The notes below the pieces were generated by a model, which was given only the letters and a program-made list of their open reading frames with translations, was not told the origin of the DNA and made no database searches. A stretch of 64,000 nt of DNA from Halogeometricum limi (GTDB lineage Archaea; Halobacteriota; Halobacteria; Halobacteriales; Haloferacaceae), in assembly GCF_900115785.1 (NCBI RefSeq), contig NZ_FOYS01000003.1, positions 124,001-188,000 on the forward strand. Direction: 5' to 3'. Of the stretch, positions 1 to 64,000 are shown piece after piece. Position 1 is the first letter of the stretch. Every line of letters starts with the position of its first letter. Both the position numbers and the translations under genes were made by a program.

Positions 1-1
1 C

Positions 2-229
2 GCGGGCTACACCCGCGAACACGCCCAACTCGGCGCGAGTCCGCGGGGGGCCCTCGCACTCGTCCGGGCCTCGCAGGCCCGCGCCGTCTTCGAGGGGCGC
101 GACTACGTAGTCCCCGACGACGTACAGACCGAAGTACAGAGCGTCTGGGCGCACCGCATCCGAACCGACAGCGACGACACGGGCACATCGGTCGTCGACC
201 GCGCCCTCGACGCGGTGGCGGTCGAGTGA
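2..229 (+). CDS. MoxR-family AAA+ ATPase, C-terminal fragment
   Basis: The open frame enters from the left edge and stops at 227-229, so only about 75 C-terminal residues are visible. They carry the lid-domain signature of MoxR ATPases (GASPRGALALVRASQARA, then a PDDV stretch). MoxR proteins are AAA+ chaperone-like ATPases usually encoded next to DUF58 and transglutaminase-like membrane proteins, which is exactly what follows here: the DUF58 gene starts 4 bp after this stop, so the three are very likely one operon. The P-loop and sensor motifs lie outside the window. The family call rests on the lid sequence plus this gene order. Confidence 0.85.
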   Translation, partial: AGYTREHAQLGASPRGALALVRASQARAVFEGRDYVVPDDVQTEVQSVWAHRIRTDSDDTGTSVVDRALDAVAVE

Positions 230-233
230 CCCG

Positions 234-1243
234 ATGCGCCTGACTCGACGCGGCTACGTCGTCTGCGGGCTAATCGTCGTCGCCCTCGCTCTCGGTCTCA
301 GCTTCGGTCCGCGCGCGCTCAACGCCGTCGTCCTCCCGGCGGCCGTCGCACTCGTCGCCGCACTCGTGCAGGTGCGTCGCGCGGTCGCCCCGACGGTCGA
401 ACGGACCGTCCCGGGCGACGACTTCCCCGACCGGACCGGCACGGTCACTCTCTCGCTCTCGGTCGACCGCTCCTACCCGGCGACGCTCGTCGACTCGCTC
501 CCGTTCGGCGTCGACGGCGACGCCGAGGTGGACACCCTCGTCGGCGGCGACCCCGTCTCCTACGACGTCACGTACCGCCGACGCGGCGAACACGAACTCG
601 GCCCCCTGACCGTCGTCGCCAGCGACGTCCTCGGCCTCGTCGAACGCGAACTCGTCGCGCCGGGAACCGACTCCCTCCTCGTCTTCCCGCGCGTCAGGCG
701 CGTCTCGACGGGGACGCGCCACGACCTCTGGGCGCTCTACGACGCGCAGGTGTCGCCTCGCAGAGAGGAGTTCGATGGCCTCCGCGAGTACGTCCGCGGC
801 GACTCGCTCAGAGACGTCCACTGGAAGTCCTCGGCGAAGCGAGACGACCTCATCGTTAAGGAGTTCGTCGCGGAGACGGACGCCTCCAGCGTCCACGTCT
901 CGGCCGGCGGGGCGCGGAGCGCCGGCGACCAGATGGCAGAGGCCGCGGCGACGCTCTGTCTCACCTTCTCGTCGTCCGGCATCCCCGTCAAACTCACCAC
1001 CCCCTCCGGCGTGGTGAACGCGACGGCGGGGGACGACGGCGCGCTCCTCGAACACCTCGCTCGCGCCGACAGCGGCCCCGTCCCCGACGACAGCGCTGAC
1101 GTCGTCGTCACGGCCAGCGAGGCGGCGACGCGCGTCCGGTTCGGCGACACCGAGACGACGTTCGACCGGTTGGTCGCGCCGGGGTCGTCCCGGGGGGGCG
1201 CGGGCGGCGCTCTCGGCGAGGTGCCGTCGACGGAGGTGCCCGC

Positions 1244-1247
<4 letters not shown>
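234..1247 (+). CDS. DUF58 domain-containing membrane protein
   Basis: 337 residues. Two hydrophobic segments lie near the N-terminus (about residues 10-45), followed by a beta-rich extracytoplasmic stretch. The family signature G-DSLRDVHWKSSAKRDDLIVKEF lies around residues 190-212 and matches the conserved R-x-I/V-HWK-x-A region of DUF58, which continues into a vWA-like fold. DUF58 proteins co-occur with MoxR ATPases and transglutaminase-like proteins and are thought to act in envelope or complex assembly; no biochemical role is established. The start is just downstream of the MoxR stop and the 3' end overlaps the next start by 4 bp (GTGA), indicating translational coupling. Confidence 0.88.
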
Positions 1248-3903
<2,656 letters not shown>

Positions 3904-4005
3904 CGACCGTACCTCTCCGTTTCTGATTCTGTGCCTCCCCTCGTCGTCGAGCGACGCCCTCGTCGCTGCGACACGCTCATTCTCTCCGACCGACTATCGG
4001 TTCGC

Positions 4006-4593
4006 GTGAGCGAACGATGGTACCGGCTCGGAACCGCGGGACTGCTCGTGACTGCGCTGGGCGTGAGCGGTGCGCTTCGGCGGCGGGCAGACACCGGCGA
4101 GGCGGTCGGTCGACGCGCGCAGGGGGCGTCGCTCTGGGTCCTCCGCGGGGCCGTGCTCGGAGTTGCCGGGTTGGTGCTCGGCTACCTCGTCGTGCCGACC
4201 CGCGTCGCGTGGGCGCGAGTCGACCTCCCGCGTTCCGTTCGGTGGGCCGGTGGCCTGCTGGCGACGGCGTGTCTGCCCCTCCTCTACTGGGTGTTCGCCA
4301 CGCTCGGCCGCAACGTGTCGCCGACGGCGAACGTCAGAGCGGAGGCCACGCTCGTCACCGACGGTCCGTACCGGTACGTCCGTCACCCGCTGTACACCGT
4401 CGCGACCGCGTTCTGGCTGGGTCTCTGTCTCCTCTCGGGACTGTGGGCCGTCGCCCTCGCCCTCGCTCTCGGCGTGTCGGTCATCGTGCGGCGGACGGAG
4501 GAGGAAGAACGGCAGTTGACCGACCGCTTCGGAGAGGCGTACAGCGAGTACTGCGAGCGAACCGGACGGTTCCTCCCACGCGTCTCTCGCTGA
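4006..4593 (+). CDS. Isoprenylcysteine carboxyl methyltransferase / phospholipid methyltransferase-like membrane protein
   Basis: 195 residues from the GTG at 4006, which I prefer over an upstream GTG at 3931 because the intervening sequence is Arg-rich and unlike a protein N-terminus. About five membrane segments are followed by the family signature: DGPYRYVRHPLY, then RRTEEEERQLTDRFGEAYSEYCERTGRFLP near the C-terminus. These motifs define the ICMT/PEMT/NnrU-like fold, which binds S-adenosylmethionine at the membrane face. The substrate cannot be read from sequence; archaeal members are mostly uncharacterised. No operon partner is apparent. Confidence 0.78.
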   Translation: MSERWYRLGTAGLLVTALGVSGALRRRADTGEAVGRRAQGASLWVLRGAVLGVAGLVLGYLVVPTRVAWARVDLPRSVRWAGGLLATACLPLLYWVFATLGRNVSPTANVRAEATLVTDGPYRYVRHPLYTVATAFWLGLCLLSGLWAVALALALGVSVIVRRTEEEERQLTDRFGEAYSEYCERTGRFLPRVSR

Positions 4594-4627
4594 TGCGATT
4601 CGAGCGGCCTCGGAGCGCAGAGGCGAC

Positions 4628-4999
4628 TCAGAAGGGGGCGTCTGGACCTTCGTCCGCGTCCGAATCGGAGTCGGATTCGGCGTCGGTCGACTCCAACGGC
4701 CCGTCCCACGCCTCGAGGCCGCCGCGCATGCTCTCGACCGTCGCGTCGGCGGTTCCCTCGAAGGACTTGATGAGTCGGGCCGCCTGCACGCTCGCCTTCC
4801 CGTGCGGGCAGACGGTGACGATTCTGTCGGCACCCGAGAGCGACTCGACGCGGTTCGGCAACTCCGCGAACGGGACGTTCTCGCTCCCGGGGATGTGCGC
4901 GCGCGAGAACGCACCGGCGGACCGAATGTCGACCACGCGAGGGGCGTCGTCGCCGTCGAGCAACGACCGCACCGTCTCGGGGTCAATCTCGTCGTCCAT
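4628..4999 (-). CDS. Single-domain rhodanese-like protein
   Basis: 123 residues from the ATG at 4999. The rhodanese fold is recognisable: VVDIRSAGAFSRAHIPGSENVPF near the N-terminus and the active-site loop VCPHGKAS around residue 66, with the catalytic cysteine present. Such proteins carry sulfane sulfur as a persulfide and take part in sulfur transfer or cyanide detoxification. The C-terminal 20 residues are a Ser/Asp/Glu-rich acidic tail, typical of halophilic proteins. The longer frame reading in from 5620 is rejected because it runs through the Nudix gene. Confidence 0.88.
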   Translation of the reverse strand: MDDEIDPETVRSLLDGDDAPRVVDIRSAGAFSRAHIPGSENVPFAELPNRVESLSGADRIVTVCPHGKASVQAARLIKSFEGTADATVESMRGGLEAWDGPLESTDAESDSDSDADEGPDAPF

Positions 5000-5100
5000 A
5001 CCCCGGGAAAGCGGACGCCGAGAGATAAGCGTGCGGGTGGCGGTGCGTCCTGCGACCGGCCGCCGACTCGCGCCGACTCGCGTCGGCGTCGGGTCGCGTG

Positions 5101-5664
5101 TCAGAGCACGCCGTCTTCGCGGGCGAGGAGGACGCCTTCGACGGTGGCGTCGTTCGTCGGACTCGCGCGCGCCACGTCGACGGCGTCTTCGACCGGCACC
5201 GTCCGAACCGAGAGGAACTCGTTGTCGTCTAACTCGGCGCCGACCGGTCTGAGTCCCTCGGCGAAGACGAACGCGCGGCGGTGCCGCAGGAGGCCCGTCG
5301 AACACCAGACGTCCTGTAGCAGGGAACTGCTCGACGCCTCGAACCCCGTCTCCTCTCTGAGTTCTCGCTCCGCTGCCTGCGTGTAGGACTCTCCCTCTTC
5401 GACGATTCCCGCCGGCAGTTCCAGTTGCGTCTCGCGAATCGTCGGACGGTACTGTTCGACCAGCACGAGTTGGTCGTCCTGCACCGCGACGACGACGACG
5501 GCGGTGGCGAGTTCCGCCCAGTAGTACCGTTTCGTACTGCCGTCGGGTTGCTCGACGAGGTCGTAGCCGCCGGTGAACCACCCCGTCTCGTACTCGACCG
5601 CGGATTCGAGGACGGGCCACTCGGGGTCGGGCAACGGTTCGTGTCGACGTCCGTCTCCGTTCAT
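5101..5664 (-). CDS. Nudix hydrolase, ADP-ribose pyrophosphatase-like
   Basis: 187 residues from the ATG at 5664; six more in-frame residues are possible from 5682. A complete Nudix box is visible, G-IVEEGESYTQAAERELREETGF, preceded by the ELPAG that is typical of ADP-ribose/nucleoside-diphosphate-sugar hydrolases. The reaction would be Mg-dependent hydrolysis of a nucleoside diphosphate linked to another moiety. The gene lies about 100 bp upstream of the rhodanese gene on the same strand and could be co-transcribed with it. The exact substrate is inferred only from family resemblance. Confidence 0.87.
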   Translation of the reverse strand: MNGDGRRHEPLPDPEWPVLESAVEYETGWFTGGYDLVEQPDGSTKRYYWAELATAVVVVAVQDDQLVLVEQYRPTIRETQLELPAGIVEEGESYTQAAERELREETGFEASSSSLLQDVWCSTGLLRHRRAFVFAEGLRPVGAELDDNEFLSVRTVPVEDAVDVARASPTNDATVEGVLLAREDGVL

Positions 5665-5711
5665 ACGCCCTGTTCGGCGCATCGTGGTTTATACTGTCGC
5701 CCCGCGGCGAC

Positions 5712-6203
5712 TCACTCGGTCTCGGTGCCGTCGTCTCCGGTGTCGCTTTCGCCCGGTCGGTCGTCGTCCGTGTCGCTCTCGTCCGCCTCGAACCGCGACC
5801 GGTACAGTCGGCTGAACGCCTGCCGTCTGAGGGTGCCGACGGCCGCCTCGCGTTCGTTCTCGTACGTCGCCGCGACGACTCGTTCGGCGAACGGCGCGGC
5901 GTGCCAGACGACGTTCGCGACGTTCCCGCTTCCCACCTCGGTCACCTCGTAGTCCGGGTGGTCGGCCGTCCACGCCTCGAACTCCGCGCGCGTGCCGACG
6001 TGGACGCGGAGGCGTTCGGCGAACAGCACGTTCCGGGCGGCTTCGACGACGTCGCTCGTGACGCGTTCTCGGTACTCCTCGCGGTCGAACGCCATCACTT
6101 TGGCCGTCTCGCGGACGACCTGCTGGGCGGTCGGTCCGGCCGCCTCGAACGCCTCGCGTGCCGCCGTCTCTGTCTCGGGGGCGAGTGTCCCTTCGGTCTC
6201 CAT
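5712..6203 (-). CDS. Haloarchaeal conserved protein, probably DUF5809
   Basis: 163 residues. An alpha-helical N-terminal half (ETAAREAFEAAGPTAQQVV) is followed by a mixed segment containing EVGSGNVANVVWHAAPFAERVVAATYENE and an acidic Asp/Glu-rich tail after about residue 140. I recognise it as a haloarchaea-restricted family, most likely DUF5809, commonly found next to the zinc-finger protein encoded immediately upstream at 6276-6770. No catalytic motif is evident. The function is unknown; genomic pairing suggests a shared role with its neighbour. Confidence 0.72.
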   Translation of the reverse strand: METEGTLAPETETAAREAFEAAGPTAQQVVRETAKVMAFDREEYRERVTSDVVEAARNVLFAERLRVHVGTRAEFEAWTADHPDYEVTEVGSGNVANVVWHAAPFAERVVAATYENEREAAVGTLRRQAFSRLYRSRFEADESDTDDDRPGESDTGDDGTETE

Positions 6204-6275
6204 GTCGTCACCTGCCCGCCCCGAGCGTGAACCGCTTTCGGTCGCCCGCCGCGGGCGTCGCCGGTTCCGTGAGAA

Positions 6276-6770
<495 letters not shown>

Positions 6771-6833
6771 GTTCGTCGATTAGCTGTCGCAGTACAAGGC
6801 TCGTACGGTCGAACGGCGCGTTCTCGGTCCGCT

Positions 6834-7208
6834 TCAGAGGTCGTCCAGCGAGGACGGGTCCTCCACGACGACGACTCCGTTCTCCGAGATGGAGACGTTG
6901 TAGCCGACGTACGTGAATCGGACCCGTGAGGGGGATGCATCGTCGTGCGTGGTTGGCTGTCCGCCGTCCGTCGCCGGGCGGCCGCGGGCGCGGGCGGGTG
7001 CGAACAGATTCTCTAGCGCATCTGGGTCGACGACGGTACCGACTGGCGGGAGCGTCATCGCGTCGTCCGGGTCACCCGTCCACGCCTCGGCGGCGGCGCG
7101 AGCGATGGTGACCGCCAGACACTCCGGTCCGTCCCAGTCGTGTTGAACGACTATCTCCACTGCTTCGCTCGTTCCCAGTTCTTCCCCGTTCGTTGGTAGG
7201 TCGTTCAT
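6834..7208 (-). CDS. HalOD1 output-domain protein
   Basis: 124 residues. The HalOD1 signature is visible: EIVVQHDWDGPECLAVTIARAAAEAW near the N-terminus, then LPPVGTVVDPDALENLF, and a C-terminal VRFTYVGYNVSISENGVVVVED. HalOD1 is a haloarchaeal domain proposed to be an output module of signalling systems; it usually occurs alone or fused to response regulators. Here it sits downstream of a large Bat-type sensor gene on the same strand, with a 20-bp perfect palindrome between them. Confidence 0.85.
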   Translation of the reverse strand: MNDLPTNGEELGTSEAVEIVVQHDWDGPECLAVTIARAAAEAWTGDPDDAMTLPPVGTVVDPDALENLFAPARARGRPATDGGQPTTHDDASPSRVRFTYVGYNVSISENGVVVVEDPSSLDDL

Positions 7209-7302
7209 AGCTTCTGTCGCCGGCCCCCACGCCGACGTCCTGACTGTTACCGTCCGAGGTAATAGTATTCGTCTCTACTATGGTAGTGTCATACTTCCCA
7301 CG

Positions 7303-7322
7303 GACACTATTCGAATAGTGTC
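7303..7322. promoter_or_regulatory. 20-bp perfect palindrome between the Bat-like and HalOD1 genes
   Basis: The sequence GACACTATTCGAATAGTGTC is its own reverse complement. It begins 11 bp beyond the stop of the leftward Bat-like gene and lies about 35-55 bp upstream of an AT-rich TATA candidate (7259-7272) for the leftward HalOD1 gene. It could be a dimeric regulator site or an RNA hairpin at the end of the upstream transcript; the sequence does not discriminate. Confidence 0.5.
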
Positions 7323-7332
7323 TCACTCGCTC

Positions 7333-10300
7333 TCACTGCAACGTCCGCTCCAAGAGTTTCCGTTCTGCGACCCGGAGGTGGTACTGGAACGTCGGCGACG
7401 ACACGTCGAAGGCGTCCGCAAGCGTCGACACCGACGTCTTACGCGGCCAGTCGTACAGTCCGCCGTGGAAGGCCGACGATATCGCCTCCCGTTGGCGTTC
7501 GGTCCACGCGTCGTCGAGTCGGGCCCTGAACCCCACCGCGGACTCCGTGGGTTCGCTGACCGTCCGCCGGGCGACGAGTTGGGTGTCGGAGTACACCGCG
7601 GCGAACGCCTCGACGATGGAGCGCACGCTCTCGTCGGAGGGAACCGTCAACGACAGCGTACACTCTTCGCCGTCCGCGCGCATCTCGTGCAGTCGTCCTC
7701 GCCCCGTGTACAAGCGGTCGAACAGCGACGTGTCGGGCGGGCGAACCTCGTAGAGATGCTCGTCGTCGTCCTCGTCGGTGAGTTCGCGAACGACCGTTCC
7801 CGCCGGGAGTGCCGCCGCCGCCGCCTCGTACGGTGCGACGGTCCGAACGAACGCGCGGTACTCGCCCTCCGTCGTCGGAACGATTCCCGTCACCGTCGCC
7901 GTCTCGTTCGTCGCCGCCGCCAGACGGACGAGGAAGTGGTGGTCGTCTCGAATCACCAACTCCACCTCGGTCTGCTGGTCGCCGAGCATCGGACGAGAGC
8001 GTCCGAGTCGGTCGATGGCGGCCCCGAGCGTCTCTCCTAACTCGACGAGGACGTCGCCGTCCTCCCCGACGAACATCTCCGGACGCGTGCCGTGGACGAC
8101 GAGCACTCTGTTCTCGCCCGCGGGGACGACGATGAGAGAGCGGAACCCGCGAGAGAGCGCGTCCCGTCGGTGTGGCTGCCACGCCGGGTCGTTCAACACG
8201 TCGTCGACGACTGCGCGCCGACCGCTGGACGCGACGCGGGAGAGTAACGCGGGGAACGGCGGCGTCTGGGCCACCGCCGAGAGACGGGCCGCGTAGCCGT
8301 CGTCGACACCGGCCGTCGTCGTCGGCGTCGCCCCTTCGCCGTCGGCCGACCCGCCGTCGAACTCGCAGAGCCACGCGAAGCGGTACGGTTCCGCCTCGAC
8401 GAGACGTTCGCACGCCCGGGCCATCGCCTCCTCCGTCGTCGCGGCGCGGACGACGGAGCGAGTCACGCCTCTGACCGTCCGGTTGATTCGGTTCAGCTTC
8501 GTCAGTCGGTCGTTCTGTCGTTCGAGTCGCTGGTCGCGTTCCTGTAGCGCCTCGTTCGCCTCGACGCTGGTCAACAACTCGCCCATCGTCGCCGCGAGCA
8601 GTCCGAGCACCTCGACGTCCGTCTCCCGACCGGTCTCGCCCGGCGGTTGTTCGACGACGAGGACGCCGTACTGACCGACCGGCGCGAAGTAGACGTGCTC
8701 GTCTCCCGACTCGTAGAGGACGGTCCGTTCGTCGGTGAAGGCAATCCAGCGGAGGTCGTCCTCGGATTCGGCCCCCGCCGCGTACTCCACGTCGTCCGAA
8801 CGCTCGTGCGATTCGAGCGTTCGCTCGACGGCGTCGTAGCCGAAGAAGGCGGCCGAGCAGGGGTCGAACAGGTCGTGACAGCCCTCGATTGTCTGGTCGA
8901 CGACGCTGTCGGTGTCCGTCGCCTGCGCCATCTCGCGCGTCCACTCGTGGAGGGCCGTGAGCGAGCGTTCGCGGTACCGCCGTTCGCTCACGTCGCGAAC
9001 GACGCCGACGGTGCCGACGAACCGGTTCGTCTCCTCGTCGACGATGGCCGAGAACTGCGCCTCTATCCACGCCGTCTCGCCCCCCGGGAGGTCCGCCGGG
9101 AACTCCATCCGTCTCGACTCGCCCGTTTCGGTGGCCTCCGCCCGGAGACGGTCGCTCTCCGTGACGTACTCCTCGTCGATGAGTTCGGAGATGTGGACGC
9201 CGATGAGGTCGGCCTGCGTCCGGCCGAACATCTCCGCGAACGCCGCGTTGACCTGTACGAACTGCTGGTCGGCGTCCAGCGCGTAGACGCCGTCGTCTGC
9301 CGCCTCGACCATCCGTTCGTACCGGAGGAGTTCCATCTCGCGCTCTGCGCTCTCGGTCACGTCGGTGAGGTAGACCGAGAGGCCGGCTTGTGAGGGGTAG
9401 GCCTCCACCTCGTACCACCGGTCGTGCGGCGGGTAGTACGCCTCGAACGACGCTTTCTCGCCGGTTCGCGCGGCGTGTTCGAGTCGGTCACGAAACGGGT
9501 CGGCGTCCTCGAACAGGTCCCAGACGGACGTGCCGAGGAGTTCGCCGGACTCGGTGCTGAGGAGTCGTTCGGCCTCCGGATTCGCGTACGTGACGCGCCA
9601 GCCGTCGTCCAGTCCGACCAACCCCTGGTCGACGCGGCCGAACACCTCCTCTAACGTCGTGCGAAGCGTCTCCCGTTCGACCACGGCCGCGACGAGCGTC
9701 GCGACGTTCTCGACGAAACGCCTGTCCGCGTCGTCGAACGCGTACGGCTCCGAACCGTACACCGAGAGGACGCCCCACGGGTGGTTCGACCCGCTCACCA
9801 CGACGCTCAGTTCGCTTCTGGCTCCGTCGAACCCCAACGGCGACGCCGCCGCGCCGAGGTCGTCCACCGCCACCGTCGTTCGCTCGACGAGCGCACGCCC
9901 CGCGTTCGTGTCGAGGCCGAGGGCGACACCCCCGACGTAGGCGTCCGGCCATCCGTCGGCGGCGACCATCGACAGGTCGCCCCGCTCTGGCCGTGCGCGG
10001 AAGACGCCGATTCGCTGGGCGTCGAGTCCCTCCGACAGACACCGAATCGTCTCGTCGAACAGTTCCTCTCGGGTCGGCCCGGACACCGAGAACGCGCCGA
10101 GGTCGGACAGCGCCCGTTGGTGTCGGTCCAGACGCGTCCGCATCCGCTCGCTTCGATACGACTCCGCCGCGGACTGGCAGCGTCGGGCCAACCACGTCGC
10201 CTCCGCCTCCGTCCCCTGCACGGTGAGGTAGTCGCTCGCGCCCACCGACAGCGCCGTCTCGGCGACGTCCGTCTTCTCGTCGCCGAGAACCACCACCGGA

Positions 10301-10527
10301 ACCGAGACGTCTTCGCGGTCGAACGCGCCGGTCGAGACGGCCGTCGTCGTCGCGAGGGCGCAGCCGATACCGTCGAACGACGCCGTCTGCGGGTCCGTCT
10401 CCCAGCGGAACGTCGCCGCCGGGGACGCGCGCTCGAACTGCTCGGCGTCGAACCGTTCGGGAAGCGTCCCGACGACCCAGACGGTGTACGAGTCGGTCAC
10501 TCGAAGAACTCCGGCGTGAGACGCCAT
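7333..10527 (-). CDS. Bat-like multi-domain sensor/regulator: receiver-like, GAF, PAS-PAS, GAF-GAF, HTH_10
   Basis: 1064 residues from the ATG at 10527; the longer upstream frame is a shadow of rimI. Domains in order: a degenerate receiver-like region (1-125, phospho-acceptor not convincing), GAF (150-285), PAS (290-395), PAS (400-515, with DGVYALDADQQFVQVNAAFAEMFGR), GAF (520-670), a second GAF (695-850), the conserved Bat C-terminal region, and a terminal HTH of the bacterioopsin-activator type (TSVSTLADAFDVSSPTFQYHLRVAERKLLERTL). Such proteins are cytoplasmic one-component regulators sensing redox, light or metabolites. The targets are unknown; the adjacent HalOD1 gene is a candidate. rimI lies 50 bp upstream on the same strand. 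Confidence 0.88.
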   Translation of the reverse strand: MASHAGVLRVTDSYTVWVVGTLPERFDAEQFERASPAATFRWETDPQTASFDGIGCALATTTAVSTGAFDREDVSVPVVVLGDEKTDVAETALSVGASDYLTVQGTEAEATWLARRCQSAAESYRSERMRTRLDRHQRALSDLGAFSVSGPTREELFDETIRCLSEGLDAQRIGVFRARPERGDLSMVAADGWPDAYVGGVALGLDTNAGRALVERTTVAVDDLGAAASPLGFDGARSELSVVVSGSNHPWGVLSVYGSEPYAFDDADRRFVENVATLVAAVVERETLRTTLEEVFGRVDQGLVGLDDGWRVTYANPEAERLLSTESGELLGTSVWDLFEDADPFRDRLEHAARTGEKASFEAYYPPHDRWYEVEAYPSQAGLSVYLTDVTESAEREMELLRYERMVEAADDGVYALDADQQFVQVNAAFAEMFGRTQADLIGVHISELIDEEYVTESDRLRAEATETGESRRMEFPADLPGGETAWIEAQFSAIVDEETNRFVGTVGVVRDVSERRYRERSLTALHEWTREMAQATDTDSVVDQTIEGCHDLFDPCSAAFFGYDAVERTLESHERSDDVEYAAGAESEDDLRWIAFTDERTVLYESGDEHVYFAPVGQYGVLVVEQPPGETGRETDVEVLGLLAATMGELLTSVEANEALQERDQRLERQNDRLTKLNRINRTVRGVTRSVVRAATTEEAMARACERLVEAEPYRFAWLCEFDGGSADGEGATPTTTAGVDDGYAARLSAVAQTPPFPALLSRVASSGRRAVVDDVLNDPAWQPHRRDALSRGFRSLIVVPAGENRVLVVHGTRPEMFVGEDGDVLVELGETLGAAIDRLGRSRPMLGDQQTEVELVIRDDHHFLVRLAAATNETATVTGIVPTTEGEYRAFVRTVAPYEAAAAALPAGTVVRELTDEDDDEHLYEVRPPDTSLFDRLYTGRGRLHEMRADGEECTLSLTVPSDESVRSIVEAFAAVYSDTQLVARRTVSEPTESAVGFRARLDDAWTERQREAISSAFHGGLYDWPRKTSVSTLADAFDVSSPTFQYHLRVAERKLLERTLQ

Positions 10528-10577
10528 CACGTTGTCGCCGTTCGGCGTCGGTTCGCCCGTCGTCGCCGCGGCGTCGC

Positions 10578-11120
10578 TCAGGCCTGCCACGCCGCGACGT
10601 CGAGGACCATGAGGAAGGCGTCCTCGCCGTCGGCGTAGTAGGAGGGGAGTCGGCGCATCGGCTCGAACCCGACGTCCCGGTAGAGCGAGAGCGCGGGTTC
10701 GTTGCTGGCGCGGACTTCGAGTTTGACGACGGCGGCCCCCGAAAAGGAGAGCGAGACCAGTCCGCGGCGGAGGAGACGCCGCCCCAGTCCCGTCCCGCGC
10801 GCCTCCGGCGCGACGGCGAGGTCCTTCACGTGGCCGATGTCGCGGCCGTGGTTCGGCATCACGTCGGCGACGACGTAGCCGAGGACGCTCCCCTGGCGGA
10901 CGGCGACGAGGAAGCTCGGTTCGTCGAGGAACGACTCGAACGCCGTGTACGGCCACGGCTCGGTGAAACAGCGCTTCTCGATTCGAAGCACGTCCAGCAG
11001 GTCCGCGCGCTCGACGCGCCGAATCTCCACGCTCGCGGACGGGTCGCCCGCCGCCGCCTCGCCGTCGGACTCGGCCGACGACGGGTCTTCGTGCTCCGAT
11101 TTCGGGGTCCCCTCGGTCAC
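10578..11120 (-). CDS. rimI: RimI-type GNAT N-acetyltransferase (ribosomal protein / N-terminal acetyltransferase)
   Basis: 180 residues. After a 30-residue acidic N-terminal extension the GNAT fold starts at IRRVERADLLDVLRIEKRCFTEPWPY, a strong RimI/Ard1 signature. The acetyl-CoA pyrophosphate loop is present as ARGTGLGRRLLRRG, and SNEPALSLYRDVGF follows. Archaeal RimI/Ard1 homologues acetylate protein N-termini. The acidic extension is normal for haloarchaea. The gene lies directly upstream of the Bat-like regulator, 50 bp apart. Confidence 0.9.
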   Translation of the reverse strand: MTEGTPKSEHEDPSSAESDGEAAAGDPSASVEIRRVERADLLDVLRIEKRCFTEPWPYTAFESFLDEPSFLVAVRQGSVLGYVVADVMPNHGRDIGHVKDLAVAPEARGTGLGRRLLRRGLVSLSFSGAAVVKLEVRASNEPALSLYRDVGFEPMRRLPSYYADGEDAFLMVLDVAAWQA

Positions 11121-11231
11121 TCTCTCTTCGTACGCGTGGCGCGTGCAAAAGTTCGGTGGTCGCTCGCAGGCGGTGACGGCGTCGTCACTCGCCGGGTCGC
11201 GCGTCGAAAAAGAACGGGATGCGGTGTCTGC

Positions 11232-13211
11232 TCAGTCGTCTGCGGGCGTCGCGCCGCTTCCGCCTTCCTGCTCGTACTGCTCTTTCGTGAGGCGGAGTTT
11301 GCCGCCGGCCTTGAGGATACGACGTTCGCGCTCGGAGGCGTCGAGCGTCGCCGTCGCCTCCCAGTCGTCGTTCACGCGGACGGTGAACTCGGTCTCGCCG
11401 GCCTCGACGGCCTCCGCGACGTCCGTGACGACTTCGACGTCGTCACCCTGCTCGAACTTCGCGTACGTCTCCTCGTCGATTGCGAGGGGCAGGATACCGA
11501 AGTTGAACAGGTTCGCCTTGTGGATGCGGGCGAACGACTGCGCCAGCACGGCCTCGATGCCGAGGTACTGCGGGCACATGGCCGCGTGTTCGCGCGAGGA
11601 GCCCTGGCCGTAGTTCTCGCCGGCGACGAGGACGCCGGTACCGGAGTCCATCGCTCGCTGTGCGAACGTCTCGTCGACGCGCGAGAGCGTGAACTCGGAG
11701 AGCTTCTCGATGTTCGAGCGGTATTTGAGGATGTCCGACGTCGCCGGGATGATGTGGTCCGTCGTGATGTTGTCCTCCATCTTCAGGAGCACTTCGCCGG
11801 CGATGTCGGCACCGAGCGGTTCGCCGATGGGCGCGTTGCCGATGTTCGGCCCTTTGACGAGTTCGTCGTCGACGGCTTCCTCGGGCGTGATGAGGTCGGC
11901 TTTCGACCCGTCGTACGCGTCGGGGAGTTCGATACCGGGTGCCTCGAGGTCACCGAGTTCGTCGGCGAGGTCACGCGGGTCGATGATTTCGCCTTTGATG
12001 GCCGCCGCGGCGGCGACTTCCGGCGAGCAGAGGTAGACGTTGTCGTCCTCGATACCGGAGCGACCCTCGAAGTTGCGGTTGAACGTCCGCAGCGAGACGG
12101 AGTCGGAGGCGGGGACGTGACCGATGCCGATACAGGCACCGCACGTCGCCTCGGAGAAGTTGACACCGGCGGCCATCATCTCCGCGGTCCAGCCCTGACG
12201 GGCCAGAATCTCGGAGGCCTGCTTCGAACCGGGTGCGACGATCATCTCCGTCTTCTTGTTGATCTCTCGGCCTTTGACCATCTTCGCGGCCGGGAGGATG
12301 TCCTCGTAGCCGCCGTTGGTACAGGAACCGACGATGACCTGTTCGACGGACTCGCCCGCGACTTCGCGGACGGGCACGACGTTGTCGGGCATCGACGGCT
12401 TCGCGATGAGGGGTTCGAGGTCCGAGAGGTCGATGGTGATCTCGTCGGCGTACTCGGCGTCCTCGTCGGGGGCGAGTTCGACGTACTCGTCTTCGCGGCC
12501 CTGACGCGCGAGGTAGTCTCTCGTCTTCTCGTCCGTGCCGAAGATGGACGAGGTGGCACCGAGTTCGGTACCCATATTGGTGATGGTCGTCCGTTCGGGG
12601 ACGGTGAGCGTCTCCGCGCCGGGACCGGTGTACTCGAACACCTTGCCGACGCCGCCCTTCACGGAGAGACGGCGGAGCATCTCGAGGATGACGTCCTTCG
12701 CCGTCGCCCACTCGGGCAGTTCGCCTTCGAGGCGGATGTTGACGACTTCCGGCATCTCGACGTAGTACGCGCCGCCGCCCATGGCGACGGAGATGTCGAG
12801 GCCGCCGGCACCGATGGCGAGTTGGCCGAGGCCACCCGGCGTCGGCGTGTGCGAGTCCGAACCGAGGAGCGTCTTGCCGGGCGCGGCGAAGTTCTCCTTG
12901 TGGACGTTGTGACAGATACCGTTACCGGGACGCGAGAAGTGTGCACCGTACGTGCCTGCGGCAGAGCGGAGGAAGCGGTGGTCGTCGGTGTTCTTGAAGT
13001 CGAACTGGTAGGTCTGGTGGTCGCAGTACTGCGCCGCCAGTTCCGTTTGGACTTCGTCGAGTTCCAGGGCCTCGAACTGCAGCCACACCATCGTACCGGT
13101 CGTGTCCTGTGTGAGCACCTGGTCGATCTCGATCCCGATCTCCTCTCCGGGGACGAGTTCCCCTTCGACGAGATGGTCGTCGAGAATTTTTTCCGTAAGC
13201 GTCTGTCCCAT
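11232..13211 (-). CDS. acn: Aconitate hydratase
   Basis: 659 residues, matching the shorter archaeal aconitase class. The three 4Fe-4S ligands are visible at Cys297 (VGSCTNGGYED), Cys357 and Cys360 (SEATCGACIGIG). Other aconitase landmarks include GSDSHTPTPGGLGQLAIGAGG in the first domain and NYGQGSSREHAA in the swivel domain. It interconverts citrate and isocitrate through cis-aconitate in the cytoplasm. Its product isocitrate would feed the isocitrate lyase encoded near 35-36 kb. An upstream TATA element at 13236-13245 places transcription start almost at the ATG. Confidence 0.96.
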   Translation of the reverse strand: MGQTLTEKILDDHLVEGELVPGEEIGIEIDQVLTQDTTGTMVWLQFEALELDEVQTELAAQYCDHQTYQFDFKNTDDHRFLRSAAGTYGAHFSRPGNGICHNVHKENFAAPGKTLLGSDSHTPTPGGLGQLAIGAGGLDISVAMGGGAYYVEMPEVVNIRLEGELPEWATAKDVILEMLRRLSVKGGVGKVFEYTGPGAETLTVPERTTITNMGTELGATSSIFGTDEKTRDYLARQGREDEYVELAPDEDAEYADEITIDLSDLEPLIAKPSMPDNVVPVREVAGESVEQVIVGSCTNGGYEDILPAAKMVKGREINKKTEMIVAPGSKQASEILARQGWTAEMMAAGVNFSEATCGACIGIGHVPASDSVSLRTFNRNFEGRSGIEDDNVYLCSPEVAAAAAIKGEIIDPRDLADELGDLEAPGIELPDAYDGSKADLITPEEAVDDELVKGPNIGNAPIGEPLGADIAGEVLLKMEDNITTDHIIPATSDILKYRSNIEKLSEFTLSRVDETFAQRAMDSGTGVLVAGENYGQGSSREHAAMCPQYLGIEAVLAQSFARIHKANLFNFGILPLAIDEETYAKFEQGDDVEVVTDVAEAVEAGETEFTVRVNDDWEATATLDASERERRILKAGGKLRLTKEQYEQEGGSGATPADD

Positions 13212-13235
13212 AACGTGCCGAAGTCGACTGTCTAC

Positions 13236-13245
13236 GATTATAAAT
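13236..13245 (-). promoter_or_regulatory. TATA-box candidate for aconitase
   Basis: On the minus strand the block reads ATTTATAATC and ends about 25 bp before the start codon, predicting a leaderless or near-leaderless mRNA. A 10-bp palindrome ATATGCATAT at 13278-13287 lies about 35 bp further upstream and could be a regulator site. Confidence 0.55.
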
Positions 13246-13469
13246 CCCGCGTGTTTGAGGTCGGAGGTATGTCAATAATATGCATATCTGTATCTACATA
13301 GACAATAGTGAACGTGGCCGGGGGCGAGCGATTCGTTCACGGAGGCGTGACTGACGGGCGCGGTTCGGCCGCCGAGACTACTCAAAAAATTGCCAGTATC
13401 GCACACTCACCGCGTCCGTGCGAACCCCGAGAGCGACAGTTCTTTGCACCGCCTCGAACGCTCTCGGGT

Positions 13470-13958
13470 ATGTATCGTTCCGGGGCGTTCGTCGCCGAAC
13501 ACGTCGAACCGATAGCCGACGAGCAAGTACAACCGAACGGCGTCGACCTGACGCTCGATTCGCTCTTCGAGCAGGTGTCGCCGGGCCGACTCGGCGTCGA
13601 GGGCAAGACCATCGGGGACAGAGAGGCAATCGATGCGGGCGCGGACGGGACGTATCTCCTGCCGCCCGGCGGGTACGTCCTCCAGTACGCCGAGACGATT
13701 CGCATCCCCGACGGACACGTCGGCTTTCTCTACCCACGTTCGTCGCTCATGCGGAACTCCTGTATGCTCAACACGGCCGTCTGGGACGCCGGCTACGAGG
13801 GGCGCGGCGAGGGCCTGCTTCAGGTCCACCACGACGTCGAACTCGAAACCGGTGCCCGCGTCGCACAACTCGTCCTCGCGCGCGCTGACAACGAGGAGTT
13901 GTACGACGGGAGCTATCAGGGAGAGAGACTTTCGGAGGCGAAAAGTAAATCCCGGTAG
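13470..13958 (+). CDS. dut: dCTP deaminase / dUTPase family protein
   Basis: 162 residues from the ATG at 13470, chosen because the DCD-DUT fold begins there (MYRSGAFVAEHVEPI, VQPNGVDLTLD). The conserved blocks follow: PPGGYVLQYAETIRIPDGHVGFLYPRSSLMRNSCMLNTAVWDAGYEGRGEG split over residues 65-115, and an LVLARADNEELYDGSYQGERL end. Enzymes of this family hydrolyse dUTP and/or deaminate dCTP, keeping uracil out of DNA. Haloarchaeal members of this length are usually called dUTP nucleotidohydrolases; I cannot separate the two activities from sequence alone. Confidence 0.88.
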   Translation: MYRSGAFVAEHVEPIADEQVQPNGVDLTLDSLFEQVSPGRLGVEGKTIGDREAIDAGADGTYLLPPGGYVLQYAETIRIPDGHVGFLYPRSSLMRNSCMLNTAVWDAGYEGRGEGLLQVHHDVELETGARVAQLVLARADNEELYDGSYQGERLSEAKSKSR

Positions 13959-14018
13959 CCTGTTTCGGTACGACTCACACGCTCTCGCGGCCGCGTTCCC
14001 CCCGCGACACTCCGCCCG

Positions 14019-15044
14019 ATGACTACACCACCACCGGAGATATACCGGCTCATCCTCCACGAGACGCCGAATCCGACCGTCGTGACGGACGAGTCGTTCG
14101 CCATCGTCGACCTCAACGAGGCGTGCGTCGAGTTCACGGGCTACTCGCGCGAGGAGATGCTCGGAACGCTCCCGATGTTCCTCGTGAACGACCCCGACAC
14201 GTACGAGGAGATGACGGACAGTCTCGCCGAGGGCGACTCCTGGGAGGGTGAACTAGAGGCGGTGACGAAGGCGGACGAACGAGTCTTCGGTCGCGGCGCG
14301 ACGTTTCCGCTCCGCTCGGAGGGCGAACTCGTCGGCTACGCGGGCATCTTCGTCGACCTCTCGGAACGCCGTCGAAGCGAGCAGACGGTGAACGTGCTGA
14401 ACCGCGTGCTCAGACACAACATCAGAAACGACGCCAACGTCGTCGGCGGCGTCCTCGACACGGTTCGCGACGCCCTCTCGGGGTCGGACCGCGACCTCGT
14501 CGATATGGCCGTCCAACGCGTCGAACGCCTCCTCGACAGGGCGGAGACGGCCCGTGACCTCCACGAACTGCTCGAACGGACGCCGGCCTCGCTGGTCCCG
14601 AGAGACCTCTGTTCCGTCGTCGAGGGCGCGGTGGCCGACGCCGACGACGCCGACGTGACGCTCCACGTCGACGTCCCGGACGGCCCAGTGTGGGTCCTCG
14701 CGGACGACGCCCTCGCCCGCGGCGTCGACGCCGTCGTCGAGAACGCCGTCGAACACAACGCGGGCGACGACCAGAACGTCTGGCTCACCGTCGAGACGAC
14801 GCCCGAGGCCGTGGTGTTCACCGTCGAAGACGACGGCACCGGTATCGACCCGGCGCGCGTGGAGTACCTCTTCGGTCGGCGAGAGGACTCGCAACTCAGA
14901 CACGGGCAGGGACTCAGCCTGTTCTTCGTGGACCGACTCCTCGACTTCTACGGCGGGGCGGTCGTCTACCATCCGCGCGACCCGAACGGATGCCGCTTCG
15001 AGTTGCGGTTTCGCCCGGTCGACCCGTCGAGTGACTCCTCGTAA
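14019..15044 (+). CDS. PAS-domain sensor histidine kinase
   Basis: 341 residues, soluble. An N-terminal PAS domain (about 5-118) contains HETPNPTVVTDESFAIVDLNEACVEFTGYSREEML. The haloarchaeal-type dimerisation helix follows with the phospho-acceptor His133 in LRHNIRNDANVVGG. The ATPase domain has an N-box (ENAVEHNAGDD), a G1 box (VEDDGTGIDP) and a G2-like GQGLSLFFVD. No membrane segment is seen, so it senses a cytoplasmic signal. No response regulator is adjacent; it is an orphan kinase like most in haloarchaea. Confidence 0.92.
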   Translation: MTTPPPEIYRLILHETPNPTVVTDESFAIVDLNEACVEFTGYSREEMLGTLPMFLVNDPDTYEEMTDSLAEGDSWEGELEAVTKADERVFGRGATFPLRSEGELVGYAGIFVDLSERRRSEQTVNVLNRVLRHNIRNDANVVGGVLDTVRDALSGSDRDLVDMAVQRVERLLDRAETARDLHELLERTPASLVPRDLCSVVEGAVADADDADVTLHVDVPDGPVWVLADDALARGVDAVVENAVEHNAGDDQNVWLTVETTPEAVVFTVEDDGTGIDPARVEYLFGRREDSQLRHGQGLSLFFVDRLLDFYGGAVVYHPRDPNGCRFELRFRPVDPSSDSS

Positions 15045-15115
15045 CGTCCCGGTTACTGACTCTCTGTTCGGAGAGCAACTTGCTTCATCGTCTCACCGCG
15101 CGTCTCTCCCCTGTC

Positions 15116-15751
15116 ATGGCGAAGAAGACACTGCTCCGATTCGGTCACTGCGTTCCGAACGCCCCCGCGGTCGACGTGTGGGACGGGGACGAGACGGTGC
15201 TGTCCGGAGTGTCGTTCGGGACCGTCAGTGGCTATCTCGAACTCGCCAGCGGCATCCACTCGTTCGCGGTCACGCCCGTCGACGGCACCCGAGCGGACGC
15301 GCTCTCGACGGCCGAACTCGACCTTCGGGCGGACCGCGCGTACACGCTGACGGTGGCGGGGATGCTCGACACCCTCACACCGATGGTGTACGAGGACGCC
15401 CCTCCGGGCGAATCGATTCCCGCGGCGTCCTGCGACGTCCGACTGCTGCACTGTTCGCCGAACGCGCCGACGCTCTCTCTCGCGGTGAAGGGCGGGCCGA
15501 CGGTCGTCGAAGGCGTCTCGTTCGAGGACGAGACGACCTACGAACGCGTCGACGCGGGGACGTACGACCTCGAACTACGCGCGGTCGACTCCGACGACGT
15601 GCTCGCGACGCTCTCGGGCGTCGACCTCGCCGGGGGAACGGCGCGTTCGATGGTCGTCATGGACCTGGTGGCCGGTCTCCGAGTCGAGGCGGTGACCGAC
15701 GTGGGCACTCCCGCGTCGACCGTGGCCGACGGACGCGCCGCGGCGCGCTAA
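15116..15751 (+). CDS. DUF4397 domain protein with two tandem repeats
   Basis: 211 residues from the ATG at 15116. The chain is two similar halves: RFGHCVPNAPAVDVWDGDETVLSGV with SGYLELASGIHSFAV, then RLLHCSPNAPTLSLAVKGGPTVVEGV with YERVDAGTYDLEL. The H-x-x-PNAPxxDV pattern identifies DUF4397, a beta-sandwich domain usually found in exported proteins. No signal peptide or membrane segment is visible here, which is unusual for the family and suggests either a cytoplasmic role or a missed upstream start. The function is unknown. Confidence 0.8.
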   Translation: MAKKTLLRFGHCVPNAPAVDVWDGDETVLSGVSFGTVSGYLELASGIHSFAVTPVDGTRADALSTAELDLRADRAYTLTVAGMLDTLTPMVYEDAPPGESIPAASCDVRLLHCSPNAPTLSLAVKGGPTVVEGVSFEDETTYERVDAGTYDLELRAVDSDDVLATLSGVDLAGGTARSMVVMDLVAGLRVEAVTDVGTPASTVADGRAAAR

Positions 15752-15902
15752 CCGGGTCCGTCGTCGAGGAGGTCGCCCCTCGCGTCCCGCCTACCGACAC
15801 TACGTACCTGTTTGGGCCGTTCTCGCCCGCTGTTACGGAGGCTTCCACAGACCCGGGCTACCCAAAGGCACATTTACGACCACCTCCAAACCCCGGTAGC
15901 AG

Positions 15903-17132
15903 ATGTCCAGAAGTCCCTCGCTTCCAGAACGTCCTCGGCTCGACCTCGACCCCGAGATGTCGGATGCCGAGCGCTTGTCTGCACTTCGGCAGCATTTCGA
16001 GCGTCTCACAGAGGTCAACCAGGAACTCGACGACCGCCTCACCGAGGCGACCGACCGTCGCGACGACCTGCAGTCAGAAGTCGACCAACTCAAGCGTCGA
16101 AACGAGACGCTGAAGACGTCGTCGCTCTACATCGCGACGGTCGAGGAGGTCACCGACGACGGTGTCGTCATCAAGCAACACGGAAACAACCAAGAGGTGC
16201 TGACAGACACGTCGCCGCACCTCGAAACCGAAGTCGAAGCGGGCGACAGAGTCGCCATCAACGACTCGTTCGCCATCCAGGCCGTCCTCAACGACGAGAC
16301 GGACGCCCGCGCGCAGGCGATGGAAGTCGACGCCTCGCCCGACGTCACGTACGACGACATCGGCGGCATCGACGACCAGGTGCGCGAGGTGCGCGAGGCC
16401 GTCGAAGACCCCCTCTCGAACCCCGAGATGTTCGAGAAGGTCGGCGTCGAACCGCCGTCCGGCGTGCTCCTTCACGGCCCGCCGGGCACCGGGAAGACGA
16501 TGCTCGCGAAGGCCGTCGCCAACGAGACGGACGCGACGTTCATCAAGATGGCCGGCTCCGAACTCGTCCGCAAGTTCATCGGCGAGGGCTCCCGACTGGT
16601 TCGGGACCTCTTCGAACTCGCGGCCGACCGCGAACCCGCCGTCATCTTCATCGACGAGATAGACGCCGTCGCCTCGAAGCGCACGGACTCGAAGACGTCC
16701 GGCGACGCCGAGGTCCAGCGAACGATGATGCAACTACTCAGCGAGATGGACGGCTTCGACGAACGCGGCGAGATTCGCATCATCGCGGCGACGAACCGCT
16801 TCGACATGTTGGACGAGGCCATCCTGCGTCCCGGCCGGTTCGACCGCCTCATCGAGGTGCCGAACCCCGGCCCCGAGGGCCGCGTGAAAATCCTCGAAAT
16901 CCACACGCGCGACATGAACGTCGCCGACGACGTGGACTTCGCGGAACTCGCCGAGGAACTCGACGGTCACTCCGGCGCGGACATCGCCTCGCTGACGACC
17001 GAGGCGGGGATGTACGCCATCCGCGACGACCGCACGCAGGTCCGCCGCGAGGACTTCGACGACGCCATCGAGAAGATGCGCGACACCGAGGCGCAGACGA
17101 CGATTCCGGGACACACCGACTACCAGTACTGA
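15903..17132 (+). CDS. pan: Proteasome-activating nucleotidase (PAN)
   Basis: 409 residues, normal PAN length. An N-terminal coiled coil (about 20-75) is followed by an OB domain (75-135) and an AAA+ module with Walker A GPPGTGKT at 192-199, Walker B VIFIDEID at 247-254, and the second-region-of-homology arginines near 310-315. PAN forms a hexamer that unfolds substrates and feeds them to the 20S proteasome. The C-terminus ends in DYQY: tyrosine is terminal, not penultimate as in the classical HbYX gate-opening motif. Haloarchaea often encode two PAN paralogues; only one is in this window. Confidence 0.95.
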   Translation: MSRSPSLPERPRLDLDPEMSDAERLSALRQHFERLTEVNQELDDRLTEATDRRDDLQSEVDQLKRRNETLKTSSLYIATVEEVTDDGVVIKQHGNNQEVLTDTSPHLETEVEAGDRVAINDSFAIQAVLNDETDARAQAMEVDASPDVTYDDIGGIDDQVREVREAVEDPLSNPEMFEKVGVEPPSGVLLHGPPGTGKTMLAKAVANETDATFIKMAGSELVRKFIGEGSRLVRDLFELAADREPAVIFIDEIDAVASKRTDSKTSGDAEVQRTMMQLLSEMDGFDERGEIRIIAATNRFDMLDEAILRPGRFDRLIEVPNPGPEGRVKILEIHTRDMNVADDVDFAELAEELDGHSGADIASLTTEAGMYAIRDDRTQVRREDFDDAIEKMRDTEAQTTIPGHTDYQY

Positions 17133-17213
17133 GGGACACGCTGGGCCGTTCTCGGGTCGCTCTCCGACCGGCGTTCCGTAACCCCTTATTCTCCGCGGCG
17201 ACGTTCTCCGACG

Positions 17214-17684
17214 ATGAACACCATCTACGTCGTCCGCGGCGTGGGCACCGCCCCCACCGAGATGGCGTCGTACGACGCCGCACTCGCGGCCGCCAACGTC
17301 CACAACTACAACCTCGTCGCCGTCTCCTCTGTCGTCCCCGCCGACGCGACGGTCGAACAGGTCGACACCGCACCGGACCTCGGTCCGGCCGGGAACCGCC
17401 TCACGGTCGTTCAAGCGCGGGCGACGACGGGCGGCGTCGGCACCGTCTCGGCCGGACTCGGGTGGGCCACCGGCCCCGGGCCGGGCCTGTTCTACGAGGC
17501 GTCCGGGGAGGACCCCGAGGGCGTGCGCCGGGCGGTCGAACAGGGTCTCGAAGCGGGGCGCGGCCTCCGCGAGTGGACGTTCGACGACGAACGGGTCGCA
17601 CTCACGACGGCGGAGGCGGACGGCGAAGGATACACGACGGCAGTCACGCTCGCCGCCTACGGACCCAGCGAGTCGATATTCTGA
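17214..17684 (+). CDS. pdaD: Pyruvoyl-dependent arginine decarboxylase proenzyme
   Basis: 156 residues, the usual size. The serinolysis site is Ser38-Ser39 in NLVAVSSVVP; cleavage there yields beta and alpha chains, with Ser39 becoming the pyruvoyl group. Other family features are VRGVGTAPTEMASYDAAL near the start and a Gly-rich SAGLGWATGPGPGLFYEA core. The enzyme decarboxylates arginine to agmatine, which archaea need for polyamines and for agmatidine at the wobble base of tRNA-Ile(CAU). It starts 81 bp after pan and has no obvious operon partner. Confidence 0.93.
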   Translation: MNTIYVVRGVGTAPTEMASYDAALAAANVHNYNLVAVSSVVPADATVEQVDTAPDLGPAGNRLTVVQARATTGGVGTVSAGLGWATGPGPGLFYEASGEDPEGVRRAVEQGLEAGRGLREWTFDDERVALTTAEADGEGYTTAVTLAAYGPSESIF

Positions 17685-17781
17685 GTCACCTCACGCCTCG
17701 ACGGACCGTCGTCGACGGCGGGTGTCTCCCCCTCCGACGGACTTAACTGCCGCGTTCCCGTAGGCATCACGACTCATCCTC

Positions 17782-18162
17782 ATGAACGGAAACAACCCCT
17801 ACGCGGGCGCGCCCGGTGTGGTAGACGCAGGTCGACCCGAGGAGTCCGAACTCACGCCTGCGCAGGTCCGACGGCTTCGCGAGGCCGTCGCGGGCATCGT
17901 CTCACGGACGCAGACGTACCTCCCGGACGGCTACGCCGTCGGGTCGGAACTCTCGTACGGGTCGAACGGACCGCAGGCCACCGTCGCGGTCCACCCGCCG
18001 GTCGGCAGACCCATCAGCGCCGGGTTCACGCCGGACCAAGACGACCTCGACACCGGTCTCACAGACGACGACAGAGACGAGGTCGCTCGCGGACTCGCCG
18101 CCTCCGCGGCGTTTCAGGTGATGAACGCCGTCGGCGACGACCTGACGCCGACGGCGCGGTAA
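17782..18162 (+). CDS. Small haloarchaeal conserved protein, possibly DUF5811
   Basis: 126 residues, soluble, with a Gly/Asn-rich N-terminus, a predicted helix LTPAQVRRLREAVAGIVSRTQTYLP and a beta-rich middle (GSELSYGSNGPQATVAVHPPVG). I recognise the pattern as a haloarchaea-restricted family, tentatively DUF5811, of unknown function. It lies downstream of the arginine decarboxylase on the same strand with a separate 97-bp leader region, so co-transcription is possible but not shown. Confidence 0.62.
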   Translation: MNGNNPYAGAPGVVDAGRPEESELTPAQVRRLREAVAGIVSRTQTYLPDGYAVGSELSYGSNGPQATVAVHPPVGRPISAGFTPDQDDLDTGLTDDDRDEVARGLAASAAFQVMNAVGDDLTPTAR

Positions 18163-18281
18163 CGCGGTCGTCGCTCCTCTCGGGCCGTCGGCCGGCCCAG
18201 TCGCTCGCGTCTCTCCTGTCGTGCGATTATCTACCGCTGGCACCCGCAGGGTTGATACTGCTGTACCGAGTACGAACCGCC

Positions 18282-19604
18282 GTGTCTACTCCTCCTCCAC
18301 CGCTAGCCGACGGCCTCCCGCTCGTGGGGCGAACGTTCGACCTCATGCGCGACCAACTCGGCCTGCACGACTCGGTCGTCGCCGAGTACGGGGACGTCGC
18401 TCGGCTCGAAACCCTCGGGCTCGGAGAGTACTGCCTGCTCGCACACCCGGACCACATCCGGCGGGCGCTCGTGGAGACGCCCGACGCGTTCGGCAAGACC
18501 GACGACTTCGGTATCGCGTTCGGGCAGAGCATCGGCGCGGCGGAAGGTTCCCAGTGGGAACGCCAGCGGGCGGCCATGGAGGAGTTCTTCTACCCCGGTC
18601 GGATTCGCTCGTACGCCGAGGAGATGGTTCGACTCACCGAACGGCGCGTCGCTCGGTGGCACGACGGGCAGCGAGTGTCGCTGCACCACGAGATGAGCCG
18701 TGTCGCGCTGGAGAACTTCTTCGGGACGGTGTTCGGCCGAACGCTCGACCCCGACGGCGACGAGGTCATCCATCGGGCGGCGAGCGACCTCAACCTCTGG
18801 TTCGAGCCGACGTCGTTCGCCCTTCCCAACTGGGTTCCGACGCCGGCCCATCGTCGATTCCACAGCGCGGTCGAGCGGTTAGAGGCGGAGGGAGAGGCGT
18901 TGCTGGCGGAGCGTAAGGCGGGAGACGGCGGTAACGACCTGCTCTCGACGCTGGTCGAACTGCGCTCCGACGGCGATGCCGCGCTCACGGACCAAGAGAT
19001 CGTAGACCAGGTCACCGGACTGGTGTTCGCCGGCTACGAGACGACCTCGCTCCTGCTCTCGTACGCGCTCTCTCTCCTCGGGACGCACGAGGTGGTCAGA
19101 GAACGGTTCCACGCGGAACTGGACGACGTCCTCGGCGGCGACCCGCCGACGCTCTCGAACGTCGGCGACCTGCAGGTCACCGAGCGTATCGTTCACGAGA
19201 CCCTGCGGCGGTATCCGCCGGTTTTCATGCTCCCTCGGGTCACGACGCGGCCCGTCGAACTCGGCGGCTACCGCCTTCCGGACGGGATGCGGACGCATCT
19301 GTCCATCTGGTCCGTCCACCGCGACGAGCGGTTCTGGGAGGACCCGGAGGAGTGGCGACCGGCGCGCTGGCAGGACACCTCGCCCGCCGACAAAGGATGT
19401 GCGTACGTTCCGTTCGGTGCCGGACCGCGCGCCTGTCTCGCTCGCCGGTTCGCACTGCTGGAGGCGACCATCGTGCTCGCGACGGTGGGCCAGCAGTACC
19501 GCGTCGAACCGATTCGAGAGCTAGAACTCGACCCGGTGATGACGCTCCAACCCGCTCACGAACTCCCCGCGAACCTCCACCGGCGGCGGTCGGAGACGAC
19601 GTGA
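18282..19604 (+). CDS. Cytochrome P450
   Basis: 440 residues from the GTG at 18282, preferred over a TTG at 18252 because the P450 proline-rich start (TPPPPLADGLPLVG) begins there. Key motifs: oxygen-binding I-helix AGYETTS at 250-256, ExxR at Glu306-Arg309, WRPARW at 358-363, and heme loop FGAGPRACLARRF with ligand Cys385. The length and motifs are those of soluble bacterial/archaeal P450s that hydroxylate hydrophobic substrates. No ferredoxin or reductase gene is adjacent, so electron partners must be elsewhere. The substrate is unknown. Confidence 0.94.
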   Translation: MSTPPPPLADGLPLVGRTFDLMRDQLGLHDSVVAEYGDVARLETLGLGEYCLLAHPDHIRRALVETPDAFGKTDDFGIAFGQSIGAAEGSQWERQRAAMEEFFYPGRIRSYAEEMVRLTERRVARWHDGQRVSLHHEMSRVALENFFGTVFGRTLDPDGDEVIHRAASDLNLWFEPTSFALPNWVPTPAHRRFHSAVERLEAEGEALLAERKAGDGGNDLLSTLVELRSDGDAALTDQEIVDQVTGLVFAGYETTSLLLSYALSLLGTHEVVRERFHAELDDVLGGDPPTLSNVGDLQVTERIVHETLRRYPPVFMLPRVTTRPVELGGYRLPDGMRTHLSIWSVHRDERFWEDPEEWRPARWQDTSPADKGCAYVPFGAGPRACLARRFALLEATIVLATVGQQYRVEPIRELELDPVMTLQPAHELPANLHRRRSETT

Positions 19605-19677
19605 GAAATCAGTCCGTTCGTGCGGTCTGGCGCGGCCGCCCGACCACCGAACGCCTCCGACCGGCGACGCGAGTCGG

Positions 19678-21495
19678 CTACTTGCCCCAGAACGGGTCGC
19701 GCTGACGGTGTTTGTCGAGGTAGCCCGTGAGCGCTTCCAACTCGTCGGCGGGAATCTCGTCGGAGAGTTCCTGTTCGAGAATCTTCGCGTGTTTCTCGGG
19801 TAACTCCGTCCACAACTCGTCGCCCTCCTCTATCTGCCGGCCCACGGTGGGGCCGTCGATGGCGATGGAGACGCGGTTGCCGGCGCGAACCTCCGAGACG
19901 TCCTCGCCCTGTTCTTGGATGCCGGAGAGGTCACCGACGCGAGTGGGCTTGCTGCCGACCCACTTCACGACGTTCGTGTTGTTCTTGAGCGTGCCCGAGA
20001 GCACCTCGACGCCGACGACGGCGGGGCCGGACTGGCGGAACACGTGGTCTTCGAGGATGCGGAACCGGCACGGCCGGATAATCTTGTCCAGCACCGTCTC
20101 CTGCTGGGCGCGCTTTCGCTCCTCGACGAACTCGGTGTACTCCTCGACGAGTTGGTAGATGACGTCGTCGCGGAACAGGCGCACCTCGCCCGTCTTCTCC
20201 AGTTCGTCCTCGGCGTTCGAGAGGACGTCCACGTTGAAGCCGAGGATGACCTTGTTCTCGTCCTCGCGGGCGGTGGAGGCGACGGCGACGTCGCGCGGGG
20301 CGATGTCGCCGACTTCCGCGCGGAGGATGGGTATCTCGGCCTCTTTCAACGCGTTCGCCATCGCTTCCAGACTGCCGAGGGTGTCTGCCTTCACGACGAC
20401 GCCCTCGTCGGCGGTTTCGACCTCTATCTCGGCGAGTTCGGAGGTCACTTCGTCGATGACTTCGTCCACGTTCTGGTCGCGAACGACGCGAATTGGCGCG
20501 CCGGCCATCGCGTCGTCCAAGTCGGGGGCGGCTATCTTCACCCCGGCCGCGGCGCGGACTTCCTCGACCTTCTCGAACCGCTTTTCGGTTCGAATCTCGG
20601 CGTTCGGTCGGGGTTGCAGGAGGGCGCGGACTTCGGTGACGATGGGGCCGTTGACGCCGCCGACGACGATGGTGTCGTCCTCGCGGACGCTGCCGTCGTA
20701 GAGGACGACGTCCGTCGTCGCCCCGAACCCGCGTTCCTCTTTCACTTCGAGGACGGTTCCCGCGCCGGGTCCGGAGACGTCGATGGCCATCTCCTCTTTC
20801 ATGTAGCGCTGCGAGAGGCCCATGAGGACGGCGAGGAGGTCCGGAATCCCCTCGCTCGTGATGGCGGAGATGGGGACGACGCCGATGTTCTTCTGGAAGT
20901 TCTGGACGCGCCAGTACAGGTCGGCGGAGAACCCCTCGTCCGAGAGGTTCCCGATTATCTCGTAGAGCTTCTCGTCCAGTCGTTGGCGGGCGTTCTGCGA
21001 CTGGTTCTCGTACGTCTGCTGGATGGGCGACCCCTCGTTGGGGTTCCATCCGGCCGTCGTGTCTATCTTGTTCGCGGCGACGACGAACGGCGTGCCCGTT
21101 CGCTTGAGGATGTCGAGGGCCTCGATGGTCTGCGGTTGGAACCCGTCGTTCACGTCGACGACGACGATGGCGATGTCGGCGAGTGCGCCGCCGCGCGACC
21201 GGAGCGTCGAGAACGAGTGGTGGCCGGGCGTGTCGATGAAGAGCAGACCGGGCAGGTCGAAGTCGTCGGGGTTGACGAGACTGCCCGCCATCTCCGAGAC
21301 GGTGTCTAAGGGAACCGCCGTCGCACCGATGTGCTGGGTGATGGCTCCGGCTTCGTCGTCCGAGACCGCAGAGCCGCGAATCTTGTCGAGCAACGTCGTC
21401 TTTCCGTGGTCGACGTGCCCGAGAACTGCGACGATAGGGGTTCGGAGTGCGTTCGATTCGGTCGTCGAAGGGGCGTCGGCGTCGGTGTCAGACAT
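19678..21495 (-). CDS. infB: Translation initiation factor aIF5B (IF-2 type)
   Basis: 605 residues from the ATG at 21495; an ATG three codons upstream is less likely. The GTPase domain begins almost immediately with G1 GHVDHGKT at 26-33, G3 DTPGHHSF and G4 NKID, followed by beta-barrel domain II, domain III (RAEVGDIAPRDV) and the C-terminal barrel ending at PFWGK. aIF5B promotes ribosomal subunit joining and initiator-tRNA placement. No intein is present. The gene is monocistronic; its stop abuts the convergent P450 region. Confidence 0.96.
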   Translation of the reverse strand: MSDTDADAPSTTESNALRTPIVAVLGHVDHGKTTLLDKIRGSAVSDDEAGAITQHIGATAVPLDTVSEMAGSLVNPDDFDLPGLLFIDTPGHHSFSTLRSRGGALADIAIVVVDVNDGFQPQTIEALDILKRTGTPFVVAANKIDTTAGWNPNEGSPIQQTYENQSQNARQRLDEKLYEIIGNLSDEGFSADLYWRVQNFQKNIGVVPISAITSEGIPDLLAVLMGLSQRYMKEEMAIDVSGPGAGTVLEVKEERGFGATTDVVLYDGSVREDDTIVVGGVNGPIVTEVRALLQPRPNAEIRTEKRFEKVEEVRAAAGVKIAAPDLDDAMAGAPIRVVRDQNVDEVIDEVTSELAEIEVETADEGVVVKADTLGSLEAMANALKEAEIPILRAEVGDIAPRDVAVASTAREDENKVILGFNVDVLSNAEDELEKTGEVRLFRDDVIYQLVEEYTEFVEERKRAQQETVLDKIIRPCRFRILEDHVFRQSGPAVVGVEVLSGTLKNNTNVVKWVGSKPTRVGDLSGIQEQGEDVSEVRAGNRVSIAIDGPTVGRQIEEGDELWTELPEKHAKILEQELSDEIPADELEALTGYLDKHRQRDPFWGK

Positions 21496-21660
21496 GAAAA
21501 TCACTCCGAGAAGTGCTGTACTGATAGGCGGGCGTCGCCGCAGTTAAGTCCATCGTCACGGGCTGGCGCGTGTGCACGCGAGACGGTGACACGCCCCGGA
21601 TTTCGGTGAAATTACAGCTCCGGCCGACCCGTCAGACGGTCGTCGGACGGCCCCGTGGCA

Positions 21661-21666
21661 CTTATG
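21661..21666 (+). promoter_or_regulatory. TATA-like element for the PRC-barrel/nob1 pair
   Basis: CTTATG in otherwise GC-rich sequence, 26 bp before the ATG at 21692, predicts a leaderless transcript that would continue into nob1. Confidence 0.4.
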
Positions 21667-21691
21667 TGACCGTGGTCGAATACCTCTCGTC

Positions 21692-21937
21692 ATGGCCGAC
21701 GTACTCGCCGAGAATCTCTCGGGAAAAGCCGTCATGGGTTCTGACGGGACGGAACTCGGAATGCTGTACAACATCACGATGAACATGAAGACGGGCACGC
21801 TGCACGACCTGTTGGTGTCGCCGCACGAGGAGATTCGCCCCGAACAGTTCACCTTCGACAGAGACGAACAGGGCCGGTTCCAGGTCCCCGTCTCCCGCGT
21901 CCAAGCCGTAAAAGACTACATCGTCGTCCAACGATAG
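21692..21937 (+). CDS. PRC-barrel domain protein
   Basis: 81 residues, a single PRC-barrel: ADVLAENLSGKAVMGSDGTELGMLYNI at the start, and HDLLVSPHEEI, FQVPVSRVQAVKDYIVV at the end. Small stand-alone archaeal PRC-barrels of this kind are linked to RNA/ribosome metabolism and, for some haloarchaeal members, to cell-division (CdpB-type) proteins. It lies 19 bp upstream of nob1 and is almost certainly co-transcribed with it. The choice between ribosome-related and division-related roles is not resolvable here. Confidence 0.85.
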   Translation: MADVLAENLSGKAVMGSDGTELGMLYNITMNMKTGTLHDLLVSPHEEIRPEQFTFDRDEQGRFQVPVSRVQAVKDYIVVQR

Positions 21938-21956
21938 CTACGTACAGAAATCGCCG

Positions 21957-22415
21957 ATGCAGGTTCTCGACTCTTCCGCGTTCATCCACGAGTACCACAC
22001 GGACGACCAGACGGCCTCGATTCCTCTCGTCGGAGAGGAACTCGAAGGAGAGGCTTCCTTCCGCTTCGACGCGATGGAAGGGGCGGGGATGCACATCCAC
22101 ATCCCCGCGTCGGGCACCGTCGAGAAGATTCAACGGGCCGCCGAGGAGACGGGTGACCGAGAGACGCTCTCGGACACCGACATCCGTCTGCTCGCCGCCG
22201 CCTTCGAACTTGACGCCACCCTCGTCACCGACGACTACGCGATGCAGAACGTCGCCGAACGGGTCAACGTGCAGGTGAACGTCATCGCACAGGACGGTAT
22301 CGACGAACAGCGTAACTGGCGGTTCCAGTGTCAGGGCTGTGGCCGCGAGTTCGACGAACACAAAGACCGCTGCCCCATCTGCGGCACCGACCTCTCCCGA
22401 AAGAACCCGGCGTAA
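21957..22415 (+). CDS. nob1: rRNA-maturation endonuclease Nob1
   Basis: 152 residues. An N-terminal PIN domain has the acidic residues expected of the nuclease (VLDSSAFIH with Asp5; LSDTDIRLLAAAFELDATLVTDDYAMQNVA with further Asp). A C-terminal zinc ribbon is complete: CQGCGREFDEHKDRCPICG. Nob1 cuts the 3' end of pre-16S rRNA. The short upstream PRC-barrel gene shares its transcript. Both metal-binding modules are intact, so activity is expected. Confidence 0.93.
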   Translation: MQVLDSSAFIHEYHTDDQTASIPLVGEELEGEASFRFDAMEGAGMHIHIPASGTVEKIQRAAEETGDRETLSDTDIRLLAAAFELDATLVTDDYAMQNVAERVNVQVNVIAQDGIDEQRNWRFQCQGCGREFDEHKDRCPICGTDLSRKNPA

Positions 22416-22464
22416 CCCACTTTTCGCACCGTGATTATCTCACCGCCGCGAGCGACGCCTACAG

Positions 22465-23208
22465 CTACAGCAGTCCGACTGCCAGCGCGTAACTGACGCC
22501 GAACTGCGCGGCGTTGTAGAGTCCGTGAGCGACGACGGGGACGACGATGCTCTCGCTCTTCTCGTAGACGACGCCCAACACCGCGCCGAGGACGAGGACG
22601 ACGCCGAGCGAGACGAGTGCGCCCTCGCCGGTGAAGGAGGTGGCGTGGACAGCGGCGAACGTCGCACTCGACGCCGCGACGGCGAACGGAACGCCGTACT
22701 CTCTCCGAAAGAGCCCCTGCACGGCCCCCCGGAAGACGAGTTCCTCCGTCGGGGCGACGAGGAGTATCGTCACCGGGATGTAGTACAGAAACAGGACGGG
22801 TCGACCCTCCGCCGTCCCGGCGACGGCGCTGTCGCCGCTGTCGATTCCCAGCGCGGTGAGTCCGTAGCTGATGACGAGATAGAGTGCGAGGAGGACGCCC
22901 AGTCCGGCGGCGGCCCAGTAGGCGTCCCGCCCCGTCGGCCGCCGGAGGTGGACGAGGCTCCAGTTGTCCGTCGCCGTCAGGTAGCCCGCGGCGGCGACGC
23001 CGAATCCGACGAACTGGAGTGCGCTGACGAGTGCCGTACCGAGCGCACCCGAGGGGTCGACGCCGACGCCCCGCAGGAGTGCGGTTCCGAGCGAGACGAA
23101 GACGAGCGCACAGAGGATGACGAGGAGGACCACGACGGCCGCACCTCCGAACGCGCGGACGGGTGCCGAGAAGTTCGTCTGGGGGTCGGAGGACACGTCG
23201 GATGCCAT
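22465..23208 (-). CDS. CPBP (CAAX-type) intramembrane metalloprotease family protein
   Basis: 247 residues with about seven membrane segments. The CPBP motifs are present: motif 1 TEELVFRGAVQGLF (Glu-Glu-x-x-x-Arg), motif 2 FAAVHATSF and motif 3 VVAHGLYNAAQF, supplying the Glu/His metal ligands. Family members include CAAX prenyl proteases and bacteriocin-immunity proteins; in haloarchaea their substrates are unknown. A second CPBP gene occurs at 58854-59660. The stop abuts the nob1 3' region convergently. Confidence 0.88.
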   Translation of the reverse strand: MASDVSSDPQTNFSAPVRAFGGAAVVVLLVILCALVFVSLGTALLRGVGVDPSGALGTALVSALQFVGFGVAAAGYLTATDNWSLVHLRRPTGRDAYWAAAGLGVLLALYLVISYGLTALGIDSGDSAVAGTAEGRPVLFLYYIPVTILLVAPTEELVFRGAVQGLFRREYGVPFAVAASSATFAAVHATSFTGEGALVSLGVVLVLGAVLGVVYEKSESIVVPVVAHGLYNAAQFGVSYALAVGLL

Positions 23209-23258
23209 GTCGTTCCCGACGCTACGCGACGACGGCGAATAGGGGTGCCGATTGCGGC

Positions 23259-24551
23259 TTACTCCACGAGCAGGCGCGTCTTGTCCGCGACGGCGTCGGC
23301 TTCCTCGAAGTCGCCGCCGCCGAGCAGTCCGCGCGCGGCCCGTTTACCCCACTCGACGGCCGGTTGGGTGAACGTCGAGACGCCCGCGAGTTCGCCGTAG
23401 AGGACGCAGGCGGCCTCCATCCCGTAGAGCAGTTCGCCGAGGCCGCGTTCGTCCACGCGGTCTATCTCCACGCGGAGGTTCGGGACGCCCGCCGCGGCCA
23501 GACTCGCTTCTGTCGCCTCGAACTCCGCGTCCAGGAGGTCACCGAGGGACGACCCGCCGAGATACGCGAGGCCGTCCAACTCCGTCTCCGGGATGGCTCG
23601 GTCCGCCCTCTCGGTCGGTCGGACGAGCGTCACGAGTTTGTCGCGCGGCCCCGCTCGGTAGAGTTGCAGTTGCGAGTGCTGGTCCGTCGCGCCGAGCGCG
23701 CGGGCGGGCGTCTGTCCCAATCCGTCTTTTCCGAGGCTCTCGGCCCACAGTTGCGCGAACCACTCGGCGAAGTACTCCAAGTCCTCGCTGTAGGGCATCA
23801 TCGCGTTCGTCAGCGCGCCGCGGTTGGCGAGGGCGTACGACGTCGCTCCGTAGGCGTACGCGGGCGACTCGAACAGCGACCCCGAGAGGCGACTCGCCTC
23901 GTCCCGTGCCCCCGCGAGCAGTGCGTCCACGTCGTGGCCCTGAATCGCCGCGACGGCCAGTCCGACCGTCGAGAGCGCGGAGAACCGACCGGGGACGCCG
24001 TCCGGCACCGGAAGCGAGGGCAGGTCGTGTCTCTCCGCGAGGTCACGGAGGTTGCCGGACTCGCCCGTCGTCACGAACGTCCGCTCGGTCCAGTCGACGC
24101 CCGCGTCGGCCATCGCCTCGCGGACGACGAGGAAGTTCGCCAGCGTCTCCGCCGTCGTCCCCGACCGGGAGACGACGTTGACGACCGTCTCCGACAGGGG
24201 GAGCGTCGAGAGCAGGCGCGTGACGTGTTCGGGGTCGACGTTGTCGAGGTAGTACGCGTCGGGGTCCTCGGGGCCCGAGAGCGCCTCCGAGAGCGTCGCC
24301 GCGCCGAGTGCGCTCCCGCCGATGCCGACGGTGACGACCGCCTCGGGGGAGTCGAACGGGTCGACCGCGGTGCGAATCGCGTCGGGGTCGGCCGTGTCGG
24401 GGAGGTTCAACGCCGCGTAGCCGTGTTCGGCGTCCGCGCGGCCCGCTTCGATGGTCTCGTGTGCGACCGCGACCTGTTCGTCCAACCGTTCGAGCGACGA
24501 CTCCGACACGCCGGGCGTCGAAGCGAGTACGTTACCGAGGTCAACTCGCAT
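23259..24551 (-). CDS. pgi: Glucose-6-phosphate isomerase
   Basis: 430 residues, the size of PGI-superfamily enzymes in haloarchaea. Sugar-phosphate-isomerase blocks are visible: VTVGIGGSALGAATLSEAL around 90-110, NVVSRSGTTAETLANFL, and a C-terminal FTQPAVEWGKRAARGLL with the conserved Gln/Lys. It interconverts glucose-6-phosphate and fructose-6-phosphate, a step used in haloarchaeal gluconeogenesis. It is monocistronic, with a divergent small membrane-protein gene starting 116 bp upstream. Confidence 0.93.
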   Translation of the reverse strand: MRVDLGNVLASTPGVSESSLERLDEQVAVAHETIEAGRADAEHGYAALNLPDTADPDAIRTAVDPFDSPEAVVTVGIGGSALGAATLSEALSGPEDPDAYYLDNVDPEHVTRLLSTLPLSETVVNVVSRSGTTAETLANFLVVREAMADAGVDWTERTFVTTGESGNLRDLAERHDLPSLPVPDGVPGRFSALSTVGLAVAAIQGHDVDALLAGARDEASRLSGSLFESPAYAYGATSYALANRGALTNAMMPYSEDLEYFAEWFAQLWAESLGKDGLGQTPARALGATDQHSQLQLYRAGPRDKLVTLVRPTERADRAIPETELDGLAYLGGSSLGDLLDAEFEATEASLAAAGVPNLRVEIDRVDERGLGELLYGMEAACVLYGELAGVSTFTQPAVEWGKRAARGLLGGGDFEEADAVADKTRLLVE

Positions 24552-24667
24552 ACGCAGAACGCCGACGGCGGCGGGGAAAAAGGTGGGCGTCCAAGCGACG
24601 AGCCCCGCTGCGTTCGCGAGACGAACGGACCGGTTCGCTCAAGCCCCGTCGTCCCCAACTCCGGACG

Positions 24668-25201
24668 ATGGCAACGGGCTACAACGGCGTCTTCGGGGCC
24701 TTCCCGTACGCCTTTCGTCGCAGTCGCTCGCTCCTGTTCAAGTCGTACGTCGTGCTCAGCGGACTCGCCGTCGCGCTCATCTCGCTTTTCGTCGTCATCG
24801 CCCTCGTCGTCCTCCTCGGACAGACGGCGGCGGTGCAGGGCGGCTCGCTGACGCTCTCGCGGGCGTTCTACATCGTCGTCGGCCTCCTCGTCGTCTTCCC
24901 CGCCGTCGCGCCGACGCTCGTCGTCGCCCGCAGACACCGCCGCGACATCGAGTCCACGCCGCGATACGAGACGGCACTCGCCGTCGCGGGCTACCTGTTC
25001 TTGGCGTCGCTGTACCTCGGCGTCGTCGCCTCGATGCCCGAGACGTTCGTCCTGGACGGCGAGACGGTGACGCGGCCACCGCCCGCGGGGCTGTTCGCTC
25101 CGCTCGTCGCGTTCCTGTACGAGATTCCGCAGGCGCTCTCGTGGACGGTTCCGCTCGCGGGCGCACTCCTCATCGGCGTCGCGCACAAACTGTTCGGGTG
25201 A
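24668..25201 (+). CDS. Conserved four-helix membrane protein of unknown function
   Basis: 177 residues from the ATG at 24668. About four or five hydrophobic segments are visible: 28-52, 66-82, 103-123, 138-150 and 156-172, with a short DGETVTRPPP external loop. The N-terminus GYNGVFGAFPYAFRRSRSLLFKSYV is well defined and resembles small haloarchaeal membrane proteins, but I do not recognise a named family. The next gene follows after 77 bp on the same strand and may be co-transcribed. Confidence 0.7.
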   Translation: MATGYNGVFGAFPYAFRRSRSLLFKSYVVLSGLAVALISLFVVIALVVLLGQTAAVQGGSLTLSRAFYIVVGLLVVFPAVAPTLVVARRHRRDIESTPRYETALAVAGYLFLASLYLGVVASMPETFVLDGETVTRPPPAGLFAPLVAFLYEIPQALSWTVPLAGALLIGVAHKLFG

Positions 25202-25278
25202 GAAGCGCCCGCTCCGAACGTCGAACTCCTCGGGAGGCGGACGAAACCGACAAGCGGCCGGACCGCCTACCGACGCCA

Positions 25279-25755
25279 ATGACCGACGAAGAGCGAGTCG
25301 AAGGGACGTTTCTCGTGACCGCCGCGGACGAGGACTCTGCGGTGCTGAAGAACGTCGAGACCGGACAGGTGCACACGCTGTCTTCGAACCCCGGCGTCGA
25401 ACGACACGACGCCGTGGCGGGCGTCGTCGCGCCCGACCCGCCGATGAACGTGTCGTACCAACTCGTCGACATCGAGTCGCGGTGGGGCGTCACCGTCGAG
25501 GTGTCAGACGAGTCGCCGACGGCGAACTCCCGAGAGATAGCCGACGGGCAACCGGTCGGCGAACTCACCCGGACCGAACGCGCGGGGACCGGCGAGATTC
25601 ACGTCATCACCGTCCCCGAGGAAGAGACCGAACAGGCCGTCGCCGACGTGGCCAACGACGAGGAGAACACGCTCTCGCGCGCCGCGCGCCTCGGCGTGAA
25701 CCGCGTCGAGATTCGCTCGCGTCCGGGCGTCGTCGTCGTCCGCTACATGCCCTGA
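25279..25755 (+). CDS. Haloarchaeal conserved protein, possibly DUF5812
   Basis: 158 residues, soluble and acidic. The pattern is TFLVTAADEDSAVLKNVETGQVHTLSSNPG, then VVAPDPPMNVSYQLVDIESRWGVTVEVSDESPT, and an ending EIRSRPGVVVVRYMP. I recognise it as a haloarchaeal single-copy conserved family, tentatively DUF5812. No catalytic motif stands out; the OB-like beta-strand pattern could fit nucleic-acid binding but this is only an impression. It lies downstream of the membrane protein gene. Confidence 0.7.
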   Translation: MTDEERVEGTFLVTAADEDSAVLKNVETGQVHTLSSNPGVERHDAVAGVVAPDPPMNVSYQLVDIESRWGVTVEVSDESPTANSREIADGQPVGELTRTERAGTGEIHVITVPEEETEQAVADVANDEENTLSRAARLGVNRVEIRSRPGVVVVRYMP

Positions 25756-25773
25756 CTCTCTCCTCACTCCGCT

Positions 25774-26682
25774 TTACTCTACGACCCGCACGTCGAACTT
25801 CGCGGACCAGCGATAGCGTCGACCGCCCCAGACGAACGTCCGTCGGGCGATGCCGTAGGCGAACAGCGGAACCTGCAGGAGCATCACGGGGTACCCGAGG
25901 AGAAACGTCCACCGGCGGACGCCGAACGCGCGGTAGACGGCGAACGTGAGAAGCGTCGCGAACAGGAACATCGGGAGGGGGAACGCGACGCCGAGCACCG
26001 TGAGAATCGAGCCCAGAGCGAGCAACGCGGCGGTGTCCCGCGGTTCGTGTCGGTACACTATCTGCGTGAAGCGGACGTGTCGCTCGACGGACTCGCGGAG
26101 GCTCCCGCCGACGGGGACGAGTCGCGTCCGGCGGACCGGCGTCACGTCCAGGTGTTCCGAGAGGAGGCCGTCGTCGCTCACCGTCCGCCGGAGTTCCGCG
26201 AGGAACGCCGCCTCGTTCAGGTCGCTCCGTTCGAACACGACCGCTCCGCCCCACGCTTTCCGGTTCGCGTAGACGCCGAGCGTCCCGCCGAGGGCGTACA
26301 GCGGTTCTAAGAGCGTCGAGAGCGCGTCGCGCCCGACGAAGAACGGAACCTCCGTGACGGGTCCGTGCTGTTCGTAGTCGGCGTGGAGCGTCGAGAGCCA
26401 GTCCGAGGGCCGCGAGAAGTCGTCGTCGGTCCAGACGACTCGCTCGTGTCTCGCCGTTCGCATCCCGGTGGCGATGGCGTTGGCCTTCCCCGAACAGCCG
26501 TCCGGTTCGCCCGCGACGACGACGTCGACGCCGTCGGGGAGGGACGTCCGCGTGGCCACGGGGTCCGTCTCGGCGTCGCAAATCACGAGGAGTTCGTCGT
26601 CGGGGCCGAGTTGCGCGGCCACCTCGTCGCAGGCGTCGGTCCACCGCGTCGTGGGGAGGAGGACGCTCGTCGGTGGGGACAT
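25774..26682 (-). CDS. Membrane glycosyltransferase, GT2/GT21-like
   Basis: 302 residues from the ATG at 26682. The nucleotide-sugar fold starts with SVLLPTTRW; acidic motifs follow as GKANAIATGM, WTDDDFS (the DxD type) and SDDGLLSEHL, and a RHVRFTQ that stands in for the (Q/R)xxRW motif of ceramide-glucosyltransferase-like GT21 enzymes. Two or three C-terminal membrane helices (about 215-285) anchor it. The likely role is glycosylation of a lipid or lipid-linked acceptor at the membrane. It is divergent from the small membrane protein at 26753. Confidence 0.82.
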   Translation of the reverse strand: MSPPTSVLLPTTRWTDACDEVAAQLGPDDELLVICDAETDPVATRTSLPDGVDVVVAGEPDGCSGKANAIATGMRTARHERVVWTDDDFSRPSDWLSTLHADYEQHGPVTEVPFFVGRDALSTLLEPLYALGGTLGVYANRKAWGGAVVFERSDLNEAAFLAELRRTVSDDGLLSEHLDVTPVRRTRLVPVGGSLRESVERHVRFTQIVYRHEPRDTAALLALGSILTVLGVAFPLPMFLFATLLTFAVYRAFGVRRWTFLLGYPVMLLQVPLFAYGIARRTFVWGGRRYRWSAKFDVRVVE

Positions 26683-26752
26683 CGTGGTCGAGTCGTCTCG
26701 CGCCGATACTGTAAACCAATCGAAACTTGTGTGCGCGTCTCGACGGCCACGT

Positions 26753-27037
26753 ATGAACCGCGAGCGCGTCGTCGTCCTCCTGTACTGCGCCTTCTTCGCG
26801 TCGGTGCTCGTCGAGAACGCCGTCTCCCTGTTCCTCGGCGACGGCGGGTGGCTACAGGTCGCTTTCGTCCTCCTCGTGGGCGTCGGACTGGTCGTCTTCG
26901 CCCGCGAGTACGCCGCGGACGCCTCCGACGAGAGCATCACCCGAATCACCGAGAACGACGCGTGGTTCTGGGCGATGGTGGTGGCCCTCTCGCTGTTCGT
27001 CGTCGCGAACCTGTACGACCTGTCTCGCGCCGTCTGA
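26753..27037 (+). CDS. Small three-helix membrane protein
   Basis: 94 residues with three predicted membrane helices (6-28, 33-50, 70-88). The conserved-looking segment RITENDAWFWAMVVALSLFVVANLYDL suggests a genuine haloarchaeal family but I do not recognise a name. The ATG is at 26753, 70 bp from the divergently transcribed glycosyltransferase start, so a shared promoter region is likely. Confidence 0.7.
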   Translation: MNRERVVVLLYCAFFASVLVENAVSLFLGDGGWLQVAFVLLVGVGLVVFAREYAADASDESITRITENDAWFWAMVVALSLFVVANLYDLSRAV

Positions 27038-27053
27038 CTCCGCCACCGACTCC

Positions 27054-27431
27054 CTACTCTCGTTCGTCCCGTCTCTTCCCCGACGTCGCCGCCGGCCCGC
27101 CCTTACTCTGGACGCGCCATCCGCCTTCGAGTTCGCCCGGTTCCGTCTCGCGCGTCGCGTACTCGATTTCGGTGTCCGACCCCATCCGCTCGGGGCCGTC
27201 CACCGACTCGATTCGGAGCGGGATGTCGAGCGAGTTCCCGCAACAGCCGACGTCGACGAACTCCTCCCAGGTGTGTCCGGGGGGCAGGTCGTCCAACACG
27301 CGCCGGAGGTACGTTCTGAACCGGTCGGTGTCGAGTTGGTCGCGCGCCCACGCGCTCAGTTCGTCCGGATAGGAGACGACGACGCGTCGGGCCGTCTCCG
27401 CCGCCGTCGCGTCCGTCTGTGTGTTCGGCAT
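27054..27431 (-). CDS. Conserved haloarchaeal protein with a CCG-motif, function unknown
   Basis: 125 residues from the ATG at 27431. The chain contains VVVSYPDELSAWARDQLDTDRFRTYLRRVLDDLPPGHTW and a VGCCGNSLDIPLRIESVDG segment with two adjacent cysteines. It is soluble and has a disordered basic/acidic C-terminus. I do not recognise a family. The gene is divergent from secF, sharing the 120-bp region at 27432-27551. Confidence 0.68.
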   Translation of the reverse strand: MPNTQTDATAAETARRVVVSYPDELSAWARDQLDTDRFRTYLRRVLDDLPPGHTWEEFVDVGCCGNSLDIPLRIESVDGPERMGSDTEIEYATRETEPGELEGGWRVQSKGGPAATSGKRRDERE

Positions 27432-27511
27432 ACTCGCTCCTACGCGCGCCACGTCATTATGTGGCACGGCCGTCGTCGAGACGCCGTCTCGTCGGAACCG
27501 ACGGAGAGCCG

Positions 27512-27527
27512 TATAAGAAGGCTTATT
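27512..27527. promoter_or_regulatory. Divergent TATA-like pair between 27431 and secF
   Basis: TATAAG (27512-27517) faces secF, 35 bp before its ATG, and CTTAT (27522-27526) is its mirror on the other strand, giving an inverted arrangement ATAAG-AAGG-CTTAT that could serve both divergent genes. Confidence 0.45.
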
Positions 27528-27551
27528 CGGCGGCCCTGACGAACGCCACGC

Positions 27552-28442
27552 ATGGTCGAGTTTACGGTACCGGAGGTAGATTACACCCGGTACACGAATC
27601 GCCAACTCGCCGCCGTCCCGTTGGCGGTGTTGGCGGTTGCGCTCCTCGTCGTCGCGGGTTGGTACGTCGCGACAGGCGCGCCGGTGAACCAAGGGATAGA
27701 GTTCACCGGTGGCACCGAGATACAGGTCGTCGTCGGCGACGGCGCGAACCCGGAAGAACAGATTCGACAGGCGTTTTCCGCCGAACCCGAGTCCATCCAG
27801 TCGGTTCCGGCCGAAGGCTCGCTCTACATCGTGACCTTCCAGTCGGGCGACGACTCGGGGCCGTCGGTGGGTGCTAACGAACTAGAGCAACAGGCCGAGA
27901 GCGCGGGCTTCGAGGTTCGCTCTATCTCCTCGGTCTCGGCGAGTTTCGGCGGTGACACGCAGACGCTCGCCCTCATCGGCGTCGGCATCGCGTTCCTCGG
28001 GATGAGTCTTCTCGTCTTCGCGATGTTCCGGTCGTTCGTCCCCTCCATCGCCGTCGTCATCTCGGCGTTCTCCGACATCGTCATCCCCGTCGCGTTGATG
28101 AACGTCCTCGGCATCGAACTCTCCCTCGGGACCGTCGCCGCACTGCTGATGCTCATCGGATACTCCGTCGACTCGGACATCCTGTTGAACAACCACATCC
28201 TCCGACGCTCCGGTGACTTCTACGAGTCCACCTACCGCGCGATGCGCACCGGTGTGACGATGACGCTCACCTCCATCGCGGCGATGATCGTCATGACCGT
28301 CACCGCGACGCTGTTCGGAATCCAGTTACTCGCGGCTATCGGGACCGTCCTCGTCTTCGGCCTCGCCGCCGACCTCATGAACACCTACCTACTCAACCTC
28401 AGTCTGCTTCGCTGGTACAAGTTCGAGGGGGTGAACCGATAA
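27552..28442 (+). CDS. secF: Protein-export membrane protein SecF
   Basis: 296 residues with six membrane helices: one N-terminal, a periplasmic-type domain (about 45-135), then five more. Family landmarks are INQGIEFTGG-like VNQGIEFTGGTEIQVVV after helix 1, and the helix-4/5 region GYSVDSDILLNNHILRR. SecF works with SecD to support protein translocation through SecYEG. In haloarchaea the order is secF-secD, as here, with the secF stop overlapping the secD start by one base (TAATG), so translation is coupled. Confidence 0.95.
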   Translation: MVEFTVPEVDYTRYTNRQLAAVPLAVLAVALLVVAGWYVATGAPVNQGIEFTGGTEIQVVVGDGANPEEQIRQAFSAEPESIQSVPAEGSLYIVTFQSGDDSGPSVGANELEQQAESAGFEVRSISSVSASFGGDTQTLALIGVGIAFLGMSLLVFAMFRSFVPSIAVVISAFSDIVIPVALMNVLGIELSLGTVAALLMLIGYSVDSDILLNNHILRRSGDFYESTYRAMRTGVTMTLTSIAAMIVMTVTATLFGIQLLAAIGTVLVFGLAADLMNTYLLNLSLLRWYKFEGVNR

Positions 28443-30016
28443 TGGTGAGCCTGAGAGACAACTGGCGCGTCATCCTCCTGGTCGTGTTACTCCTCGTCTC
28501 GACGTTCGCGCTGTTCTCGCCCACGCTCGCCGACGGGGCGGGCGGCGGCGTGGCCCCCGGTAACGCCACCGCGGACGGCCCGACGAACCTCAAGTTCGGT
28601 CTCGAACTCTCCGGCGGGACGCGCATCCGCGCGCCGCTCGTCGGCCTGACCGCCGAGGAGGTTCAGTTCGGCGACGACCAACCGCGCGTGGTCGAACAGA
28701 ACGTCGCCGAAAACATCGACGGTGCGACGTCTGCCGACGTCATCGCTCGGCAGTCGGCGAACGCCAGCACCGTCGAGGTGACCGCCGAGAACGTCACCCA
28801 ACAGGAGTTCCGCACCGCACTCGAACGGGCCGACTACGAGTTCGAGACGATTCGCGACGGCGTCACAGAACAGACGCGGACGGAAGTCGTCGACATCCTC
28901 CGCGACAAGATCAACCAGGCCGGCCTCTCCGGCGGGTCCGTCCAGCAGGTGACGACGGCGACGGGCCAGCACTTCATCCGTATCGAAGTGCCGGACCGAG
29001 ACACGAGCGAGGTTCAGCAACTCGTCTCCGAACGCGGGTCCGTCGTCGTCGAGGCGTACTACCCCGTCGAACAGAACGGCTCGCGGACGTACCAGTCCGA
29101 CGTCGTCCTCGAACGCGACGACTTCCAGCGCATCGGAACCGCACAGGACACGCCGTCCGGTCCGGCCGTCCCCGTCACGGTGAAAGCCGCCGTCGCCGAG
29201 GAGTTCCAGCAGGCGATGGTCGACACCGGCGTCGCCCGTCCCGGCGGGTCGCGGTGCGACTACGAACGGAACCCCAACAGCACGGAGTCGTGCCTCCTCG
29301 TCGTCGTCGACGGCCAAGTGGTGAACTCCTTCGGGATGTCGCCCGGCCTCGCACAGAGCATGCGCAACGGCGAGTGGGCCGAGGACCCCGGCTTCCAACT
29401 CCAGACGCGTAACATCTCCGAGGCACAGCAGGTCGCCATCAACCTCCGCGCGGGTGCGCTCCCCGCGAAACTCGACTTCTCCGGCGACGACGGCGGGACC
29501 ACGTCGTACATCTCGCCGAGTCAGGGGGCGAACTTCAAGACCGACTCGCTCATCACCGGCCTCGTCGCCGTCCTCGCGGTCAGCGGCGTCGTCTTCATCC
29601 GCTACAACGAGGTGAAGGTCGCCGCGCCGATGATCGTCACCGCACTCTCCGAGGTGGTCATCCTCCTCGGATTCGCCGCGGGTATCGGCTACCCCCTCGA
29701 CCTCTCGGTCATCGCGGGGTTCATCGCCGTCATCGGGACGGGGGTGGACGACCTCATCATCATCGCCGACGAGGTGATGGCCGAAGGTGAGGTGTCCTCG
29801 CGCCGCGTCTTCCAGTCGCGCTTCCGCAAGGCGTTCTGGGTCATCGGCGCCGCCGCCGCGACGACCATCATCGCGATGTCGCCGCTGGCCGTCCTGTCGC
29901 TCGGTGACCTCCAAGGGTTCGCCATCTTCACTATCCTCGGCGTCCTGGTCGGCGTCCTCGTCACCCGACCGGCGTACGGTGACATCCTCCGCACGCTGAC
30001 GACGACGGACCGCTGA
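28442..30016 (+). CDS. secD: Protein-export membrane protein SecD
   Basis: 524 residues with an N-terminal helix, a large external domain (about 40-345) and five C-terminal helices. SecD landmarks include LKFGLELSGGTRIR after helix 1, INLRAGALPAKLDF before helix 2, and GTGVDDLIIIADEVMAEG in the helix-4/5 loop. It forms a complex with SecF that uses the ion gradient to assist late steps of translocation. It is the second gene of the secFD operon. Confidence 0.95.
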   Translation: MVSLRDNWRVILLVVLLLVSTFALFSPTLADGAGGGVAPGNATADGPTNLKFGLELSGGTRIRAPLVGLTAEEVQFGDDQPRVVEQNVAENIDGATSADVIARQSANASTVEVTAENVTQQEFRTALERADYEFETIRDGVTEQTRTEVVDILRDKINQAGLSGGSVQQVTTATGQHFIRIEVPDRDTSEVQQLVSERGSVVVEAYYPVEQNGSRTYQSDVVLERDDFQRIGTAQDTPSGPAVPVTVKAAVAEEFQQAMVDTGVARPGGSRCDYERNPNSTESCLLVVVDGQVVNSFGMSPGLAQSMRNGEWAEDPGFQLQTRNISEAQQVAINLRAGALPAKLDFSGDDGGTTSYISPSQGANFKTDSLITGLVAVLAVSGVVFIRYNEVKVAAPMIVTALSEVVILLGFAAGIGYPLDLSVIAGFIAVIGTGVDDLIIIADEVMAEGEVSSRRVFQSRFRKAFWVIGAAAATTIIAMSPLAVLSLGDLQGFAIFTILGVLVGVLVTRPAYGDILRTLTTTDR

Positions 30017-30182
30017 CGCCGCCGACGAACCCCGTTCGGGCGACATTCTTTCACCGCTTCGAAGCCCTAATCCTGTAGGCCCACGTTTAACCGTGGTACC
30101 GTGGCTACGATACGATGTACAGCGACGTGACCCAGTCGCCCGCTTCGCGCGGGAGACGACGCAGAAGACGAACACGTACACG

Positions 30183-30392
30183 ATGTCCGCTGATGCCCCC
30201 CTGACGCAAGACGGAGTCGACGCCCCGTTCGCAGAACTCGCTACGGAAGCGCTGGTCGCGGCCGTCGTCGAGTACGACGACGAACCCGACGAGTGTACCA
30301 TCTACCCCCTCCACGCCGACGAGGAAGAGCGCCTCACGACGTGGGTCTCTGCGAAGAGTGACACCTACGTCGACCTCGAAGCGATGCGCTGA
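30183..30392 (+). CDS. Small acidic protein, DUF7511-like
   Basis: 69 residues from the ATG at 30183. The segment VEYDDEPDECTIYPLHADEEERLTTWVSAKSDTYVDLEAMR matches a small haloarchaeal family that I recall as DUF7511; its conserved core is a short strand, a CTIYP element and a LTTWVSA helix. The function is unknown. TTTAACCGTGG at 30086-30096 could supply its promoter. Confidence 0.7.
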   Translation: MSADAPLTQDGVDAPFAELATEALVAAVVEYDDEPDECTIYPLHADEEERLTTWVSAKSDTYVDLEAMR

Positions 30393-30430
30393 ATCCGCTC
30401 TCCGCCCCGTTCGTCACCCTCTCCTCCGAC

Positions 30431-31105
30431 TCAAAACTCCGAGAGCGACGACTGCGACGCGGCCGCGAGGACGTCGTCGCACGTCGACCACGAGGTTCGC
30501 GCGCAGTCCGGGAGCGTTCCGGTCTCCTCGACGTACTGCCGCAGGAACTCGCGCGTCGTCGAGTCGCTCGGATATCCGCTTCCGACCGGGCCGTACGACT
30601 CGTACGCCGTGTCGATCCGTTCCATCCGCGCGTCGCGTTCGACCTTGGCGACGATGCTCGCCGCCCCCACGTGGACGTACGTCTCGTCCGCGCGGTGTTC
30701 CGAGGTGACGGAGACGTTCGCGCCCGCGTCGGCGACGCCGCGTCTGAGGCGTCTGCCGAACCGAGATTCGTCCACGTCGCCCGCGTCGGTCACCACGCTG
30801 TCGCCGTCCGCGGCGACGGCGGCGACGGCCTCGACGTGGGCGGCGACGGTCAGCCCGTTCATGTCCGTCTCGGGGTCGTCGATTCGCTCGGGTTCGACGA
30901 ACGCGACGCCGACGGTGACGTCGTCGCTCTCGCGGAGCGTAGCCGCAATCTCCGCTCTGCGGGCGGGCGACAGACGCTTCGAATCGTCGATTCCCTCGGG
31001 GAGCGCCGCCGTCGGCGCGCGAATCGCGGCGGCGACCATCGGGCCGAGGACGGGTCCCTTGCCGGCCTCGTCGCTCCCGACGAGGACGGGCGACCGTTCG
31101 CTCAT
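30431..31105 (-). CDS. rnhB: Ribonuclease HII
   Basis: 224 residues. The catalytic acidic residues are visible: Asp12-Glu13 in GSDEAGKGPVLG, Asp near 105 in VTDAGDVD, and the C-terminal HVGAASIVAKVERDARM. IDDSKRLSPARR is the conserved substrate-binding loop. The enzyme cuts RNA at RNA-DNA junctions, removing ribonucleotides and primers from DNA. It is monocistronic and its stop faces the DUF7511-like gene convergently. Confidence 0.95.
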   Translation of the reverse strand: MSERSPVLVGSDEAGKGPVLGPMVAAAIRAPTAALPEGIDDSKRLSPARRAEIAATLRESDDVTVGVAFVEPERIDDPETDMNGLTVAAHVEAVAAVAADGDSVVTDAGDVDESRFGRRLRRGVADAGANVSVTSEHRADETYVHVGAASIVAKVERDARMERIDTAYESYGPVGSGYPSDSTTREFLRQYVEETGTLPDCARTSWSTCDDVLAAASQSSLSEF

Positions 31106-31217
31106 GCTCTCGCACTCGCCGGCGGAGACAAATCGGTTGTGGTGTCGCCGGTGGGAGACGGCGTCGGCGCTGTGGTGTTCGGCCGTCGGTGCTGTCGCGT
31201 TCGGCCGCCGGTACTCC

Positions 31218-31337
31218 TCAGTCGTCGGTGTTCGTCAGTATCCCGCCGTGGTCGTCATCCGCCTCCTCTGCGTCGTTCCGTAGTTCCTTCGCGGCGAGCG
31301 CTTCCCACTCGGGCATCGATTCGGAGTGATGGCACAT
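31218..31337 (-). CDS. Candidate 39-residue MCHH micro-protein
   Basis: The frame from the ATG at 31337 encodes a very acidic 39-residue peptide beginning MCHHSES and ending in an Asp/Thr tail. Short haloarchaeal proteins starting MCxH, followed by helical acidic sequence, are common and often missed by gene finders, which makes this plausible. The Cys-His-His start could bind a metal. There is no family assignment; support is composition, the start motif and a position in otherwise empty intergenic DNA. Confidence 0.5.
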   Translation of the reverse strand: MCHHSESMPEWEALAAKELRNDAEEADDDHGGILTNTDD

Positions 31338-31420
31338 GGTGTCTGTTCTCACACGAACCGTGCGACCCGAGCGTGGTAAGCGTTGTGACGCGTCGAAGAA
31401 CGCGACGCCGTGAAGTCGGT

Positions 31421-32704
31421 TCAGTCCCGGAAGAACGACTCGTCTTCGAACTCCTCGCCGTCGCCGTAGACTCCCACCACGTCCAGCGCCGTCACGACGG
31501 CGTCGACGCCGAGGACGCCCGCGAGACTGGGTTTCGTCCGCCCCTCGTCGCCGGAGACGAGTTCCTTGATGTAGAGGCCGCCCGCGCCGTGAATCTCGAC
31601 GACGGCGTGTCTGTCGTCCTCCCACTCGCCCGTCGCCTCGAACACCTCGCGGGTGCGCGTGAGGTTCGCACGCCGGTGGTCGACGCGGTTCGGCGTGTAC
31701 TGTTCGATGGTCGCGCCGTCCAGTTCGTCGAGGGCGGCGGCGAGTTCGTCTTCGGATACGTCGTCGCCGAACTCCACGTCCGCGCGGTAGCGCTTCGAGG
31801 CGTTCAGTTCCTTCACGCGTTCGACCATGTCGTAGGCGGCGAGGCGGAGTCCCTCGACTTCGACTTTCCCCTCGGCGAAGGCGTTGATGTCGCCCTCCAG
31901 TCGCTCCACGTCCACGTTGCGGCGGCGGGGTTCCATTATCTCGATGACGAACGGACGGCCCGTCCCGAGCATCAGGGCGTCCACGTCCTCTCTGCCCGCG
32001 CCGTGGAACTTCGCGTCCGTGCCGTCCATCACGTCCATGACGACGGGTGCTGTCAGTCCCTCGACGCTCTCTTGGTACATGTAGCCCGTCCCGTCGCACT
32101 TGTCGCAGGGCTGTTTGCCGAGGTAGCCCGAACCGTGACACTTGTTACACGGCCACTCGGTCTGCGGGATGTCGCGTTCCAGTTTCCGGTAGCGGCCGTA
32201 GACGAACGTGGAGTTCACGTCGACTTCCACCTCGTCGGCGTCGATGTCGAGGAGGAACTGCACGTCCGGACGGCCGAACTCGACTTCGGTCTCGGTCAGC
32301 CGACCGAACCGTTTGCCGACTTCGCGGTTGAACTCCGATTTGAACAGTTCGCCGGCCTCGTCGTCCAGTCCGGCGCCCTCGCGCAGGAGGACTTCGTTCT
32401 CCTCGACGAGTGGCGGCGCACGCGTCCCGACCTGGTACGTGTCGAACTCGACGTCTTCGACGGCGGCGGCGCAGCGTTCAGCCCACTCGTCGAAGCGGGC
32501 ACACTCGCCCTCGCACACCCAGCAGTCCTCGCGGGGCGTCTCTTCGATGTCCTCGTCGTCTTCGAGTGCGGCGGCGACTCGGAGGCTCCGCCCCCGTTCG
32601 GCGTTCGTCAGCCCGAAGCTCCGGTCGGCGAAGGGACGGCCCAGACAGGGGTCGCAGATGGGTCCCTGCGCGGCGAGCGCTCTGGCGTCCTCCAAGATAC
32701 TCAT
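31421..32704 (-). CDS. pus10: tRNA pseudouridine(54/55) synthase Pus10
   Basis: 427 residues. The N-terminal half has zinc-type cysteine pairs (CDPC at 17-20 and CWVCEGEC at 61-68) and a THUMP-like region. The catalytic domain has the Pus10 signature GREDVDALMLGTGRPFVIE with the catalytic Asp. Just before it lies CNKCHGSGYLGKQPCDKCDG, a double CxxCxGxG element. Pus10 makes pseudouridine at positions 54 and/or 55 of archaeal tRNAs; position 54 is then methylated by TrmY, also encoded here (52501-53097). It is monocistronic. Confidence 0.94.
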   Translation of the reverse strand: MSILEDARALAAQGPICDPCLGRPFADRSFGLTNAERGRSLRVAAALEDDEDIEETPREDCWVCEGECARFDEWAERCAAAVEDVEFDTYQVGTRAPPLVEENEVLLREGAGLDDEAGELFKSEFNREVGKRFGRLTETEVEFGRPDVQFLLDIDADEVEVDVNSTFVYGRYRKLERDIPQTEWPCNKCHGSGYLGKQPCDKCDGTGYMYQESVEGLTAPVVMDVMDGTDAKFHGAGREDVDALMLGTGRPFVIEIMEPRRRNVDVERLEGDINAFAEGKVEVEGLRLAAYDMVERVKELNASKRYRADVEFGDDVSEDELAAALDELDGATIEQYTPNRVDHRRANLTRTREVFEATGEWEDDRHAVVEIHGAGGLYIKELVSGDEGRTKPSLAGVLGVDAVVTALDVVGVYGDGEEFEDESFFRD

Positions 32705-32743
32705 ACCGGGTGATGCGGGGGCGCGCGTTTCTGTCTTCCCCTT

Positions 32744-33271
32744 TCAGACGACGCCGGCGACGCCGAGGAGCCACCACGAGAGGACGACGACGCCCGCACC
32801 GAGTGCGAGGACGAAGAGAAAGAGGAGGACGCCCGCGACGGCGAGGACGCGCCCGTCGCGTTCCGCGCCCGAGGGGTCGACGCGTCGCGCTTCCAAGAGA
32901 CGGACGTTCCGCCGGTTCGCCTTCCAGACGGCGTCGAACACGTCGCCGACCACTGGAATCGACCCGAACACGGCGTCGACGACGAGGTTGCCGACCATTC
33001 GCGCCACCGTCTCGCGGGGCGCGCCGAGGGCGGCGGCTTCGGCGACGATGTACGCCGAGACGGCGGCGGCGGGCACGTCGCCCGCGACGGGGAGCAGACC
33101 CAAGAGCGGGTCCAGTCCGATTCGGCGGTCGGTGCCGGGCACCCGAATCAGGTCGTCGAGGTAGTAGCTCAGGCGGCGGAGTCGCGCGAGGGCTTCCGCC
33201 TCCGGGTCGGCGGCGTCGGTCACGGGGCCGTAACGAACCACGCCGTCCACGGCGGTATCGGACGAACTCAC
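32744..33271 (-). CDS. DUF4112 membrane protein
   Basis: 175 residues. The DUF4112 core is clear: LSYYLDDLIRVPGTDRRIGLDPLLGLLPVAGDVPAAAVSAYIV, with two hydrophobic segments (residues 55-75 and 145-170). IPVVGDVFDAVWKANRRN is the second conserved block. Family function is unknown. The gene is followed (40 bp) by pus10 on the same strand; co-transcription is possible but no functional link is known. Confidence 0.88.
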   Translation of the reverse strand: MSSSDTAVDGVVRYGPVTDAADPEAEALARLRRLSYYLDDLIRVPGTDRRIGLDPLLGLLPVAGDVPAAAVSAYIVAEAAALGAPRETVARMVGNLVVDAVFGSIPVVGDVFDAVWKANRRNVRLLEARRVDPSGAERDGRVLAVAGVLLFLFVLALGAGVVVLSWWLLGVAGVV

Positions 33272-33356
33272 GGGGGAACTGTCGCGACGCAGCGACTTAG
33301 CGCGTTCGTCGGATGGCGCGCCTCGGTGAGTCGGGGAGGGCCGAAACGGGAGCGAC

Positions 33357-33665
33357 CTACTGCGGAGCCACGTCTCGCACCTCGCGGACGCCGAAACCGG
33401 CTTCGAGCGCGTCGCTCAGACCGCCGTCTGACGGGTCGCGGACGCGCATCGCGGCGTCCACCTCCACGCGCAAGTCGTTCAACGCGGGTCGTAAGCCGCT
33501 CACGTCGACGCGGTCCACGGCGACGACGCAGTCGACGGCGGCCAGACGGGCGCGGACGCCCTCCTGCAAGTCGCCGTCGGCGTCTCGCGTGACCAACACG
33601 GTCAGCGAGGCGCGAACGGGGTGGGTGTCGTGCTGTGCGTCGGGGGTTGGTTGGCTGATTGCCAT
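33357..33665 (-). CDS. Small conserved haloarchaeal protein, function unknown
   Basis: 102 residues from the ATG at 33665, which has a good ribosome-binding sequence (GGGAG) about 5 bases upstream on its strand. The middle reads SLTVLVTRDADGDLQEGVRARLAAVDCVVAVDRVDV, a beta-alpha-beta-like pattern. I recognise no family. A strong inverted repeat 85 bp upstream (33750-33770) may control it. Confidence 0.6.
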   Translation of the reverse strand: MAISQPTPDAQHDTHPVRASLTVLVTRDADGDLQEGVRARLAAVDCVVAVDRVDVSGLRPALNDLRVEVDAAMRVRDPSDGGLSDALEAGFGVREVRDVAPQ

Positions 33666-34124
33666 AGGCTCCCGGCGCGAGTCGAACGCGCTCCCCGCGC
33701 CGCCGACGGCGACGCGAGACTGCCGACACGGGAGCGGTCCGGCGTGACCGACACGTCGGTCCGACGTGTCCGTGGCACTCAGGGCGTAGACGGGCCGCGC
33801 GAGAAGGGGCGGGCCGGTTCGTCTCGGGTGCGAGTCACACGAGGACGAAGCCGGTTTCCCGGACCCCGTCCGCGCGGCGCGACGTTACGCGCCGAGCGCG
33901 GACCGGACGCAGAGGGGGGACGTCTCGTCTCCGGAGACGCCCGCTCCGACGAATCCGATAGCCCACTCGTCGAGTGCGGCGGCCACTGCGGTGGCTACCG
34001 CGTGCGGCGGACGGCGAGTGGTGAGATATCGGGTCATCGGTGGCCTCTGCCCGCAGGGTCGCGGGACTCGATTCGAGCGACGGAGCGGGTCTACTTAACG
34101 TTTTTTCAGGCGTGTTTCGTGTTA
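33666..34124. other. 459-bp intergenic region with an inverted repeat
   Basis: No convincing gene is present in either direction; frames crossing it are Arg-rich shadows of the flanking genes. It contains a perfect 10-bp inverted repeat with a 1-base centre at 33750-33770 and a T-run TTTTTT at 34100-34105. The GC content stays high and coding-like between 33780 and 34080, so a decayed gene is possible but I could not identify one. Confidence 0.5.
33750..33770. repeat. Perfect 10-bp inverted repeat, 1-bp spacer
   Basis: Arms GACACGTCGG (33750-33759) and CCGACGTGTC (33761-33770) are exact reverse complements around a single T. It sits about 85 bp upstream of the leftward gene starting at 33665. 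It may be a dimeric regulator site or a stable hairpin. Confidence 0.6.
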
Positions 34125-35045
34125 TCAGTACACGTCCGCCGCCTCCGCGCGGGCGACGAGTCGTCGCGCCATCTTGTTCGTCGCCTCGTCGACCATCTCG
34201 CCGTCGACGGAGACGGCGCCCTTCCCGTTGGCCGTCGCCTCCGCGTAGGCGTCGACGATGCGGCGGGCGCGTTCGGCCTCCTCGGGGTCGGGCGCGAACG
34301 TCTCGTTCGCGATTCGAATCTGACTCGGGTGGATGGCCCACTTGCCGTCACAGCCGAGCATGCTCGCGTTCCGGCAGGACTCGCGGAAGCCCTCGGGGTC
34401 GTCTATCTCCGCGTAGGGGCCGTCTATCACCTGCAACCCCTCGGCCTTCGCCGCGTGGGCGATGCGCGCGAGTTGGTAGTGCCAGTAGTGGCCGGGGTAG
34501 TCGCCGCCGGACCCGATGGTGAGACCCGCCGCGCCGACGCTCGCGGTGTAGTCGCCGGGACCGAACACGAGCGACTCCATCCGGTCGGAGGCGCGGGCTA
34601 TCTCCGCGACGTTCGTCATCCCCGCGGCGGACTCTATCTGACACTGCAGGCCGATTCCGCCCTCGGGGAGGCCCTCGTTCGCCTCGACTTGGGTGAGGAG
34701 GTTGTCCACCGTCCGAACCGTCGCGGCGTCGTGACACATCGGGACCATGATGGTGTCGACGAAGCGTCCGGCCGCGCCGACGACTTCGATGACGTCGTCG
34801 TACCACCACTGCGTGTCCACGCCGTTCATGCGGTAGCACGCCCGCGTCTCCGACCAGTCGCCGGAGACCAGTCCGTCGATGACCGTCTCGCGGGCGTCGA
34901 CTTTCTCGCCCGGAGCGACGGCGTCTTCGAGGTCTAAGAACGCCTCGTCCGCGCCGGACTGCGGTGCCTTCCGCACCATCTTCTCGTCGCTGCCGGGGGT
35001 CGCTAGCTGGCTTCGTCGTAACGTGGGGGTGATGTCGTCAGTCAT
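34125..35045 (-). CDS. HpcH/HpaI aldolase-citrate lyase family enzyme (malyl-CoA lyase/CitE-like)
   Basis: 306 residues. CitE-family landmarks: [35 protein letters not shown] at the start with the conserved Arg and metal-site Glu/Asp, [20 protein letters not shown] with the second metal-ligand Glu, then [12 protein letters not shown]. Family enzymes cleave or form C-C bonds of CoA thioesters such as malyl-CoA or methylmalyl-CoA. The start overlaps the isocitrate lyase stop by 8 bp, so it is translationally coupled. It is clearly shorter than the roughly 430-residue haloarchaeal AceB malate synthase and lacks its extended C-terminus. Condensing glyoxylate with acetyl-CoA is the obvious hypothesis. 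Confidence 0.85.
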
Positions 35046-36081
35046 CGCTCTCGATGGGTGTCTGTTGTTCTTCGGAGAACCCGTCGGAGTTCTCGATTCG
35101 CTCTCTGGCCTCGCGGTCGAACCGCATCTCGGTCTCCTGGTAGTCCGAGACGAACGCGAGTTCGTGGTGAGACTCGGTCGGGTGGCCGAGATATCGCTGT
35201 TCGAGGTCGAACTGCGCCTCCTCGTCCGTCTCCGCCAGCGCGCGGAAGTCCTCGAACACGCTGTGTGCGCCCGAGTGCAGGCCGAACAGCGTGATGAAGA
35301 TGTACTCGTAGCCCAACTCGCCGAGTTCGGCGAACGTGAGCGGGTCGTCCTCCTTCGACCACGCGAACGACGAGGAGTAGTTGAACGCCAACTTCAGGTC
35401 CGGATGCGTCTCGTGGATGGTCTCGGCGTACGCGACGGCGTCCTCGCGGGAGGGGTCGGGCATCTCCGGCCAGACCATGTCCACGCCCGCGTCGGCGTAC
35501 ATCCGGCCTCGTTCGAGGTGTTCCTCCCAGTCACCGTTCGAAGAGCCGTAGGCGTCCGTGCGGGCGATGACGAACGTGTCCTCGGACTGCTTCGCGTCGA
35601 CGGCCGCCTCGAAGCGCGCACGGGCCTTGTCGCGGGGGAGGATCTGCTTGCCCGCGATGTGACCGCACCGCTTCGGCGTCGTCTGGTCTTCGATGTGTAT
35701 CGCGGCGACGCCCGCCTTCTCGTACTCGCGGACGGCGCGACGGACGTTGTGGACGCCGCCGTAGCCCGTGTCGCAGTCGGCGACGACCGGAAGCTCCGTC
35801 GCCTCGACGATGCGTTTTGCGTTCTCGACCATCTCGGTCATCGTCACCATCTCCAGGTCGGGGAAGCCGAACTGGCCCAACACCGTCGAGTATCCGCTCA
35901 TGTAGGCGGCGTCGAGGCCGGCGAGTTCGGCCAGTCGCGCGTCGAGGGCGTGGAAGATACCCGGCGCGAAGACGAACGGTTGCTCGTCCAGCAGTCGGCG
36001 GAACTCGCGTCCGGCGGGGTTGTCGACGTCGCGGGTGAACACGTCCGCGCCCGTCGTCCGGTCGAACGGGTCGGAACTCAT
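35038..36081 (-). CDS. aceA: Isocitrate lyase
   Basis: 347 residues, the short form found in haloarchaea. The ICL/PEP-mutase fold is clear: ADCDTGYGG near 102-109, [15 protein letters not shown] with active-site Cys139 in the KRCGH signature, and IARTDAYG. It cleaves isocitrate to succinate and glyoxylate, the first step of the glyoxylate shunt. The start overlaps the preceding micro-ORF stop by 4 bp and its stop overlaps the downstream lyase gene, so the three are one translational unit, probably induced on acetate or fatty acids. Confidence 0.93.
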
Positions 36082-36245
36082 CGTCGCTCCTCCGTCTCCG
36101 GGTCCGTCGTCTCCTCGCGCATCCGCGTCTCCAGCCGGGTCAGTTGCGCGCGGAGCGCGGTGATGTCGCGTCGGAGACCACGCAGTTCCTCGTCGGGGTC
36201 CGGGCGCGTCGGGTCGGCGACGAACGGGACCAGTGGCGCTTCCAT
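36078..36245 (-). CDS. 55-residue coiled-coil micro-protein upstream of aceA
   Basis: From the ATG at 36245 a 55-residue protein is encoded: a short [16 protein letters not shown] start, then a heptad-like amphipathic helix ([22 protein letters not shown]) and an acidic tail. A purine-rich GAGGAG ribosome-binding site lies about 5 bases before this ATG; the alternative in-frame ATG at 36356 has none and would add a low-complexity Thr/Arg stretch. Its stop overlaps the aceA start (ATGA). Likely a small partner or regulator of the lyases, or mainly a device for translational coupling. I know no family for it. Confidence 0.62.
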
Positions 36246-36637
36246 GTTCTCCTCGTTGTTCGGGTAGTCGCGCGTCGTCGGGCGACGGTCGGCCGGGTTC
36301 GTCGCGCGAGTCGGTCGTCGAGTCGATTCGGTCGTGTGGGTCGTCGGTGTCGTCATCTGGGGGGTCGTGTGGGTGGGTCGGGTCGGTCTGTCGGTCGATT
36401 CGGGCGGCGGTCAGTCGAACGGTGGGCGCGTACGGCGCCGGATACTGTCATGCTGTGTCACCTCGTCTGTCGACTCGACCATTCGGTAAATAAACATAAT
36501 GATTGATAGTGTTAAAACTGAATAAGGGATATTAACGCCCTATATCGTCGTCGGAGGCGGTGCGTACTGTCGGCTTCACGTGCGCGCGCACGCGCGAAGC
36601 TCTCAAGTTCGTTCGACCCTGACCTCCGACTGCCTAC
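36246..36637. other. Intergenic region between the aceA cluster and the flavoprotein gene
   Basis: An AT-rich island at 36484-36545 is embedded in GC-rich sequence and presumably holds divergent promoters. On the minus strand TTTTAAC (36511-36517) and TTTATTTAC (36486-36494) are TATA candidates; on the plus strand CTATATC at 36540-36546 is one. If the first is used, the minus transcript would start near 36488 and have a long leader that includes a 23-codon frame from the ATG at 36482. That leader peptide is speculative. Confidence 0.45.
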
Positions 36638-38431
36638 ATGACCGCAACAGACGTTCGTTCGGCGGACGGCGGCGAGACGCCCGACTACGAGGCGGTGTCG
36701 GTTCCAGTCCTCGTCGTCGGTGCCGGCGCCGCCGGGGCGCGGACGGCGATAGCACTGCGGGAACAGGGCGTCGAACCCCTCGTGGTCGGAAAACGCGACC
36801 ACGGCGACGCTCACACGGTGTGGGCGGCGGGCGGTATCAACGCCGCCCTCGGGTCGCTGGACCCCGAGGACGACTGGGCGATTCACGCGGCCGACACGCT
36901 GAACGAGGGACACCACCTCAACGACCCCGAGGCGGTCGAACTCGTCACGAAGAACATGCCCGAACGCGTCCGCGAACTCGACGACTGGGGCGCGGACTTC
37001 GACCGGACCGACGACGGGAAGATAAACCAGCGCTACTTCGGCGCGCAGTCGTTCCGGCGGACGGTGTTCAACGGCGACCGGACGGGCGAAGCGGTCCTCG
37101 AAGCCCTCGTCTCGAAGGCCCGCGAGTTGGAGATTCCGTACCGAGAAAACGTGATGATAACGCGTCTCCTCTCGGACGGGGGCCGCGTCTACGGCGCGGC
37201 GGGCTACGACATGGCGGACGGGGACTTCGTCCAGTTCACCGCCGAACACGTCGTCCTCGCCGCGGGCGGGTTCTCGGGCGTCTACTCGCGGCACTCCTCG
37301 CGCGACGACGAGAACACCGGCGACGGCCCCGCACTCGCCTTCGAGGCCGGTGCGGACCTGATGGACGTGGAGTTCGTCCAGTTCCACCCGACGGGGATGG
37401 TCCAACTCGACGCGTACGAGGAGGACTGGTCGGGCGAACTCGTCACCGAGGCGGTCCGCGGCGAGGGCGGCCGTCTGTTCAACGCGGAGGGAGAGCGGTT
37501 CATGGAGCGCTACTCGCCGGACCAGATGGAACTGGACGCCCGCGACGTGGTCGCCAGAGCCATCGCCCAAGAGGTGCGCGAGGGCCGCGGCACCGAGAAC
37601 GGCGGCGTCTTCCTCGACATCTCGCACCGCGAACGCGAGTTCATCGAGGACCGCCTGCCGAAGATGTACGAGCGGTTCCAGTCGCTCGGAATCGACATGG
37701 CCGAGGAACCGGTCGAAGTCGCGCCGACCGCCCACTACACCATGGGCGGCGTCGACGTCGACGTCCACACCGGCGAGACGAGCGTCGACCGCCTCCACGT
37801 CGTCGGCGAGACGATGGCGGGCGTCCACGGCGCGAACCGCCTCGGCGGTAACTCGCTGGCCGAAACCGTCGCCGTCGGCGAAGTCGTCGGGACGCACATC
37901 GGCGAACGGATGGCCGACGAGGAGACGACCGACCTCCCGAACGGCGTTCGCGCCCTCGCCGAACGCGAGTTCCGCGCGCTGTCGGACCTCGAAACCGCCG
38001 ACGGCGACACGACGCCGCGCGAACTCTGGGCGGCACTCCGCGAGGTGATGTGGGAACACGCGGGCATCCTCCGCGACGAGGAGACGCTACAGGCGGGCAT
38101 CGACCGCATCGCCGAGATTCGCGACCGGACCGGTGACCTGCGCGTCGACGGCGACCGGACGAGTCGGGAGTTCGAGTTCGCCGTCGACCTCTCGTTCATG
38201 CTGACGATGGCCGAGACGACGCTCCGGGCGGCGAAGTACCGAACCGAGTCACGCGGCGCACACTTCCGCGAGGACCACCCCGATACCGACGACGACTGGC
38301 GCGTGAACGTCCTCGCCAGTCGCGGTGACACCGGCTACGACCTCTTCACGCGAGGCGTCGGCGCGCCGAGCGAAGCGGTCCGCGAGGCCCTCGACGAGGG
38401 CCACGAACTCGACTACCACCACTTAGAGTGA
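36638..38431 (+). CDS. Orphan succinate dehydrogenase/fumarate reductase-type flavoprotein
   Basis: 597 residues. FAD-binding Rossmann motif VVGAGAAGARTA (27-38) and the SDH/Frd/aspartate-oxidase signatures follow: DAHTVWAAGGINAALG (His59 at the position that carries covalent FAD in SDH), QFHPTGM, RGEGGRLFN, TAHYTMGG and HGANRLGGNSLAE. The substrate-binding residues of the family are thus intact. No iron-sulfur (SdhB) or membrane-anchor gene is adjacent, so it is not a standard complex II operon. It may be a soluble fumarate reductase, an L-aspartate oxidase-like enzyme or a second SdhA. The Q of the usual AAQGG is replaced by A. Confidence 0.85.
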   Translation: MTATDVRSADGGETPDYEAVSVPVLVVGAGAAGARTAIALREQGVEPLVVGKRDHGDAHTVWAAGGINAALGSLDPEDDWAIHAADTLNEGHHLNDPEAVELVTKNMPERVRELDDWGADFDRTDDGKINQRYFGAQSFRRTVFNGDRTGEAVLEALVSKARELEIPYRENVMITRLLSDGGRVYGAAGYDMADGDFVQFTAEHVVLAAGGFSGVYSRHSSRDDENTGDGPALAFEAGADLMDVEFVQFHPTGMVQLDAYEEDWSGELVTEAVRGEGGRLFNAEGERFMERYSPDQMELDARDVVARAIAQEVREGRGTENGGVFLDISHREREFIEDRLPKMYERFQSLGIDMAEEPVEVAPTAHYTMGGVDVDVHTGETSVDRLHVVGETMAGVHGANRLGGNSLAETVAVGEVVGTHIGERMADEETTDLPNGVRALAEREFRALSDLETADGDTTPRELWAALREVMWEHAGILRDEETLQAGIDRIAEIRDRTGDLRVDGDRTSREFEFAVDLSFMLTMAETTLRAAKYRTESRGAHFREDHPDTDDDWRVNVLASRGDTGYDLFTRGVGAPSEAVREALDEGHELDYHHLE

Positions 38432-38546
38432 AGTCGAGTCGAACGGGCGACCACCGAGCGACGCCGCGACGAGCGTGAGACGCCTTCGCACCCGATTCCG
38501 CGGTCGGAGCGCTTAATCCGCCGAATAACGGAGTAGCCCGTACCGA

Positions 38547-39572
38547 ATGTCTTCTGCGATACGGATACGAGACCTACGCAAGTCGTACGGCGACGTGCAG
38601 GCGTTGGACGGCGTCGACCTCGACGTTCCCGAGGGCTCTTTCTTCGGTCTCCTCGGCCCGAACGGCGCGGGGAAGACCACGTTCATCAACGTCCTCGTCG
38701 GCCTCGTCCGCAAATCGGGCGGGACGGCCGAGGTGTTCGGCTACGACGTGGAGGACGACTACCGCGAGGCCCGCGACAGAATCGGCCTCGCCCCGCAGGA
38801 GTTCAACGTCGACCGCTTCTTCCCCATCCGCGAAGTGCTCCAGCACAAGGCGGGCTACCACGGCGTCTCCGAGTCCGAGGCCCGCGAACGCGCCGACGAG
38901 GTGCTGAAGCGCGTCGGCATCTACGACAAGCGCGACACGCGCTTCGACTGGCTCTCGGGCGGGATGAAGCGGCGGTTCGTGCTCGCGCGCGCCCTCATCA
39001 CCGACCCGGACCTCCTCATCCTCGACGAACCGACGGCCGGGGTGGACGTGCAACTCCGCCACGAACTCTGGGAGACCATCACCGAACTGAACGACGGCGG
39101 CACGACCATCCTGCTCACCACCCACTACATCGAAGAGGCCGAACGCCTCTGCGACGAGGTGGCCATCCTGGACTCCGGGCGCGTCGTCGAGGTGGCGAGT
39201 CCGGAGGAACTGATGGACCGCGGCACCGACGATATCGTCGTCTCGCTCCGCGACGAACCGACCGCAGTCCCCGACTTCGCCGCCGAAGACGACAGAGTCG
39301 AAGCCGTCGAACTGGACGGGACGAAACTCGTCGTCACCGCTCGCGAGGGAGGACTCGTCGCTCCCGACGTGGTGAGGAAACTCGACGCGGCGGGCCACGA
39401 GATAGTCGATTTGGAGATATCGCGCACCTCGCTCGAAGAGGTGTTCGTCGAGATGACCCGAACGGACGAAGAGCGCGCGACCGAACGGTCGAGCGACGCG
39501 GACGACGCGCCGAGCGACGCGACGGACGATGGCGGTGCGGGCGACGCCGCGGCGATGGAGGCGGAACGATGA
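38547..39572 (+). CDS. ABC transporter ATP-binding protein (ABC-2/DrrA type)
   Basis: 341 residues. Walker A is GPNGAGKTT near residue 40, the signature motif appears as WLSGGMKRR, Walker B is LLILDEPTAGVD, and the H-loop TTHYIEEAERLCDEV follows. The DrrA-type C-terminal region (about 235-310) is present, with a low-complexity Asp/Ala tail. With the permease encoded immediately downstream (4-bp overlap) it forms an ABC-2 exporter for an unidentified substrate such as a drug, lipid or polysaccharide. CTTAATC at 38511-38517 may be its promoter. Confidence 0.93.
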   Translation: MSSAIRIRDLRKSYGDVQALDGVDLDVPEGSFFGLLGPNGAGKTTFINVLVGLVRKSGGTAEVFGYDVEDDYREARDRIGLAPQEFNVDRFFPIREVLQHKAGYHGVSESEARERADEVLKRVGIYDKRDTRFDWLSGGMKRRFVLARALITDPDLLILDEPTAGVDVQLRHELWETITELNDGGTTILLTTHYIEEAERLCDEVAILDSGRVVEVASPEELMDRGTDDIVVSLRDEPTAVPDFAAEDDRVEAVELDGTKLVVTAREGGLVAPDVVRKLDAAGHEIVDLEISRTSLEEVFVEMTRTDEERATERSSDADDAPSDATDDGGAGDAAAMEAER

Positions 39573-40336
39573 GCGTCGACCGAACGGGCTTCTACGCCCT
39601 GCTCAAACGCGAAGTGCTCCGGTTCGTTCGTCGCCCCCGCAACACGTTCGTCCCGCCGTTCATCACGAACGTGCTGTACTTCTCGGTGTTCGGCGTCATC
39701 CTCGGCGAGCGAATCAACGAGATATCGGGCGTACCGTACATCCTCTTTATCCTCCCCGGTCTCATCGTCCTCGGCGCGGTGTCGAACGCCTTCGAGAACG
39801 CCTCGTTCTCCATCTTCCACGGGCGGTGGAACCGCTACATCGAAGAAGTGCTCACCTCGCCGCTGTCGTACCGGTCGATGGTCGGCGCGTACGTCCTCTC
39901 CTCTGCGACGCGGGGCATCGTCGTCGGCGCACTCGTCGCCGTCATCGGCGCGTTCTTCACCAGCGTCGGCGTCGCTCGCCCGTTCTACCTCGTCGCGTTC
40001 ATGGTCGTCGTCACCCTGCTGTTCGCCAGTTTCGGCATCGTCGGCGGCCTCTGGGCCGACGACTTCGACGACCTGACGATGATGAACCAGTTCATCCTCC
40101 GACCGCTGGTGTTCTTCGGCGGCGTGTTCTACTCGCTGAACGAACTGCCGACACTCCTCAGGCAGGTGTCGCTTCTGAACCCGATGATATATATGGTCAA
40201 CGGCGTCCGCTACGGCTTCCTCGGCGTCAGCGAGGTGAACGCGAACCTCTCTCTGGCCATCCTGACCGCCCTCACCCTCGCCGTCACCGCCGTCAACGTC
40301 GTTCTCTTCCGGCGCGGCTACGGGCTGACGGACTGA
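39569..40336 (+). CDS. ABC-2 type permease
   Basis: 255 residues with six membrane segments. The family signature near the C-terminal half, RPLVFFGGVFYSLNELPTLLRQVSLLNPMIYMVNGVRYGFLG, is the conserved ABC-2 block. The ATG lies 4 bp before the end of the ATPase gene, giving translational coupling. The complex is an exporter of the DrrB/Nod family. The substrate cannot be inferred. Confidence 0.92.
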   Translation: MSVDRTGFYALLKREVLRFVRRPRNTFVPPFITNVLYFSVFGVILGERINEISGVPYILFILPGLIVLGAVSNAFENASFSIFHGRWNRYIEEVLTSPLSYRSMVGAYVLSSATRGIVVGALVAVIGAFFTSVGVARPFYLVAFMVVVTLLFASFGIVGGLWADDFDDLTMMNQFILRPLVFFGGVFYSLNELPTLLRQVSLLNPMIYMVNGVRYGFLGVSEVNANLSLAILTALTLAVTAVNVVLFRRGYGLTD

Positions 40337-40402
40337 GTCGGACGGCTCCTCGCTCCGACCTCGCACCGTAACGCTCAATCGACAGCCCTCGGCAGTTCGA
40401 CC

Positions 40403-41239
40403 ATGACCGACTCTCTCCGCGTTCTCGTCACCGGCGGCGCGTCCGGTATCGGCCGCGCGACGGTTCGACGCCTCCGCGCCTGCGGCCACGACGTGGCCGT
40501 TCTCGACTGCGACGACGACGCCCTCTCGGACCTGCCGAACGACGTCGAGACGCACGTCTGCGACGTGACCGACGAGGACGCCGTCCGCGACGCCGTCTCG
40601 CTCGTCGCCGAAGACGGCATCGACGTGCTCCTCCCCTGTGCGGCCTACTACGAACTCGGTGCGGTCGAAGACGTGCCCGGCGAACTCGTCGAAACACAGT
40701 TCGGCGTCAACGTCTTCGGCGTCCTCACCGTCGCCCGCGCCGCCCTGCCCGCCCTCCGCGAGTCGGGCGGTCGAATCGTCACCGTCGCCTCCGTCCTCGG
40801 ACGCGTCACGCTCCCGTACCACGGCGTCTACTGCGCGACGAAACACGCCGTCGAGTCGCTCTCGGACGCCCTCCGCGTCGAACTCGCTCCGCACGGCGTC
40901 GACGTCGTAATCGTCGAACCCGGTCCGGTCAGGACGGGATTCAACGACCGCGCGAAGGCGCGACTCGACCGGTACGGCGAGACGCCGTACGCCGACGCCT
41001 ACGACCGAGTCAGACGCAACTTCGACGCCGGTGGCGTGACGCCGGAACGCGTCGCCGACACCGTCGTCACGGCAGTCGAGACGGACGACCCGAAGGCCCG
41101 CTACCCGGTGACGTGGCAAGCGCGCGTCCTGCCCGTCCTCCGTCTCCTCCTGCCGACGTGGGCGTTCGACAGACTCGTCCGGGCGGAACTGGAGCGGCGA
41201 GGGGCGTTCGGGACGGTTCGGGAACTGCTCGGCTGGTAG
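40403..41239 (+). CDS. Short-chain dehydrogenase/reductase
   Basis: 278 residues. The cofactor motif VTGGASGIGRA lies at 8-18, the catalytic tetrad Ser of VASVLGRVTLPYHG followed by YCATK (Tyr and Lys), and the N of the active site is in the region CAAYYELG. A C-terminal extension past residue 230 (VLPVLRLLLPTWAFDRL) is hydrophobic. The fold reduces or oxidises a carbonyl/alcohol using NAD(P). It resembles lipid-linked SDRs (for example short-chain dehydrogenases acting on retinol or 3-ketosteroids). It is 66 bp downstream of the ABC-2 permease, a possible operon. Confidence 0.9.
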   Translation: MTDSLRVLVTGGASGIGRATVRRLRACGHDVAVLDCDDDALSDLPNDVETHVCDVTDEDAVRDAVSLVAEDGIDVLLPCAAYYELGAVEDVPGELVETQFGVNVFGVLTVARAALPALRESGGRIVTVASVLGRVTLPYHGVYCATKHAVESLSDALRVELAPHGVDVVIVEPGPVRTGFNDRAKARLDRYGETPYADAYDRVRRNFDAGGVTPERVADTVVTAVETDDPKARYPVTWQARVLPVLRLLLPTWAFDRLVRAELERRGAFGTVRELLGW

Positions 41240-41335
41240 CGGCTCCGAACGGGATGTCCGGCCGGACCGCCGATGTACCCACCCTCGCGTGCCTGTTGAG
41301 GTGGACTTTTTCTCTCGGCTTCGAAACGAGGGGGT

Positions 41336-43021
41336 ATGAACGTAGACGGGAACGCGGACTTAGACCGCTTCACCTCCCGACGCTCGACCGTGTACGGACA
41401 GCGTGGCGTCGTCGCCACGAGCCAACCGCTCGCCGCCGAGGCGGGCATCCAGATGCTCAGAGAGGGCGGCAACGCCTTCGACGCGGCCGTCGCCACCGCG
41501 GCGGCCCTGAACGTCGTCGAACCCACCTCGACCGGACTGGGCGGCGACGTGTTCGCGCTCTACCGCACCGCCGACGGCGAGGTGGGAGCGATGCGCGCCT
41601 GCGGGGGCGCGCCCGCCGACGCGACCATCGAGAACGTCCGCGAGGCGGTTGCGGACGAGGAAGCTATCGACCCCGAGGACGCTTCGATGCCCGACACGGG
41701 CGCGCACACCGTCACCGTCCCCGGGACGGCCCGCGGGTGGGAAGTGACGTCCGAGGAGTTCGGCGATCTGACGCTCGCCGAGGCTCTCCAACCGGCGATT
41801 CGGTACGCCACCGAGGGCTACCCCGTGAGCGAGATTATCGCCGACGCGTGGACGCACGGTGAGGACCTGTTCGAGACGGACAACGCCCGCGACGCCTTCC
41901 TGTTCGACGGGGAGTCGCCCGACGTCGGCCAGAGAGTCACCTTACCGAACCTCGGCTCGACGATGGAACGAATCGCCGAGGAGGGCGCGGACGTCGTCTA
42001 CGAGGGCGACATCGCCGAAGAGATAGCCGAAGAAGTGCAGTCGCAGGGCGGGTTCATGACCGTCGACGACCTCGCCGACTTCGAAGTCGAGTTCCCGACG
42101 CCCGTCTCCACGACGTACAACGGCGCGGAGGTGTACGAACTCCCGCCGAACAACCAGGGCCTCATCGCGCTGGAAGCGCTCAACATCGCCGAAGCAATCG
42201 GCGCACACGAGTACGAACTCGGTTCTCCGGAGCGTATCCACTACTTCGGCGAGGCGATGAAACTCGCGTTCCACGACGGCCACCGCTACATCACCGACCC
42301 CGAGTACGAGCAGATTCCACCGCTCGCCTCGAAGGAGTGGGCCGAGAGGCGCGCCGAGGAGATAGGCGAGGAGGCCAACGACGACGTGTCGTTCGGCGTC
42401 CCCGACGCGAACGCGGAGGACACCGGCGGACGTAGTCCGCCGAGCCCCCGGGAGCCTCCGGAGCCTCCCGAGGACGCGGACACCGTCCTCCTCACCGTCG
42501 CCGACGACGAGGGCAACGTCGTCTCCTACATCAACTCCCGGTTCGCCGGGTTCGGTTCCGGACTCGTCGCGGGCGACACCGGAATCGCCCTCCAGAACCG
42601 CGGCAGTTCGTTCTCGCTCGACCCCGACCACCCGAACCGCCTCGAACCCGAGAAGCGGCCGTTCCACACGCTCATCCCCGGCCTCGTGAAGTTCGACGAG
42701 GACGACTGGGCGGCGTTCGGCGTCATGGGCGGCTACATGCAACCGCAGGGGCACGTCCAACTCGTCTCGAACGTCGTCGACTACGGGATGCCGCTGCAAG
42801 CGGCGCTGGACTACCCCCGCTGGCGCTACCGAGAGGACGGGACGCTCGCCATCGAAGAGCGCACGAGCGACAGTCTCGGCACGAAGCTCACCCGCAAGGG
42901 TCACGACGTGCGCCTGCTCTACCCGAGTCTGTTCGGCGGCGCGCAGATAGCTCGAAACGACGGCGGCACGCTCTCGGCGGCGACTGAACCGCGAAAAGAC
43001 GGTAACGCGCAGGGCTACTGA
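41336..43021 (+). CDS. Gamma-glutamyltransferase family protein (YwrD-like)
   Basis: 561 residues. The Ntn-hydrolase fold is recognisable: GGNAFDAAVATAAALNVVEPTSTGLGGDVFALY in the large subunit, and the autoprocessing site followed by TVLLTVADDEGNVVSYINSRFAGFGSGL, where Thr383 is the predicted nucleophile. YwrD-type proteins have D-T-V in place of the T-T-H of classical GGT, as here. The end PEKRPFHTLIPGL and MGGYMQPQGHVQ is conserved. No signal peptide is present, unlike secreted GGTs. A Pro-rich insertion (residues 366-379) precedes the cleavage site. Confidence 0.88.
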   Translation: MNVDGNADLDRFTSRRSTVYGQRGVVATSQPLAAEAGIQMLREGGNAFDAAVATAAALNVVEPTSTGLGGDVFALYRTADGEVGAMRACGGAPADATIENVREAVADEEAIDPEDASMPDTGAHTVTVPGTARGWEVTSEEFGDLTLAEALQPAIRYATEGYPVSEIIADAWTHGEDLFETDNARDAFLFDGESPDVGQRVTLPNLGSTMERIAEEGADVVYEGDIAEEIAEEVQSQGGFMTVDDLADFEVEFPTPVSTTYNGAEVYELPPNNQGLIALEALNIAEAIGAHEYELGSPERIHYFGEAMKLAFHDGHRYITDPEYEQIPPLASKEWAERRAEEIGEEANDDVSFGVPDANAEDTGGRSPPSPREPPEPPEDADTVLLTVADDEGNVVSYINSRFAGFGSGLVAGDTGIALQNRGSSFSLDPDHPNRLEPEKRPFHTLIPGLVKFDEDDWAAFGVMGGYMQPQGHVQLVSNVVDYGMPLQAALDYPRWRYREDGTLAIEERTSDSLGTKLTRKGHDVRLLYPSLFGGAQIARNDGGTLSAATEPRKDGNAQGY

Positions 43022-43256
43022 CGCGCCCCCGTCGCCGACGTGGACGCGTCTCTCGTTCAGCGACCCGCCGCGGCGACGACGGCGAGTCCGCACAGGGAGA
43101 CGACGCCGAACGCGACGGCCACCAGTCCGACCACGGCGCGTCCGAGCGCTGGGGGCGAGACCAGAGCCGACGTTCCATCAACTGATTTACCAGTACACCG
43201 CTCTCGGGAGACAATTCGGGAAACAGTCAAGTCTGTCCGCCGAACATAGCCGTTCG

Positions 43257-44618
43257 ATGACGAAGCTGAACCGTCGCGGCTTTCTCGCTCGACTCGGTGC
43301 GGGTGCCGCGAGCGTCGCCGCGGTTCCGACCATCGCCGCCGGGCGGCCCGACGAGGGGTTCTCACCGGAGACGCACGGGTTCGGCTTCCGCAACTGGGCG
43401 GGGAACGAACGGGCGTACCCCGGCCACGAGCACCGCGCGGTGTCGCGCGAGCGAGTGCGAGAGTGCGTCGACGACGACTGGCGGGGGCCGTTCGCCGACC
43501 TGTTCGGCACGCCCGTCGGTGACCTCCCCGAGGCCCTCGTCGGACTGGTCTCCTCGCAGATTCGCGTCGCGGCCGCGCAGTTGTCCTCGACGGACGGTCA
43601 CTGCTACGGCATGACGTTCTCCGCGCAGGAGTTCTTCGAGGACCCCGACACGCTCCCCGACGGCGTGGACAACGCCGCCGCGTTGCGGACGCCCGAGGTG
43701 CCCCGAGAGTCGGGCGGAACCATCGGCAACCGCATCGACGAGTACCAGTCGACGCAGTTGCTCGACGTTCACTCGTGGCTGGGACGGCACCGGATGCTCC
43801 GCCCGAAGCAGATAGACCACGCGGCCGAACTCGCGGCGCTGAGCGCGACTATCGACGCGTTCGGTACCGCGGGCGTGACCGTCGTGAACAGCGAGACCCG
43901 CCTTTCACACCAGATTCTCGTCTACGACTACGAGGAGACGACGAACGGGACGCGCCTCCTCGCGTACGACCCGAACGTCCCCGCGGGGCCGTATCGGCGA
44001 GGCTTCCGCCGTGCGCTGACCGTTCGCCCGAACCGCGCGCGCCCCATCGCGGACTACGACCCCTACGACAGTCTCGTGTTCAATCGCTGGGACCGCGCGA
44101 TTCGCGCCGACAGCGACGTGACGACGCCGCGACGAACCGGCGACGGCGACGACTTCTCGCACCTCCTCGAACGCGCCGTCCGATTCACCACTACCTCGCC
44201 GAACGTGTCGCTCTCCGTCGTCGCTCCCGACGGAACGCCGGTAGGTCGGAACGTCGCCGAGAAGATGAACCGCAGTCACACCGACGTGTACGGGATGCGC
44301 TATCGCTACGACGCGCCGCCCGGCGATTACCGACTCTCCGTCGTCGGCCGGCGGAAAGCTACTTACGAGTTACGCGCCGAGGCGGCCGGGTTCGCCGGGT
44401 CGTTCCTCGACGACGCGGTCACGGCGACGGTCGGTCCGGGCGAAGTCCGCGAGTACGTCGCTCGGATTCCCGAGTCGGCCGACGAGACGGGGTCGCTTCG
44501 AGAACGGGGTCGCTACTCGCTCTCGGCGCTCCGGCGGGGTATCGACGTTCCGAACCTCGTCGCGGGCGCGGCGGGCGGGGCGGCCCTCTCGGCGTATCTC
44601 GCGCGCCGACTCTCCTGA
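43257..44618 (+). CDS. Tat-exported protein with a cysteine-peptidase-like core
   Basis: 453 residues. A twin-arginine signal peptide is clear (LNRRGFLARLGAGAASVAAVPTIAAG, cleavage near residue 29). In the mature part, Cys116 (STDGHCYGMTFSAQEFF), His218 (RLSHQILVYDYEE) and Asp238 (LLAYDPNVP) have the order and spacing of a papain-fold catalytic triad, as in C39-like cysteine peptidases or transglutaminases. A C-terminal beta domain (about 285-420) is followed by a weakly hydrophobic tail. The substrate is unknown. I recognise no exact family; the enzymatic assignment is inference from the C-H-D pattern. Confidence 0.66.
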   Translation: MTKLNRRGFLARLGAGAASVAAVPTIAAGRPDEGFSPETHGFGFRNWAGNERAYPGHEHRAVSRERVRECVDDDWRGPFADLFGTPVGDLPEALVGLVSSQIRVAAAQLSSTDGHCYGMTFSAQEFFEDPDTLPDGVDNAAALRTPEVPRESGGTIGNRIDEYQSTQLLDVHSWLGRHRMLRPKQIDHAAELAALSATIDAFGTAGVTVVNSETRLSHQILVYDYEETTNGTRLLAYDPNVPAGPYRRGFRRALTVRPNRARPIADYDPYDSLVFNRWDRAIRADSDVTTPRRTGDGDDFSHLLERAVRFTTTSPNVSLSVVAPDGTPVGRNVAEKMNRSHTDVYGMRYRYDAPPGDYRLSVVGRRKATYELRAEAAGFAGSFLDDAVTATVGPGEVREYVARIPESADETGSLRERGRYSLSALRRGIDVPNLVAGAAGGAALSAYLARRLS

Positions 44619-44620
44619 AC

Positions 44621-45211
44621 TCACTCCGCGCCGAGTTCGACGGTCGTCTCCGCGCGCGGCGACGCCCGGCCGGTGACGTTGTCGGTGACGCGCGCCCGAA
44701 GCGCGTACGCTCCCTCGTCGACGCCCGACACGTCGAGTTCCAGGGCGTTCTCCGCCAGCGTCTGGTCTCTGTCGAGAGTGAGACGGACGCGCGTCGTCGC
44801 CTCTCGGACGGTGGCGCCGTCGCGTGCCAGTTCGACGGTCACGTCCGCGTCCGCCTCGCCGGACCCGCCCGCGCCGGGATGGACGGGATAGTCGTAGTTG
44901 ACGGCGGCCGTGAGCGTCTCGCCCGCCACTCGGTCGGTCTGTTCTGTCACCACGTCGCCCACGCGCGACCAGTCGGTGACGGCGCGGACGAGGTTCACCT
45001 CGGGGCCGGCGACGCGCGACCGGAGGGCGTCGACGTCGGCTTCTAACTCCGCTATCTGCTCCTCGCGCGCGGCCAGTTTCGCCTCCAACTCGGCGATACG
45101 GACGCGGCGGTCCGTCACCGCGTCCGCTTCGACGACGGTGTAGCCCAGACACCCGCTCGTCGCCCCGAGGCCGACGGCACCCGCGACTGCGAGGAGTTCA
45201 CGACGGTTCAT
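44621..45211 (-). CDS. Tat lipoprotein with coiled coil and Ig-like domain
   Basis: 196 residues. Start MNRRELLAVAGAVGLGATSGCLG has a twin-arginine motif and a lipobox ending at Cys21, so it is exported and lipid-anchored. A coiled coil (about 40-70, ELEAKLAAREEQIAELEADVDALRSRV) is followed by a beta-sandwich with DVTVELARDGATVREATTRVRLTLD, typical of haloarchaeal Ig-like domains that bind surfaces or partners. Its stop sits 3 bp from the stop of the convergent Tat protein gene at 44618. Confidence 0.8.
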   Translation of the reverse strand: MNRRELLAVAGAVGLGATSGCLGYTVVEADAVTDRRVRIAELEAKLAAREEQIAELEADVDALRSRVAGPEVNLVRAVTDWSRVGDVVTEQTDRVAGETLTAAVNYDYPVHPGAGGSGEADADVTVELARDGATVREATTRVRLTLDRDQTLAENALELDVSGVDEGAYALRARVTDNVTGRASPRAETTVELGAE

Positions 45212-45314
45212 ATCCGGTCGTCGTATTCGACGGAGATAATCCCTCGTGGGGACCGGTCGCGAGGCCGGCGACCGACGGAGGTAAACGCCGCCCGCGCGTA
45301 CGACGCGCCGACAG

Positions 45315-45818
45315 ATGCCTTCCGGGAACGGACCTGCGGCCGAACGGCAGGACCGCTACGGTTTCGACGACACGAAGAGCCCCATCGCCGAGGCACTCGG
45401 GAAGTTCGTCCCGCAACCGCTGGTCAGACGCGGCCTCTCGGTCACCGTCGAGACGGACCGCGAACGCTACGCCCTCGGCGACGCCGTCGAGTTCACCGTG
45501 ACGGTGACGAACCACCTCCCGCTTCCCGTCGCCGTCGAGACGCCGACGCGACGCCTCTGGGGGTGGACGGTCGACGGCGAACTGGAGGCGAGCAACGAGC
45601 AGATATACCTCCCGCCGTCGCCGACGAAACTCTCCTTTCGCGCGAACGAGTCGAAGACGTTCACGCAGACGTGGAACGGCCTCCTCAAACGCGTCGGCGA
45701 CGACGACACGCCGACGCGGTGGGTCGAACCCGCACCCGGAACGCACGAACTCGCGGCGTTTCTCGCCCTCGGAGACGACCGCCCCGAGGACGCCACGGAG
45801 ATACGAATCGAGCGCTGA
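45315..45818 (+). CDS. BsuPI/Ig-like beta-sandwich protein
   Basis: 167 residues, no signal peptide. A beta-rich core with SVTVETDRERYALGDAVEFTVTVTNHLPLPVAVETPTRRLWGW matches the immunoglobulin-like fold of BsuPI-type intracellular proteinase-inhibitor domains, and ESKTFTQTWNG follows. The family call is tentative: conserved haloarchaeal proteins of this length exist without function. It lies between the convergently arranged ABC operon and the divergent lipoprotein gene. Confidence 0.65.
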   Translation: MPSGNGPAAERQDRYGFDDTKSPIAEALGKFVPQPLVRRGLSVTVETDRERYALGDAVEFTVTVTNHLPLPVAVETPTRRLWGWTVDGELEASNEQIYLPPSPTKLSFRANESKTFTQTWNGLLKRVGDDDTPTRWVEPAPGTHELAAFLALGDDRPEDATEIRIER

Positions 45819-45867
45819 CGACGTCGTTCTCGGCCGTTTTCGCGCGCTGTGACTCGGTCGAGAAGGT

Positions 45868-45884
45868 GTAAAACGCGAAAAACA
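45868..45884 (-). terminator. T-rich terminator candidate after the oligopeptide ABC operon
   Basis: On the minus strand, shortly after the stop at 45899, two T-runs (TTTTT at 45882-45878, TTTT at 45873-45870) interrupt otherwise GC-rich DNA. Archaeal RNA polymerase terminates at such runs, so this is a good candidate end of the five-gene transcript. Confidence 0.45.
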
Positions 45885-45898
45885 GGTCGCGGCCGCGG

Positions 45899-47191
45899 TC
45901 AGTCGTCGGCGACGCTGCCGTCGATGCTGTCCCGGTGGAGGTGACACGCCGCGAAGTGGCGACTGGCTCCGTGTTCCGCCTCCACCTCGTACGACGGCAC
46001 CTCCTTCGCGCAGATGCTCTGCTCTGCGAACGACTCGGCCATCCGCTCCTCGGCGGCGTCCCAGTCGTCGCTCAGGACGTCGTCGATGCTCGACTCGACG
46101 ATGGAGCCCGCTTCGCCGGACGGCGTGCCGTCGGGGAAGAACTCCCCGCGGAGCGACGCCTCGCCGTCCGCCTCGAACGTGCGGCGTTCGGTCTCGCGCA
46201 TGAACTCCTTTATCTGGTCCCACTGGGTGTCCGAGAGGTCGTACTCGTCGGGCGCGATGAGTCGCGGACACCGCGTCCGGAACCGGCACCCGGACGGCGG
46301 GTCGATGGGCGACGGCACGTCGCCTTCGAGGACGCCGCGTTGGCCGCCCGCCCGCGGGTCGGGAACCGGAATCGACTGCAGGAGCGCCCGCGTGTACGGG
46401 TGCTGTGGGTTCTCGAACAGCTCTTCGGTGTCCGAGAGTTCGACCAACTGTCCGAGGTACATCACGGCGACGCGGTCGGAGATGTGCCGGATGACGGAGA
46501 GGTCGTGACTGATGAACAGGTAGGTGAGACCGAACTCTTCCTGCAGGTCACGCATCGTGTTCAGCACCTGCGCCTGGATGGAGGCGTCGAGCGCCGAGGT
46601 GGGTTCGTCACAGACGATGAAGTCCGGGTTGACCGCGAGTGCGCGAGCGAGGTTGACGCGCTGTCGCTGCCCGCCGGAGAACTGGTGCGGATAGCGATTG
46701 TAGTGCTGGGGGTCGAGACCGACTTTCTCCAGGAGCATCCGCGCGCGCTGCTCGCGTTCGCCCTCGTAGAGGCCGTGGGCCTTCATCGGTTCCTCGACGA
46801 TGGGGCCGACCTTCATCCGCGGGTCCAGCGAGGACTGCGGGTCCTGGAAGATCATCTGCATGTCCTCGCGCATCGAGCGGAGTTCCTCCCCGCTCATCTC
46901 CGCGAGGTTGTCGTCTTTGAACCACACCGCACCGTCGGTGGGTTCGAGGAGGCGAAGCACCGTTCGCGCGAGCGTGGACTTGCCACACCCGGACTCGCCG
47001 ACCAGACCCAGCGTCTCGCCTTTGGCGATATCGAACGTCACGTCGTCGACGGCTTTCACTTCCTCGTCGTTGAACAGACTCGCGATGAGTCCGCTTCCCT
47101 GACTGAAGTACTTCGTCAGGCCTTCGACCCGGAGCAGCGTGTCCCCGAAGCCGATATCGTCGGTGCTCTCTGACATCATAGCCTTGCTCAT
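45899..47191 (-). CDS. Oligopeptide/dipeptide ABC transporter ATP-binding protein DppF/OppF
   Basis: 430 residues. Walker [12 protein letters not shown], signature [15 protein letters not shown], Walker [14 protein letters not shown], and the C-terminal oligopeptide-transporter extension with [13 protein letters not shown]. The start overlaps the stop of the preceding DppD gene by 4 bp. Later ATGs exist at residues 5 and 6, but the first preserves the coupling. It energises uptake with DppD and the two permeases. Haloarchaea usually have several such systems; the ligand is unassigned. Confidence 0.93.
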
Positions 47192-48303
47192 TGTCCGTCA
47201 CCTCGCGCTTCGACGAGTCCACCGCTGAACGCGTCCGTCGCCTCCGTGTCGAGGGATTCGGCGTCGTCGTACCCGACGTCCTCGTACTTCACGCACGAGA
47301 CGAAGTGAGAGGACTCGTCGGGGTCGCTCACGTCTTGATACGTCGGGTGGACCTCTTTACAGACGGTCCGCGCCTCCGGACACCGAGTGTGGAACCGACA
47401 CCCCGACGGCGGGTTGATGGCCTCGGGCATGACGCCCTTTATCGGATTGAGTTCGTCGACGCTCTGGTCCGGTCGCGGGATGGAGTTCAAGAGCGCCTCC
47501 GTATACGGGTGCCGCGTCGCGTGGAACAGGTCGTCCACGTCGGCCTGTTCGATGATTTCGCCGAGGTACATCACGTTCACGCGGTCGCATATCTCGGCGA
47601 CGACGCCCAGGTCGTGCGTGACCCAGACGAACGACGTGTTGTACTTCTGCTGGAGGTCCTCGACCAGGTCGAGAATCTGCCCCTCGACGGTCACGTCGAG
47701 CGCCGTCGTCGGTTCGTCGGCGATGATGAGGTCGGGTTCGCAGGCGAGCGCCATCGCGATGATGACGCGCTGGCGCATCCCGCCCGAGAACTGGTGCGGG
47801 TAGCTCTCGTAGCGCTTCTCGGGTTCGGGGATGCCGACCTCCCGAAGCATGTCGACGGCGATCTCCTTCGCGCGCTTCGAGGAGACGTCGCGGTTTATCT
47901 CGATGAACTCGCGGAGCTGTGCGCCGACCTTGAACACGGGGTTCAGCGCCTCCATCGGGTCCTGGAAGATGATCGCTATCTCCCGACCGCGAATCTGCTT
48001 TCGCATCTCCTCGTTCGAGAGCATCTCGGGGGACCGGCGGAGTTCGCCGTCCGGTCCCTCCTCGAAGTCGACGATCTTCTTTCCTTTGTACGTCACCGTG
48101 CCGCCGACGATTTCGCCGGGGTCTTCGACCAGTCGCATTATCGAACTCGTCGCGACCGACTTACCGGCGCCGGACTCGCCCACGAGGCCGACGAGTTCCC
48201 CTTCGTTCACCTCGAAGGAGATGCCGTCCACCGCGCGGACGGTCCCCTCCTCGGTGAAGAACTGCGTCTTCAGGTTCTCGACTTTGAGTATTGGTTCGCT
48301 CAT
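47188..48303 (-). CDS. Oligopeptide/dipeptide ABC transporter ATP-binding protein DppD
   Basis: 371 residues. Walker [13 protein letters not shown], signature [15 protein letters not shown], Walker [14 protein letters not shown], and the C-terminal [20 protein letters not shown] zinc/iron-sulfur-like cysteine cluster typical of OppD/DppD. It is coupled to DppC upstream (1-bp overlap at 48303) and DppF downstream (4-bp overlap). Confidence 0.93.
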
Positions 48304-49325
48304 TAGTTGTTGATCCGTGGGTCGAGTGCGTCACGCAGGCCGTCACCGATGAGGTTGAAACCGACGACGGTAATCAGGATGGCGATGCCCGGCCAGATGC
48401 TGAACCACGGGTTCGGCAGCATGTACTGCCGGGAGTTAGACAGCATCTGTCCCCACGACGGCGTCGGCGGCTGCGCCCCGTAACCGAGGAACGACAGTCC
48501 GGCGATGATGAGGATGTTCACACCGACCTGCAGCGTCGCCTGCACGAGGATGGGTGCGAAACTGTTCGGGATGACGTGCCGAAGGATGATGTCGCGGTCG
48601 CGGACCCCGGCCGCGCGCGCGGCCTCGATGTAGTCCTCCTCGCGCACCGAGAGCACGCGCGAGCGGATGAGGCGGGCGAACGTCGGGATGGTCGCGATAC
48701 CGACACCGATCATCGCGAACGTCAGATTCCGTCCGAATGCGGTCATGAACGCGATGACCAGGATGAGGAACGGGATGGCGTACAGCGTCTCGGAGCCGCG
48801 CATGAGGGCGTCGTCGATCCAGCCGCCGTAGTAGCCGGCGACCGCGCCGACGAGCATCCCGAGCACCATCGCGATACCGGTCGCGACGATGCCGACGGTG
48901 ATGGCGATGCGCGTCCCGTAGAACAGTCGGATGAGGACGTCGCGCCCGCGGTGGTCGGTTCCGAGCGGGTGCGCCCACGTGCCGGGCTGGTCGGGGTAGA
49001 GCTGGTTCGTCATGTAGACGGGCGGGCGGAGAATCTGGCCGGTCCCGTCGACGACGGGGTTGACCCAGAACGTGTTCGCGAGCAGGTACTGCTCGATACC
49101 GAGGTTCGCGAAGAACGTGAAGTCCGAGAGGAAGTCGAACAAGACGCCGTCGACGAAGGCGATGAACGCCACGAGCGTCATGAACGCGATGACGGCCAGT
49201 CCGGCCAGCGCCGTCGGGTCGCGCTTGACCTGCGAGAGGGTGTACCGAAGACCGACTCGTGCCTCTGGCTGTTCGGGTCCGCTCTCGTCTGCGTCAGTTC
49301 TGTTTGTTGCGTTCGACATGTTCAT
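48303..49325 (-). CDS. Oligopeptide ABC transporter permease DppC
   Basis: 340 residues, with an N-terminal helix region, an external loop and about five more helices. The EAA loop is EAARAAGVRDRDIILRHVIPNSFAP, which docks on the ATPases. LGTDHRGRDVLIRLFYGTRI is the DppC signature. It shares 1 bp with the DppD start and overlaps the DppB stop by 4 bp. Confidence 0.93.
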   Translation of the reverse strand: MNMSNATNRTDADESGPEQPEARVGLRYTLSQVKRDPTALAGLAVIAFMTLVAFIAFVDGVLFDFLSDFTFFANLGIEQYLLANTFWVNPVVDGTGQILRPPVYMTNQLYPDQPGTWAHPLGTDHRGRDVLIRLFYGTRIAITVGIVATGIAMVLGMLVGAVAGYYGGWIDDALMRGSETLYAIPFLILVIAFMTAFGRNLTFAMIGVGIATIPTFARLIRSRVLSVREEDYIEAARAAGVRDRDIILRHVIPNSFAPILVQATLQVGVNILIIAGLSFLGYGAQPPTPSWGQMLSNSRQYMLPNPWFSIWPGIAILITVVGFNLIGDGLRDALDPRINN

Positions 49326-50320
49326 TCACTCCCGTCGAAGGAGACGCGGGGGTCGACGTAGGCGTACGAGAGGTCCGTCAGGATGACACCGATGACGAAC
49401 ACGAGACCGAACACCAACGTCGTACCCATCACGAGCTGGAAATCTTGGTTCTGGATGGCGGTAATGATGAGCCTCCCCATCCCGTTGATGGAGAAGACCG
49501 TCTCCGTGAGGACTGCGCCGCCCAACGCGCCGGTCAGTTGGAGACCGACGAGCGTGATGAGGGGCAGTTGCGCGTTCCGGAAGGCGTGCTTGCGGACGAT
49601 CTTCGTCTCGCTGACGCCGTAGGCGCGGGCGAGTTTCACGTACTCCTCACCGAGCACTTCGAGCATCGACGAGCGTTCGATGCGGGTGAACGCCGCCATC
49701 TGCAACGTGCCGAGGGTGATGGTCGGCAAGATGAGATGGTGTATCGACTTCGCGATGACGCCCAACTGGTTCGCGGCCCCGTCCACGTTCGCGGGCGACT
49801 CCCACGGGAGGATGAGGTTCGTCGCCGGGAAGATGTCGAGCCAGAACGAGAAGACGATGATGAGCATCAGACCGATCCAGAAGGAGGGCGTGCTCACGCC
49901 GAACAGCGCCACGACTCGCGAGATGTGGTCCGTCGGCTTGTTCCGGCGCTTCGCGGAGATGATGCCGAGCGGAACGGCGGTCAAGAGGGCGAAGGTGAAA
50001 CTGGAGAGCAGCAGGTAGAGCGTCACCGGCAGGCGCTCTGCGATCTTCTGCGTGACGGGCACTCCGTAGTACAGACTCGTGCCGAGGTCCAGTCGGACCA
50101 CGTCGAACAGGTAGTTGAAGTACCGAACGTGGAGGGGCTGGTCGAGTCCGAACTTTGCGCGGATGGCTTCGGCTTGTTGTGCGCTCGGCGACGGACCGAG
50201 CATGATCTGTACGGGGTCGCCCGGGATCGCATCAGTGAGGAGGAACGTGATCGTAATCACGCCCACGATCACCGGAATCGACTGCAAGAGCCGACTGATG
50301 GTATAGCGAAGGCGTCCCAT
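49322..50320 (-). CDS. Oligopeptide ABC transporter permease DppB
   Basis: 332 residues with six membrane helices. Landmarks: ITFLLTDAIPGDPVQIMLG near the N-terminus and an EAA-type loop VKLARAYGVSETKIVRKHAFRNAQLPL. It pairs with DppC to form the channel. The substrate-binding gene lies upstream (100 bp), giving the order A-B-C-D-F. Confidence 0.94.
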   Translation of the reverse strand: MGRLRYTISRLLQSIPVIVGVITITFLLTDAIPGDPVQIMLGPSPSAQQAEAIRAKFGLDQPLHVRYFNYLFDVVRLDLGTSLYYGVPVTQKIAERLPVTLYLLLSSFTFALLTAVPLGIISAKRRNKPTDHISRVVALFGVSTPSFWIGLMLIIVFSFWLDIFPATNLILPWESPANVDGAANQLGVIAKSIHHLILPTITLGTLQMAAFTRIERSSMLEVLGEEYVKLARAYGVSETKIVRKHAFRNAQLPLITLVGLQLTGALGGAVLTETVFSINGMGRLIITAIQNQDFQLVMGTTLVFGLVFVIGVILTDLSYAYVDPRVSFDGSE

Positions 50321-50421
50321 TTGTCACACCACACACCGTGTCGCGGTCATGTATGTCTCTAAGCGTGGATTAGCGGTTGGTTTGTACATAAATATGGCGT
50401 CTCCGCCTCCGTGCGGGCAGT

Positions 50422-52122
50422 TTACTTGTTGCCGACGGAGACGTTGTTGTAATCGCTAGTGATCGAGAAGCTGCTCACCGGGTGCGAGCGGAAGTCCTCG
50501 ACGTAGTCCTTCACACCGAAGCTGTTCTTCAGGTTGTAGGCGGGCAGGTGGACGCGGTCCTCGAGGAGCGTCGTCGTCGCCTCCTCGTAGAGCGCTTTGC
50601 GCTCTTCACGCTCGGGCGTGCGGCGCGCTTCGATGAACTTCTCGCTCACCTGTTTGCCGGCCTCGCTGTTGTTCCCGTAGAACGTCCCGTTCGTCACGCC
50701 GAGGGTGTTCTCGTCGCGACCGAAGAGGTAGTACGTGAACGCGTCGGGGTCGGGCGTACCGGACCATCCGAGCGTGTAGATGTTGTACTCGCTCTCGTCA
50801 CCGGAGACGTACTTGTCGAGGAACGCACCCCAGTCGAGACGCTGGACGGTGGCGTCCCAACCGGCTTCCTTGATCCCGTTAGAGATCGTGATACCGATCT
50901 GTTCACGCTTGTCGTCCGGGGGCACGATGACCTTGAACGTGTAGTCGTCCGGCACACCGGCCTCCTCGAGCAGCGCCTTCGTCTGGTCGACGTCCTTGCC
51001 GTGCGGAATCTGCTTCCACTCGTCGAGCGGGAAGCCCCAGCTCTCGGCGATGGAGAGCGGGTACGGGCTGTACTGACGGACACCCGTCGGCTCGACGTAG
51101 GAGCTGACGGCCTGGTCCATGTCGAAGGCGTAGTCGATGGCCTCGCGGACCTTCGGGTCCGTCGTGGGACCCTCGTTGCAGTTGAACGCGGCGTAGAAGT
51201 AGCCGATGCCGGGTACTTCCTCGATGCTCGCGTCCTGGATGCTGCGGACGGTCGGGTACTGCTTTGGCGGAATCTCCTCGATGATGTCGTTCTCGCCGTT
51301 CTTGAGGGTCGTGACGCGCGTCGTCGCCTCTTCGACGGGGACGAACTCTATCTCGTCGAGGTTCGGCTTGGGGTCGCCCCAGTAGTCGGGGTTGGCGGCG
51401 AGGCGCGCGAAGTTGCCTTCCTGCCACTCCTCGAACGTGAACGGACCGGAGCCGACGAGGGAGTTACCGGTGTTGAACGCTTCCTTGTCCTCCTCGCGGA
51501 CGGACTTGGGAACGACGTACCACGTGAGCGTCGTCTTGAACGGCGCGTACGGATACTTGAGGTTGAACTGAACGGTTCGCTCGTCGACGGCCTCGACGGT
51601 GTCGATCATGTTCAGTTCGGAGGCGTTCTCGGTGTTCTCCGCGACCGGCGCCTCGTACGAGTACTTCACGTCTTCCGCGGTGACGGGGTCACCGTTGGAG
51701 AACGTCGCGCCCTCCTTGATGGTGACCGTAAAGCGCTTCCCGTCGTTCTCGACGGTCGGGCTTCCCTCTGCGAGGAGGGGGACGATGCCCGTGTTCTCGT
51801 CGTACGTGTAGAGCCCTTCGACCACTCGGTCGACGACCTGCGACGACGGAACGTCGTTCAGGACGAGGGGGTCGAACTCGAGGGGGCTCTTGACGAGCGC
51901 GATGCGGAGTTTGCCACCGGAGCTCTGACCGCCCTCGGTACTCTCGCTCTCGGTGCTGTCGCCACCGGAGCTGTCGCCACCGGAGCTCGTACCGGTGCCT
52001 TCTGTCTCGTCACCGGAGCCGCCAGCACATCCGGCGAGACCTGCGATACCTGCGCCACCGATTCCTTGGAGGACACGGCGACGGTTCAGTTGACTGTGAA
52101 ATGTCTTGTTTTCGTCTGGCAT
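50422..52122 (-). CDS. Oligopeptide ABC transporter substrate-binding lipoprotein
   Basis: 566 residues. The N-terminus has a twin-arginine motif (LNRRRVLQGIGGAGIAGLAGC) with a lipobox Cys32, then a Gly/Ser/Glu-rich spacer (33-67) like other haloarchaeal lipoproteins. The SBP_bac_5 fold follows: PLVLNDVPSSQVVDRVVEGLYTYD, ITIKEGATFSNGDPVTAEDVKYSYE, and a C-terminal VHLPAYNLKNSFG. It captures peptides or other small substrates outside the cell and delivers them to DppBCDF. A TATA element at 52173-52179 drives the operon. Confidence 0.93.
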   Translation of the reverse strand: MPDENKTFHSQLNRRRVLQGIGGAGIAGLAGCAGGSGDETEGTGTSSGGDSSGGDSTESESTEGGQSSGGKLRIALVKSPLEFDPLVLNDVPSSQVVDRVVEGLYTYDENTGIVPLLAEGSPTVENDGKRFTVTIKEGATFSNGDPVTAEDVKYSYEAPVAENTENASELNMIDTVEAVDERTVQFNLKYPYAPFKTTLTWYVVPKSVREEDKEAFNTGNSLVGSGPFTFEEWQEGNFARLAANPDYWGDPKPNLDEIEFVPVEEATTRVTTLKNGENDIIEEIPPKQYPTVRSIQDASIEEVPGIGYFYAAFNCNEGPTTDPKVREAIDYAFDMDQAVSSYVEPTGVRQYSPYPLSIAESWGFPLDEWKQIPHGKDVDQTKALLEEAGVPDDYTFKVIVPPDDKREQIGITISNGIKEAGWDATVQRLDWGAFLDKYVSGDESEYNIYTLGWSGTPDPDAFTYYLFGRDENTLGVTNGTFYGNNSEAGKQVSEKFIEARRTPEREERKALYEEATTTLLEDRVHLPAYNLKNSFGVKDYVEDFRSHPVSSFSITSDYNNVSVGNK

Positions 52123-52500
52123 GGGTTAGTGCACCTTGTGTTGAGGGATACCGTGAATCAGCCACTGGTCGAATAAATACCTGACGAATGGTCTTTGATA
52201 TCGGCAATTCTTGATTTTGGACGCGTGAGAGTCCGAATATCAGCTTATTTCAACAATTAGAATGTTGAAAACATGCATGTAAAAACACTTACTGGTACAG
52301 CCCTGTTTTAATACGAACAGACCTTCTTACGGCCTCAAATAGTCCGTGTGTCTCTTCTACCGCTGAAACAGTAAACGAACGTCCGGTCCTATACCGTATG
52401 ATAGTTCGTTACCTTAATGTCTGGTAAGTGCTACCATATATGAATGTTGTGACTGACGCAAGTGAACAGAGCCATAGTGAGGGGGCCGGAACGCACTCGC
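52123..52500. other. 378-bp intergenic region with divergent promoters and inverted repeats
   Basis: It is markedly AT-rich compared with the rest of the window. On the minus strand TATTTATTC at 52172-52180 is a TATA box for the transporter operon. On the plus strand CATATATG at 52435-52442 is one for trmY. Between them lies an inverted repeat (52248-52270) directly followed by the palindrome ACATGCATGT (52271-52280). No gene is visible. Confidence 0.6.
52248..52280. repeat. 8-bp inverted repeat plus adjacent 10-bp palindrome
   Basis: Arms TTTCAACA (52248-52255) and TGTTGAAA (52263-52270) flank a 7-base centre; ACATGCATGT at 52271-52280 is itself palindromic. The pair sits about 70-100 bp upstream of the transporter TATA element and is a plausible regulator site. 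Confidence 0.5.
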
Positions 52501-53097
52501 ATGCGACAGTTCGTCATCATCGGTCACGACGCTCCGACGACACCCGATTTCTCGCTCGACGATCTGGCGGGGGGCGCCGGACGTCTGGACGTCCTCTGTC
52601 GGTGCGTCAACTCCGCGTTCTTCCTCTCGCACGCGATACGCGAGGACGTCCGCGTCCACCTCGTCCTCGGCGACGAGTTCACCGTCCGCTTCGAGGGGAG
52701 CGAACTCCGTCGGCTCAATCCCGACGAACGAAGCACGGCGGCGCTGATTCGGGGCGCACTGGAGGTTCGAGAGGAGGCCATCGGTCACATGCCCGCGGAG
52801 GGGAGTCCCGGGGTGAGCATCCGTCGGATGGACTTCGAGGCGACGCTCGACGCCGCCGCCGCGGACGCGACCGTCGTCGAACTCCACGAGGAGGGTGACG
52901 CCGTCGTGGACGTCGAACCCCCGGAGAATCCGCTGTTCGTTCTCTCGGACCACCACGACTTCACGGACGACGAGGCAAGCGTCCTCGCCGATGCGGCGGA
53001 CGAACGCGTCCGCCTCGGACCCGAGGTGTTGCACGCGGACCACTCCATCACCGTCGCGCACAACTACCTCGACACGGACGGGTTCACGACCTACTGA
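52501..53097 (+). CDS. trmY: tRNA (pseudouridine(54)-N1)-methyltransferase TrmY
   Basis: 198 residues from the ATG at 52501. SPOUT-class features: [44 protein letters not shown] at the start and a C-terminal trefoil-knot with [17 protein letters not shown] and [23 protein letters not shown]. TrmY methylates pseudouridine 54 to m1-Psi54 in archaeal tRNAs, using the product of Pus10. It is 63 bp upstream of the tRNA-Pro gene. Confidence 0.95.
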
Positions 53098-53129
53098 GAG
53101 CACGCGTGCGACACGCCGAATCACAACTG

Positions 53130-53134
53130 TTAAA
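53130..53134 (+). promoter_or_regulatory. Box A (TATA) of the tRNA-Pro gene
   Basis: TTAAA within CTGTTAAACACAG lies 27-31 bp before the mature tRNA 5' end, the expected distance for an archaeal promoter with a very short leader. Confidence 0.6.
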
Positions 53135-53160
53135 CACAGCGCAAGACTCAGTTCGTATGC

Positions 53161-53233
53161 GGGCCGGTGGGGTAGCTTGGTATCCTTCGGCCTTCGGGTG
53201 GCCGTAACCGCAGTTCGAATCTGCGCCGGCCCA
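53161..53233 (+). tRNA. tRNA-Pro (anticodon CGG)
   Basis: 73 nucleotides fold fully: acceptor GGGCCGG with CCGGCCC, discriminator A at 53233; D arm with GGTA; anticodon stem CGGCC/GGCCG with loop TTCGGGT, anticodon CGG; T arm CGCAG/CTGCG with loop TTCGAAT. It decodes CCG proline codons. No CCA is encoded; the 3' flank is a T-rich terminator. There is no intron. Two partial copies of its 3' portion lie just downstream. Confidence 0.96.
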
Positions 53234-53460
53234 TTTTCACCCCACTCTCTGTTTTTGTGAGCGGTTGTGCTGTAACCGCAGTTCGAATCTGCGCCGCCGC
53301 CGTGAACGGAGTGAACGGCGGGTCGTGACGAGCGAAGCGAAGTCACGGTGGCCCATTTTCACCCCACTCTCTGTTTTTGTGAGCGGTTGTGCTGTAACCG
53401 CAGTTCGAATCTGCGCCGCCGCCGTGAACGGCGTGAACGGCGTGAACGGCGGGTCGTGAC
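53204..53460 (+). repeat. Tandem partial copies of the tRNA-Pro 3' region
   Basis: A 25-bp segment of the tRNA (variable loop, T arm, first acceptor bases) at 53204-53228 recurs exactly at 53272-53296 and 53394-53418. The block from GGCCCATTTT to GTGAACGG (53228-53309) recurs with offset 122 (53350-53431). In the first copy the tRNA 3' end is split: after CTGCGCCG a 54-bp GC-rich segment (53297-53350) intervenes before GCCCATTTT. The second copy lacks the acceptor end. The spacer contains GTGAACGGC repeated two (53302-53319 with one mismatch) or three times. Confidence 0.92.
53234..53256 (+). terminator. T-run terminator of tRNA-Pro
   Basis: TTTT at 53234-53237 and TTTTT at 53252-53256 immediately follow the tRNA and would end its transcription. 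Both are repeated identically at 53356-53359 and 53374-53378 after the partial copy. Confidence 0.6.
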
Positions 53461-53551
53461 GTACTGCGTTCCACGACGGTCGCTAAACACAGTCATTGTT
53501 CATATTTTGAGTTAAATCCGAAGTAGAAATTCACGTTTCAGGACCCAGGAC

Positions 53552-53586
53552 GAATTTGGGTGGAAGTTCGGCAAATACTCATTTAA
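53552..53586 (+). promoter_or_regulatory. Conserved 35-bp promoter block of the ferritin-like gene
   Basis: The block starts GAATTTGGGTG, has GTTCGG in the middle and ends in a TATA-like ATTTAA. It is identical at 30 of 35 positions, without gaps, to the block at 62155-62189 upstream of the surface-protein gene. The distance to the start codon here is 43 bp. Confidence 0.7.
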
Positions 53587-53629
53587 CCGACAGGCGGAGT
53601 TGTGAGTGCGCTTCGGCGCGTGATTTCAG

Positions 53630-54391
53630 ATGACTGAAGACCACCAGACGGAAGACGAAACGAACGGCACACCGTTCGACGCGGCAGTACAGTCGGTTCA
53701 AGACGCAGTGAGTTCCCGGCGCGGATTCTTGGCGGGTTCGGCGGCGGCGGGCCTCGGCGCACTCACCTTCGGAACGTCGGGCGTGGCGGCCCAGCAGTCC
53801 AACGGGAACGGCGACCCGAAGGGCAACAGCGACGGAAAGGCGAACGAAAACGCCGTCTCGGACGTGGACGTGCTGAACTACGCGCTCACGCTCGAACACC
53901 TCGAAGACGCGTTCTACCAGCACAACCTGAAATCGCTTGGCGGCTACTACAGCCTGGAAACTATCGTCACTGCCGACATGCTCGACCACCTGCCGTACGT
54001 GGCACGGGAGCCCATCTACGGACACCTCACCGACATCGGCGAGCACGAGGCGGCCCACGTCGACACCATCGTGTCCGTCATCGAGCAACTCGGCGGGACG
54101 CCCGTCGAGAAGGCCGAGTACGAGTTCGGCACGATGAAGGCGAACAACCCGTCGGCGTTCTACAAGACGGCGATGGCGCTCGAGAACACGGGTGTACAGG
54201 CCTACCTCGGCGCACTGTCGCTCATCGACGACCCCGACCTCCAGACGGCGGCCGGGACCATCGCGACGGTCGAGGCGCGACACGCGTCCTACCTCAACCA
54301 TCTCAACGGCGCGGACCCGTTCCCGAACGCCTTCGACGAACCGAAGAGCATGGACGAAGTCCTCGAAATCGCGAGCCAGTTCATCGTCTAG
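53630..54391 (+). CDS. Tat-exported ferritin-like domain protein
   Basis: 253 residues. A twin-arginine signal (SSRRGFLAGSAAAGLGALTF, residues 24-45) is preceded by an acidic extension. The mature chain begins QQSNGNG and holds a Ferritin-2/DUF4439-like four-helix bundle: VLNYALTLEHLEDAFYQ (Glu and His ligands), HLTDIGEHEAAHVDTI, and a third metal-binding TVEARHASYLNHL. Ferritin-like proteins of this type bind a di-iron centre. The exported location suggests metal binding or stress protection at the surface. It shares its promoter block with the gene at 62211. Confidence 0.88.
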   Translation: MTEDHQTEDETNGTPFDAAVQSVQDAVSSRRGFLAGSAAAGLGALTFGTSGVAAQQSNGNGDPKGNSDGKANENAVSDVDVLNYALTLEHLEDAFYQHNLKSLGGYYSLETIVTADMLDHLPYVAREPIYGHLTDIGEHEAAHVDTIVSVIEQLGGTPVEKAEYEFGTMKANNPSAFYKTAMALENTGVQAYLGALSLIDDPDLQTAAGTIATVEARHASYLNHLNGADPFPNAFDEPKSMDEVLEIASQFIV

Positions 54392-54517
54392 AGCGACGGC
54401 CGCTCGAACATCTCACCACGTCACCCCTTCTTTTTCGACAGCGAAGACACCCCCAGCGCCGTTGCTCGGGTCGCAGGTCACAGCCGTTATGCCCGCCGCA
54501 CCCCTCCCCCGACACAG

Positions 54518-55243
54518 ATGACCGACGGGATAGACTTCGACGTCACCGACGCCGCCGCCGTCGCCGAGAAACGCGACGAGGTGGTCGCGGCCGTCGAGTC
54601 GCACGCGGGCCGAATCGCACGGGAACTCGCCATCCTCCAGGGCGGCGACTACGGACGCCGAGCGCTCGACACCGACCGCGGCACGTGGACGGTCAAGTAC
54701 GAGGGCGGAGCGCTCCAGTTCCTCCTGTTCGAGGGGTCGGGCGGCGAGGAGACGTACGTCGTCTCCACGAAGCGACCGCCGGACCCGGAGGACCTCGCGA
54801 GTGCGATGCGGGACTACGAGGCGTTCGTCGCCGCCTACAACGCGCACGTGGAGTCGCTCTCGGGCGTCCTCGACGACGTCTCCATCGACTTCCCCGAACC
54901 CCGCGACACGAGCGACGTCGTCGCCGAACGCGACCGCGTCCTCGACCGCATCCGCGAGGTCTGTAACGAGATTGCCGTCCAACTGTACCGCTACGACGGC
55001 ACCGACTACGGCACGTTCGCGACCACCGTCTCGGGGACGCGGTGGGAACTGAAGCGAGAGCGTGACCGAGCGTCGTATCTCCGCGCCGGCGGCGAGGGGG
55101 GAACGTACCTCCTCTCGCAGTACGAACCGCCCGCGGCCCCCGACGTGCGCCGTCTCGTCGGCGAGTTCGGCGGGTTCGTCGACGCCTACAACGACTCGGT
55201 CGAGGAGTTGGAGTCCGACCTCGGCGGCGTCTCCTTCTCGTAG
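54518..55243 (+). CDS. Conserved haloarchaeal protein with two internal repeats
   Basis: 241 residues, no signal or membrane segment. Two related halves are visible: residues about 33-128 (ARELAILQGGDYGRRALDTDRGTWTVKYEGG, ETYVVSTKRPPDPEDLASAMRDYEAFVAAYN) and 149-240 (NEIAVQLYRYDGTDYGTFATTVSGTRWELKRERD, GTYLLSQYEPPAAPDVRRLVGEFGGFVDAYN). Each half pairs a strand-rich part with a helix, so the protein is an internal tandem duplication. I recognise no named family and propose no function. Confidence 0.75.
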   Translation: MTDGIDFDVTDAAAVAEKRDEVVAAVESHAGRIARELAILQGGDYGRRALDTDRGTWTVKYEGGALQFLLFEGSGGEETYVVSTKRPPDPEDLASAMRDYEAFVAAYNAHVESLSGVLDDVSIDFPEPRDTSDVVAERDRVLDRIREVCNEIAVQLYRYDGTDYGTFATTVSGTRWELKRERDRASYLRAGGEGGTYLLSQYEPPAAPDVRRLVGEFGGFVDAYNDSVEELESDLGGVSFS

Positions 55244-55245
55244 GG

Positions 55246-56250
55246 TCAGACGACCAGATACGCGAGGAGATACGCGCCCGCCGCCACCGTCAGCGTCGCC
55301 AACCCCGTCACGACGCCGCGGAGCACCCGTTCGCGTCGAGCGTCGAACGCCGGTTCGGCCCCGTCGCGCCACCCGTACGCGGTGACGCCGACGCCGACGG
55401 CGAGGGGGACGGCGGTGAACCCGAGGACGTGCGCGTCCACCATCGTCGGCCGCGGGAGGACGAAGACGGCCGGCGCGTAGCCGACGCCGAGGACGGCCCG
55501 ACCGGCGAACGCGTCGCCGAGACGTCGACCGCTCAGTCGGAGGTAGGTCAGGAGACCGGCCCACACCGTCGCTACCTCGACGAACAGGACGGCGAGGAGG
55601 TTCACCGTCCCGTCGTCGGCGAACACCACGCGGTCGGTCAGCGGCGACGGCGCGAACGGGGAGAGAAGCGGCGGCGGCGACGCCATGAACACGTCGCCGA
55701 ACGGGTGCGAGAGGAAGCCGACGCCGGCGGCGAGAGTGAGAACACCGACCGAGGCGTCGACGCGCCGGGCGAGAACCGCGGCGGCGACGCAGACGGTGAG
55801 GAGGTACGTCGCGGCGACGACCGACGCCGACTCGCCGACGACGCGGCCCATCTCGGTGACGACGGCGGCACTCGCGGCGAGAGCGAGAACGGCGAAGACG
55901 GCCGTCGCGGCGTCGGTGGCGACGGTCGGTTCGCGACTGCGGTCCCGACGTCGCACGACACCGACGACGGCCGCGACACAGAGCGTCGCCGCGACGCCGA
56001 CCGGGAGGGTGTGCGTGACGACGCGGTGGACGCCGTTCGTCACGCCCCAGAACGCGTCCCACGAGAGCGCCGTCCCCTCGGAGACGGCGAGGACGTAGGT
56101 CGCGACCCCGTACGCCACGTCGAGGTCGGGCAACAGCGCGCAGACGGCGGCGACGCCCCCGGCGACGAGGGCGGTTCGCGCGTCGCGGCCGAGCAGTCGG
56201 GTCAGCGACCCGGCGAGGGCGAACGCGAGGAACTCGTGGCCGACGAACAT
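55246..56250 (-). CDS. DUF457-like membrane-bound metal-dependent hydrolase
   Basis: 334 residues with about eight to ten membrane segments. Metal-site motifs of YdjM/DUF457 proteins are present: MFVGHEFLAFALAGSL at the start, LLPDLDVAYG (Asp-Asp), VHRVVTHTLPVG (His-Arg-x-x-x-His) and SHPFGDVFMAS (His, Asp). In bacteria the family is linked to membrane or stress functions; the reaction is unknown. The stop is 2 bp from that of the repeat protein, in convergent orientation. Confidence 0.85.
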   Translation of the reverse strand: MFVGHEFLAFALAGSLTRLLGRDARTALVAGGVAAVCALLPDLDVAYGVATYVLAVSEGTALSWDAFWGVTNGVHRVVTHTLPVGVAATLCVAAVVGVVRRRDRSREPTVATDAATAVFAVLALAASAAVVTEMGRVVGESASVVAATYLLTVCVAAAVLARRVDASVGVLTLAAGVGFLSHPFGDVFMASPPPLLSPFAPSPLTDRVVFADDGTVNLLAVLFVEVATVWAGLLTYLRLSGRRLGDAFAGRAVLGVGYAPAVFVLPRPTMVDAHVLGFTAVPLAVGVGVTAYGWRDGAEPAFDARRERVLRGVVTGLATLTVAAGAYLLAYLVV

Positions 56251-56445
56251 CTATCGCGCCTCGACCCCGAGTGCCGTCGGGTCGGCGGCGTCGGACGGTC
56301 GGTACGCGAACGGGCGAACGGACATTTCGGATATCGTGACAGAACGCGGAGAGAGACATAATCTTTCTGTCGTCGTCCGCGCTCGCTCGACTCGCGGGGA
56401 TGTCGCGGCCGCGGCACCTACGTCGCTTCGGCGTGTGTTCCACCC

Positions 56446-56841
56446 ATGGACGTGACAGAGATAGACCACGTGAACCTCAAGATTCCAGACGACGGCGTCG
56501 AGACGGCAATCGAGTTCTATCGCGACCGACTGGGGTTCGAGATAGAGAACCTCGACCTGTACGAGACGGGCGACAAGCCGTTCTTCTCGGTCCGTCTCGC
56601 GCCGGGTGCGGTGTTCCACGTCCAACCCGACGCCGACTTCGAGGCGTCCGAGAAGCGCAACTTCGACCACGTCGCCCTCCGCGTCGACACCGACTACGAG
56701 GGTCTGCTGGCCGGGTTGGCCGACGCAGACGTCGAAATCGACCGCGAACTCGAACCGCTCGGCGCGACGGGCGTCGCCCCCGCCGTCTACGTCACCGACC
56801 CGTTCGGCTACCGTCTCGAACTGAAAGCCGAGACGGCCTGA
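56446..56841 (+). CDS. VOC-superfamily (glyoxalase/bleomycin resistance) protein
   Basis: 131 residues. Two beta-alpha-beta-beta-beta modules: IDHVNLKIPDDGVETAIEFYRDRLGFEIENL, then NFDHVALRVDTDYEGLLAGLADADVEID, with DPFGYRLELKAETA at the end. Metal ligands His and Glu are in the expected positions. Members include glyoxalase I, dioxygenases and resistance proteins, so the substrate cannot be assigned. Confidence 0.9.
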   Translation: MDVTEIDHVNLKIPDDGVETAIEFYRDRLGFEIENLDLYETGDKPFFSVRLAPGAVFHVQPDADFEASEKRNFDHVALRVDTDYEGLLAGLADADVEIDRELEPLGATGVAPAVYVTDPFGYRLELKAETA

Positions 56842-56925
56842 GGGCGAACGTCCGGCGAGGGAACGACCGAAGCCGACCGAGGACCGAACGCTTTTCGTCG
56901 CCGTGGGTTCACTCACAGACAACCC

Positions 56926-58191
56926 ATGACCGGACTACGCCCTGAGACGCCGCGACAGACGGGGACGGCCCTCGTCGTCCTCGGCGTTCTCCTCCTCGTC
57001 TCTTCGCTCGTCGTCAGCGCGGCGCTCGCACCGAACGTCGGCGCGACGGACGACACCGCCGACGGCGCACGACAGACACTCGTCGGGTCGCAAGGCGGCG
57101 GCCCCGGCCTCCACGAGAAAGGCTCCGTCTACCTCCTCGAAGGAAAAGAGACGCAGTGGCGGGCCGGAGAGACTGACAGCTACTTCGACGTGACGATGCT
57201 CGACAACGGGAGCGTCCTCGCGGGGTTCATGGACTCCGGATACGAGGAGTGCGGCCCGTACGAGTCGCCGTGTACCCACACCGGCTTTCGCGTCCTCGAA
57301 CCGACCGACGACGGGGTCGAAATCGTCTCCGAGCACTCCTTCCCCGTTCGGACCCGCGTGAACAGCGAAGTTCACGACGTGGAACTGCTGGACTCGGGCG
57401 AGTTCCTCGTCACCGACATGGAGTACGAGCGCATCTACACCGTGAAGAACGGCGAGATAACGTGGCAGTGGAACGCGAGTTCGATGTACGAGGCGCCCGA
57501 CGACCCGACGAAGACCGACTGGCTCCACATCAACGACGTGGACGTCATCTCGGAGGGTAGATACCTCGTCTCGGTGCGGAACGCCCACCAACTCGTCGTC
57601 GTCGAACGCGGCGAGGGCGTCGTCGAAGTGATAAACAAAGACGAGAACGGCGACGGGAGAGGTGACCCCGAACTGCTCCGACAACAGCACAACCCGCAGT
57701 GGCTCGGAGACGGGGCGGTGCTCGTCGCCGACAGCCACAACGACCGCATCGTCGAACTCCACCGCAACGAGTCGACGGGCGAGTGGGAGGCCGCGTGGGC
57801 CCTGTACGAGGCCGAGGGCGTCCAGTTCAGTTGGCCGCGCGACGCCGACCGGTTGGACAACGGCAACACCCTGATAACGGACTCGCTGAACCAACGCGTC
57901 GTCGAGGTGAACGAGTCCGGCGAGACGGTGTGGAGTTACAAGACGCCGCTCGTCCCCTACGAGGCGGAACGACTCCCCGAGGGTGAGCGGACGGGAGCCA
58001 CCTCCTACGCCTTCGACGACGACGCCGCGGTGAACGAGGACCGGAACGTCCCCGTGCTCTCGCTCATCCTCGTCGGCCTCCAGACCGGACTGCAGGTTCC
58101 GTTCTGGTTCACCGAACTCCACGTCGCCATCTCGCTCGTCTCGCTCGGGATGGTGCTCGCAGGGGTCGTCCTCGTCGTCCGGGACCGATAG
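56926..58191 (+). CDS. Arylsulfotransferase (ASST)-like beta-propeller membrane protein
   Basis: 421 residues. Hydrophobic helices at both ends (about 14-35 and 395-418) anchor the protein. The ectodomain is a beta-propeller: LDNGSVLAGFMDSGYEECG, HDVELLDSGEFLVTDMEYERIY, HINDVDVISEGRYLVSVRNAHQLVVVER and RDADRLDNGNTLITDSLNQRVVEV. These NGN/H-D-V/N-T patterns define ASST-family proteins, which transfer sulfuryl groups between phenolic compounds, though many archaeal members have no shown activity. The His in HINDV and HNPQWL are candidates for the sulfated His. Confidence 0.85.
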   Translation: MTGLRPETPRQTGTALVVLGVLLLVSSLVVSAALAPNVGATDDTADGARQTLVGSQGGGPGLHEKGSVYLLEGKETQWRAGETDSYFDVTMLDNGSVLAGFMDSGYEECGPYESPCTHTGFRVLEPTDDGVEIVSEHSFPVRTRVNSEVHDVELLDSGEFLVTDMEYERIYTVKNGEITWQWNASSMYEAPDDPTKTDWLHINDVDVISEGRYLVSVRNAHQLVVVERGEGVVEVINKDENGDGRGDPELLRQQHNPQWLGDGAVLVADSHNDRIVELHRNESTGEWEAAWALYEAEGVQFSWPRDADRLDNGNTLITDSLNQRVVEVNESGETVWSYKTPLVPYEAERLPEGERTGATSYAFDDDAAVNEDRNVPVLSLILVGLQTGLQVPFWFTELHVAISLVSLGMVLAGVVLVVRDR

Positions 58192-58240
58192 CGTCCCGCG
58201 TTCCACGCGGCTTTTTCTCGCGTCCGCCCCGAGCCCAGTT

Positions 58241-58810
58241 ATGGCAGACGACGCCGACTCGACGGACGAACTCGCGTGGGAGACGACCGACTCGCGACTC
58301 GACTACTCCTGTCCGGGGTTCGACGTCCGGATGGACGACGTGGTCCTCCCGGACGGGACGGAGACGGACTTTCACTACGTGGACGAACCGCCAGCCGTCG
58401 TGATTCTCCCGTTCACTCCCGACGGCGACGTCGTCCTCGTCGAGGAGTGGCGACAGGCCGTCGGCCGGGTGAACCGAGGGCTTCCCGCGGGGTCGCTCGA
58501 ACCCGACGACGACGACAGATCGGCCGCCGCCCGGCGCGAACTCGGAGAGGAGACGGGGTACGAGGCCGGGGAGATGGCGTATCTGGGGACGGTCGAACCC
58601 GCGAACGGCCTGTTGAACAGCGTTCACCACCACTTCGTCGCGCACAACTGCGAACCGACGGCCGAACAGGAACTCGACTTCAACGAGAGCATCCGCGTCG
58701 CCGTCGAGTCGTACGACGACGTCCTCGCGGCGGCACTCGACGGGACGTTACGCGACGGACGGGCCGTCCTCGGCCTTCTTCGCTACGAACTCGCCGAACG
58801 CTGGCGTTGA
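58241..58810 (+). CDS. Nudix hydrolase, ADP-ribose pyrophosphatase-like (second)
   Basis: 189 residues. Core VVILPFTPDGDVVLVEEWRQAVGR and LPAG, followed by a Nudix box with the RRELGEETGYEAG end. Compared with the consensus the box has a one-residue insertion and Asp at the first acidic position; the REL-EEtG catalytic acids are intact, so activity is likely. It belongs to the same broad ADPRase group as the protein at 5101-5664. Confidence 0.86.
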   Translation: MADDADSTDELAWETTDSRLDYSCPGFDVRMDDVVLPDGTETDFHYVDEPPAVVILPFTPDGDVVLVEEWRQAVGRVNRGLPAGSLEPDDDDRSAAARRELGEETGYEAGEMAYLGTVEPANGLLNSVHHHFVAHNCEPTAEQELDFNESIRVAVESYDDVLAAALDGTLRDGRAVLGLLRYELAERWR

Positions 58811-58853
58811 GACCGGTACGAACCGTTTTCAGGATGCGACCCCAACGGCGACT

Positions 58854-59660
58854 GTGACTTCCGAATCTGGTTCGGGAGCGATTGGCGGCAGTGCCGGGTC
58901 GACCGCCGACGCCGGCAGCGTCGCGCGCGCTCTCGCCGTCGCCGTCCTCCTCGCCGCACTCGGTATCGTCGCCGGAATCGCCCTCGTCGCCGCCGCGGGA
59001 ATCGGTCTCAGACTCACGGGCGTCGACATCACGCCGCTTCTGAGCATCGTGCTCTCGCTGGTGCTCGCGACCGGTCTCGGCTTCGGCGGCGTCGCACTCC
59101 TCTATCTCAGATACCGCGACTTCGGCCTCTCGTACGTCGGCGTCCGCGTCCCCTCGGTTCGCGAGTTTCTCTACGCCGCCGTCGGCTACGTCGCCGCGTT
59201 GACGCTCGGACTCTCGGCGACCATCGTCGTCTCGCAGACGGGCGTCGAAGCCGGGACGAACAACGCCGCGCAGGTGGGGATGGAGAACCCCGAGATACTC
59301 CTCCTCCTCATCCCCGCGTCGTTGCTCCTCATCGGTCCCGGCGAAGAACTGCTCTACCGCGGCGTGGTGCAGAACCGCCTGCGCGAACGCCTGCCCGCCA
59401 CCGTCGCGATTCCGCTGGCGAGTCTCATCTTCGCCGCCATCCACTACTTCTCGCTGTCCGGAGCGCCCTCCGCTAGACTGGTCAGCATCTCGCTTCTCGT
59501 CCTCCCGACGCTGGTCTTCGGCGTCGTCTACGAACTCTCGGACAACATCGTCGTCCCCGCACTGACCCACGGGGCGTACAACGCGACGCTGTTCTCGCTT
59601 CTGTACGTCGCGCTCCAGTTCTCCGGGATGCAACCGCCGAGCGGACTGCTGTTCTTCTGA
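58854..59660 (+). CDS. CPBP (CAAX-type) intramembrane metalloprotease family protein (second)
   Basis: 268 residues from a GTG start, with six to seven membrane segments. Motifs: GPGEELLYRGVVQNRL (Glu-Glu-x-x-x-Arg), FAAIHYFSLSG and ALTHGAYNATLF with the conserved His residues. It is similar in layout to the protein at 22465-23208 (same motifs and helices). It could share the transcript of the Nudix gene 44 bp upstream, but no role linking the two is known. Confidence 0.87.
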   Translation: MTSESGSGAIGGSAGSTADAGSVARALAVAVLLAALGIVAGIALVAAAGIGLRLTGVDITPLLSIVLSLVLATGLGFGGVALLYLRYRDFGLSYVGVRVPSVREFLYAAVGYVAALTLGLSATIVVSQTGVEAGTNNAAQVGMENPEILLLLIPASLLLIGPGEELLYRGVVQNRLRERLPATVAIPLASLIFAAIHYFSLSGAPSARLVSISLLVLPTLVFGVVYELSDNIVVPALTHGAYNATLFSLLYVALQFSGMQPPSGLLFF

Positions 59661-59739
59661 GCGAGCGCGTTCCTCGGCCGCCGTTCACCTCGCACCGACC
59701 GAACGCAACCCTTAGCAACGCCCCGCAGAAACTCCGACC

Positions 59740-61287
59740 ATGCGCGACCACTTCGAGATTCGCGACGGTGACGTCGCCGGACGAATCGGCGAACTCACCG
59801 TCCCTCGCGCGGGCGTGACGGTGGAGACGCCGGCGTTGTTGCCGGTGGTCAACCCCAACATCATCACCGTCGCACCCGACCGCCTCGAATCGGAGTTCGG
59901 GGCCCAGATTCTCATCACCAACTCGTACATCATCCACAAGAACGAGGACCTCCACGAGGAGGCGTTGGAGAAGGGCCTCCACGAGATGCTCGGCTTCGAC
60001 GGCGCCATCATGACCGACTCGGGGTCCTTCCAACTCGCCGAGTACGGCGAGATAGAGGTGACCACCGAGGAGATACTGCAGTTCCAGTACGACATCGGGA
60101 CGGACATCGGCACGCCCGTCGACATCCCGACGCCGCCGGACGTCTCCCGCGAACAGGCCGAGGAGGAACTCGCGGTCACCGAACGGGCGCTTCGCGACGC
60201 CGAGAACGTCGAGACGGGGGAGATGCTCGTCAACGCGCCCGTGCAGGGGTCGACCTATCCGGACCTCAGAGAGCGGGCGGGCCGAACCGCCTACGAGACG
60301 GACCTGGATGTGTTCCCCGTCGGTGCCGTCGTCCCCCTGATGAACGCCTACCGCTACGACGACATGGTGGACGCCGTCGCGGGAGCGAAGCGCGGACTCG
60401 GCCGCGACGCCCCGGTTCACCTGTTCGGCGCGGGTCACCCGATGATGTTCGCCCTGGCCGTCGCGATGGGCTGTGACCTGTTCGACTCCGCCGCGTACGC
60501 CCTCTACGCCCGCGACGACCGCTACCTCACGGTCCGCGGCACCGAACACCTCGACGAACTGGAGTACTTCCCGTGTTCGTGCGCCGTCTGTTCGGCGTAC
60601 TCGCCCGCGGAGATTCGACAGGAGAACGCCCGCGAACGCGAACGCTTGCTGGCCGAACACAACCTCCACGTCTCCTTCGCGGAACTTCGTCGCGTGAAAC
60701 AGGCGATTCGCTCGGGTAACCTCCTCGAACTGGTCGAAGAGCGCGCTCGGTCGCACCCGACGATGCTCGACGGCTACCGCGCGATGCTCGACCACGCCGA
60801 CCAACTCGAACGCGAGGACCCCGTCTCGAAGGGGTCGTTCTTCTACGTCTCGAACGAGAGCGCGTCGCGGCCGGAGGTCCAGAGACACCACGACCGACTC
60901 TCGCGACTGGACGCCGAGGGGACGGTACTCCTCACGCAGGGCGGGACGCCGAAGAGCGACCGGTTCGACGCCACGTGGCGGGTCGTTCCCCCGTTCGGGC
61001 CGTTCCCGCGAGCGCTCTCGGAGACGTACCCGCTCACGGCCGAGGTGCCGGACCGAACCGACGACGACGCCTACGCGATGGCCGCCGAGGGCGTCGCCCG
61101 ACTGGTCGCGGCGAACCCCGACACCGAGTTCGTCCTCGCGCACGACGGGTGGCCGGAGACGGCCCTCGCGCGCGTCCCCGACTCGGTGACGCTCGAACCC
61201 CTCCACGGACTGTCGCCGGATGAAGCGCCGGACGAACGAGTCGACAGCGAGGCTGACGACGCCGACGACGGCCACGGCGACGTCTGA
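59740..61287 (+). CDS. tgtA: tRNA-guanine(15) transglycosylase (archaeosine synthesis)
   Basis: 515 residues. The TGT barrel is clear: [13 protein letters not shown] with Asp93 (acid/base), a second conserved Asp region [17 protein letters not shown], and a zinc site with CSCAVC (Cys279, Cys281, Cys284) followed by a His. The archaeal C-terminal extension (about 345-515) is present. It exchanges guanine 15 of many archaeal tRNAs for preQ0, which is then converted to archaeosine. The partner enzyme for the final conversion (ArcS/TgtA2) is not adjacent. Confidence 0.95.
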
Positions 61288-61364
61288 ACTCTCTCTTCGG
61301 TAGAGTCTCACCTCCTGCGACACGTTCGATGGGCTTAGGTGCCGGGCGCGAGTTGAGTGGTACG

Positions 61365-61640
61365 ATGGAGGCCGTGTTGTGGTACGTGCTCACGGGGACG
61401 CGTGGCGGAGCGAACCGTGCGCGTATCTTGCGAGCGGTGGACTCGCGGCCCCGCAACGCGAACCAACTCGCCGAGCAACTCGACCTGGACTACAAGACGG
61501 TCAGACACCACCTCGACGTACTGATGGACAACGACGTCGTCCAGACGAGCGGCGACGATTACGGTGCCGTGTATCTCCCGTCACAACGGGCGCGCGCACA
61601 CTGGGAAACGATCGAAGAGATACTGGACGGGATGCAATAA
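61365..61640 (+). CDS. Winged-helix (ArsR-type) transcription regulator
   Basis: 91 residues from the ATG at 61365; an ATG 12 codons upstream is possible but the family starts here (MEAVLWYVLTGTRGG). The helix-turn-helix segment is ANRARILRAVDSRPRNANQLAEQLDLDYKTVRHHLDVLMDNDVV. In haloarchaea such small HTH proteins are commonly paired with the small membrane protein encoded 54 bp downstream. It may regulate that operon. Confidence 0.86.
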   Translation: MEAVLWYVLTGTRGGANRARILRAVDSRPRNANQLAEQLDLDYKTVRHHLDVLMDNDVVQTSGDDYGAVYLPSQRARAHWETIEEILDGMQ

Positions 61641-61648
61641 TCATGGTT

Positions 61649-61670
61649 GAATTTGGGAAAGTGTATATAA
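61649..61670 (+). promoter_or_regulatory. Promoter candidate for the 61695 gene
   Basis: TATATAA at 61664-61670 is a canonical TATA box 25-31 bp before the ATG at 61695. GAATTTGGG at 61649-61657 is the same 9-mer that begins the conserved blocks at 53552 and 62155, but its spacing to the TATA (15 bp from its start) differs from theirs. Confidence 0.65.
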
Positions 61671-61694
61671 GCGACTGTGGGCTAGAGCAGAGTA

Positions 61695-62000
61695 ATGAGT
61701 CTCTGGGTTGACGTTGCACGCGTCGCGAGCGCTGCAAACGTCGTGCTACTCCTCGCTCTCGCGTCCGTCTGGGGGCGGAACTACCTCCAGTTCCGCTCGA
61801 AGCACCCGCTGGGTCTGCTCATCTTCGCGGTGTTCCTCCTCGCGCAGAACGCACTGGCGCTGTACATGTATCTGGTCGACCCGACGCTCTCCGGGTGGTT
61901 CAGCACCGCCGTCCCCGTCATCGTCTGGCGACTGATGATGCTGCTCCACGTCTTCGAGACGGTCGGACTGCTGTTCCTCGCGTGGATTACGTTCGACTGA
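61695..62000 (+). CDS. Small three-helix membrane protein paired with the HTH regulator
   Basis: 101 residues with three predicted helices (residues about 8-27, 38-60, 70-98) separated by short loops such as QFRSKHPLG. It recalls small haloarchaeal membrane proteins that follow ArsR-type winged-helix regulators. The function is unknown; the gene order suggests the regulator controls it or senses through it. A strong TATA box is just upstream. Confidence 0.8.
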   Translation: MSLWVDVARVASAANVVLLLALASVWGRNYLQFRSKHPLGLLIFAVFLLAQNALALYMYLVDPTLSGWFSTAVPVIVWRLMMLLHVFETVGLLFLAWITFD

Positions 62001-62154
62001 CCTCTCGTTCGGTCCGGTCTTTTTCGGCGCTGTTTCGTCTCTCCTCTCGTCCGTTCCTCTCGTTCGTCACGTTCGGCCGGTCTCGTCCACGATACCGACT
62101 ACCGATACCGGCGTAAACGACCGCCAATCGTCAGACGTCGGTGGAATCAGGGGT

Positions 62155-62190
62155 GAATTTGGGTGAGAGTTCGGAAAATCCTCTTTTAAG
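62155..62190 (+). promoter_or_regulatory. Conserved promoter block of the repeat surface-protein gene
   Basis: Starts GAATTTGGGTG, contains GTTCGG and ends with TTTTAAG. It matches the block at 53552-53586 at 30 of 35 positions with the same internal spacing. The TATA-like end is 22 bp before the ATG at 62211, so the mRNA would be leaderless. Confidence 0.72.
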
Positions 62191-62210
62191 TATCTTCCTA
62201 CCTCCTCGAT

Positions 62211-64000
62211 ATGCAACGCGCACTAACCGTATTCATCACGTTGGTCGTGGTCGTCGGGATGGTCCCGGCGGGCGTGGCCGCGTCGTCCGCGACGCAACAG
62301 TCGTCGGACGCCTCAGTATCGTTCGCCGCACAAGCATCCGGTGGCAGCACCGTCGTCGTCGAGAACGTCACGCTCCCCGAGGGTGGCTTCGTCACCATCC
62401 ACGACGCGAGCGTCGCCGACGGGAACGTCCTCGGCAGCGTCGTCGGTTCCTCGCAGTACCTCGAAGCCGGCACGCACGAGAGCGTGACCGTCACGCTCGA
62501 CGAACCCCTGAGCGAGTCGGGCGCGTTCGTCGCGATGCCGCACTTCGACACCGACGGTGACCGCGTCTACGACTTCGTCGCGGACAACGGCGAGACCGAC
62601 GGCCCGTACACGGCCGACGGCTCTGCGGTCGTCTCGCAGGCGAACGTCACCGTCTCCGCGACGGTGTCGATGTCCGACCAGCCCACCGACGGCGCGTCCG
62701 TCGTCGTGGACCGCGTCGAACTCGCAGAGGGCGGCTTCGTGACGGTTCACGACGCGTCCGTCACCGAGGGTGCCGTCTTCGAGAGCATCCGCGGCACCTC
62801 GGACTACCTCGAAGCAGGCGTCCACGAGAACGTCCGCATCACGCTCGACGCGCCCGTCGAGGAAGACACCACGCTCGTCCCGATGGCGCACAGAGACACC
62901 GACGACGACATGGAGTACACCTTCCCCGAGAGTGAAGGCGAGACCGACGGCCCGTACACGGCCGACGGTAGCGCCGTCGTCGACACCGCCGCCGTGACGC
63001 TGTCCGACACGGCGAACGTCACCTACAACGCACAGGCGACCGGCGGTCAGTCCGTCGTCGTCGAGAGCGCGTTCCTGCCCGAGGGCGGGTTCGTGACGAT
63101 TCACGACGCGACGGTCACCGAGGGTGCCGTCTTCGAGAGCATCCGCGGCACCTCCGCGTACCTCGCACCCGGCCTGCACAAGAACGTCCGCGTCAGTCTC
63201 GACGCGCCCCTGAACAACTCCACGACGCTCGTCCCCATGGCGCACATGGACACCGACGACGACATGGAGTACACCTTCCCCGAGAGTGAAGGCGAGACCG
63301 ACGGCCCGTACACGGCCGACGGTAGCGCCGTCGTCGCGCAGGCCGAGACCACCGTCTCCGCCAGCGTCCACATGATGCAGCAGTCCTCCGACGGCCACAG
63401 CGTCGTCGTGGACCGCGTCGAACTCTCCGAAGGCGGTTTCGTCACCGTTCACGACTCCTCGCTGTTCGCGGGTGAAGTCGAAGGCAGCATCCTCGGAACC
63501 TCGGAGTACCTCGAAGCGGGCGTCCACGAGAACGTCACCGTGACGTTCGAGGAACCTATCCGCGCCTCGCAGACGCTCGTCCCGATGGCGCACATGGACA
63601 CCGACGGTGACGAGGAGTACACCTTCCCCGAAGCCGACGGACCGTACACCTACGACGGTAACGCCGTCGTCGACACCGCACAGGTGTCCGTGAACGCCGT
63701 CGTCACCGTCGCCGACCAGACGACCGACGGCCAGACGGTCACCGTCGAGTCCGTGACGCTCGCAGACGGCGGGTTCGTGACGATTCACGACGCGACGGTC
63801 ACCGAGGGCGCCGTCTTCGAGAGCGTCCGCGGCACCTCCGAATACCTCGCTCCCGGCACGCACGAGAACGTCACCGTCGAACTCGACGCGCCGTTAGAGG
63901 AGACGACCACCATCGTCCCGATGGCGCACAAGGACACGAACGGCAACGAAGCGTACGACTTCGTCACCAGCGAGGGCGCGAGTGACGGCCCCTACGTCGC
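62211..64000 (+). CDS. Secreted DUF7282-like repeat surface protein (3' end outside window)
   Basis: The open frame runs from the ATG at 62211 to the window edge (at least 596 residues, C-terminus not seen). A Sec-type signal peptide (QRALTVFITLVVVVGMVPAGVAA) is followed by at least five repeats of about 117 residues. Each contains a variant of VVVENVTLPEGGFVTIHDASV, a YLEAGTHENVTVTLDEP and a MAHxDTDxDxEYTF or FVAxD element. The repeat pattern resembles the haloarchaeal DUF7282 domain, which occurs in extracellular proteins. Repeats 2 and 3 are nearly identical at DNA level around the MAHxDTDDDMEYTF region. The number of repeats is unknown because the gene continues beyond the edge. Confidence 0.85.
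   Translation, partial: MQRALTVFITLVVVVGMVPAGVAASSATQQSSDASVSFAAQASGGSTVVVENVTLPEGGFVTIHDASVADGNVLGSVVGSSQYLEAGTHESVTVTLDEPLSESGAFVAMPHFDTDGDRVYDFVADNGETDGPYTADGSAVVSQANVTVSATVSMSDQPTDGASVVVDRVELAEGGFVTVHDASVTEGAVFESIRGTSDYLEAGVHENVRITLDAPVEEDTTLVPMAHRDTDDDMEYTFPESEGETDGPYTADGSAVVDTAAVTLSDTANVTYNAQATGGQSVVVESAFLPEGGFVTIHDATVTEGAVFESIRGTSAYLAPGLHKNVRVSLDAPLNNSTTLVPMAHMDTDDDMEYTFPESEGETDGPYTADGSAVVAQAETTVSASVHMMQQSSDGHSVVVDRVELSEGGFVTVHDSSLFAGEVEGSILGTSEYLEAGVHENVTVTFEEPIRASQTLVPMAHMDTDGDEEYTFPEADGPYTYDGNAVVDTAQVSVNAVVTVADQTTDGQTVTVESVTLADGGFVTIHDATVTEGAVFESVRGTSEYLAPGTHENVTVELDAPLEETTTIVPMAHKDTNGNEAYDFVTSEGASDGPYV

Follow-up and report, generated by a model that had tools for sequence, protein, structure and literature searches.

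Repeated 3′ tails of tRNA-Pro(CGG) in Halogeometricum limi, a possible atypical member of the palindromic tRNA-tail arrays of haloarchaea

The stretch of Halogeometricum limi DNA analysed here (the window; 64,000 nt, C3:124001–188000) lies on contig C3 of a 3.6-Mb genome (G000). ARAGORN predicts a single tRNA in it, an intact tRNA-Pro(CGG) gene on the + strand (53161–53233). Its upstream neighbour encodes a TrmY-type protein (PF04013; 52501–53097), and its downstream neighbour a ferritin-like protein (PF13668). TrmY modifies position 54, in the T-loop, and a methyltransferase gene of this type is found here beside a tRNA whose T-loop region is copied, which is probably a coincidence.

Two partial copies of the 3′ region of the tRNA follow on the same strand. 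The initial annotation had identified a 25-nt sequence of the gene (GTAACCGCAGTTCGAATCTGCGCCG; 53204–53228) that recurs at 53272–53296 and 53394–53418, and both recurrences are exact (25/25). The first copy comprises the variable loop, the T-arm and the start of the acceptor 3′ strand. It is preceded by a trailer with two T-runs (53234–53268), which forms a direct repeat (D1) with a second trailer at 53356–53390, and it opens within a hairpin, GCGGTTG/TAACCGC (53261–53279), placed by the centroid of a DNA fold. As had been described, this copy is interrupted by 54 nt. The insert (53297–53350) lies within the acceptor 3′ strand and is predicted to fold as DNA into hairpin A (53297–53321) and hairpin B (53324–53347), the loop of the latter containing GCGAAGC; GCCCA (53351–53355) is the leftover 3′ end of the copy. 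An alignment of the insert has 93.8% of cells paired, with little covariation and few informative changes. The reported period of 122 bp also holds, 53228–53320 and 53350–53442 being 99% identical. The second copy had been taken as truncated, and hairpin B and GGCCCA are indeed lost, but this is not a plain cut: the copy enters the same insert (53419–53461, repeat D3), in which hairpin A is longer by one 9-nt repeat (53419–53452) and hairpin B is truncated.

Similar copies occur at other tRNA-Pro(CGG) genes. At 73 other loci, a scan with the 21-nt own tail (up to 4 mismatches allowed) identified copies in 15 downstream flanks, in 0 upstream flanks and in 0 flanks with the reversed tail, which excludes a chance origin. 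All of the copies lie within 282 nt, and the 288 kb of sequence downstream contained none at kb distance. Behind the tRNA-Pro(CGG) of L034 (G124:C3) lie three perfect 131-bp units that take in the tRNA from its anticodon arm on (CTCTCGGGTGGCCGTAACCGCA); their T-arm is broken by hairpins and the tail copy is longer than elsewhere.

Among congeners, a T-arm copy is present behind the same tRNA-Pro(CGG) in 4 of 4. G001, G002 and G003 carry the two-hairpin insert with GGCCCA, or a variant of this sequence, after it, and the fourth sequence is truncated inside the insert. The insert is also present at the tRNA-Pro(CGG) of G076, a member of a different genus, and it therefore predates the genus or was passed from one genus to another. 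Among the congeners compared, only the window species has the 122-bp tandem duplication, which is recent. Of the origins proposed in the initial annotation, a tandem duplication series thus holds for the 122-bp repeat; a scar of integration or excision is not supported, given an insert arrangement kept in three of the four congeners and in G076, and copies at other tRNA-Pro(CGG) loci that all stay within 282 nt. The same arrangement in distant genera had been named as an argument against recent integration, and this is largely what we observe, in the congeners and in one genome of another genus. An insert shared across genera, together with a recent duplication, is evidence against an integrase scar.

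The arrangement in the window is not unusual within its own genome. Defining the tail as the 21 bases from G53 to the discriminator N73, we found that 24 of the 45 tRNAs of G000, and 18 of the 29 of G003, have own-tail copies no more than 300 nt downstream; a second scoring rule gave 21/46 and 17/30, and a third 19/47 and 26/47, respectively. As controls, the 5′ and middle parts of the tRNA, its upstream flank and the inverted full tail yielded 0–2, and tails from other tRNAs matched in 3.4–6.8%. The survey of 288 tRNA loci gave 162 tail copies, with most first copies 70–130 nt from the tRNA. Across 114 loci, the copies are 0.92–0.99 identical to the tRNA within G53–N73, a value that is conditioned because these 21 nt also served for the scan; outside, identity drops, and this drop is not conditioned. 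At the same loci T is frequent in the two positions just after N73 (0.65), and at about 20 of the 114 the trailer is also repeated, marking recent tandem units like those in the window. A general process of tandem duplication acting on any part of a tRNA is ruled out, since the copies consist of tails alone and occur downstream alone. A narrow pattern search of G000 returned 4 matches, every one beside a tRNA, and the 11-mer GAGCGNAGCGA has no genome-wide excess (93 occurrences versus 98 for the reversed pattern).

In a typical unit, a trailer hairpin is followed by the T-loop and T-stem 3′ strand in inverted orientation, by a loop rich in purines and finally by G53–N73 in direct orientation, both copies matching the same tRNA. 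The inverted copy lies 18–60 nt upstream in 113 of the 162 tail copies. Pairing between the arms is 0.86–1.0 across the T-loop and decays to chance inside the acceptor strand. Arm and tail covary from one tRNA to the next: 93% of cells are paired, and double changes number 24, versus 9.5 in shuffles. This need not mean structural selection, because each arm reflects the tRNA sequence and the rows were picked by eye. The loops of 86 of the 113 units contain a GNA-triloop mini-hairpin (GCGNAGC or ACGNAGT) on the tRNA strand; shuffles give a mean of 20, and the mini-hairpin type of the opposite strand reaches 6. Loops of the d(GNA) type are unusually stable in DNA, and this mini-hairpin is a DNA specialty. 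The lengths of the unit loops group near 28, 38, 48 and 58 nt, in steps of about 10 nt, or roughly one helical turn.

A covariance model (R1) built from 22 haloarchaeal units has 30 matches in G000; set against the tRNA coordinates of this genome, with tRNA-Trp added, 29 are behind tRNAs and 1 is displaced from its tRNA. It is positive in 27 of the 28 genomes of the order, with none in G009, and in 16 of 16 named haloarchaeal genomes. The latter have 1 to 31 units each, including 27 in Haloferax gibbonsii and 25 in Hfx. denitrificans, and the unit counts outside G000 are approximate because some matches are tRNA 3′ ends or opposite-strand arrays (L249, L278). In about 119 genomes of the phylum outside the order, there was one marginal match only, within a tRNA; R1 was trained on haloarchaea, so divergent arrays may occur elsewhere. 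The window unit shares with the family a tail of the same tRNA copied close downstream (25/25 twice, with the acceptor strand split), and it has GNA mini-hairpins (GCGAAGC within 53331–53340 and ACGGAGT within 53304–53314). It has no canonical inverted T-arm, with GCGGTTG/TAACCGC in its place, and no R1 match in G000 at E 0.01. In the congener G004, this tRNA is followed by a unit that does have the inverted arm. For these reasons we refer to it as an atypical member. It is also partly rearranged, and our strong statements therefore apply to the family and not to this copy.

Comparison between species shows turnover of the arrays combined with local tandem amplification. Tail copies of Gly-CCC, Gly-TCC and Arg-CCT occur in G003 only and those of Arg-CCG in G000 only, and near-identical tandem units are found at several loci. 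Where tails differ between species, the copy matches its own tRNA (Lys-TTT, and partly Val-CAC and Leu-TAG), and copies likewise track the host tRNA for T-arm variants of tRNA-Pro across genera. Within one genome, units of different tRNAs also have internal 14-mers in common, in 21 of 169 pairs versus 2 of 377 for array-free flanks.

No phage-integrase domain was found in the window, in line with the initial annotation: a whole-genome search for PF00589 gave 10 matches, 0 of them within C3:124001–188000, and no kb-sized insert separates the tail copies. Elsewhere in G000, tRNA-Pro(TGG) harbors a provirus-like island of 31.5 kb (C8:371300–402800; L287, L288), beside whose far end is an integrase-like gene (PF00589, 22.8 bits, under the Pfam cut-off), which the whole-genome search also recovered. 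The displaced R1 unit (C8:371228) has tRNA-Pro(TGG) tails, and the gene of this tRNA is 31.5 kb off with the island between. This genuine integration looks unlike the window locus; it displaced a repeat unit and did not make one. No inverted T-arm hairpin was seen at this element, the one inspected. Proviruses and plasmids integrated in tRNAs duplicate the tRNA 3′ end, as the repeat family does, but unlike the family they have kb-sized inserts and an integrase. Integrated elements of Haloquadratum, for example, duplicate 22 or 43 nt of the tRNA 3′ end (PMC3119063).

An architecture like that of the haloarchaeal family is present at tyrT/tyrV of Escherichia coli MG1655, where tandem 178-bp units (RttR/rtT, tpr; Rfam RF00391) lie behind an intact tRNA. 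These units copy the last 19 nt of the tRNA and end exactly at its 3′ end, and the window likewise has units in tandem, each of which closes with the copied 3′ end of its tRNA. An inverted tail segment of 10 nt (GGGGAAGGAT) parallels the haloarchaeal inverted arm, and GCGAAGC/GCGCAGC mini-hairpins occur between the arms, on the tRNA strand, before the tail copy. The E. coli unit differs in being longer and in having a tail that includes CCA, and it represents one examined locus, whereas in haloarchaea about half of all tRNAs are involved. The likeness is one of architecture, with homology not demonstrated. An Rfam scan of the window gave nothing over threshold, RF00391 reaching 17.4 bits (cut-off 45) on the opposite strand. 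In Methanopyrus kandleri about half of the tRNA genes are followed by a palindrome, a short motif some 10 bp past the gene, and a tail copy is not described (PMC5217627). The 14–15 bp duplicated by the casposon of A. boonei lie downstream of a TCAAATC leader motif, starting at a distance of 8 bp (PMC6614799). Casposons are recognized by such a duplication, terminal inverted repeats and Cas1; judged here by duplication boundaries, a casposon-type event is ruled out, since the duplicated segment takes in the T-loop and stops at N73.

We propose, with moderate confidence, that this locus belongs, as an atypical case, to haloarchaea-wide palindromic arrays of tRNA tails that are made by recombination or template switching and need no dedicated integrase. 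Units would be created when recombination, or a template switch during replication, takes place at the T-arm, which is a natural palindrome, and duplicates the tail. Tail-to-tail recombination could then amplify the units and, by concerted evolution, keep every copy the same as the host tRNA, with sequence now and then copied from one tRNA locus to another. At this locus, the acceptor strand of an old unit would have been split by the two-hairpin insert before the genera diverged, and the window species would afterwards have duplicated 122 bp. This proposal is favored by copies that are tail-only, downstream-only and own-tRNA-only with sharp edges at G53–N73, by the inverted tRNA-specific arm, by the linkage of all 30 R1 matches to tRNAs, one of them by displacement, and by presence in nearly all sampled genomes of the order. 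The tracking of host tail variants, the near-identical tandem units, the shared insert and the absence of copies at kb distance point the same way. Less easily accommodated are the internal sequence common to units of different tRNAs, which simple local duplication does not predict, and the 5′ edge at G53, which is sharper than random template switching would yield. No active step was observed, and the missing inverted arm and R1 match of the window unit also count against the proposal.

Because internal sequence is common between loci, a mobile mechanism has to be considered, in which a tyrosine recombinase of the host or of a virus mobilizes gene-less miniature cassettes by crossing over at the T-loop. 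We regard this as possible, if on the unlikely side. The folded arm-loop-tail hairpin might serve as the attachment site, by analogy with integron attC or CTX-phage attP; the attC core GTTRRRY resembles GTTCRAAT, a formal likeness only. The sharp G53–N73 edges, the junction hairpin, the sequence shared between tRNA loci and the presence or absence of units between congeners are consistent with cassettes, and archaeal recombinases favour tRNA 3′ ends (PMC8371274). However, a cassette with one tail could re-enter the same tRNA only, yet the hairpin type spans many tRNAs, and no cargo-carrying version was seen in the 288 kb of downstream sequence. A strict pattern had no match in viral contigs, this pattern being narrow (it fits 10 of 312 loci), and a looser one matched 19 contigs, none with a significant unit. 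A broader conjecture, which we offer tentatively and which is probably not correct, is that a gene-less family in haloarchaea and, as tyrT, in E. coli spreads via single-stranded DNA hairpins derived from the host T-arm, either as minimal mobile DNA of a new class or through a general way of duplicating tRNA-gene sequence that is driven by DNA structure.

It is doubtful that the arrays act as RNA, co-transcribed with the tRNA and providing extra terminators, processing signals or sources of small RNAs. The T residues that tend to trail each tail copy would suit such a role, as would the architecture of the E. coli tyrT locus, which is annotated with the ncRNA rttR; rtT reportedly releases small RNAs. 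Half of the tRNA genes, however, have no arrays, turnover between congeners is rapid, the mini-hairpin is of a type known from DNA, and the transcript region of the window attains no better RNA fold than shuffled sequences do (z −0.71). It is highly improbable that the tail copies are the decayed scars of viruses or plasmids once integrated here. Although such elements commonly attach at tRNA tails and their integration leaves remnants of the 3′ end (PMC7921747; PMC3119063), genuine insertions are kb-sized and have an integrase, the window insert is common to several species and a second genus, and the units have a narrow size and one hairpin plan across many tRNAs.

The haloarchaeal repeat pattern seems to be undescribed, and we found no description of the family in the open-access literature. 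Partial tRNAs adjacent to full copies in Haloferax gibbonsii LR2-5 were reported as remnants, in a main text that does not include a repeat family, inverted arm or distribution (PMC7921747); these are probably the same phenomenon. Scattered tRNA "remnants" of haloarchaea thereby become one clade-wide structured phenomenon involving about half of the tRNA genes, and tail copies next to tRNAs are, on their own, no proof of integration. The puzzle of the E. coli tyrT repeats gains an archaeal counterpart, with a mechanism open to testing over dozens of loci. Haloferax species hold 25–27 R1 units, so genetics and RNA work are feasible.

Genomes with few units, namely G009 with none and Halorussus salinisoli (G294) with one, could hint at the mechanism through the factors that they are missing. 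In G000, tRNA-Asp (C8:467673–468139) and tRNA-Arg(GCG) (C8:599617–600180) are duplicated, with tail-repeat units behind both; arrays may promote the duplication of entire tRNA genes.
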